DNA of 33,277 nt from Acetobacteraceae bacterium. Lineage in GTDB: Bacteria > Pseudomonadota > Alphaproteobacteria > Acetobacterales > Acetobacteraceae. Both the position numbers and the translations under genes were made by a program. The stretch lies in assembly GCA_019750465.1 (NCBI GenBank), contig JAIEOP010000039.1, positions 1 through 33,277 on the forward strand, given 5' to 3'. Positions 1 to 33,277 of the stretch are shown piece after piece. A model generated the notes under the pieces. The model was given only the letters and a program-made list of their open reading frames with translations, did not search any database and was not told the origin of the DNA. Positions within the stretch are counted from its first letter, which is position 1; each line of letters begins with the position of its first letter.

Positions 1-165
1 GGCATGCGGGCGCCCGCCGGGCTGGGTCCAGCCGCGGCCCGCCACGCGCCCGTCGGCGCCGACGACGACGCAGCCCACCGCCGGGTTCGGCCAGGTGTTG
101 CCCAGGCCGCGCGTGGCGAGCGCCAGGGCGGCCTGCATGTGGGCGGTGTCGTCGTCGCTGGGCAT
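1..165 (-). CDS. ribD: RibD deaminase domain, N-terminal fragment (cut by window edge)
   Basis: Only the first 55 residues are visible, starting at the ATG read from 165 and running off the left edge. They contain TWPNPAVGCVVV near residues 24-35 and end in GRGWTQPGGRPHA, which is the start of the cytidine-deaminase-like domain of RibD. RibD deaminates and then reduces the pyrimidine intermediate in riboflavin synthesis. The fragment ends exactly at the His-Ala that precedes the catalytic Glu of the zinc-binding HAE motif, so catalytic completeness cannot be judged. The gene lies 49 bp downstream of parE on the same strand and belongs to the leftward set that begins with rpiB-glyA-nrdR. The identification is firm from the motif run; the reductase half is outside the window. 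Confidence 0.88.
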   Translation of the reverse strand, partial: MPSDDDTAHMQAALALATRGLGNTWPNPAVGCVVVGADGRVAGRGWTQPGGRPHA

Positions 166-214
166 CGGACCGTGAAGGCGTCCGGCCTCCGCAGGCTGCG
201 GGGCTGCGGGCGCA

Positions 215-565
215 TCAGCCACCCATATCCTCCAGGTGGCTTGCCGGGTCCATTGCCTCGTGCAGCACGCGGAGGATCACCAGGCGGGGCTCGGACATCT
301 CCATGCGATGGAACGGCAGATGGGCCGCAGCACCCTGGCGACGGCCTGCAAGGTGCAGGTGGAAGGAGCGTACGCCTGGCCCGAGTTCGGAGCGGTCGCG
401 GGACGCGGGTCGCAGCGGCTGTTCGGCAGCCATGTCGATGGCGCGCAGGATCAGCTTCGCGTCGTCCTGCTGCTGCCATGCGCCAAACCGGCGGAGCGTG
501 TGGCGCAGCACGCCGGCGACATCCGACTCGGCGGCCGGGGTGAGCCGGCAGGCCCGCGGTGTCAC
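215..565 (-). CDS. parE: ParE-family toxin of a type II toxin-antitoxin pair
   Basis: This 116-residue protein begins with the RLTPAAESDVAGVLRHT pattern and ends with VILRVLHEAMDPASHL, which are the two hallmark ends of the RelE/ParE toxin fold. ParE toxins of this family usually poison DNA gyrase. The start overlaps the stop of the upstream antitoxin by four bases (562-565), which gives the usual antitoxin-first, coupled arrangement. The protein is somewhat longer than typical ParE (about 95-105 residues), and the middle, around residues 70-90, departs from the usual GRHVIFYR-like strand. The toxin may therefore be divergent or attenuated. The family call is confident; activity is inferred. 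Confidence 0.82.
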   Translation of the reverse strand: MTPRACRLTPAAESDVAGVLRHTLRRFGAWQQQDDAKLILRAIDMAAEQPLRPASRDRSELGPGVRSFHLHLAGRRQGAAAHLPFHRMEMSEPRLVILRVLHEAMDPASHLEDMGG

Positions 566-819
566 CCTTCCCGCCGCACCGCGTCCGCGATCTCCTCGAT
601 CGAGCGGGACGAGAAGTCACCGCGATCGGCCTGCTCAACCCCGAGCATCACCTCGCGCCGCAGGACCGCAAGGCGTTCCGCGCGCAGTTCGCGCTCGCGG
701 CGCAGGAGCCGCAGCGCGGCGCCGACAACCTCGCTGGCGGCGCTGAAATCGCCGAAACCGACCTCGCGCTCGACGAAGGCTGCGAGTTCGGGGGTGAGGC
801 TGACGTCCATGGTCGGCAT
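562..819 (-). CDS. parD: ParD-family antitoxin
   Basis: This 85-residue protein starts MDVSLTPELAAFVEREV after a short MPT, then has the SEVVGAALRLL helix. This is the ribbon-helix-helix DNA-binding half of ParD/CopG-type antitoxins (about residues 5-50). The charged C-terminal tail (about 50-85) would wrap the toxin. Antitoxins of this group neutralise ParE and repress their own operon. Either the ATG at 819 or the Met at codon 4 could be the start. No Shine-Dalgarno sequence is visible, and a promoter-like pair lies so close upstream that the mRNA may be leaderless, which favours the first ATG. Confidence 0.85.
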   Translation of the reverse strand: MPTMDVSLTPELAAFVEREVGFGDFSAASEVVGAALRLLRRERELRAERLAVLRREVMLGVEQADRGDFSSRSIEEIADAVRREG

Positions 820-825
820 GGCGAC

Positions 826-855
826 AGGATAGCGAATTCAGGCGAGATTTGCCAA
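826..855 (-). promoter_or_regulatory. Putative parDE promoter giving a leaderless transcript
   Basis: On the minus strand a TTGGCA element (850-855) and a TATCCT element (826-831) are separated by 18 bases. The -10 element ends 7 bases before the A of the parD ATG, so transcription would begin at or next to the start codon. No ribosome-binding site fits between them. This is read by eye only. Confidence 0.42.
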
Positions 856-863
856 GGAGCTCG

Positions 864-1889
864 CTACCCCGGCCACACCCCCGGCACCCGCGTCGCCAGC
901 CACCGCGCGATCGCCGCATTCACCGCCACCGGCTGCTCCTGCGCCATCCAGTGGCCGGAGTTCACCACCACCTCCGTCAGGTCGGCGCAGTCGCGGCGCA
1001 TCGGCTCGGCGAGCCGGCTGTCCATCGTCTCGCAGGTGGCGTCATGGGCGCCGTGCAGGAACAGCGCCGGCATCGCCAGCCGGCCGGCCTCCGGCGCGCG
1101 GGCGGCGAGGGCAGCGTTGGCCTCGTGGTTCATGTACCAGCTGTCGGGGCCGAAGAAGCCGTTGCGGGTCAGCGCGGCGACGTAGTGGGAGAGATCGGCC
1201 TCGGTCAGCACGGCAGGGTCGCGCGGCAGGTCCGGCGCGCGGTCGGCGCCGCCGAACCAGCCGCCGTCGCGCCGGATCGTGGCGGTGCGGGAGGGCTTGC
1301 CCCGGCTCTCCGGCCGCGCCGCGCGGAACAGGCAGCGCACCGAGGCCGAGACATCCGCCTCGAACACCGCCACGGCGCGGGCGAAATTCTCCAGGTAGAA
1401 ATGCTGGTAGTCCCATTGCCCGACGGGGAACTCGGCCTCCGGATAGGTGCGGCGGTCGATCAGCGGCATCAGGCTGGGCAGCGCGAAGCCGGCGGCCAGG
1501 TAGGGCACGCAGAGGCTCGCCACGCCCTGGCAGCGCCCGGCATGGTGCGCCGCGATGTTCCACACCACCGGGCTGCCCCAGTCATGCCCGACCCAGACCG
1601 CGCGCTCCCGCCCCAGCGCCGCCAGCAGCTCCAGCATGTCGGCGACGATCGCCTCCTGCGCGTAGTCGGCGTGGCGCGGATGCACGCTGGAGCGGCCATA
1701 GCCACGCATGTCCGGCGCCACGCAGCGGAAGCCGAGCGCGGCGAAGGCGGGAAGCTGGTTGCGCCAGGAGATGGCGAGCTCCGGCCAGCCATGCACGAAG
1801 ACGATCAGCGGCCCGTCCTCCGGCCCCGCGGCGAGGTAGTGCGTGGTGTGGCGCGGCGTGCGCACCGTGCCTTCGAACAGCGCTGTCAT
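864..1889 (-). CDS. Alpha/beta hydrolase, epoxide-hydrolase-like
   Basis: This 341-residue alpha/beta hydrolase contains the oxyanion motif HGWPE (about 33-37). Its nucleophile elbow is GHDWGS, with Asp103 in the nucleophile position, as in epoxide hydrolases and haloalkane dehalogenases rather than Ser esterases. The acid residue is plausibly Asp283 (LHGAHD) and the general base His313 (NSGHW). These features fit a soluble epoxide hydrolase that opens an epoxide through a covalent Asp ester; the natural substrate is unknown. A good Shine-Dalgarno run (GGGAGGAG) precedes the ATG. The start overlaps the stop of the upstream metallopeptidase gene by four bases, so the two are co-translated. Confidence 0.85.
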   Translation of the reverse strand: MTALFEGTVRTPRHTTHYLAAGPEDGPLIVFVHGWPELAISWRNQLPAFAALGFRCVAPDMRGYGRSSVHPRHADYAQEAIVADMLELLAALGRERAVWVGHDWGSPVVWNIAAHHAGRCQGVASLCVPYLAAGFALPSLMPLIDRRTYPEAEFPVGQWDYQHFYLENFARAVAVFEADVSASVRCLFRAARPESRGKPSRTATIRRDGGWFGGADRAPDLPRDPAVLTEADLSHYVAALTRNGFFGPDSWYMNHEANAALAARAPEAGRLAMPALFLHGAHDATCETMDSRLAEPMRRDCADLTEVVVNSGHWMAQEQPVAVNAAIARWLATRVPGVWPG

Positions 1890-2632
1890 GGCGGGGCTCC
1901 TCCCAGGGGCCGGCAGGGGGCGGGCAGCGTGGCGCCTCGCGCCGCCCGGCGTCCAGCCCTACGCAGCATGCGGATCCAGCGCGCCACGTTCACCAGCGAG
2001 ACCAGCGCCCCGGCCAGGTAGGTGAGCGCGGCCGCCCGCAGCACGCGGCGCGCGCGCGGCAGGTCCGCAGGTGCCAGGCAGCCCTGGCCCAGCACCGGCA
2101 GGGCGCGGCGGAAGCTGGCATCCAGCTCCACCGGCAGGGTCACCAGGTGCACCACCACGCCGAGCGCCATGACGCCGAGGCCGAGCACGAGCTGCCCCGC
2201 CAGCAGCCCCGGCGAGCGCACCAGGATCGCCACCAGCGGCGTGGCGAAGAGCACGATGCCGGCGATGCGGTTGCTGTGCACGAGCCAGCGGGCCAGCACG
2301 CCGCGCAGGCGGAACAGCCGCATGCCGTCGCGGTGCTGCACGGCGTGCGCCACCTCATGCGCCGCGACGGCGAGCGCGGTGACGGAGCGCCCCTCCAGAT
2401 GCGCGGGCGAGAGGCGCACCGCCAGCGCCTCGGGGTCGTAGTGGTCGCCCGCATCGCTGCGCTCGACCGTGACGTGATCGAGGCCCGCCGCATCCAGCAG
2501 GTGCCGCGCCAGCGCGCCGCCGGTGCCCCCGATGTCGGCGCGCTCGCGCCCATGCGCCGCCATCACCGCGCGCACGTAGAGCATCGGCCCGAACAGCAGC
2601 AGGAGCAGCAGGGCGGCGCCGGGGATGATCAC
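1886..2632 (-). CDS. Membrane zinc metallopeptidase of the YugP (Zn_peptidase_2) type
   Basis: This 248-residue membrane protein has an N-terminal hydrophobic helix (about 3-20). The zinc-binding HEVAH motif is at 92-96, followed by further membrane segments (about 122-165), and VELDAS (Glu169) could supply the third zinc ligand. This architecture matches the bacterial YugP-type neutral zinc metallopeptidases, whose substrates are largely unknown. The start is a GTG at 2632, nine bases after the nrdR stop, and the stop overlaps the next gene's ATG. The C-terminal tail is basic and Arg-rich. Family assignment is good; function is unassigned. Confidence 0.78.
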   Translation of the reverse strand: MIIPGAALLLLLLFGPMLYVRAVMAAHGRERADIGGTGGALARHLLDAAGLDHVTVERSDAGDHYDPEALAVRLSPAHLEGRSVTALAVAAHEVAHAVQHRDGMRLFRLRGVLARWLVHSNRIAGIVLFATPLVAILVRSPGLLAGQLVLGLGVMALGVVVHLVTLPVELDASFRRALPVLGQGCLAPADLPRARRVLRAAALTYLAGALVSLVNVARWIRMLRRAGRRAARGATLPAPCRPLGGAPP

Positions 2633-2641
2633 GGCCGGCCG

Positions 2642-3097
2642 TCAGCCCGCCGACTTCAGCGACCCCAGGAAGGCGCCGAAATCCTTCGCCTCGTTGAAGT
2701 TCCGGTAGACGCTGGCGAAGCGCACATAGGCCACCTCGTCCACGTCCTTCAGCGTGTCCATGACGATCTCGCCGATCTGGCGGGAGGTCACCTCGCTCTC
2801 CGCCTCGGTCTCCAGGCGGCGCTGGATGCCGTTGACGATGCGCTCGATCTGGTCCTCCTCGACGGGGCGCTTGCGCAGCGCCACGCGGACGGAGCGGGCG
2901 AGCTTGTCGCGGTCGAAGGGCACGCGGCGGCCATCGGTCTTCAGCACGGTCAGCTCGCGCAGCTGCACCCGCTCGAAGGTGGTGAAGCGGGCATTGCAGG
3001 CCGGGCAGGAGCGGCGGCGGCGGATCGCCGCGCCGTCCTCGGCCGGGCGGCTGTCCTTCACCTGGGTGTCCTCGCTGCCGCAGAACGGGCACCGCAT
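2642..3097 (-). CDS. nrdR: Transcriptional repressor NrdR
   Basis: This 151-residue protein has the usual full length of NrdR. It starts [18 protein letters not shown], with a zinc ribbon formed by Cys3, Cys6, Cys31 and Cys34. An ATP-cone follows (about 49-139), including [16 protein letters not shown]. NrdR senses nucleotide state through the ATP-cone and represses ribonucleotide reductase operons. A GGGGAGGGGG ribosome-binding site precedes the ATG. It lies 34 bp after glyA on the same strand, a common alphaproteobacterial order. Confidence 0.97.
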
Positions 3098-3131
3098 GGC
3101 GTGATCCCCCTCCCCGCGGCCCTGGCGAGGC

Positions 3132-4432
<1,301 letters not shown>

Positions 4433-4436
<4 letters not shown>

Positions 4437-4906
4437 GAGTCGGTCGATCCATGCGGTCCGGGCGGCGAGAGCTTGGCCACGCGCGCCGCGTGCCGGCCGC
4501 CGTCGAAGGGGGTGGCGAGGAAGGTGCGCAGGGCGTCCAGCGCCACCTCCGGCCCGATCAGCCGGGCGCCGAAGGCGGCGATGTTGGCGTCGTTATGGGC
4601 GCGGGCGAGCCGCGCCTCGGCGCTGCCGTGCAGCACGGCGGCGCGAATGCCGCGGTGCCGGTTGGCGGCGATCGCCATGCCGATGCCCGTCCCGCAGACC
4701 AGCACGCCGAAGCGCGCCCGCCCGCCGATCACGGCCGTGGCGACGAGATGGGCGAAATCCGGGTAGTCCACGCTGGCCGCCTCGTTCGTGCCGAAATCCA
4801 GCACCGGGTGCCCCGCGCCCTCAAGCGCCTCGGCGATGGCGCGCTTCAGCGGCAGCCCGGCATGGTCGCCGCCGAGGGCGATGGAGGGGATGGGGGAGGA
4901 CGCCAT
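4433..4906 (-). CDS. rpiB: Ribose 5-phosphate isomerase B
   Basis: The protein carries ALGGDHAG near the N-terminus, then [17 protein letters not shown] with the catalytic Cys, and [15 protein letters not shown]. These are the hallmarks of the RpiB/LacAB family, which interconverts ribose 5-phosphate and ribulose 5-phosphate. I prefer the ATG at 4906, giving 157 residues, because an AGGT run lies just upstream. A GTG at 4915 would add three residues (MPA). The stop overlaps glyA. It heads the leftward cluster, and a weak -10-like TATACT sits upstream on this strand near 5025-5030. Confidence 0.95.
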
Positions 4907-5146
4907 GGCGGGCACCTACCACGTCCTGTGTCCGACCGGAACGCCGGACCCCAGCCTTGGATGCGCGGGGGAGGCATGCGGCGGCGCGGCGGGGCCGACG
5001 CTGACCCGGGCCGGGCGGTGAAACAGTATAACCAAATTCCGCCCGCACGCACGGCGAGGTTGCGGCGGCGCGTCGCACCCTTCCACCATCGCGGGTGACG
5101 GCCCCCTGTTCCGGGCGGGCGACGTCGAGCCTCGGGAGGAACGATC

Positions 5147-6145
5147 ATGAACGGAATGCCTCGCCGCCATGTCTTCGGCGCGGTCTGCGGCGGCTGTCTC
5201 GCCGTGCAACAGGGGATGCGCGCGACGCAGGTGCAGGCGCAGGGCACGGCGGCGACCGCCGCCGCGGCGCCAGGGCCGGTGCGCCCGTCGCGCTGGGGGC
5301 CGAACGACCAGATCGGCAACGCCAACCTGCTGACGCCGCAGAAGGTGCAGGAGGCGGCCAAGCTGGTCACGCAGGGCAAGACCTATCCGCTGGGCATCAC
5401 GGTGGACCGCAGCACCCCGGCCTACCCGCCGCGCAGCATCGCGGTGACGGTGTTCATGCCGGGGCAGGAGGGCGGGCAGACCTTCGGATCCAACAAGGTC
5501 TCCTACGTGGACGACATGATCAACGGCTGGCTCGGCGTCGGCACGCAGCTCGACAGCTTCGCCCATCTCGGCACCGACTACACCTTCTACAACGGCAACC
5601 GCGCGCAGGACTTCGTGCGCACCACCGGCGTGACCAAGCTCGGCATCGAGCAGATCCCGCCGCTGGTCACGCGTGGGGTCGTCGTGAACCTGGCGCGCTT
5701 CAAGAACAAGGAGCGGCTGGACGGCGGCGAGCTGGTGACGGCCGACGAGCTGCGCCAGGCGATGCAGCAGCAGAATGTCCGCGTCACCCCGGGCGATATC
5801 GTGGTGCTGCACACCGGCTGGCTGTCCATGCTGGCGCAGGACCCGGCGAAGTTCGGCGCGGAGGAGCCGGGCATCGACGGCGCGGGGGCGGAGTATCTGG
5901 CCTCGCTGCAGCCGGTCGCGGTCGGCGCCGATACCTGGGGCGTCGAGAGCGTGCCGTTCAAGGACCCGAACGTGCTCTGGCAGGGCCACCAGGTGCTGCT
6001 GGCGCAGAACGGCATCTACATCATCGAGACCCTCGACACCGCCGGCCTGGTGCGGGACGGGGTGACGGAGTTCATGTTCGTGCTCGGCCAGCCGCGCTAC
6101 AAGGGCGCGGTGCAGGCGATCATCAACCCGGTGGCGATCCGGTAG
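5147..6145 (+). CDS. Exported cyclase-family (kynurenine-formamidase-like) hydrolase
   Basis: This 332-residue protein has an N-terminal export-like segment (RR at 6-7, then a short hydrophobic run to about 30). A cyclase-family fold (PF04199 type) follows from about 48 onward, with WGPNDQIGNANLL, GDIVVLHTGW and a C-terminal EFMFVLGQPRYKG block. Members hydrolyse amides or lactones with a metal site. The usual HxGTHxDxxxH metal motif reads GVGTQLDSFAH (about 130-140): the first two His are Gly and Gln, while the Asp and final His are kept. Such variants may form a separate subgroup. A strong GGGAGGA precedes the ATG. Its substrate cannot be told from sequence. Confidence 0.8.
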   Translation: MNGMPRRHVFGAVCGGCLAVQQGMRATQVQAQGTAATAAAAPGPVRPSRWGPNDQIGNANLLTPQKVQEAAKLVTQGKTYPLGITVDRSTPAYPPRSIAVTVFMPGQEGGQTFGSNKVSYVDDMINGWLGVGTQLDSFAHLGTDYTFYNGNRAQDFVRTTGVTKLGIEQIPPLVTRGVVVNLARFKNKERLDGGELVTADELRQAMQQQNVRVTPGDIVVLHTGWLSMLAQDPAKFGAEEPGIDGAGAEYLASLQPVAVGADTWGVESVPFKDPNVLWQGHQVLLAQNGIYIIETLDTAGLVRDGVTEFMFVLGQPRYKGAVQAIINPVAIR

Positions 6146-6157
6146 CCGCGGCGCGGT

Positions 6158-6538
6158 TCACGGCGCGACGATGGGGCTCCCCCCGTCGTCGCGCAGGTCG
6201 AGCGGCGGCAGGTCGGCGCCGTCGCGGAGCCCGGCCGGGGGAATCCGACGCCGATCTCCGGCAGGGCAAGGGTGTCGGCCTCGAACAGCAGGCATCGGCG
6301 GCGATCGGCCGTCCTCGCCGTCGCGGGCGTGCGCCCCGGCGGCGACGCTGTCCTGGCGCGGCATGACGCAGCGGCGGACGGACGGGGCGGACCGGTACGC
6401 GCGGGCCTTGTCGCCGCGGTCGGTCCGCTCGGTGCCGGGGCCGAGGATCCCGAAGGCCAGGATGGGATCCTCCCCGCGGTCTGGCCGCGCCGGCCGGCCG
6501 AGCATGTGACCATGCCCGCACGGCGCCCCGGACCACAC
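6158..6538 (-). pseudogene. Remnant of a Uma2-family nuclease gene, frameshifted and N-terminally truncated
   Basis: One minus-strand frame reads DPILAFGILGPGTERTDRGD followed by KARAYRSAPSVRR and HARDGEDG. A second frame (about 6237-6294) continues LFEADTLALPEIGVGF. The first frame then resumes with DGADLPPLDL before its stop at 6158. Together these match the consecutive blocks of the Uma2/DUF820 PD-(D/E)XK nuclease family (a VxVEVLSPGTERxDRGxK-like block, then xLALPEIG, then the DLPP tail). The usual EVLSP is degraded to GILGP, about 80-100 N-terminal residues have no counterpart, and two frame changes are needed. This fills most of the 490-bp gap between the cyclase and DUF302 genes. Confidence 0.7.
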
Positions 6539-6636
6539 CTGCAGGATCGCCGGCGTCATCGCCGTCAGCGCCCGCGCAGCTGCCGCGCAAGCGCCCCCGA
6601 GGCTTTGTCGCCGGGGGCGCCTCGCCGCCCGCTCGC

Positions 6637-7137
6637 CTATTCCGCCGCCTTCCGCGCGAAGGTCGCGAGCATGCCCTCCGTCGCCCGCCGCGCCTCCGGC
6701 GGCACCGCCACGCCATGCCGGGCGAAGACCCGCTCCGCCACGTCCTCTCCGGTGCTGCGGGTGAGGAAGACCCGGCCCTGGTCGTCCTCCCACACCAGCA
6801 CGCGCATCGGCAGATCGAGGGCGAGCGTCGGGTTGGCGGCCATGGCCGCGGTGCCGGCACGCGGGTTGCCGAACAGCACCACCGTGCGCGGCCGCAACTG
6901 CTGCCCGGCCGCCTGCGCGGCCGCGGCATGGTCCACCTCGGTGAAGACCACCCACCCCGCCTCGCGCACCGCCGCGGCGAAGCGATCAAGCGTCGGGCGG
7001 ACCGCGTGGGCGCTCGGCACCGTGACCAGGCCGCCCTGCTGCGCCCAGGCCGGCGCCGACACCAGCAACAGCATCGCCGCGAGGAAGCCGCGGAGCCCGC
7101 GTCGCCGCACGGGCACGGCCTGGTCGCTGTCGGGCAT
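6637..7137 (-). CDS. Secreted DUF302-domain protein
   Basis: This 166-residue protein has an Arg-rich N-terminus followed by a hydrophobic core and APAWAQQ, a probable signal peptide ending near residue 33. The mature part shows the DUF302 pattern: a lone TLDRFAAAVREAGWVVF helix-strand, then VVLFGNPRAGT and the LDLPMRVLVWEDDQG strand block. DUF302 domains occur in small periplasmic or cytoplasmic proteins of unknown function, some near copper or sulphur genes; nothing nearby suggests such a role. AGGAG lies about 10 bases upstream of the ATG. It is divergent from the opine-dehydrogenase-like gene. Confidence 0.85.
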   Translation of the reverse strand: MPDSDQAVPVRRRGLRGFLAAMLLLVSAPAWAQQGGLVTVPSAHAVRPTLDRFAAAVREAGWVVFTEVDHAAAAQAAGQQLRPRTVVLFGNPRAGTAAMAANPTLALDLPMRVLVWEDDQGRVFLTRSTGEDVAERVFARHGVAVPPEARRATEGMLATFARKAAE

Positions 7138-7252
7138 GGGTGCTGGCTCCTGTGATGCCGCGAACGCAGGGACGGCAATCGGCCTTCGCCGGACAGGCCG
7201 TCCTGGTTACGCATGGCTTGCCGGCCGCGCCGTCTCCTGGAAGGGTGGTCCG

Positions 7253-8272
7253 ATGATCGTTGCGGTCCTCGGCAATTCCCCGCTCAACATCGGTGCCGCC
7301 TGCGCGGCCGAGCTGGCGCGTGCCGGCCATGCCGTGCGCGTGGCCCTCTCCGCCCTGCCGCCGCAGCTGGAGGTCGCCGGCCACGGCGCGGTGACGCTGC
7401 GGCCGATGCCGGCGGAGGCGGCCATCGCCGGCGCCGACCTCGTGGTGGTGGACATTCCCCCGGCCGACCTGCTGCCCGTGCTGGCGCCATATCTCGGCGG
7501 CCTCGCCCGGGCGGGGGCGGTGCATGTGAACAGCCATGGCTACTGGCCGGCGCTGCGGCTGGCCACCGCGATGCGGCGCGCCGGCCTCGACGGGTTCTGC
7601 ATCACCGATGCGGGCGCGCCCACCCATGCCGCCGGCCTCGATGGCGCGCGGCTGACCCCGCATGCCCGGCGAACGGGCCTGCGCATCGCCGCCGCGCCGA
7701 TGCACCGGCTGGAGGCCGCGCTGCCGCTGCTGCGCGCGCTGGTGCCGGATGCCACGCCGGCGGCCGGGCCGCTCGCCACGGGGTTGGAGGGGATCAACCT
7801 GGTGGTCCACCCGGCCCTTGCCCTGGTGAACCTCGGCTGGTTCGACCGCGCGGCGGCGGCGGGCGAGCGGGTGCGCTTCTACGGTGAGGGCAACACGGCA
7901 TCGGCTGCCGCCCTCGCCACCGCCCTCGATGCCGAGCGCGCCGCCATCTGCGCCGCCTGGGGCCTGCCGCACCGCAGCCTGCCGGCGATGCTGGCCGCGC
8001 TCTACGGCGCGACCGGGGAGGATGCGCTCTCCGCCGTGGCGACCTGCCCCTTCTACCGCGGGCTGGCGCCGCAGGACCCGCTGCTGTGGCGCCGCTGGCT
8101 CGCCACCGACGTGCCCTACGGCCTCAAGCCCGCGGCGGCGCTGGCGGCGGCACGCGGCGTTCCGGCGCCGCTGCATGCCGGGCTGGCGGCGGTGTTCGAC
8201 GCGGTGCTCGGCGGCACCGGCGCGCCGCTCACGCTGGAGGGGCTTGGCATCGCCGACGGAGCCCCGGCGTGA
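7253..8272 (+). CDS. NAD(P)-dependent opine (octopine/nopaline) dehydrogenase-like protein
   Basis: This 339-residue protein begins MIVAVLGNSPLNIGAACA, a Rossmann nucleotide-binding start. Near 180-190 it has LEGINLVVHPALALVNLG, resembling the N...HP...LLN.G core of the octopine/nopaline dehydrogenase domain (PF02317 type), where the His is catalytic. Such enzymes reductively condense an amino acid with an alpha-keto acid, or oxidise the product. GGAAGGGTGG precedes the ATG, which favours this start over longer readings. Its TGA overlaps the GTG of the following Bug receptor. The coupling suggests one pathway for uptake and oxidation of an opine-like or related acid, but the substrate is unproven. 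Confidence 0.72.
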   Translation: MIVAVLGNSPLNIGAACAAELARAGHAVRVALSALPPQLEVAGHGAVTLRPMPAEAAIAGADLVVVDIPPADLLPVLAPYLGGLARAGAVHVNSHGYWPALRLATAMRRAGLDGFCITDAGAPTHAAGLDGARLTPHARRTGLRIAAAPMHRLEAALPLLRALVPDATPAAGPLATGLEGINLVVHPALALVNLGWFDRAAAAGERVRFYGEGNTASAAALATALDAERAAICAAWGLPHRSLPAMLAALYGATGEDALSAVATCPFYRGLAPQDPLLWRRWLATDVPYGLKPAAALAAARGVPAPLHAGLAAVFDAVLGGTGAPLTLEGLGIADGAPA

Positions 8273-9282
8273 ACCGCCGCGCCCTCCTTGCCGCGCCCCT
8301 GCTGCTCGCCACCCCGGCCCTCGCGCAGGGCTTCCCCGGCCGGCCGGTCCGCCTGGTGGTGCCCTACCCGCCGGGCGGCGGGGTGGATGGCCAGGCGCGC
8401 GCCCTGGCACGGCCGCTCGGCGCCGCCCTCGGCGGGGCGACGATCCTGGTGGACAACCGCGCCGGCGGCTCCACCCGCATCGGCACCGACGAGGTGCGCC
8501 GCGCCGCGCCGGACGGGCACACGCTGCTGCTGATGCCGGCCATCGCCTGGGTCGGGTTCTTCCACTCCCGCACCTTCGACACGAAGGTCTGGGAGGAGAT
8601 GACGCCGATCGCCGGCACGGCGGAGACGCCATACAATTTCCTCGCCTCCCGCGCCAGCTCGGGCAACGAGACCTGGGCCCGCACCGTCGAGGCCGCGCGG
8701 CGCCGGCCGGAGGGCCTGCGCATCGGCGGCCCCTCGGCCGGCGGCATCATCGAGCTGTCGGTGCGGGACATCCTGGACGGTGCCCGCGTGCCGGGCCTCT
8801 ACGTGCCCTTCCAGGGCAGCGCGCCAGCGCATGCGGCACTGCTGGCCGGCACGGTGGACGTGCAGATCATGCCCTTCGGCGACGGGATCGGGCAGATGCG
8901 CGGCGGCGCGACGCACGGGCTGGCGATGAGCGGGCCGGCCCGCGACCCGCGCGCGCCGGAGGTGCCGACCTTCGCCGAACTCGGCATCGGTGAGACCCTG
9001 ATGAACAGCTTCTCCGTCTGGGGCCCGCCCGGCCTGCCGGCGCCGCTGCGCGACCGCCTGGCGGCGGCGCTGCGCACCGCGCTGGCAGACGCCGAATTCC
9101 GGGCCTTCATGCAGGACCGCCAGGGCTTCACCGTGCGCTTCCGCAACGCCGGGGCGGTACGGCAGGAATTGCTGGATTTCGACCGCGCCTGGGGCCCGCG
9201 ACTGGCCGCGAGCGCGCGCGGATCGAGCGGCACCGGAACGGACCGGCAATCGGTGCTGGACCGCGCCGGCCGGTCTCGGTAA
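8269..9282 (+). CDS. Bug-type periplasmic solute receptor (tripartite tricarboxylate transporter family)
   Basis: This 337-residue protein has a signal peptide (residues 1 to about 19, ending ATPALAQG). FPGRPVRLVVPYPPGGGVD follows, the opening of Bug/TctC receptors, and later PDGHTLLL, YVPFQGSAPAHAALLAGTVD and VPTFAELG occur in the usual order. These receptors bind carboxylates or other small metabolites for TTT transporters; no membrane component lies nearby, as is common for the expanded orphan Bug families. The GTG start lies inside the stop of the opine-dehydrogenase-like gene (GTGA). The region after the receptor fold (about 312-337) is a low-complexity tail. Confidence 0.93.
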   Translation: MNRRALLAAPLLLATPALAQGFPGRPVRLVVPYPPGGGVDGQARALARPLGAALGGATILVDNRAGGSTRIGTDEVRRAAPDGHTLLLMPAIAWVGFFHSRTFDTKVWEEMTPIAGTAETPYNFLASRASSGNETWARTVEAARRRPEGLRIGGPSAGGIIELSVRDILDGARVPGLYVPFQGSAPAHAALLAGTVDVQIMPFGDGIGQMRGGATHGLAMSGPARDPRAPEVPTFAELGIGETLMNSFSVWGPPGLPAPLRDRLAAALRTALADAEFRAFMQDRQGFTVRFRNAGAVRQELLDFDRAWGPRLAASARGSSGTGTDRQSVLDRAGRSR

Positions 9283-9340
9283 GGCCGGGCGTCGCCGGCT
9301 CGATCGCCGGCCAGGGATCGCTGGGGAACAAGCAACCATC

Positions 9341-10030
9341 ATGGCCCGTCAGCTCTATGAACTCTGCGGGACCGATCCCGCCAGGGTGTTCAGCCCGTTC
9401 TGCTGGCGCAGCCGCATGGCGCTCGCGCACAAGGGCCTTGCCTTCGAGAGCGTGCCCTGGCGCTTCACCGAGACCGACCGCCTGGCCTTCGCCGGGCACG
9501 ACAAGGTTCCCGTGCTGGTGGACGGCACGCGGGTGGTGACGGAGTCCTGGACGATCGCGCAGTACCTCGACGAGGCCTATCCGCAGGCGCCCTCCCTGCT
9601 GCACGGGCGCCCGGCCCCCTACCGGTTCGTTGCGGCCTGGAACGACACGGTGCTGCAGCCCGGCATCGCCCGGCTGGTGGTTTCCGACATCCCGCCGCTG
9701 CTCTGCCCGAAGGCGCGTGCCTACTTCATCGAGAGCCGCGAGCGGCGCTTCGGCATGGCGCTGGCCGCGGTGACCGAGGGGCGGGCGGCCCGCCTGCCGG
9801 CGTTCCGGGCAGCGCTGCAGCCCGTGCGCGGCGCGCTGGCGGAGCAGCCCTTCCTCGGCGGCGAGGAGCCCGACTATGCCGACTATACCATCTTCGGCAG
9901 CTTCATGTGGGCGCGCAGCGTCAGCCCCCTGGTGCTGCTGGAGCCGGAGGACCCGGTCCACGCCTGGCGCGAGCGCATGCTGGACCTGCACGGCGCCCTG
10001 GCCCGCGCGGCCCCGCATTTCGGCGCATGA
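9341..10030 (+). CDS. Glutathione S-transferase family protein
   Basis: This 229-residue protein has an N-terminal thioredoxin-like domain (about 1-85) with FSPFCWRSRMALAHKGL, then KVPVLVDG and the glutathione-contacting ES at 68-69. A helical C-terminal domain follows. The FSPFCWR-type start and the long second domain recall GST subgroups related to bacterial beta-etherases (LigE/LigF-like) rather than classical beta-class GSTs; this is only an impression. A short hairpin-rich gap separates it from the Bug gene on the same strand. Confidence 0.85.
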   Translation: MARQLYELCGTDPARVFSPFCWRSRMALAHKGLAFESVPWRFTETDRLAFAGHDKVPVLVDGTRVVTESWTIAQYLDEAYPQAPSLLHGRPAPYRFVAAWNDTVLQPGIARLVVSDIPPLLCPKARAYFIESRERRFGMALAAVTEGRAARLPAFRAALQPVRGALAEQPFLGGEEPDYADYTIFGSFMWARSVSPLVLLEPEDPVHAWRERMLDLHGALARAAPHFGA

Positions 10031-10199
10031 GGGTGCTTGAAGGCATGCCCATCCCGCCGGAGATGCCCAGGCAGTGCCCGCGGCTTCCCGCGGGCGTTCC
10101 TTCGCAAGTCGAATCGCTTCGGAGAACCCGCAGCGCGTTGCCGTCCCGACGGACGGACCGCTATCCACCCGGCCTGATGACCATGGAAAGCTGGAGACG

Positions 10200-10418
10200 A
10201 TGAGCGATACCGGTCCCTTCTACCTGCGCTCGCGCCAGGGCGGCCCGGCACCGACGCTGGAGAGCTTCGCCACCCTCGATGACGCGCTGGACGCCGTGGA
10301 GGCGCGGTGGGAGACGCTGCAGCACCAGGTGCCGCAGATCCTCGACGCGCGGAAGGTGCTGCTGGTCAGCACCGAGGATCTGGTCCGCATGATGGCCGAG
10401 GAGGACGAGCCGGCCTGA
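10200..10418 (+). CDS. Small conserved-looking protein of unknown function
   Basis: The ATG at 10200 is preceded by GGAGACG-like spacing and opens a 72-residue protein. It is acidic, with an amphipathic central region (LDDALDAVEARWETLQHQVPQIL) and an acidic tail (MMAEEDEPA). It has no signal peptide, membrane segment or recognised motif. A longer reading from further upstream lacks a ribosome-binding site and is compositionally poor. I do not recognise the family. Confidence 0.6.
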   Translation: MSDTGPFYLRSRQGGPAPTLESFATLDDALDAVEARWETLQHQVPQILDARKVLLVSTEDLVRMMAEEDEPA

Positions 10419-10467
10419 CCCGGCGCCGCCCCTCCGCCCGCCGCATTTGCCTGCGACAGCCGGGCGC

Positions 10468-12159
10468 ATGACCCTTTCCCGTCCGTGGCGCGCGGCCCTT
10501 GCCACGCTGGCCTGCCTGGCCTCCCTCGGCGTGTTCTTCCGCGGCCAGCTCGCCGACGGCTTCGCCCTGCTGATCGGCGACCGCCATGACGGCGTGATCG
10601 CGCTCGCCATCATGGAGCACTGGTCGAACCTGCTGCGCGGCGAGGCAGCCGCCTGGGACCGCACCTTCTACTTCCACCCGGTGCCGGCGACGCTCGGCTA
10701 CAATGACGGCTACCTTGCCTTCGGCCTGCTGCTGGCGGCCTTCCGCGCGGCCGGCGCCGATCCCTTCCTGGCGGGCGAGCTCGCGAACGTCGCGCTGCGG
10801 GCGATCGGGTTCCTGGGCTGCCACCTGCTGGCGCGGCGGGTCTTCGGGCTGTCCTTTTCCTGGGCGCTGCTCGGCGCGGCGCTGTTCACGCTGAGCAACA
10901 ACCTCTTCATCCGCGCCAGCCACGCGCAGCTGTTCAGCGTCTCGCTGGTGCCGATGCTCGGCGTGCTGGCGCACGGCGCGGGGGCGGCGCTGATCGCCGG
11001 GCGGCGGGGCGCGCTGCTGGGCTGGGGCGCCGGCTTCGTGCTGTGGCACGCGATGATGCTGCTCACCGGCTTCTACATGGCCTGGTACGCGGCCCTTTTC
11101 GGCGCGCTGCTGCTGCCGGCCTGGCTGCTGGTGGCGGGCGCCGGCCGGCGCGGCGCGCTGCTGCGCGGCGTCGCGCGCGGCTGGTGGGCGCTGGCGGGAC
11201 TCGGTGGTTTCGCCGCGCTGGTGAACCTGCCCTTCCTTCGCCTCTATCTGCCGAAGGCGCGGGAGACCGGCATGCACGACTACGCCGGCATGGTGGCGCA
11301 GTACACGCTCTCGCCGCTCGACATCCTGCATGTGGGCGAGCGCAACCTGCTCTGGGGCTGGCTGGTCAGGGCGCTGAACGACGCCTTCCGCCCCGGCTTC
11401 CCGGCCTGGTCCGAGCAGATGACCGGGCTGCCGCTGCTGCTGGTGCTGCTCTTCGCCGGCGCGCTGGCCTGGGTCTGGCGCGGCGCGCCGGATGACCGGG
11501 CGGTGCTGCTGCGCGCCATCGCCATCGCCACGGTGGCAAGCTGGGCGCTGACGATCCGCCTGGGTGAATCCTCGCCCTGGTGGCTCGTGTACCAGCATGT
11601 GCCGGGCGCGCGGGCCGCGCGGGTGGTGGCGCGCTACCAGATCTTCATCACCGTGCCGGTGATCGGGCTGGCGCTGGCGATGCTGGCGGCGCTGCTGGCC
11701 CGGCTGCCGCCCGCGCGCGCCACGGCGCTGGCCGGCCTCGCCGCGGCGCTGCTGCTGGCCGAGCAGGTGAACCTCTACGCGCCGCGCTTCCTCGACCGGG
11801 GGCTGGAGCTGTCGCGGCTGCGGGCGGTGCCGCCGCCGCCCGCCGCCTGCCGCGCCTTCTTCGTCACCGCCGCGCGCACCGAAAGCCGCTTCGGCGAGGA
11901 GGTGGCGAACATCTACAACCACAACACCGAGGCGATGCTGATCGCCGAGGTACTCAGGCTGCCGACGATCAACGGCATCTCCACCTTCAACCCGCCGCAC
12001 TGGCCCGGCGGCTTCCCGCCGCAACCCGAGTACCTGGAGGCGGTGCGACGCCATGCCGCGGCGTGGGACGTGGAGGACGGGCTCTGCGGCCTCGACCTGC
12101 AGCGCTTCGCCTGGGACACGGCGCCGCTCAGTGCAGCCGCGCCGCCCCCTCCGCGGTGA
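10468..12159 (+). CDS. Polytopic membrane protein, GT-C-glycosyltransferase-like architecture
   Basis: This is about 563 residues with an N-terminal membrane helix (about 8-24). An acidic loop GDRHDG (about 37-42) follows, then roughly ten more hydrophobic segments up to about 435 and a soluble C-terminal region (about 440-563). An acidic loop after the first helix followed by many membrane segments resembles GT-C fold glycosyltransferases that use polyprenyl-linked sugars, but no diagnostic motif lets me name a family. I prefer the ATG at 10468 over a TTG at 10447. Its 3' end overlaps the convergent phnM-like gene by 32 bases, so the last codons of both share DNA. Confidence 0.72.
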   Translation: MTLSRPWRAALATLACLASLGVFFRGQLADGFALLIGDRHDGVIALAIMEHWSNLLRGEAAAWDRTFYFHPVPATLGYNDGYLAFGLLLAAFRAAGADPFLAGELANVALRAIGFLGCHLLARRVFGLSFSWALLGAALFTLSNNLFIRASHAQLFSVSLVPMLGVLAHGAGAALIAGRRGALLGWGAGFVLWHAMMLLTGFYMAWYAALFGALLLPAWLLVAGAGRRGALLRGVARGWWALAGLGGFAALVNLPFLRLYLPKARETGMHDYAGMVAQYTLSPLDILHVGERNLLWGWLVRALNDAFRPGFPAWSEQMTGLPLLLVLLFAGALAWVWRGAPDDRAVLLRAIAIATVASWALTIRLGESSPWWLVYQHVPGARAARVVARYQIFITVPVIGLALAMLAALLARLPPARATALAGLAAALLLAEQVNLYAPRFLDRGLELSRLRAVPPPPAACRAFFVTAARTESRFGEEVANIYNHNTEAMLIAEVLRLPTINGISTFNPPHWPGGFPPQPEYLEAVRRHAAAWDVEDGLCGLDLQRFAWDTAPLSAAAPPPPR

Positions 12160-13276
12160 GGTGGGCGGGCCGCCCGGCGCAGAACACGGCGATCACGCGC
12201 GGGCCTGCCGGATCGACCACAGCCACGTCGCCGCGCCGCCCGGGCAGCAGCGCGCCACGATCAGCGAGACCCGCCGCGGCCGCCGGGTTGGCCGAGACCA
12301 GCGCCCAGGCCCGCGCCAGATCCAGGCCGCCCGGGCGCCGCGCCATGGCGAAGGGCGCCTCCAGCAGCGCGGGCCAGTGGTAGTCGGAGGCCAGCACCGT
12401 CACCAGGCCGCGCTCGGCGAGCGGCGCGGCGCTGGCCCAGCCGAGATGGCTGCCGCCGCGCACCACGTTGGGCGCGCCCATCACCACTGCCTCGCCATGC
12501 GCGCGCGCGTCCTGCGCCACGCTTTCCGCCATCGGGAATTCGCAGATCGCGGCGCCGTGGCCGCGGTAGTGCGCGCGGTCCTCAAGGGTCGCGTCGTCAT
12601 GGCTCAGCATGGGGATGCCGGCCGCGCGCGCGGCCGCGGCGAGCCGGGCGCGGGCAGCCGGCACCTCGCCGCGCCGCGCCGCGATGCGCTCGATCAGCGC
12701 GCGGAATTCGGGTTCGGGCAGGCCGGCGCGGCCGGCGTATTTCGCCATCTGCTGCGGGTCGTGCAGGCGCTTCAGGATCGGCGGCGTGTGGTCGTTGAAG
12801 CCGAGCAGGTGCACGCGACCGGCGGCGATGTCGGCCAGCGCCTCATCGAGGGCGTCCAGGTTGTCGGCCTCGAAGCGCAGGTGCACGCGGAGGTCGGGCG
12901 CGGGCAGCGCCGCCCGCGCCCTGTCCAGCGCCGCCATCAGCGCGCGCCATGTCCCGAGCGAGCGCAGCCCCGGCTCCCAGGACAGGGTGACGCCGAGATA
13001 GGCGGTGGTGATGCCGCTCGCCAGCAGCTGCGCCGCGGTGTCACGCACCGCGACCGCGGCGGGGAAGCCGACGCCGGGCCGCGGCTGCAGCGCGCGCTCA
13101 TGCGCATCGCCATGGATGTCCACCAGGCCCGGCAGCACGAGCAGCCCGGCGGCATCGAAGCGCCGCGCCGCGCCGCCGCCGGTCGCCGCCACCTCCTGCC
13201 CGCGCAGGTGCAGCGCGCCCGGCTCCAGGCGGTCGCCGGCGAGCACCGTGCCCGCGAGGATGTCGAAGCCCGGCAT
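12128..13276 (-). CDS. Divergent PhnM-like amidohydrolase
   Basis: This 382-residue amidohydrolase is clearly related to PhnM, which cleaves pyrophosphate from ribose-1-phosphonate 5-triphosphate. It has LPGLVDIHGDAHE (about 48-60), HLRFEADN, SHDDAT and GAPNVVRGGSHLG in order. It departs from the canonical gene at 18663-19811: HTDNLE becomes HGDAHE, HLRCEL becomes HLRFEA, LMDHSPG becomes FNDHTPP, and GGSHSGN becomes GGSHLGW. The metal-site region thus gains a second His. It starts one base after the phnF stop on the same strand, so it is cotranscribed with the regulator and away from the main operon. It may act on a different substrate or be a second diphosphatase. Confidence 0.85.
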   Translation of the reverse strand: MPGFDILAGTVLAGDRLEPGALHLRGQEVAATGGGAARRFDAAGLLVLPGLVDIHGDAHERALQPRPGVGFPAAVAVRDTAAQLLASGITTAYLGVTLSWEPGLRSLGTWRALMAALDRARAALPAPDLRVHLRFEADNLDALDEALADIAAGRVHLLGFNDHTPPILKRLHDPQQMAKYAGRAGLPEPEFRALIERIAARRGEVPAARARLAAAARAAGIPMLSHDDATLEDRAHYRGHGAAICEFPMAESVAQDARAHGEAVVMGAPNVVRGGSHLGWASAAPLAERGLVTVLASDYHWPALLEAPFAMARRPGGLDLARAWALVSANPAAAAGLADRGALLPGRRGDVAVVDPAGPRVIAVFCAGRPAHLTAEGAARLH

Positions 13277-13277
13277 G

Positions 13278-14075
13278 TCAGCTCTCCACCACGAGCTGCA
13301 TGCGCGCCGCGGCGTAGCGGGCGATGCTGAGCTCGATCGGCGTGCCGGCGGGATCGGCGTTGATCGCCTCGGTCACCAGCACGGGGCGGGCGCGGGATTG
13401 CTGCAACAGGACTGCCTCCTCCGGCGTCGGCATGCGCGACGTGATGCGCGTGACCTGGCGCCGGTAGTCGGGGACGCCGCACCGCGCAAGGGCCGCGGTG
13501 ATGGACGGATCCTCGGCCAGCAGCGCCGCCATCGCCGGGAAGCGGTGCGACGGGAAGTAGTGCGTGCCGATCACCACGGGGCGGCCATTGGCGAGGCCGA
13601 GGCGCTCGGCCATCACGACGCCGCGGCCGCGGCGCAGGCCGAGCGCCTTCGCGACCGCTGCCTCGGCCGCCATTTCCGCGATGCGCAGCATGCGCCCGGC
13701 GGGTTCGCGGTTCTGCCGGCGGATGGTCTCGGAAAACCGCGTGCGGGGGCCGAGCGGGTAGTCCAGCACGTCCTCGGCGACGAAGCTGCCGCGGCCCTGC
13801 TCCACGCGGATCAGGCCGCGGGCCTCGAGCTCCTCCAGGGCGCGGCGGACGGTATGGCGGTTGACGCCGAAGCGGCCGGCGAGCGCGGCCTCGGTGGGCA
13901 GGCGGGTGCCGGGGTCGGCGCCGCGGCCGGGCGCGCTGGCGCCGATGTCGCGCTCGATGGCCGAGGCGATCTGGCGCCACAGCGCGACGCCCTGGCCCCG
14001 CGTGAGGGTGTTGTCCGGGGATCGCGCCATGGCATGCAGGGCGGCGCCGGGCGCGCTTCCCGGCTTCGGTGTCAT
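13278..14075 (-). CDS. phnF: GntR-family phosphonate utilisation regulator PhnF
   Basis: The protein has a winged-helix DNA-binding domain, with VALWRQIASAIERDI near the N-terminus and TEAALAGRFGVNRHTVRRAL as the recognition region. A UTRA-type ligand domain follows, ending near ELSIARYAAARMQLVVES, as in PhnF/HutC regulators. These repress phosphonate genes and release on a ligand. Candidate starts are ATGs at 14111, 14090, 14075 and 14030; I take 14075 (MTPKPG), though no ribosome-binding site is decisive. A palindrome of the HutC type lies just upstream, between this gene and phnG, suggesting control of both directions. Confidence 0.88.
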   Translation of the reverse strand: MTPKPGSAPGAALHAMARSPDNTLTRGQGVALWRQIASAIERDIGASAPGRGADPGTRLPTEAALAGRFGVNRHTVRRALEELEARGLIRVEQGRGSFVAEDVLDYPLGPRTRFSETIRRQNREPAGRMLRIAEMAAEAAVAKALGLRRGRGVVMAERLGLANGRPVVIGTHYFPSHRFPAMAALLAEDPSITAALARCGVPDYRRQVTRITSRMPTPEEAVLLQQSRARPVLVTEAINADPAGTPIELSIARYAAARMQLVVES

Positions 14076-14118
14076 GGAAACTTCAACCATGGGTCCGTGG
14101 CGTCCCGGCATGCCGGGC

Positions 14119-14146
14119 TTGACGTAGCGGCACGGACCTCTATTTG
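14119..14146 (+). promoter_or_regulatory. Putative phn operon promoter
   Basis: A TTGACG element (14119-14124) and a TATTTG element (14141-14146) are 16 bases apart and point towards phnG. The palindrome at 14145-14154 overlaps the -10 region, which would let PhnF block polymerase. AGGAGA (14162-14167) then precedes the phnG ATG by ten bases. Confidence 0.5.
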
Positions 14147-14154
14147 TCTAGACA
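14145..14154. promoter_or_regulatory. Putative PhnF operator (GntR/HutC-type palindrome)
   Basis: TGTCTAGACA is a perfect 10-bp palindrome. Its core GTCTAGAC fits the GTMTAKAC pattern known for the HutC subfamily of GntR regulators, to which PhnF belongs. It sits between divergent phnF and phnG and overlaps the putative phnG -10 element. Confidence 0.55.
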
Positions 14155-14177
14155 TCTGTGCAGGAGACGCCGCCCCG

Positions 14178-14675
14178 ATGCCTGCGAGGGAGGCCACCGT
14201 GACGCCGGCCGGTCCCGCCGCGACCAGCGATGACGTCGCCGCGCGGCAGGGCTGGATGGCAGTGCTGGCGCGGGCGCCCGCCGCGGCGCTGGCGGAGCGG
14301 ATCGCCGCGCTGCCGCCGCTGCCCGCCCATGCCCGGCTGCGCGGGCCGGAGACCGGCCTCGCCATGGTGCGCGGCCGGCAGGGCGGCGACGGTGCGCCGT
14401 TCAACCTCGGCGAGATGACGGTGACGCGCTGCACGGTGCGGCTCGGCGACGGCACCCTGGGCCATGCCTACGTGGCCGGGCGGGATGCCCGTCAGGCCGA
14501 GCTGGCCGCGCTGCTCGACGCGGCCCTGCAACGGCCCGAATTGCACGACGCGGTGATGGCGGCGGTGATCGCGCCCCTGGCCGCGGCGCAGGCGGCAGGG
14601 CGCGGGTCGGTCGCGCGCAAGGCCGCGGCGACGCGCGTCGCCTTCGCCACCATGGCGACGATGCGGGGCGAGTGA
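14178..14675 (+). CDS. phnG: C-P lyase subunit PhnG
   Basis: This 165-residue protein starts at the ATG preceded by AGGAGA. It shows the PhnG pattern: QGWMAVLARAPAAALAERI, then GPETGLAMVRGRQGGDGAPFNLGEMTVTRC-type central strands, and a C-terminal helix with KAAATRVAFATM. PhnG is part of the PhnGHI(J) core that attaches the phosphonate to ribose triphosphate from ATP. It is slightly longer than E. coli PhnG (about 150). Its stop overlaps the phnH GTG. Confidence 0.9.
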   Translation: MPAREATVTPAGPAATSDDVAARQGWMAVLARAPAAALAERIAALPPLPAHARLRGPETGLAMVRGRQGGDGAPFNLGEMTVTRCTVRLGDGTLGHAYVAGRDARQAELAALLDAALQRPELHDAVMAAVIAPLAAAQAAGRGSVARKAAATRVAFATMATMRGE

Positions 14676-15262
14676 CCGGCATGCTCTCCCCCGGCTTCGC
14701 CGATCCGGCCCTCGATGCGCAGCGCTGCTTCCGCGCCGTGCTGGAGGCGACGAGCCGGCCCGGCCGGGTGCAGCGCCTGGCCGAGGGGGTGCTGGAGCCG
14801 CCCGCGCCGCTCGGACTGGCCGCGGCCGCGGTGCTGCTGAGCCTGACGGATGCCGACACGCCGGTCTGGCTGGACGCCGAAGCGGCGCCCGCGGCGGACT
14901 GGCTGCGCTTCCACGCCGGCTGCCCGCTGGTCGCGGCCCCGGGCGATGCCGCCTTCGTCATGGCCTGCGGCGCGATGCCGCCGCTCGACGGCTTGAACGC
15001 CGGCACCGAGGAAGCCCCACACGAATCGGCGACGCTGCTGGTGCAGGTGGCCGCTCTCGATCGCGGCGTGACGCTGCGGCTCTCCGGCCCCGGCATCGCG
15101 CGCGAGCACCGGTTGCGCGTGGCCGGCCTGCCGCCGGATTTCGGGCTGCGCTGGGCGCGCAACGGGGCCGGCTTCCCGCGCGGCGTGGACCTCGTCCTCT
15201 GCGCCGGCGCGGCACTTGCCGCGCTGCCGCGCACGGTGCGCATCACGGAGGGCGACGGCTAG
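14672..15262 (+). CDS. phnH: C-P lyase subunit PhnH
   Basis: This 196-residue protein has ARG-poor, PhnH-like blocks: PGFADPALDAQRCFRAVLEATSRPGR at the start, LLSLTDADTPVWLD in the middle, and FPRGVDLVLC near the C-terminus. PhnH is a PLP-transferase-like fold used structurally in the C-P lyase core complex. The GTG start overlaps the phnG stop (GTGA). An ATG three codons later would remove three residues. Confidence 0.93.
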   Translation: MTGMLSPGFADPALDAQRCFRAVLEATSRPGRVQRLAEGVLEPPAPLGLAAAAVLLSLTDADTPVWLDAEAAPAADWLRFHAGCPLVAAPGDAAFVMACGAMPPLDGLNAGTEEAPHESATLLVQVAALDRGVTLRLSGPGIAREHRLRVAGLPPDFGLRWARNGAGFPRGVDLVLCAGAALAALPRTVRITEGDG

Positions 15263-16353
15263 TGGCCTATGTCGCGGTCAAGGGCGGCGAGGACGCCATC
15301 GCCCATGCCCATGCCTGGCTGGCCGAGGCGCGGCGCGGCGACCCCGCGGTGCCGGAGCTTTCGGTCGCGCAGATCGGGCAGCAGCTCGGCCTCGCCGTGG
15401 ACCGGGTCATGGCGGAGGGGTCCTGCCACGACCGCGGACTGGCGGCGCTGGCGATAAAGCAGGCGCGCGGCGACCTGATCGAGGCCGCCTTCCTGCTGCG
15501 CGCCTACCGCACCACCCTGCCCCGCTTCGGCGCCTCCGCGCCGCTCGACACGGCGGCGATGCTGGTGCGGCGGCGGATCAGCGCGACCTACAAGGACCTG
15601 CCGGGCGGCCAGGTGCTGGGCCCGACCTTCGACTACACGCACCGGCTGCTGGACTTCGCCCTGGAAGCGGAGGGCGCGCCGCCGCCGGAGCCTGCGCCGG
15701 AGGCCGAGGCCGACGGCGCACCGATGCCCCGCGTCAGCGGCATCCTGGCGCAGGAGGGGCTGATGGCGGCGGAGCCGGCGTCGGAGGCGCCGCCGGGCGA
15801 CCTGACGCGCGAGCCGCTGGCCTTCCCCGCCGACCGGCCGCTGCGGCTGCAGGCCCTGGCGCGCGGCGACGAGGGATTCCTGCTGGCGTTGGGCTACTCG
15901 ACGCAGCGCGGCTACGGCAACGCGCATCCCTTCGTCGGCGAGATCCGGGTGGGCGAGGTGGCGGTGGGCCTCACGCCACCCGAGTTGGGCTTCGAGATCA
16001 GCATCGGCGACATCACCGTGACCGAATGCGGGATGGTGAACCAGTTCGCCGGCTCGAAGACGGAGCCGCCGCAATTCACCCGCGGCTATGGGCTCGTCTT
16101 CGGCCATGGCGAGCGGAAGGCCATGGCCATGGCGCTGGTGGACCGGTCGCTCCGCGCGGCCGAGCTGGGCGAGGAGGCCGCGGCGCCGGCGCAGAGCCCC
16201 GAATTCGTGCTCTACCATTGCGACAACGTGGATGCGACCGGCTTCGTCGAGCACCTGAAGCTGCCGCACTACGTGGATTTCCAGAGCGAGCTGGAGAAGA
16301 TCCGCACGCTGCGCGCCACCGCGGATGCCGCGCAGCGGGAAGCGGCCGAATGA
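15262..16353 (+). CDS. phnI: C-P lyase core subunit PhnI
   Basis: This 363-residue protein starts MAYVAVKGGEDAI, the usual PhnI opening, and has the conserved LLRAYRTTLPRFG, IQ-rich GYSTQRGYGNAHPFVGEIRVG and ECGMVNQF blocks. PhnI with PhnG, PhnH and PhnL displaces adenine from ATP to form alkylphosphonate ribosyl triphosphate. The GTG start shares one base with the phnH stop, and the stop overlaps the phnJ ATG. The length is near that of E. coli PhnI (about 354). Confidence 0.97.
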   Translation: MAYVAVKGGEDAIAHAHAWLAEARRGDPAVPELSVAQIGQQLGLAVDRVMAEGSCHDRGLAALAIKQARGDLIEAAFLLRAYRTTLPRFGASAPLDTAAMLVRRRISATYKDLPGGQVLGPTFDYTHRLLDFALEAEGAPPPEPAPEAEADGAPMPRVSGILAQEGLMAAEPASEAPPGDLTREPLAFPADRPLRLQALARGDEGFLLALGYSTQRGYGNAHPFVGEIRVGEVAVGLTPPELGFEISIGDITVTECGMVNQFAGSKTEPPQFTRGYGLVFGHGERKAMAMALVDRSLRAAELGEEAAAPAQSPEFVLYHCDNVDATGFVEHLKLPHYVDFQSELEKIRTLRATADAAQREAAE

Positions 16354-17192
16354 CCATCGCGGCCGGATACAATTTCGGCTACCTCGACGAGGCGACGAAG
16401 CGGATGATCCGCCGCGCCATCCTCAAGGCGGTGGCGATCCCGGGCCACCAGGTGCCCTTCGGCTCGCGCGAGATGCCGCTGCCCTATGGCTGGGGCACGG
16501 GGGGAATCCAGGTGACGGCCAGCGTCATCGGCCCCGACGACGTGCTGAAGGTGATCGACCAGGGCGCCGACGACACCACCAACGCCGTCTCCATCCGCCG
16601 CTTCTTCGCCAAGGTGGCCGGCGTCGCCACGACCGGGCGCACCGCCGAGGCCACGCTCATCCAGACCCGCCACCGCATCCCCGAGACGCCGCTGCGCGAG
16701 GGCCAGATCCTGGTCTATCAGGTGCCGATGCCGGAGCCGCTGTTCCGCCTGGAGCCCCGCGTCGCCGAGACGCAGCGCATGCACGCGCTGGCCGATTACG
16801 GGCTGATGCACGTGAAGCTCTACGAGGACATCGCCCGCTACGGCCATGTCGCGATCTCCTACAATTACCCGGTCATGGTGAACCGGCGCTACCTGATGGC
16901 GCCCTCCCCCATCCCGGCCTTCGACAACCCGAAGATGGACCGCATGCCGGCGCTGCAGCTCTTCGGCGCGGGGCGGGAGAAACGTATCTACGCCGTGCCG
17001 CCACATACGGAGGTGCGCTCCCTCGACTTCGAGGACCATCCCTTCGTGCCGATCCGCGCCGACGCGGCCTGCTCGCTCTGCGGCTCGCGCGACACCTACC
17101 TGGACGAGATCGTCACCGACGACCGCGGCGGGCGGCGCTTCATCTGCTCCGATACCGACTGGTGCGCGAGCCGGCGCGAGGAAGGGCGATGA
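16350..17192 (+). CDS. phnJ: Carbon-phosphorus lyase PhnJ (radical SAM)
   Basis: This 280-residue enzyme opens with GYNFGYLDEATKRMIRRA and contains PLPYGWGTGGIQ. Cys241, Cys244, Cys266 and Cys272 occur at the same positions as in E. coli PhnJ. In E. coli, Cys241, Cys244 and Cys266 bind the iron-sulphur cluster and Cys272 is the thiyl radical residue. PhnJ cleaves the C-P bond of ribosyl alkylphosphonate 5-phosphate, giving alkane and ribose cyclic phosphate. All four catalytic cysteines are present, so the operon should be competent. It is coupled to phnI and phnK by ATGA overlaps. Confidence 0.98.
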   Translation: MTIAAGYNFGYLDEATKRMIRRAILKAVAIPGHQVPFGSREMPLPYGWGTGGIQVTASVIGPDDVLKVIDQGADDTTNAVSIRRFFAKVAGVATTGRTAEATLIQTRHRIPETPLREGQILVYQVPMPEPLFRLEPRVAETQRMHALADYGLMHVKLYEDIARYGHVAISYNYPVMVNRRYLMAPSPIPAFDNPKMDRMPALQLFGAGREKRIYAVPPHTEVRSLDFEDHPFVPIRADAACSLCGSRDTYLDEIVTDDRGGRRFICSDTDWCASRREEGR

Positions 17193-17971
17193 GCACGGCG
17201 GGCGCGCCGCTGCTGGAGGCGGAGGGCCTGACGCTCCGCTTCGGCGCCATCCCGGCGCTGGAGGAGGTCGCGCTGTCGATCTGGCCCGGCGAGGTGGTGG
17301 CGATCGTCGGCGAATCGGGCTCCGGCAAGACCACGCTGCTGCGCGTGCTGTCCGGCCTGGTGCGCCCGGAGCGCGGCACGGTCCGCTACCACGGCGCCGA
17401 TGGCGCGGTGCGGGACGTGCACGGCATGGCGGAATCGCGGCGCCGGCTGCTGCACCGCACGGAATGGGGCTTCGTGCACCAGAATCCGCGCGACGGGCTG
17501 CGCATGGGCGTCTCCGCCGGCGGCAACGTGGGCGAGCGGCTGATGGCCGTCGGGGCGCGGCACTACGGCAGCATCCGCGCCGAAGCCGCGGCCTGGCTGA
17601 GGCGCGTGGAGATCGACCCCGCGCGCATGGACGAGGTGCCGACGCGCTTCTCCGGCGGCATGCAGCAGCGCCTGCAGATCGCCCGCACCCTGGTGACGCG
17701 GCCGCGGCTGGTGTTCATGGACGAGCCGACCGGCGGCCTCGACGTCTCGGTGCAGGCACGGCTGCTGGACATGCTGCGCGGGCTGGTCGCGGATCTCGAT
17801 CTTGCCGTGCTGATCGTGACGCACGACATCGCCGCGGCGCGGCTGCTGGCGCACCGGATGCTGGTGATGCGGCACGGGCGGGTGGTGGAGCAGGGCCTCA
17901 CCGACCGCGTGCTGGACGACCCGCAGCATCCCTATACCCAGCTGCTGGTCTCCTCGGTGCTGGCGGCATGA
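17189..17971 (+). CDS. phnK: C-P lyase accessory ATPase PhnK
   Basis: This 260-residue ABC-type ATPase has Walker A GESGSGKTT (41-49), the FSGGMQQRLQ signature (154-163), Walker B VFMDEPTGGLD (175-185) and the THD H-loop (211-213). PhnK docks on the PhnGHIJ core and may energise a conformational step; it is not a transport ATPase. The start overlaps phnJ and the stop overlaps phnL. Confidence 0.95.
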   Translation: MSTAGAPLLEAEGLTLRFGAIPALEEVALSIWPGEVVAIVGESGSGKTTLLRVLSGLVRPERGTVRYHGADGAVRDVHGMAESRRRLLHRTEWGFVHQNPRDGLRMGVSAGGNVGERLMAVGARHYGSIRAEAAAWLRRVEIDPARMDEVPTRFSGGMQQRLQIARTLVTRPRLVFMDEPTGGLDVSVQARLLDMLRGLVADLDLAVLIVTHDIAAARLLAHRMLVMRHGRVVEQGLTDRVLDDPQHPYTQLLVSSVLAA

Positions 17972-18666
17972 GATACGCCATCAGGACCGAGGGCCTGTCG
18001 AAGTCCTTCACCCTGCACCTGCAGGGCGGTGTCACGCTGCCCGTGCTGCACGACGTGGAACTGGCGGTGGCGCCCGGCGAGTGCGTGGCGCTCGCAGGCC
18101 CGTCCGGCGCCGGGAAATCGACGCTGATGCGCTGCCTCTACGGCAACTACGGCGCCGGGAAGGGACGCATCCTGCTGCGCCATGGCGAGACGGAGATCGA
18201 CCTCGCCGCGGCGGATGCGCGCGTGATGCGTGCGGTGCGGCGCGACACGCTCGGCTATGTCAGCCAGTTCCTGCGCGTCATTCCGCGCGTCGCCACGCTC
18301 GACATCGTGGCCGAGCCGCTGCTGGCACGCGGCGTGGCGCTGGAAGCGGCGCGCGATCGCGCCACTTCGCTGCTGGCGCGGCTGAACCTGCCGGCGAAGC
18401 TGCACGGGTTGCCGCCGGCCACCTTCTCGGGCGGCGAGCAGCAGCGGGTGAACCTCGCCCGGGGCTTCGCGCCGCGCTACCCGGTGCTGCTGCTCGACGA
18501 GCCGACCGCCAGCCTCGATGCGGCCAATCGGGCCGTCGTCATCGGCCTGGTCGAGGAGGCGAAGCGGGCGGGCACGGCCATCATCGGCATCTTCCACGAT
18601 GCCGAGGTGCGCGAGCGCGTGGCCGATCGCCTGTTCGAGGTGCACCCCATCCCCGCCGCGGCATGA
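17968..18666 (+). CDS. phnL: C-P lyase accessory ATPase PhnL
   Basis: This 232-residue ABC-type ATPase has Walker A GPSGAGKST (44-52), signature FSGGEQQRVN (153-162) and Walker B LLLDEPTASLD (174-184). It resembles PhnL and other single-domain LolD-like ATPases, and the C-terminal IFHDAEVRERVADRLFEV is typical of PhnL. PhnL associates with the C-P lyase core. It is coupled to its neighbours by ATGA overlaps. Confidence 0.95.
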   Translation: MRYAIRTEGLSKSFTLHLQGGVTLPVLHDVELAVAPGECVALAGPSGAGKSTLMRCLYGNYGAGKGRILLRHGETEIDLAAADARVMRAVRRDTLGYVSQFLRVIPRVATLDIVAEPLLARGVALEAARDRATSLLARLNLPAKLHGLPPATFSGGEQQRVNLARGFAPRYPVLLLDEPTASLDAANRAVVIGLVEEAKRAGTAIIGIFHDAEVRERVADRLFEVHPIPAAA

Positions 18667-19811
18667 GCATGACCATCGAGACCGTCCTGACCAACGCCCT
18701 GCTCGTCCTGCCGGACCGGGTCGTGCCCGGCACCGTCGTGTTGCGCGGCACGGTGATCGCGGAGGTGCAGCCCGGCCGCAGCCACCTGCCCGGCGCGCTG
18801 GACCTGGACGGCGACCACCTCATCCCCGGCATCGTCGATGTCCATACCGACAACCTGGAACGCCAGGTGCAGCCGCGCGCCAATGCGCGCTGGCCGAGCC
18901 GCTCGGCGATGCTGGCGCATGATGCGCAATGCGCGGCGGCCGGCGTGACGACGGTGCTGGATGCGCTCTGCCTCGGCGATCTCGGCTTCGATCCGGGGCG
19001 CGGGCAGACCTTCCGCGACGGCGTGGAGGACCTGGACGCGCTGGCCGGGACGGGCCTGCTGAAGGCCGAGCATTTCCTGCACCTGCGCTGCGAACTGCCG
19101 GCACCGGACATGAAGCCGGCGCTGGAGCCGGTGGCCGAGCATCCGCGGGTGCGCATGGTCAGCCTGATGGACCACTCGCCCGGCATCGGCCAGTACCGCG
19201 ACATGGACCGCTACCGGGCGCTGCGCAAGCGCCAGCGCGAGATGACCGACGCCGATGTCGAGCGCCGCATCCACGAGTTGCTGGACCAGCGCGCCCGGCT
19301 GCGCGAGCCGCAGCGGCGCTGGCTGCTGGACCGCATCGCGCACCGCGACCTGCCGCTGGCCAGCCATGACGACGACGATGTCGAGGAGGTCGCGCGCAAC
19401 GCCGCCGACGGCATCCACATCAGCGAATTCCCCGTGGTGATGGCGGCGGCGAAGGCGGCGCGCGCGCTGGGCCTGGAGGTGATCGCCGGCGCCCCCAACA
19501 TCGTGCGCGGCGGCAGCCATTCCGGCAACGTCGCCGCCGCCGAGCTGGTGCGGGAGGGCGCGGTGGACGCGCTGGCCAGCGACTACGTGCCGGCGGCGCT
19601 GCTGGAAGCCGCCTGGCGCTGCGCGGCGGAGACGGGGATCAGCCTGCCGGCCGCCGTGGCGATGGTGACCGACCGTCCCGCGCGCATGGCGCGGCTCGGC
19701 GACCGCGGGCGCATCGCGGCGGGGCTGCGCGCGGACCTGGTGCAGGTGCGGCCGCTGGACGGGCTTCCCGTGCCGCGGCGGGTCTGGCGCGCAAGTGAGC
19801 GCGTGGCGTGA
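18663..19811 (+). CDS. phnM: Alpha-D-ribose 1-methylphosphonate 5-triphosphate diphosphatase PhnM
   Basis: This 382-residue amidohydrolase has the canonical PhnM set: IPGIVDVHTDNLE (about 54-66), HLRCELPAPD, SLMDHSPG, SHDDDD and GAPNIVRGGSHSGN in order. It converts alkylphosphonate ribosyl triphosphate to the monophosphate plus pyrophosphate, the substrate for PhnJ. It is the same length as the divergent paralogue at 12128-13276 but clearly the canonical copy. The stop TGA overlaps a GTG that opens the relay of mini-ORFs leading to the next gene. Confidence 0.97.
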   Translation: MSMTIETVLTNALLVLPDRVVPGTVVLRGTVIAEVQPGRSHLPGALDLDGDHLIPGIVDVHTDNLERQVQPRANARWPSRSAMLAHDAQCAAAGVTTVLDALCLGDLGFDPGRGQTFRDGVEDLDALAGTGLLKAEHFLHLRCELPAPDMKPALEPVAEHPRVRMVSLMDHSPGIGQYRDMDRYRALRKRQREMTDADVERRIHELLDQRARLREPQRRWLLDRIAHRDLPLASHDDDDVEEVARNAADGIHISEFPVVMAAAKAARALGLEVIAGAPNIVRGGSHSGNVAAAELVREGAVDALASDYVPAALLEAAWRCAAETGISLPAAVAMVTDRPARMARLGDRGRIAAGLRADLVQVRPLDGLPVPRRVWRASERVA

Positions 19812-19927
19812 AGGACGCGCGGGGAGGTCGCGTGACGGCGCGCGGGAAGGTCGCGTGACAACGCGCGGGGAGGTCGCGTGACAACGCGCGGGAAGGTCGC
19901 GTGACGACGCGCGGGACGGCCAATTGA
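19808..19927 (+). other. Chain of overlapping mini-ORFs (predicted translational relay)
   Basis: Reading from the GTG that overlaps the phnM stop gives a 16-codon ORF ending in TGA at 19856-19858. Next come three 8-codon ORFs with starts at GTG 19855, 19878 and 19901. Their stops are at 19879-19881, 19902-19904 and 19925-19927. Each stop overlaps the next start by four bases (GTGA), and the last stop overlaps the TTG start at 19924. The short peptides read MTTRGEVA, MTTRGKVA and MTTRGTAN. Whether they are translated is unknown, but the overlap pattern is exact. Confidence 0.6.
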
Positions 19928-19930
19928 GCG
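19816..19930. repeat. 23-bp tandem repeat spanning the phnM to phosphodiesterase junction
   Basis: Four near-identical 23-bp copies lie at 19816-19838, 19839-19861, 19862-19884 and 19885-19907. A fifth, degenerate copy (19908-19930) contains the start of the next gene. Each unit has a purine-rich GGGGAGG or GGGAAGG four bases upstream of GTGA; in the last copy these become GGGACGG and TTGA. Units alternate in one base (GGGG or GGGA). They are contiguous and without spacers, so this is not a CRISPR array. Confidence 0.97.
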
Positions 19931-20637
19931 GAGGGGCGCGCTTCGCGCTCTACTGGGCGCCCGAGCTGGATGATCCGCTGCACGCGCTGGGCTCGGCGTG
20001 GCTGGGGCGGGATGCGGAGACCGGCGCGGCACTGCCGCAGCCCGGGCTGCCCGGCGGGCTCGACATCTCCGATCTCACCGCCGATCCGCGCGGCTATGGA
20101 TTGCACGCCACGCTGAAGGCGCCGTTCCGGCTGGCGGGCGGCTATGCCGCCCTGGAAGCGGCGGTGCAGGCGTTCGCCGCGCGCACCGCTCCCTTCGACC
20201 TGCCGCCGCTGGCCGTGTGCGACCTCTCCGGCTTCCTGGCCTTGCGCGAGACGGCGCCCTGCCCGGCGCTGCACGCGCTCGCCGATGCCGCCGTGCTGGC
20301 GCTGGAGCCCTGCCGCGCGCCGCTCACCGAAGCGGAGTGGGCGCGCCGCCGCCGCGGCGGCCTCAGCGCGGCGGCGGAGGCGCGGGTCGCCCGCTGGGGC
20401 TACCACCTGGTCTTCGAAGCCTGGCGCTTCCACGTGACCCTGACGCGGCGCCTGACGCCGGGGGAGCACGCCATCGTGCGGCCCGCGCTCATCGCGCATC
20501 TCGGTGACGCGCCGGCGCGCGTGCGGCGGGTGCGATCGATCTGCCTGTTCTCCCAGGCCGGGCCGGGCGTGCCATTCCGCATCGCCCGGCGCGTGCCGCT
20601 GGCAGGGGCCGCCCCAGGGCCGCCTCCGACCGGATGA
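19924..20637 (+). CDS. 2H-phosphodiesterase-like phosphonate metabolism protein (DUF1045 type)
   Basis: This 237-residue protein begins LSGGARFALYWAPELDDPL and includes two HxT motifs, GLHATLK (His61, Thr63) and FHVTLT (His170, Thr172). These define the 2H phosphodiesterase fold, in the subgroup often found in phn operons. The family may open ribosyl cyclic phosphate and could replace PhnP, which is absent here; this is inference. The TTG start sits in the fifth copy of the tandem repeat and overlaps the stop of the last mini-ORF, and no ATG lies closer to the conserved N-terminus. Confidence 0.85.
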   Translation: MSGGARFALYWAPELDDPLHALGSAWLGRDAETGAALPQPGLPGGLDISDLTADPRGYGLHATLKAPFRLAGGYAALEAAVQAFAARTAPFDLPPLAVCDLSGFLALRETAPCPALHALADAAVLALEPCRAPLTEAEWARRRRGGLSAAAEARVARWGYHLVFEAWRFHVTLTRRLTPGEHAIVRPALIAHLGDAPARVRRVRSICLFSQAGPGVPFRIARRVPLAGAAPGPPPTG

Positions 20638-21161
20638 TCCCATCCGATCGGATGCCGCTCCATCGCTTGCCTGCGTGGCGGCGCCGCGGCGCTCGCCCTG
20701 GCGGCGACCACGGTCTCGTTCTCGCCGGCGGCCTGCGTCTGCGCTGGATCGAACCGCATCGGGACTTCGCCGCGCTCTGCAGCCTGCGCCTCGCCATCGG
20801 CTGGGACGCCTGGACGCCGGCGGAGCGGCCCCTGGTCGAAGCCTATGACGTCCGCCTCGGCCTGCTCTGGCACGGCACGCTGGTCGGGTGGGTCGGGGCG
20901 GTTGAGCTGCGGCGCCGGTGCCCGCTGCTGGTGGACCTGATGGTGCATCCCGACTTCCGGCGGCGCGGCGTCGCCTCGGCGCTGATCGCGCGCTGCGCCA
21001 CGCTGCTCGCGCGGAAGCGATTGCCGCGAATGGAGACGCGCTGCGACCCGGCGCGACGGCGTTTCTTCGTGGCGCAGGGTTTCCGTGATTGTCCTTCGCG
21101 GCGCCTGGACGATACGCTCCGGCTCGCGATGCGTCTGCCGCGTCGGCACGGGACCGGTTGA
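20634..21161 (+). CDS. GNAT-family N-acetyltransferase in the phn operon
   Basis: This 175-residue protein has a GNAT motif A, LLVDLMVHPDFRRRGVASALI (acetyl-CoA loop RRRGVA), and a C-terminal FFVAQGFRD. Its ATG overlaps the phosphodiesterase stop (ATGA), so it belongs to the same transcript. PhnO acetylates aminoalkylphosphonates in some operons, so this is a candidate for a similar role, but there is no close PhnO-specific signature. An Arg-rich stretch at the start (residues 7-25) may mean a later start, such as the Met at residue 7. Confidence 0.78.
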   Translation: MIPSDRMPLHRLPAWRRRGARPGGDHGLVLAGGLRLRWIEPHRDFAALCSLRLAIGWDAWTPAERPLVEAYDVRLGLLWHGTLVGWVGAVELRRRCPLLVDLMVHPDFRRRGVASALIARCATLLARKRLPRMETRCDPARRRFFVAQGFRDCPSRRLDDTLRLAMRLPRRHGTG

Positions 21162-21172
21162 GGAGCAGTCCG

Positions 21173-21670
21173 ATGGACATGCGGGCGATGTGGGCGAAGG
21201 CGAAGTCCGAAATGGGCAAGGCCAAGCCGCCGCCGCCGCCGCAACCGCAGGGCCCCGCCCCGAGCTACGGCCCGAAGATCGAAGCAAAGGCCCTGGCGCT
21301 CCGCGGCTGCAGCATGGAGGAGGTGGCGAAGTGGCAGCAGCGCGGCGAGACACCGGCCGAGGACGCGGAACTGCCGTCGCAGAACGCTATGAACACCGGA
21401 ACCACCTACGCGCTGGAGGTTGCCGACGATCTCTACAACCAGACCTGGCAGGGGCGTATCCAGGCATCCATCCAGGTTTGCATCGACGGCGGTTGCGAGG
21501 CGCTTGTCGTGCTCAGGAACAACAGGGGGTTCGGCACCGCTGACTATATCGGTCGCCTCAACAAGGTCCCGGTGCTGAACACCGCGGTCCTCGTGGGCTG
21601 GGTCCCGCTCCAGAGCACGACCGCCGCCGCGGCGACGGGGGCGGTGCTCGCAATCATCGCGAATTCCTAG
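21173..21670 (+). CDS. Unrecognised protein at the end of the phn operon
   Basis: AGGAG (21161-21165) precedes the ATG at 21173, so I start here rather than at an upstream reading that overlaps the GNAT gene. The 165-residue product has a basic N-terminal helix (MWAKAKSEMGKAK), then a proline run (PPPPPQPQGPAP), then a mixed alpha/beta core with CSMEEVAKW and NKVPVLNTAVLVGWVPL. It ends in a small hydrophobic stretch. Codon use seems less GC-rich than in the neighbours. I do not recognise a family. Confidence 0.68.
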   Translation: MDMRAMWAKAKSEMGKAKPPPPPQPQGPAPSYGPKIEAKALALRGCSMEEVAKWQQRGETPAEDAELPSQNAMNTGTTYALEVADDLYNQTWQGRIQASIQVCIDGGCEALVVLRNNRGFGTADYIGRLNKVPVLNTAVLVGWVPLQSTTAAAATGAVLAIIANS

Positions 21671-21690
21671 GCAAACCCCTGGAGGTTTGC
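21671..21690. terminator. Hairpin after the phn operon
   Basis: GCAAACC (21671-21677) and GGTTTGC (21684-21690) form a 7-bp stem with a 6-base loop, directly after the stop codon of the unknown gene. No T tract follows, so it may be a weak terminator or an mRNA 3' end stabiliser. The stem works on both strands, for the operon and for convergent phnN. Confidence 0.4.
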
Positions 21691-21769
21691 GCTCGGACAG
21701 GAGCCTAGGCAGGCTTGCATCTCAGGGGCATGGGCCGCACGACGTGTGGGCCAGGCCGCGAAAGCCTGT

Positions 21770-22321
21770 TTAGCGCGCGGCCTCCCGCAGCGCCGCCACC
21801 ACCTGCGCCACGCCGGCGTCCACCGCGCCGTCGTTGACGATGCGCCGCACCGCGAGGCCCGGCGGCACCGGCGCCATCCGCGCCAGGCGTTCGCCGACGG
21901 CAGCCGCGTCCTCTCGCCCGCGCGCGGCCAGGCGCGCGGCCAGCACCGCCGGCGGCGCAGTGATCTCCAGCACCAGCAGGGGGTAGCGCGCTCCGGCCTC
22001 GGCCAGCACGGCGCGGGAGAGGTTGGCGACGACGACGCGGCCGGCGGCGAGATCGGCCTCGATGTCGCGCGGGATGCCGTAGCGCAGCCCGTGGGCGGCC
22101 CAGTCCAGGGCGAAGCCGCCAGCGGCCTGCTCGACGGCGAAGTCCGCCGCCGTCACGCCGCGATGCGCCTCGCCGCCCGCCTCGGCAGGACGGGTGATGG
22201 CGCGCTGCACGAAGCGGAAGCGCGCATCGCCGGCGAGCGCCGCCCGTGCGCCGTCCAGGAGCGTGTCCTTGCCGGCGCCGGAAGGCCCCACCACGGCGAC
22301 CAGCCTGCCTGTTCGCGACAT
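21770..22321 (-). CDS. phnN: Ribose 1,5-bisphosphate phosphokinase PhnN
   Basis: This 183-residue kinase has Walker A GPSGAGKD (12-19) and the guanylate-kinase-like arrangement RAITRPAEAGGEAHRGV with FALDWAAHGLRYGIP. PhnN phosphorylates ribose 1,5-bisphosphate to PRPP, the last step of C-P lyase metabolism. AGGAGGT lies two bases before the ATG at 22321. It is on the strand opposite to the main operon and convergent with it, so it needs its own promoter. Confidence 0.92.
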   Translation of the reverse strand: MSRTGRLVAVVGPSGAGKDTLLDGARAALAGDARFRFVQRAITRPAEAGGEAHRGVTAADFAVEQAAGGFALDWAAHGLRYGIPRDIEADLAAGRVVVANLSRAVLAEAGARYPLLVLEITAPPAVLAARLAARGREDAAAVGERLARMAPVPPGLAVRRIVNDGAVDAGVAQVVAALREAAR

Positions 22322-22379
22322 TGACCTCCTCCCCTGCGCCTGCGCCAATTCCGCTCCGTCCTCGCCGAAGGGTCCCCTC

Positions 22380-24167
22380 ATGTTCACCACCCGCCCCGAG
22401 ATCGCCGGCAGCTTCGGCGCCGTCGCCTCCACGCACTGGATCGCGTCCGGGGTCGGCATGGCGGTGCTGGAGCGCGGCGGCAATGCCTTCGACGCCGCGG
22501 CCGCCGCCGGCTTCACCCTGCAGATCGTGGAGCCGCACCTGAACGGCCCGGGCGGCGACTGCCCGATCATCCTGCACAGCGCGCGGCTTGATGCGCAGCA
22601 GGTGATCTGCGGCCAAGGCCCGGCGCCACGCGCGATGACGGTGGCGAAGCTGAGGGACGAACTGGGGCTGGAGATCGTGCCCGGCACCGGCTTCCTCTGC
22701 GCGCCCATTCCCGGTGCCTTCGACGCCTGGGCGCTGATGCTGCGCGACCACGGCACCTGGCGGCTGCGCGACGTGCTCGAATACGCCATCGGCTACGCGC
22801 GCAACGGCGCGCATGTCGTCCCCCGCGTCAGCGCGACCATCGAGACGGTGCGCCCGCTCTTCGAGAGCGCCTGGCCGAGCAGCGCCGCGCTCTGGCTGCA
22901 CAATGGCGCGACGGTCCCGGGCGGGCTGTACCGCAACCCCGCCCTTGCCGACACCTATGAGCGGGTGCTGCGCGAGGCGGAGGCCGCCGGCGCCGACCGC
23001 GCCCGCCAGATCGAGGCGGCGCGCGACGCCTGGTATGGCGGCTTCGTCGCCGAGGCGATCGGCCGCTTCGGCCGCGGCTTCGCCGCACTCGACACCTCCG
23101 GCCGCCGTCATCACGCGCTGCTGACCGCGGACGACATGGCCGGCTGGCGCGCCACGGTGGAGACGCCGCTCGCCCACGATTATCGCGGCCACACGGTGCT
23201 GAAATGCGGCCCCTGGAGCCAGGGGCCGGCCATGCTGCAGACGCTGGCACTGCTGGAAGGCTTCGACATCGCCGCCATGGACCCGGTCGGCGCGGAATTC
23301 GTGCATACGGTGGTGGAGGCGATGAAGCTTGCCTTCGCCGACCGCGAGGCCTTCTACGGCGACCCTGACTTCGTCGACGTGCCGATGGCGACGCTGCTCT
23401 CGCCCGGCTACACGGCGGAGCGGCGGGCGCTGATCGGCGCGCAGGCGGACAATGATTTCCGCCCCGGCAGCCCGGACGGCATGGCGCCGCGCACCGACTA
23501 CGCCGCCGCCCTCCGCCGCGCCGGGGAGATGGCGATGGCCGCCGGCACCGGCGAGCCCACCGTCTCGCGCCTCGGCGCCTCGGGCGGCGACACCTGCCAT
23601 GTCGACGTGATCGACCGCTGGGGCAACATGGTCAGCGCCACGCCCTCCGCCGGCTGGCTGCAATCCTCGCCGACCATCCCGGAGCTCGGCTTCTGCCTCG
23701 GCTCGCGCTGCCAGATGTTCTGGCTGGACGAGGAGCTGCCGAACGGCCTGGAGCCCGGCAAGCGGCCGCGCACCACGCTTTCGCCGTCCATGGTGCTGCG
23801 CGAGGGCCGCCCCTGGATGAGCTTCGGCACCCCGGGCGGCGAGCAGCAGGACCAGTGGCAGCCGATCATGCTGATGCGCATGATCGACCATCGCTTCACC
23901 ATCCAGCAGGCGATCGACCTGCCGAGCTTCCATTCGGAGCACTGGATCAGCAGCTTCTGGCCGCGCGGCGCCCGGCCCGGGAAGCTGGTGATCGAGGGCC
24001 GCTTCGCCCCCGCGGTGCTGGGCGCCCTGCTGGCGCGCGGGCACCGCGCCGAGATGGGCGGCGAATGGTCGGAAGGGCGGCTGACCGGCGCGCGGCGCGA
24101 GGCGGACGGGCAGATCTTCGCCGGCGCCAACCCGCGCGGCATGCAGGGGTACGCGGTGGGACGGTAG
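22380..24167 (+). CDS. Gamma-glutamyltransferase-family protein
   Basis: This 595-residue Ntn-hydrolase-type enzyme has STHWIASGVGMAVLERGGNAFDAAAAAGF near the start, YRGHTVLKCGPWSQGP in the middle, and GGDTCHVDVIDRWGNMVS. In that last block Thr405 matches the autoprocessing nucleophile of gamma-glutamyltransferases. No signal peptide is visible, so the protein is probably cytoplasmic. Members include true GGT and related hydrolases of amides or N-acyl compounds, and the substrate is not evident. An AAGGG lies eight bases before the ATG; the start is 58 bp from the divergent phnN start. Confidence 0.9.
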   Translation: MFTTRPEIAGSFGAVASTHWIASGVGMAVLERGGNAFDAAAAAGFTLQIVEPHLNGPGGDCPIILHSARLDAQQVICGQGPAPRAMTVAKLRDELGLEIVPGTGFLCAPIPGAFDAWALMLRDHGTWRLRDVLEYAIGYARNGAHVVPRVSATIETVRPLFESAWPSSAALWLHNGATVPGGLYRNPALADTYERVLREAEAAGADRARQIEAARDAWYGGFVAEAIGRFGRGFAALDTSGRRHHALLTADDMAGWRATVETPLAHDYRGHTVLKCGPWSQGPAMLQTLALLEGFDIAAMDPVGAEFVHTVVEAMKLAFADREAFYGDPDFVDVPMATLLSPGYTAERRALIGAQADNDFRPGSPDGMAPRTDYAAALRRAGEMAMAAGTGEPTVSRLGASGGDTCHVDVIDRWGNMVSATPSAGWLQSSPTIPELGFCLGSRCQMFWLDEELPNGLEPGKRPRTTLSPSMVLREGRPWMSFGTPGGEQQDQWQPIMLMRMIDHRFTIQQAIDLPSFHSEHWISSFWPRGARPGKLVIEGRFAPAVLGALLARGHRAEMGGEWSEGRLTGARREADGQIFAGANPRGMQGYAVGR

Positions 24168-24252
24168 CGTCCGAAGGCTTACATTCGGTTATTGGACCCC
24201 GGCGCTCGCAAGGCGCATGCTGCGGCATGACAACCAGGGATGTCGAATCGCC

Positions 24253-24612
24253 ATGAACCGACGCGGCCTGATGGGCGGGCTTGCCCTGCTGCTGCTGCCG
24301 GGCGCCGCTGCGGCGCAGATGCAGGCGGCGCCGATGCAACCCGGGGGCGCCGCGGCGCCGCGGCAACGGGTTGCCGACCAGAGCTGGGACCAGATCGCGC
24401 CCCGCAGGCGGCGCAAGATCCAGGAACGGCTCGCCGGCGCGGGCAATCCGCCGATGCCGCCGGACAAGGCACGGCAGATGTGGGACGGCATGACGCCGGC
24501 GCAGCGCCGGCAGGCGACGCGCCGCCAGCCCGGCGAGCCGCGCCAGGCCCGGGCCCGGCGGCCACAGGATGGGGGCATGCCGCCACCGCCCGGCGGGCCG
24601 ATGACGCAGTAG
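24253..24612 (+). CDS. Small secreted proline- and arginine-rich protein
   Basis: The 119-residue product has a signal peptide (RR then LALLLLPGAAAAQ, about 1-22). A Gln/Pro/Ala-rich stretch follows, then W(D)-type helices with SWDQIAPRRRRKIQERL and MWDGMTPAQRRQATR. The repeat of a Trp and a TPAQRR motif resembles small periplasmic DUF3106-like proteins, but I would not assign it. It ends in the Gly/Pro-rich DGGMPPPPGGPMTQ. Role unknown. Confidence 0.65.
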   Translation: MNRRGLMGGLALLLLPGAAAAQMQAAPMQPGGAAAPRQRVADQSWDQIAPRRRRKIQERLAGAGNPPMPPDKARQMWDGMTPAQRRQATRRQPGEPRQARARRPQDGGMPPPPGGPMTQ

Positions 24613-24616
24613 CCGA

Positions 24617-24640
24617 GGGGCCTCGCGGCGGTCAGGCCCC
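24617..24640. terminator. Hairpin between convergent genes
   Basis: GGGGCCT (24617-24623) and AGGCCCC (24634-24640) form a 7-bp stem with a 10-base loop, just after the stop of the secreted protein and overlapping the end of the ThDP enzyme. There is no T tract. It could act for either strand. Confidence 0.4.
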
Positions 24641-26350
24641 CACGGGCTTCGCCGCCGCCCTCTCCGCCTGCGCCCGCAGCTCGGCGATGGTGGCACGGTT
24701 GGTGACCTGATCGGGGTTGGTGCGCACCTCCACGACCGCCGGCCGGCCGCTGGCCAGCGCGCGCTGCACGGCGGGCACGAGGTCCTCCGTGCGCTCGACG
24801 ATCTCGCCATGCCCGCCGAAGCTCTCGATGAAGCGGGCGAAATCGGGGTTGGTGATCCCGGTGCCGGAGACGCGGCCGGGATAGGTGCGCTCCTGGTGCA
24901 TGCGGATGGTGCCGTACATGGCGTTGTTGAACACCAGGATCACCGGCCCCGCCGCACCGTGGTGGAAGGCGGTGGCGATCTCCTGCCCCGTCATCAGCAT
25001 GCCGCCATCGCCGACGAAGGCGATCACCGGCCGCTCCGACTGCACGATCTTCGCACCGATCGCCGCCGGCACGCCGTAGCCCATGGCGCCGTTGGTGGGG
25101 CCGAGGAAGTCCTGGCGCTCGCCCACATGCATGAAGCGCGTCGGCCAGGTGGCGAAATTGCCGGCGTCGGTGGTGAACACGGTGTTCTCGGGCAGCGCCC
25201 GCTCGAGGGATTGCAGCGCCGTCGCGAGGTTCAGCGGCCCTTCGTAGGAGGGCGCCGTCGCCTGCGCCTCGCGGAGCGAGCGCAGCTCCGCCCGCCAGCC
25301 CGACCAGCGCGGACGTTCCAGCGGCCCGGTCGCGCGCGCTGCCAGGGCGAAGGCGTTGAGGTCGGCGGTGATGCCGAGGGCCGGGCGATAGACCCGGCCG
25401 ATCTCGGCCTGCTCCGGATAGACATGGACGATCTTCATGGCGCCGCGACCCGCCATGTCGAACAGCGTGTAGCCCTGGCTCACCGTCTCGCCGATGCGGG
25501 TGCCGATGGCCAGGAACAGGTCCGCCGCCTTCGCCTTCGCCACCAGCCCGGCATCCGCGCCGACGCCGAGGTCGCCGACGAAATTCGGATGCGTCCCGTC
25601 GAACAGCCCCTGGCGGCGGAAGCCGACCGCGACGGGGATGTCGTTGGCGACGAGGAAATCGCGGATCGCGGCCTTGCCCTCGGCGCTCCAGCGGCTGCCG
25701 CCGAGCACGGCCAGCGGCCGCTCCGCCGCCGCCAGCAGCGCCATCATGCGCTCGATGGCCTCGGGCGCCGGGTGCGGCGGCAGGATCGCGGCCGGCGCGA
25801 TATCGGGCACGCGCGCCGTCGCGCGCTGCATCTCCTCCGAGATCGCCACCACCACCGGACCGGGCCGCCCGCTGCGCGCCACGTCGAAGGCATGCGCCAT
25901 CAGCTCCGGGATGCGCGCCGCGTCGTCGATCTGCGTCACCCACTTGGCGAGCGGCGCGAACATCCTGCGGTAGTCCACCTCCTGGAAGGATTCGCGATCG
26001 GTCTCCTCGAAGGGGATCTGGCCGACGATGAGCACCAGCGGCGTGCTGTCCTGGAAGGCCACGTGCACGCCGATCGCGGCATGGCAGGCGCCGGGGCCGC
26101 GGGTGACGATCGCCACGCCCGGCTCGCCGGTCAGCTTGCCGTAGGCCTCGGCCATGTGCACGGCGCCGGCCTCGAAGCGGCAGGTCACGAGCTGGATGCG
26201 GTTGCGCTGGTTGTAGAGCCCGTCGAGCATGTCGAGGTAGCTCTCGCCCGGCACGCAGAACGCATGGGTCACGCCCTGCGCGACCAGCGCATCCGCCAGG
26301 ATGTGCCCGCCGATCCGCGCCTCCGGCGCGCCAGCACCACCATCCGCCAT
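24632..26350 (-). CDS. Thiamine-diphosphate-dependent enzyme (acetolactate synthase-like family)
   Basis: This 572-residue protein has the three-domain layout of ThDP-dependent enzymes. The Pyr domain contains VTCRFEAGAVHMAEAYGK with the cofactor-activating Glu60. The C-terminal PP domain contains the GDG...NN motif, with Asp448 and Asn475. The central domain (about 190-330) holds the usual TPP_enzyme_M-like segment. Sequence resembles the acetolactate-synthase and related group, but no small regulatory subunit is nearby, so a role in branched-chain synthesis is not supported. GGAGGAGG precedes the ATG. Confidence 0.88.
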   Translation of the reverse strand: MADGGAGAPEARIGGHILADALVAQGVTHAFCVPGESYLDMLDGLYNQRNRIQLVTCRFEAGAVHMAEAYGKLTGEPGVAIVTRGPGACHAAIGVHVAFQDSTPLVLIVGQIPFEETDRESFQEVDYRRMFAPLAKWVTQIDDAARIPELMAHAFDVARSGRPGPVVVAISEEMQRATARVPDIAPAAILPPHPAPEAIERMMALLAAAERPLAVLGGSRWSAEGKAAIRDFLVANDIPVAVGFRRQGLFDGTHPNFVGDLGVGADAGLVAKAKAADLFLAIGTRIGETVSQGYTLFDMAGRGAMKIVHVYPEQAEIGRVYRPALGITADLNAFALAARATGPLERPRWSGWRAELRSLREAQATAPSYEGPLNLATALQSLERALPENTVFTTDAGNFATWPTRFMHVGERQDFLGPTNGAMGYGVPAAIGAKIVQSERPVIAFVGDGGMLMTGQEIATAFHHGAAGPVILVFNNAMYGTIRMHQERTYPGRVSGTGITNPDFARFIESFGGHGEIVERTEDLVPAVQRALASGRPAVVEVRTNPDQVTNRATIAELRAQAERAAAKPVGA

Positions 26351-26491
26351 GCCGTCCCTCCTCCCGACCGCTTCGATCAGCCTCGGGTGTAGGGCAAGGG
26401 GCGCGGCAGCGGAACCGCGCCGGCCCCGCCGCGCCCGGCGCGCGCAACGATCGCTTGCGCCGGGGTCGCCGCGCGGGTGTCATGCGGCGTG

Positions 26492-27442
26492 ATGATCCAT
26501 CCCAGAACCGCAACGCTGCCCCGCCGCGGCCTGCTTGCCCTCGCCCCGCTGCTGGCCGCCCGCTGTGCGGCATTGCCGACGGAGCCCTGCAGCTTCGCGG
26601 CACCCAACCGGGTGCCGGTCGCGATCGCCGGCAACCTGCCCTTCGTGCCGATGGCGGTGAATGGCTGGCCGGTGACGGCGCTGCTCGACACCGGCGCCGA
26701 GCGCACCCTGGTGGCCGAGACCCTGCTGCCGGCACTCGGCCTGGCGCAGGATCCGCGGCGCCGGGCCTTCCAGACCGGCGCCACGGGCCGCACCGCGGCA
26801 CGGCCGCTGGCGCAGCTGCGCCGCGTACGCCTCGGCAGCTTCGAGATCGCCAACCACATGGTCGCGGTGATCGATCGGCCCGGCATGAACGGGCCGGACG
26901 GCAACCCGCCGCAGCTCGTCCTCGGCGGCGACATCCTGGCGCAGCACGACCTCGACATCGACCTGCCGGCGCGGCGGCTGACGCTGCACCCGGCGCGGCG
27001 TTGCCGGCTGGACGGGCCGCCGCTGCCCGGGCGGCACTACGAGCTGCCGATGCGGATCTCGCGCAACCACATCGTCACCGACATCGAGGCGAACGGCATC
27101 CCGACGGACTGCATCCTCGATACCGGCGCGAACCTGGTCTTCATCTCGCGCGAGCGTGCCCGCAGCCTGGGCATCGGCGACGCGGAGCTGGCCGGCGCGC
27201 CGCAGCGCGGCGTGCGCGGCATCAACAACGAGACGCAGAACCTGTCCCTGGCGCGGCTGCGCACCCTGCGCATCGGGCCCGAGCTGCACCGCGACGTGCC
27301 GGTCTTCGTCGGCGACGGCGCGCCGGCGGACCTGGTCATCGGCACGCCCTGGATGGGGCAGCGCCGGATCTTCGTCTCCTACGCCAACCTGCGGCTGTTC
27401 GTGGCGATGCCGGCGGGGATGCCGGCGGCGCCCTCCGCCTGA
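26492..27442 (+). CDS. Retropepsin-like aspartic protease-family protein with two active-site motifs
   Basis: The protein has a hydrophobic N-terminal segment (about 11-28) and two retropepsin-like repeats. The first has LLDTGAERT with Asp66 and the second ILDTGANLVF with Asp210; each is followed by the family's hydrophobic-Gly segments (LVLGGDIL, LVIGTPWMG). Two such half-domains could pair within one chain, as in eukaryotic pepsins. A Cys at 25 in LAARC is not a standard lipobox because Arg is at -1. The start is taken at ATG 26492 over a GTG at 26477. Confidence 0.78.
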   Translation: MIHPRTATLPRRGLLALAPLLAARCAALPTEPCSFAAPNRVPVAIAGNLPFVPMAVNGWPVTALLDTGAERTLVAETLLPALGLAQDPRRRAFQTGATGRTAARPLAQLRRVRLGSFEIANHMVAVIDRPGMNGPDGNPPQLVLGGDILAQHDLDIDLPARRLTLHPARRCRLDGPPLPGRHYELPMRISRNHIVTDIEANGIPTDCILDTGANLVFISRERARSLGIGDAELAGAPQRGVRGINNETQNLSLARLRTLRIGPELHRDVPVFVGDGAPADLVIGTPWMGQRRIFVSYANLRLFVAMPAGMPAAPSA

Positions 27443-27453
27443 GGTTTGGCGCG

Positions 27454-28476
27454 TCAGCTCGCCGCGCCGGGCACCTTGATGCAGCGTGCGAGCCGCCCGG
27501 GGACCGGGCCACGCAGCGCCGGCACGGCCTCCAGGCAGGCCGGCTCGGCCTCCGGGCACCGGGGCGCGAAGGCGCAGCCCTTGGGCAGCGTCTCCAGCGC
27601 CGGCGGGGCGCCGGGGATGGTGGTCAGGCGCCTGCCGCGCATCCCGGCATGCACCGTCGCCCCCAGCAGCCCCTTCGGATAGGGGTGCAGCGGCGCCCGC
27701 ATCATCGCATCGACCGGCCCTTCCTCCACCACCTTGCCGGCGTACATGACGGCGACGCGGTCGGCGATCTCGCCGGCCACGCCGAGGTCGTGGGTCACGA
27801 AGACCACGCCCATGCCCATCTGCTCCTGCAGCCGGCGCAGCAGCAGCAGCACCTGGATCTGCACGGTGGCATCCAGCGCGGTGGTCGGCTCGTCGGCCAG
27901 CAGCAGCTTCGGGCGGCAGGCCAGCGCCACCGCGATCATGGCGCGCTGGCGCAGCCCGCCCGAGAGCTCGTGCGGATAGGCATCCAGCCGGCGCTTGGCG
28001 GACGGGATCTGCACCAGTTCCAGCAGTTCCAGCGCGCGCGCCATGCCGGCGGCGCGGGAGGCGCGCTCATGCCGCTGCACCGTCTCCGCGATCTGCCGGC
28101 CGATGGTGAACACCGGATCGAGGGCGGTCATCGGCTCCTGGAAGATCATCGCCACGTCGCCGCCGCGGAAATCCGCCAGCGTGCCCTCGTCCATCGCCTG
28201 CACGTCGCGGCCACCGACCTCGATGCCGCCGGTGACCCTGGCGGTCTTCGGCAGCAGGCGCATGAGCGCGCGCAGGGTGACCGACTTGCCGGAGCCGGAC
28301 TCGCCCAGGATGCACAGCACCTCGCCGGCGTCGAGGCGCATGTCCACGCCGTTCACCGCATGCACGGTGCGGTCGCGCGTCACGAATTTCACGTGCAGAT
28401 CGGACAGGCGCACCAGCGGCGTGCCCGCGGCCGCGGCAGTACCGGCCAGGCCCGGGCGATCGAGAACGTCACTCAT
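27454..28476 (-). CDS. Oligopeptide/dipeptide ABC transporter ATPase, OppD/DppD type
   Basis: This 340-residue ATPase has Walker A GESGSGKS (58-65), the HELSGGLRQRAMIA signature and Walker B LLLADEPTTALD. A C-terminal GCAFAPRCPEAEPAC four-Cys-type block is typical of the OppD/OppF oligo-nucleotide binding extension. It would pair with the adjacent OppF-type ATPase to power peptide or nickel import. Its start overlaps the oppF-like stop by four bases. No permease or binding protein is adjacent in the window. Confidence 0.92.
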   Translation of the reverse strand: MSDVLDRPGLAGTAAAAGTPLVRLSDLHVKFVTRDRTVHAVNGVDMRLDAGEVLCILGESGSGKSVTLRALMRLLPKTARVTGGIEVGGRDVQAMDEGTLADFRGGDVAMIFQEPMTALDPVFTIGRQIAETVQRHERASRAAGMARALELLELVQIPSAKRRLDAYPHELSGGLRQRAMIAVALACRPKLLLADEPTTALDATVQIQVLLLLRRLQEQMGMGVVFVTHDLGVAGEIADRVAVMYAGKVVEEGPVDAMMRAPLHPYPKGLLGATVHAGMRGRRLTTIPGAPPALETLPKGCAFAPRCPEAEPACLEAVPALRGPVPGRLARCIKVPGAAS

Positions 28477-29519
28477 GCCGCGAGCCTCCCTGCCCCGCTG
28501 TGGCCGCTGCCGGGCACCGCCATGTGGCACGCCGCCTCATGCCCGCCGCCGAGATCGGCGGAGAGCGGCACACGCTCGGCGCAGACCGCCTCGGCGAAGG
28601 GGCAGCGCGTGCGGAAGCGGCAGCCGGAGGGCGGGTTCACCGGATTGGGGGGGTCGCCGGTCAGCGGCGGCTCCATCCGGCGCTTGCCGGGGTCCATGGC
28701 CGGGCGGCTCGCCAGCAGCGCCTGGGTATAGGGGTGCGCCGGCCGGTCGTAGATGGCGTCCACCGGCCCCTGCTCGGCCGCGATGCCGAGATACATCACC
28801 AGGACGCGGTCGGAGATGTACTGCACCACGTTGAGATCATGGCTGATGAAGACGTAGGTGAGGCCGAACTTCTCCTTCAGGTCCATCAGCAGGTTCAGCA
28901 CCTGCGCCTCCACGCTCTTGTCGAGGGCGGAGACCGGCTCGTCGAGGATCACCAGGCGCGGCTGCAGCGCCAGCGCGCGGGCGATGTTCACGCGCTGGCG
29001 CTGGCCGCCGGAGAGCTCGTGCGGGTAGCGGCGGGCGAATTGCGCGGGCGAGAGGCCGACGGCGGCGAGCAGGTCGCGCGCGCGCTCGGCCGCCTCCTTC
29101 GCCGGCACGCCGTGCACCTTCGGCGCGAAGGCGATGCTGTCCTCGATCGGCAGGCGCGGGTTGAGCGAGGCGTAGCTGTCCTGGAACACCATCTGCACCT
29201 GGCGCCGGTACTCCTTCAGGCCGATGCCGCCGGCCTGGTCGTTCACCCCGACCGGCTCGCCATCGAACAGCATCTCACCCGCATCCAGGGCGAGCAGGCG
29301 CATCAGCAGCCGCGCGGTGGTGGACTTGCCGCAGCCGGATTCGCCGACGATGCCGAGGGTCTCGCCCTTGCGCACGGTGAAGTCGATGCCGTCCACGGCG
29401 CGCACCGTGGCGACCGCGCCGCCGAACATGCCGCCCCGGATGGGGAAGTGCTTCTTCAGGCCGCGCAGCCCCAGCAGGGGCTGGGCCGGTCCGCCTCGAT
29501 CCTGGTCGATGCTGCTCAT
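28473..29519 (-). CDS. Oligopeptide/dipeptide ABC transporter ATPase, OppF/DppF type
   Basis: This 348-residue ATPase has Walker A GESGCGKST (59-67), the HELSGGQRQRVNIARA signature and Walker B LVILDEPVSALD. The C-terminal extension is GCRFRTRCPFAEAVC. It is the partner of the OppD-like protein downstream. ATG codons at 29534 and 29539 and further upstream are alternative starts; I prefer 29519 (MSSIDQD) because the conserved domain begins soon after. Upstream, on the other strand, begins the GYD gene. Confidence 0.9.
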   Translation of the reverse strand: MSSIDQDRGGPAQPLLGLRGLKKHFPIRGGMFGGAVATVRAVDGIDFTVRKGETLGIVGESGCGKSTTARLLMRLLALDAGEMLFDGEPVGVNDQAGGIGLKEYRRQVQMVFQDSYASLNPRLPIEDSIAFAPKVHGVPAKEAAERARDLLAAVGLSPAQFARRYPHELSGGQRQRVNIARALALQPRLVILDEPVSALDKSVEAQVLNLLMDLKEKFGLTYVFISHDLNVVQYISDRVLVMYLGIAAEQGPVDAIYDRPAHPYTQALLASRPAMDPGKRRMEPPLTGDPPNPVNPPSGCRFRTRCPFAEAVCAERVPLSADLGGGHEAACHMAVPGSGHSGAGRLAA

Positions 29520-29713
29520 GCTGGCTCGTATCATGGCATGGGGCGCAGCAATCCGCATGCCATTCCGTGGGCCCTTTTGCGGGCCCATCCCTGCCCACGG
29601 CGTGGGCGGCAGCGCCCAGGCGTGCGGCAGGCTGCCGTGGAACGGCCGGTTCGCGGTTCCCTGGCGCCCTTTCCGCGCCTAGGATAGCCATCCAACAGCG
29701 GAGGGAGGCAGAT

Positions 29714-30007
29714 GTGGCCACCTACATCGCGCTCGGGCGTTGGACGGACCAGGGCGCGCGCTCGGTCACCGAGTCCCCGCGCCGCCTCGATGCGGCGAAG
29801 AAGCAGCTGGAGGACATGGGCGGGCGCTTCATGGCCTACTACATGACCATGGGCGAGTTCGACATGGTGCTGGTCTACGATGCGCCGGACGATGCGACGG
29901 CGGCGCGCTTCAGCCTGCTGCTGGGCAGCGCCGGCGCAGTGCGGACGGTCAGCATGAAGGCGTTTCCGGAGCAGGCGTACCGCGAGATCATCGCCTCGCT
30001 CCGTTGA
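29714..30007 (+). CDS. GYD-domain protein
   Basis: The 97-residue protein has the GYD-domain (PF08734 type) layout: MATYIALGRWTDQGARSV, an amphipathic helix with KKQLEDMGG, then MTMGEFDMVLVYDAPDD, in which the GEFD/GxYD block names the family. GYD proteins are small ferredoxin-like folds of unclear function. GAGGGAGG precedes the GTG start at 29714. It lies 16 bp before a stand-alone RAM-domain gene, another ferredoxin-like protein. Confidence 0.88.
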   Translation: MATYIALGRWTDQGARSVTESPRRLDAAKKQLEDMGGRFMAYYMTMGEFDMVLVYDAPDDATAARFSLLLGSAGAVRTVSMKAFPEQAYREIIASLR

Positions 30008-30023
30008 TGCAGGGGTATCCGGG

Positions 30024-30278
30024 ATGCGCGCGATCTTCGTCATGGTGAAGTGCGAGATGGGCCAGGCCTACCGCGTCGCGCGGGAGATGGCCGACAGCAT
30101 CGAGGAATTGTCGGAGATGCACTCCATCTCCGGGCAGTATGACCTGCTGGGGAAATTCTACCTGAACGCCGACCAGGACATCGGCCTGTTCGTGGTGGAG
30201 CGGGTGCAGACCGTGGCCGGGGTGAAGGACACCTATACGCTGCAGACCTTCAACGCCTTCTCCGGCGCACACGGATAG
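30024..30278 (+). CDS. Stand-alone Lrp/AsnC ligand-binding (RAM) domain protein
   Basis: This 84-residue protein contains only the RAM domain of Lrp/AsnC regulators: MRAIFVMVKCEMGQAYRVA, then EMHSISGQYDLLGKFYL and a DIGLFVVERVQTVAGVKDT strand. There is no helix-turn-helix, so it is not itself a DNA-binding regulator; such proteins may sense amino acids or modulate others. It follows the GYD gene closely on the same strand, suggesting one transcript. The stop codon sits inside a 15-bp tandem repeat, with a second in-frame TAG. Confidence 0.9.
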   Translation: MRAIFVMVKCEMGQAYRVAREMADSIEELSEMHSISGQYDLLGKFYLNADQDIGLFVVERVQTVAGVKDTYTLQTFNAFSGAHG

Positions 30279-30309
30279 GGCGCACACGGATAGGCCGCGC
30301 ACGGACCGG
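30265..30309. repeat. 15-bp tandem repeat over the RAM gene stop
   Basis: GCGCACACGGATAGG occurs at 30265-30279 and again at 30280-30294. A degenerate third copy follows at 30295-30309 (11 of 15 identical). The repeat covers the last codons and stop of the RAM gene, and because 15 is a multiple of three each exact copy places a TAG in the same frame. Confidence 0.85.
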
Positions 30310-30414
30310 GCGCGCCGCCACCGTTTCGCCGCGCCGTGCGCAGGGCCGCCACGATGCGGCCGAATCGAAGCCGCGCCGGCCGGCCAGCATGGTGGAACCT
30401 GATCGAGGTCCCCC

Positions 30415-30648
30415 ATGCGCCGCATCCTCCCCGCCCTCGCCCTCTCGGCCGCCCTGGCGCTCGGCGGCTGCCAGCATCCGGACGGTTCGACCGACTGGGG
30501 CAGCACGCTGCTCGTCGGCGCCGGCATCGGCGCGGCGGCCGCGCTGGTCGCCGGCGCCGCGTCCAACAGCCGGCCGCGACATTACTCCTCGGGCTACGGC
30601 CATGGCCGCCCATCCCATGGCTACGGCCGCGGCTACCGCCGCTGGTAG
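30415..30648 (+). CDS. Small predicted lipoprotein
   Basis: The 77-residue product has a lipoprotein signal with LALGGC, giving Cys19 as the lipidated residue. A Gly/Ala-rich hydrophobic stretch (about 29-49, VGAGIGAAAALVAG) follows, then a Ser/Tyr/Gly/Arg-rich tail (residues 53-77). The Gly-rich stretch resembles glycine-zipper-type small lipoproteins. Function unknown. The gene stands alone between the RAM gene and a receptor pseudogene on the same strand. Confidence 0.7.
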   Translation: MRRILPALALSAALALGGCQHPDGSTDWGSTLLVGAGIGAAAALVAGAASNSRPRHYSSGYGHGRPSHGYGRGYRRW

Positions 30649-30718
30649 CGCCGGCATCTTCCGTCCGCCGCGCGACCTCGGCTAGCGTTCCGGCAAGGCG
30701 CATCGGGGGGATGGACAA

Positions 30719-31406
30719 ATGCAGGCGATCACGCGGCGCGGACTGCGCGGCGGCCTGGCGGGGCTGGGCCTGCTCGCAGCGGCCGGGACCGCGGTTCAGG
30801 AGGCACCCTGGCCCAACCGCCCCGCCACCCTGCTGATCCCCTGGGGCGCGGGCGGGTCCACCGATGCCTTCGGCCGCATCCTGGCGCAGCACCTCCAGCA
30901 GATCCTCGGCCAGCCCTTCCCGGTGGACAACCGCGTCGGCGCCAACGGCACCATCGGCATGTCTGCCTCAACGCATCCCGCTCTATCGCGGCGGCGCGCC
31001 GGCCATCCAGGCCGTGCTGGCGAACGAGGCCAGCCTCGTGGCGATGCCGGCCTCCGCCGTGCTGCCGCATCTGCAATCGGGCGACCTGCGCGCGCTGGCC
31101 GTCACCACCGCGCAGCGCACGCCGCTGGCCGCCGAGGTGCCGACGATGCGGGAGCTGGGCTTCGCCGGCTACGAGGTGGTGGAGCATCTGGCGCTGCTCG
31201 CGCCGGCGGGCACGCCGCCCGAGATCCTGCGCCGGCTGAACGAGGCGAGCCGCGTGGCCCTCACCGCGCCCGAATTCCGCGACCGCTTCGCCAGCCTGGC
31301 CGTGGCGCCGACGGTCGGCACGCCGGAGGAGTGGCCCGCCTACCTCGCCGCCGAGACGGCGACGTGGCGGGAGCTGGTGCGGGCACGCAACATCCGGGTG
31401 CAGTAG
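30719..31406 (+). pseudogene. Bug-type receptor pseudogene (internal deletion and frameshift)
   Basis: The first frame has a signal-peptide-like start, then PWPNRPATLLIPWGAGGSTD and VDNRVGANGTIG, the Bug N-terminal blocks. The match breaks after IGMS near 30960. A second frame then reads IPLYRGGAPAIQAVLANEAS, LRALAVTTAQRTPL and VPTMRELGF to the stop at 31406, the C-terminal blocks of the same family. About 95 residues are missing between them and the frames differ, so a single deletion around 30961-30985 explains the loss. No product can be intact. Confidence 0.85.
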
Positions 31407-31424
31407 GCGCCGGCGCCCCGGGGG

Positions 31425-32921
31425 TCAGTCGAAGCCGAGGAATCCCTCCATGCCGCTGATCGGCGGCGCGGCCCGCAGCTTGGCGAGGTCCGGCACCGGC
31501 CGGCGCAGCGCGGGATCGGCGGCGAAGGCCTCCTCGATGGCCGCCGCCACCGCCAGCACGAAGGCGTCGCCGCCGCGCGGCCCGACGATCTGCAGCCCGA
31601 AGGGCATGCCCTTCGCATCCACGCCCATCGGCAGGCTCACGGCCGGGTGCCCGACGAGGGAGACGTAGTAGGCCAGCGCAAGCCAGTGGAAGTAGGTGCG
31701 CACGGGCTGGCCGTCGATCTCGCGCGGGAACAGCTCCCGCCACGGCCGCGGGCTGACGGTGATGGCCGGCGTGATCAGCACGTCGTGCTCGGCGAAGAAG
31801 CGCTGGAAATCGCGGTAGATGCGGGTCTGCGCCTGCGATGCACGCGCGCCGTCCTGCAGCGAGTAGCGCAGCGCCTCCTCGACGTTGGCGTGCAGGTTGG
31901 GGCCGCAATCCTGCGGGCGGGTGCGCACCTTCTCCAGGTGCTGGGTCAGCACGCCGGCGGAGCGCGCCACCTCGAAGGCCTCGTCGCCGCCCGTCACGTC
32001 GGGGTGCGCCTGCTCCGCCGCGCGGAACAGCGGCGCGATCGCCGCGACGCGCGCCTCGAAGGCGTCGCGCACCACACGCTCCACCAGCGCCTGGCCGAAA
32101 TCGGCGCTGAAGGCGAGGCGCAGGCTGGCCGTGTCGAGCCGCCGCACGGGGTGGAACAGCGCCGGCTCGCCGCGCACCGTCCGCGCGTGCAGCGTGTAGG
32201 CCAGCGGATCCTGCGCATCGTCCGAGGCCATGGCGGCCATCAGCAACGCCGTGTCCGGCACGTTGCGCGCCATCGGCCCGAGCACGGAGATCGGCGTCCA
32301 GCCATGCTCGCGCCGCTCCGAGGGCACCAAGCCGGGGCTCGGCCGGTAGCCGAGGATGCCGCAGAAGGCGGCCGGGTTGCGCAGGGACCCACCGGTGTCG
32401 GAACCGCTGCACAGCGGCGCCATGCCCGTCGCCAGCGCCACCGCCGAGCCGCCGGAGGACCCCGCCGCGTTCCGCGCGGGATCGAAGGGATTGCCCGTCG
32501 CGCCATGCACGCGGTTGCGCGTGTTCGCCCCCAGCCCGAATTCCGGCACGTTGGTCTTGCCGATCACGATCCCGCCATGGCGCCGGATGTTCGCCACCAT
32601 CAGGCAGTCCGTCGCGGGGATGTTGTCCCGGAAGATCGGGCTGCCGCGCGTGGTGCGCAGCCCCGCCGTGTCGTCCAGGTCCTTGATGCCCACGGGCAGG
32701 CCATGCAGCAGGCCGAGCTCCTCGCCGCGCATCACCGCCGCCTCCGCGGCCCGGGCGCCGGCCCGCGCGCGGTCGGCGTCGAGCGTGGCGAAGGCGTTCA
32801 CCGCATGGTCCACCGCTGCGATGCGCGCGAGGCAGCTTTCCATCAGATCGACGGGCGAGAGCGCCTTGCGCCCGATCAGGCGGCGTGCCGCGAGCGCGGA
32901 GAGGTCGCAGGGCTCGGTCAC
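31425..32921 (-). CDS. Amidase-signature-family amidase
   Basis: This 498-residue enzyme carries the amidase signature: GIKD with the catalytic Lys80, the GSSGGS block with cis-Ser155, and GSDTGGS with the nucleophile Ser179, spaced as in malonamidase-type enzymes. These enzymes hydrolyse amides; the substrate is not given by sequence. The start is GTG at 32921, in a GTGA overlap with the macrodomain stop, and AAGGAGAT sits about eight bases upstream inside the macrodomain gene. It is close to the Bug pseudogene but on the other strand. Confidence 0.93.
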   Translation of the reverse strand: MTEPCDLSALAARRLIGRKALSPVDLMESCLARIAAVDHAVNAFATLDADRARAGARAAEAAVMRGEELGLLHGLPVGIKDLDDTAGLRTTRGSPIFRDNIPATDCLMVANIRRHGGIVIGKTNVPEFGLGANTRNRVHGATGNPFDPARNAAGSSGGSAVALATGMAPLCSGSDTGGSLRNPAAFCGILGYRPSPGLVPSERREHGWTPISVLGPMARNVPDTALLMAAMASDDAQDPLAYTLHARTVRGEPALFHPVRRLDTASLRLAFSADFGQALVERVVRDAFEARVAAIAPLFRAAEQAHPDVTGGDEAFEVARSAGVLTQHLEKVRTRPQDCGPNLHANVEEALRYSLQDGARASQAQTRIYRDFQRFFAEHDVLITPAITVSPRPWRELFPREIDGQPVRTYFHWLALAYYVSLVGHPAVSLPMGVDAKGMPFGLQIVGPRGGDAFVLAVAAAIEEAFAADPALRRPVPDLAKLRAAPPISGMEGFLGFD

Positions 32922-33263
32922 GGGCCGATCTCCTTCTGGATGAGGCGCAGGGTGGCGTCGTCGAAACAGGCGAAGATGACGTCGAGGTCGCCGCGGGCGG
33001 CGAGGTCCTCGCGCACCGCGCGCACCGCGACCGCGGCCGCCTGGTCGGGGGGGTAGGCGTAGATGCCGGTGGAGATCGCCGGGAAGGCGATGGAACGGCC
33101 GCCGAGGCCGCGCAGCGCGGCCAGGCTTGCGCGGTACGCGCCGGCGAGCAGCGCGGCCTCGCCCCGGCCGCCGCCATGCCAGACCGGGCCCACCGCGTGG
33201 ATCACGTGGCGCGCCGGGAGGCGGAAGCCGGGCGTGGCGCGCGCCTCGCCCGTCGGGCAGGGC
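32918..33263 (-). CDS. Macrodomain protein, 5'-truncated by the contig end
   Basis: The visible part reads CPTGEARATPGFRLPARHVI then HAVGPVWHGG, then GRSIAFPAISTGIYAYP, the ADP-ribose-binding blocks of the O-acetyl-ADP-ribose deacetylase/YmdB macrodomain group. Such proteins hydrolyse ADP-ribose esters. A GTG in HVIHAV could be read as a start, but the conserved upstream CPTGEAR block shows the gene really extends further, beyond the contig end. The stop overlaps the amidase GTG by four bases, so both are cotranslated. Confidence 0.88.
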
Positions 33264-33277
33264 AGATCGGAAGAGCA
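33264..33277. other. Illumina sequencing-adapter residue at the contig end
   Basis: The last 14 bases are AGATCGGAAGAGCA, identical to the beginning of the standard Illumina TruSeq adapter. They break the macrodomain reading frame exactly where the conserved protein should continue, so they are not genomic. Adapter read-through was left at the end of the assembly. Confidence 0.93.

Follow-up and report, generated by a model that had tools for sequence, protein, structure and literature searches.

Translational coupling by termination and reinitiation at stop/start overlaps of the NTGA and TGATG types has been tested in gene pairs of E. coli and Haloferax (PMC6728339; PMC10666635). In six tested pairs added intergenic distance is reported to have strongly reduced reinitiation, with about 20 nt nearly abolishing the coupling (PMC10666635), and a review reports studies in which coupling extended over longer spacing (PMC12548453). 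A short upstream ORF has also been described as promoting the next gene, e.g. mgtQ, located between mgtC and mgtB of Salmonella, and a synthetic nfORF (PMC8092293; PMC13255528); mgtQ is described as working via alternative stem-loops and acidic residues (PMC8092293). Repeats that preserve coupling are known from mycobacteria as MIRUs, which lie in an operon junction and carry a short ORF coupled to its neighbor by a -4 stop/start overlap. The MIRU units reported at senX3-regX3 of Mycobacterium tuberculosis are 77 and 53 bp (PMC4213456), both of which are 3n-1 lengths, and MIRUs are described as apparently mobile and interspersed (PMC12548453).

The window, which is the whole stretch of 33,277 nucleotides that was analyzed and is contig 489 of an Acetobacteraceae draft genome (6.04 Mb, 522 contigs, 95% complete), contains a tandem array of tiny overlapping ORFs between phnM and a gene for a DUF1045 protein. 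The same -4 overlap as in the NTGA and TGATG coupled pairs is found at each step of the array, within the 4- or 1-nt overlap or gap of a few nucleotides that marks such pairs; whereas those pairs join two genes directly, a series of tiny ORFs stands in between here, and unlike the array mgtQ and nfORF are single, non-repeated ORFs. The array is laid out as a MIRU, with a repeat in an operon junction and -4 coupled short ORFs, but it is a different repeat: its unit is 23 bp rather than the reported 77 and 53 bp, it occurs at one place in its genome rather than interspersed, and the similar arrays of the family have other sequences, several of them copying their own junction (the comparison being one of layout and reported lengths). 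Among the matches listed, in titles, the starts of abstracts and open-licence PMC text, no relay of this kind was seen outside the MIRUs. We read the array, with a probability of roughly 0.6, as a small minisatellite that lies in an NTGA stop/start-overlap junction and preserves translational coupling, and we infer its use by ribosomes. In our judgment it is a MIRU-like, coupling-preserving junction repeat whose birth was probably local.

The mini-ORF array in the phn operon

The operon is a co-directional run of phnG, H, I, J, K, L and M, the DUF1045 gene and a GNAT-type acetyltransferase ORF. Within this run the phnM/DUF1045 junction is the sole exception to overlap, and because all seven other junctions overlap by 4 or 1 nt the operon appears to be built for coupled translation. 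phnM (18663-19811, forward strand as are all features of the array and operon given here) scores above the cut-offs of NCBIfam NF011984 and TIGR02318 in a scan from 18657, its start being set by the 4-nt overlap with phnL, and its TGA stop (19809-19811) is contained within GTGA 19808-19811. The downstream gene (19924-20637) has a TTG start, which is the only ATG, GTG or TTG of its open frame upstream of the conserved ALYW, and encodes a 2H-phosphoesterase-like DUF1045 protein (Pfam PF06299, 2.3e-47; PF13563, 3.9e-7) that reaches 227 bits against TIGR03223, under the curated cut-off of 248.95. One of these Pfam matches, to the 2'-5' RNA ligase-like family, is weak; by eye the protein has two HxT motifs, which fit a 2H phosphoesterase. 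The draft genome has a single PhnP model match, at 79 bits against a cut-off of 272, which is consistent with the DUF1045 protein having replaced PhnP but does not prove it. The acetyltransferase ORF (20634-21161; Pfam PF00583, 2.2e-10) overlaps the DUF1045 gene by 4 nt. A second phnM-like gene, whose best model NF011987 represents another subfamily, lies on the reverse strand at 12128-13276 beside phnF and divergent from the main operon.

The array begins with a unit of 24 nt (19806-19829), one base longer than the four 23-bp units that follow (19830-19852, 19853-19875, 19876-19898 and 19899-19921). It is the top-scoring of the 24 TRF rows of the window, with a period of 23, 4.8 copies over 19806-19916 and 89% matches, i.e. 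the head-to-tail similar units of a VNTR or minisatellite, and a pattern scan finds four units at no more than three mismatches as compared to none in 100 shuffles. Sequence, TRF and pattern scan thus agree that the 23-bp tandem array of overlapping mini-ORFs described in the initial annotation is real. The units differ by point changes over a total of about 115 bp. A mobile or dispersed element was rejected for the source genome because the unit occurs there at a single place, the four array copies being the only matches at up to three mismatches.

Start codons are GTG at 19808, 19832, 19855, 19878 and 19901, followed by the TTG at 19924; from 19855 on every GTGA or TTGA contains the stop of the preceding frame. 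From the phnM stop the chain runs through ORFs of 16, 8, 8 and 8 codons to the TTG. Since the first unit is 24 nt, the ORF that opens at 19808 continues in frame past 19832 to its stop at 19856-19858, and this 16-codon ORF (19808-19858) holds a nested ORF of 8 codons, MTARGKVA (19832-19858). The three that follow are MTTRGEVA (19855-19881), MTTRGKVA (19878-19904) and MTTRGTAN (19901-19927), the stop of the last lying within TTGA 19924-19927. The stop/start geometry of the 16, 8, 8 and 8 codon relay as originally annotated therefore stands, with the correction that the first unit is 24 nt and that the first ORF encloses a fourth one of 8 codons. The Shine-Dalgarno-like run ascribed to each unit is strong at the four inner starts, with duplexes in order of -11.5, -7.2, -11.5 and -7.2 kcal/mol against a window background of -3.0 +/- 2.5, but ordinary (-3.7 kcal/mol) at 19808; the TTG at 19924 has -6.5 kcal/mol. 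No other chain of at least three NTGA-linked frames of up to 20 codons occurs on either strand of the window, and 60 first-order Markov resamples of the window gave a mean of 0.25 chains of at least three and none of at least four.

Ribosomes finishing phnM would restart at the overlapping GTG at 19808 and, restarting again at every NTGA, work through 16, 8, 8 and 8 codons until they reach the DUF1045 TTG. A relay of overlapping mini-ORFs would be a way to cross 115 nt with no untranslated gap. Where the unit length is 3n-1 bases (n codons and a stop, less 4) the same overlap recurs in every copy, so that the link can outlast additions and deletions of units, and the repeat is most likely tolerated because coupling is preserved.

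Conservation of linkage at the phnM/DUF1045 junction

A DUF1045 gene is present in 245 of 397 genomes of the family. The 130 examined were the best-scoring and not a random sample (the source genome, 29 loci and 100 fetched stretches), and two (L152 and L211) were dropped for want of a recognizable phnM upstream, leaving 128 junctions. Direct stop/start overlap joins the two genes in 99 of the 128 (82 NTGA and 17 TGATG), one or more overlapping mini-ORFs bridge a spacer in 16, and neither applies to 13, seven of which have the start only a few bases from the stop (spacer of 5 nt or less). The unbroken linkage of phnM to the gene downstream is thus mostly kept across the family. Among the 13, L186 of genus g16 has a 24-bp tandem array in which a 32-codon frame ends 1 base before an in-frame ATG. 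L231 and L239 of genus g18, also among the 13, show by eye a 26-bp duplication that yields short frames before the ATG; in L239 these frames are separated by 2-nt gaps (TGA-NN-ATG), relay-like without overlap.

Within the genus of the window one other species was examined, and it has a direct TGATG junction and no array. Arrays with a core similar to that of the window are found at this junction in G063 (24-bp units, one frame of 41 codons), G165 (24- and 26-nt units, two frames) and G208 (25-26-nt units, one frame), and G270 has a degenerate form with a similar core. Arrays are absent from two examined congeners of G063 and from two further examined species of the genus that holds G165, G208 and G270. 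Comparison of this junction in relatives had been proposed beforehand as a test: a conserved 23-bp design does not survive it, as the arrays of relatives have units of 24-26 nt and those of G063 and G208 read as a single mini-ORF, whereas the chain of overlaps does. The unit length of 23 bp and the number of restarts are not conserved at phnM/DUF1045; the link is. GC-rich, palindromic-looking inserts of about 220-360 nt were also observed at the junction in three genera (L182, L190, L235 and L245), and in three of these four an open frame that starts from the phnM stop still runs right through the insert.

Whether linkage exceeds chance was assessed by randomizing phase in the 22 junctions with at least 35 nt from stop to anchor, in-frame extensions of DUF1045 included. 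Sixteen of the 22 are connected as compared to 6.9 expected (P = 5e-6); these comprise 12 mini-ORF bridges and four in-frame extensions of DUF1045, the latter also being counted among the 99 direct overlaps. With a phnM stop of the NTGA type the figure is 16 of 17 against 6.8 (P = 2e-6). Species are counted as independent in these statistics, except in a version with one row per genus, which gives 9 of 10 against 4.4 for the NTGA type (P = 0.003) and 9 of 14 against 4.5 with the non-NTGA genera included (P = 0.004). Long bridges that by eye are not tandem, of 68, 93 and 94 codons (the 93- and 94-codon bridges belonging to a single genus), are among those connected, and linkage holds in the spacers L174, L182, L190, L210 and L213, likewise non-tandem by eye. 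Letter shuffles that keep spacer length were applied to a separate set of 22 non-direct spacers of at least 10 nt, of which 16 are connected against 12.9 in dinucleotide shuffles (P = 0.02) and 10.0 in mononucleotide shuffles (P = 6e-5); for non-direct spacers of at least 40 nt it is 10 of 15 against 7.6 (P = 0.06). The excess is weaker here because length, and hence phase, stays fixed, so that such shuffles test little. The linkage signal sits largely in phase, and we read this as unbroken translation over the junction being under selection, or at least passing a strong filter. Six of the 22 spacers of at least 35 nt (L108, L186, L231, L234, L235 and L239) are not strictly linked, and coupling is consequently dispensable in some species. 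Translation through the array would keep open an RNA that is predicted to fold tightly, which may partly explain the rarity of unlinked spacers.

Relay arrays at other junctions and their origin

Four RTGA at an exact, constant spacing were searched for in 200 family genomes, which yielded 14 places at 23 nt, 12 at 26 nt and six at 20 nt. Eleven of the 32 places, that of the window among them, have an array that sets out from the stop codon of a long ORF and leads into the next long ORF, which its final frame opens either directly or via one more short frame; the G111 array begins from the second RTGA, and that of the window one 24-nt unit earlier than the run. The ten further relay arrays lie at unrelated junctions: L280 (G083), L294 and L316 (G016), L298 and L301 (G015), L256 (G160), L258 (G111), L275 (G136), L282 (G059) and L289 (G074). 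Pfam backs both neighbors in eight of the ten (CoA-transferase/TctC, AI-2E transporter/UPF0102, response regulator/histidine kinase, a CoA-ligase pair, tgt/queF, epimerase/glycosyltransferase, MscS/esterase, which is weak, and ABC permease/ATPase) and the downstream gene only in two (GMC oxidoreductase; 2-hydroxyacid dehydrogenase). Candidates not accepted as relays were L276 (G195), which chains 9, 9, 9 and 9 codons into a 115-codon ORF with no Pfam match for either neighbor, and L257, L262, L264, L265, L266, L278 and L281, which are flanked on one or both sides by a nearby long ORF but lack a complete chain between two supported genes. Copies of the same 26-bp relay-type array terminate two contigs of G016 (63 and 31; L317 and L318), as though the assembly had failed across a long array.

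Periods of 22 and 25 were searched in 102 genomes (G000-G101) and gave seven places, only one of them at a junction. This 25-bp array of G059 still chains, two units at a time, through 17 codons to a 194-codon ORF. In the same 102 genomes junction arrays account for 8 of 22 places with the 3n-1 periods 20, 23 and 26 as compared to 1 of 7 with the 3n+1 periods 22 and 25, an excess that is suggestive only and not significant (rate test P = 0.07; Fisher P = 0.38). Unit-to-unit changes over the 11 arrays number 26, 28 and 17 at codon positions 1, 2 and 3. As there is no third-position excess, the mini-ORF peptides look unconstrained and are unlikely to matter; it would be the translating that counts. 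In viral contigs exact ATGA arrays lay between two long ORFs in 0 of 69 cases for period 23 and in two of the 83 matches listed for period 22, which gives no sign that relay arrays of these periods are general in viruses.

Origin by duplication of the gene junction, as originally suggested, is clear for several analogous arrays elsewhere but is not visible for the array in the window. Over 12 junction arrays, namely the 11 and the G059 array with its 25-bp units, the best unit end agrees with the end of its own upstream gene at 7.4 of 10 positions as compared to 4.2 for the ends of other genes, and with its own downstream start at 5.8 of 10 as compared to 3.7, the 10 of 10 of the G059 array being trivial since its downstream start lies within the array. 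The window array unit ends match the phnM end at 5 of 10 and the DUF1045 start at 3 of 10 positions, and L256 (3 and 5 of 10) has no clear match at either end. Against the junctions of relatives the window unit reaches at best 18 of 23, as do 16 of 200 shuffles, and of ten units so tested only that of G283 beats all 200. The GTGA..ACGC.CGGG core shared by the arrays at phnM/DUF1045 is suggestive of common ancestry, but sister species are without arrays and the matches to relatives' junctions mostly stay within the range of the shuffles. A loose pattern of the core matches in 106 of 397 genomes, mostly as isolated singles, with several dozen also for a reversed control; strict two-copy arrays occur in five of the 397, two at phnM/DUF1045 and the remaining three, all from genus g16, at a single different junction. 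The g16 arrays (L130/L319 in G016, L131 in G106 and L320 in G237) were rejected as relays, the 24-bp unit being in frame with the long downstream ORF as an N-terminal extension. That ORF thereby acquires N-terminal 8-residue repeats (e.g. REQRAEEG), a 3n counterpart of the relay, and by eye only it resembles a hydantoinase subunit.

Alternative explanations and significance

Among the other explanations, a regulator tuned by copy number, in which each stop and restart loses ribosomes so that the number of units sets the ratio of phosphodiesterase to PhnM and has been selected for that, appears unlikely. The unit arithmetic does allow copy number to change with the chain intact, and congeners do differ at the junction (in genus g25 two species have no array and three have different forms; in g63 two have none and one has an array), from which it follows that junction arrays are gained and lost quickly. 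However, conservation does not extend to the number of restarts, with one or two mini-ORFs in the similar arrays L084, L087, L088 and L089, and strong Shine-Dalgarno sequences within the units could offset the loss of ribosomes. Given such sequences in the inner units, the effect of the array on DUF1045 expression could be an increase as well as a decrease, and the data can be accounted for without a tuning role, possible though that is.

The strength of these inner sites is also the basis for a reading, to which we give no greater credence, of the array as a set of entry sites that recruit ribosomes de novo, the mini-ORFs delivering them to the weak TTG for a boost partly independent of phnM. 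Two of the inner starts have the strongest Shine-Dalgarno duplex of the operon, the other two ranking behind phnI (-10.0 kcal/mol) and phnK (-8.3), and in E. coli a short synthetic ORF that has a strong RBS next to its stop is reported to have boosted the gene behind it as much as 20-fold (PMC13255528). Set against this, the predicted structure could mask the sites unless they are translated from upstream, and several other relays have no clear Shine-Dalgarno sequence by eye. The structure itself is striking enough, at a predicted -90.9 kcal/mol (z -2.96; equaled in only 1 of 200 shuffles), for the array to be imagined as working at the RNA or DNA level (a stable hairpin, or a processing or protein site), with the frames a by-product of GTGA repeats in GC-rich DNA, and any stop-free NTGA repeat of 3n-1 bases does chain mechanically, even the 25-bp array via two units. 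This is distinctly less probable still: linkage holds in the non-tandem spacers too and lies above the phase-randomized expectation, there is no Rfam match anywhere in the window, and no promoter- or terminator-like site lies within 19500-20300. That the draft assembly has the number of units wrong, as the G016 contig ends might bring to mind, is the least credible explanation, given that the units differ by point changes, the array is short and similar arrays are present in other genomes.

The preferred reading, a junction minisatellite that preserves coupling, suggests that the MIRU-like trick of carrying an operon repeat without loss of coupling has arisen repeatedly in one family far from the mycobacteria, in several cases by local duplication instead of dispersal. 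More broadly, it may be that overlapping junctions of the Acetobacteraceae repeatedly generate self-preserving relay minisatellites, duplications of 3n-1 being kept as coupling remains intact and copy number serving as an evolvable and reversible dial of the ratio of neighboring proteins, a generalization that is for now doubtful. The 3n-1 phase rule predicts which insertions survive at overlapping junctions, and natural junctions with differing numbers of successive restarts provide material for measuring the efficiency of repeated termination and reinitiation.
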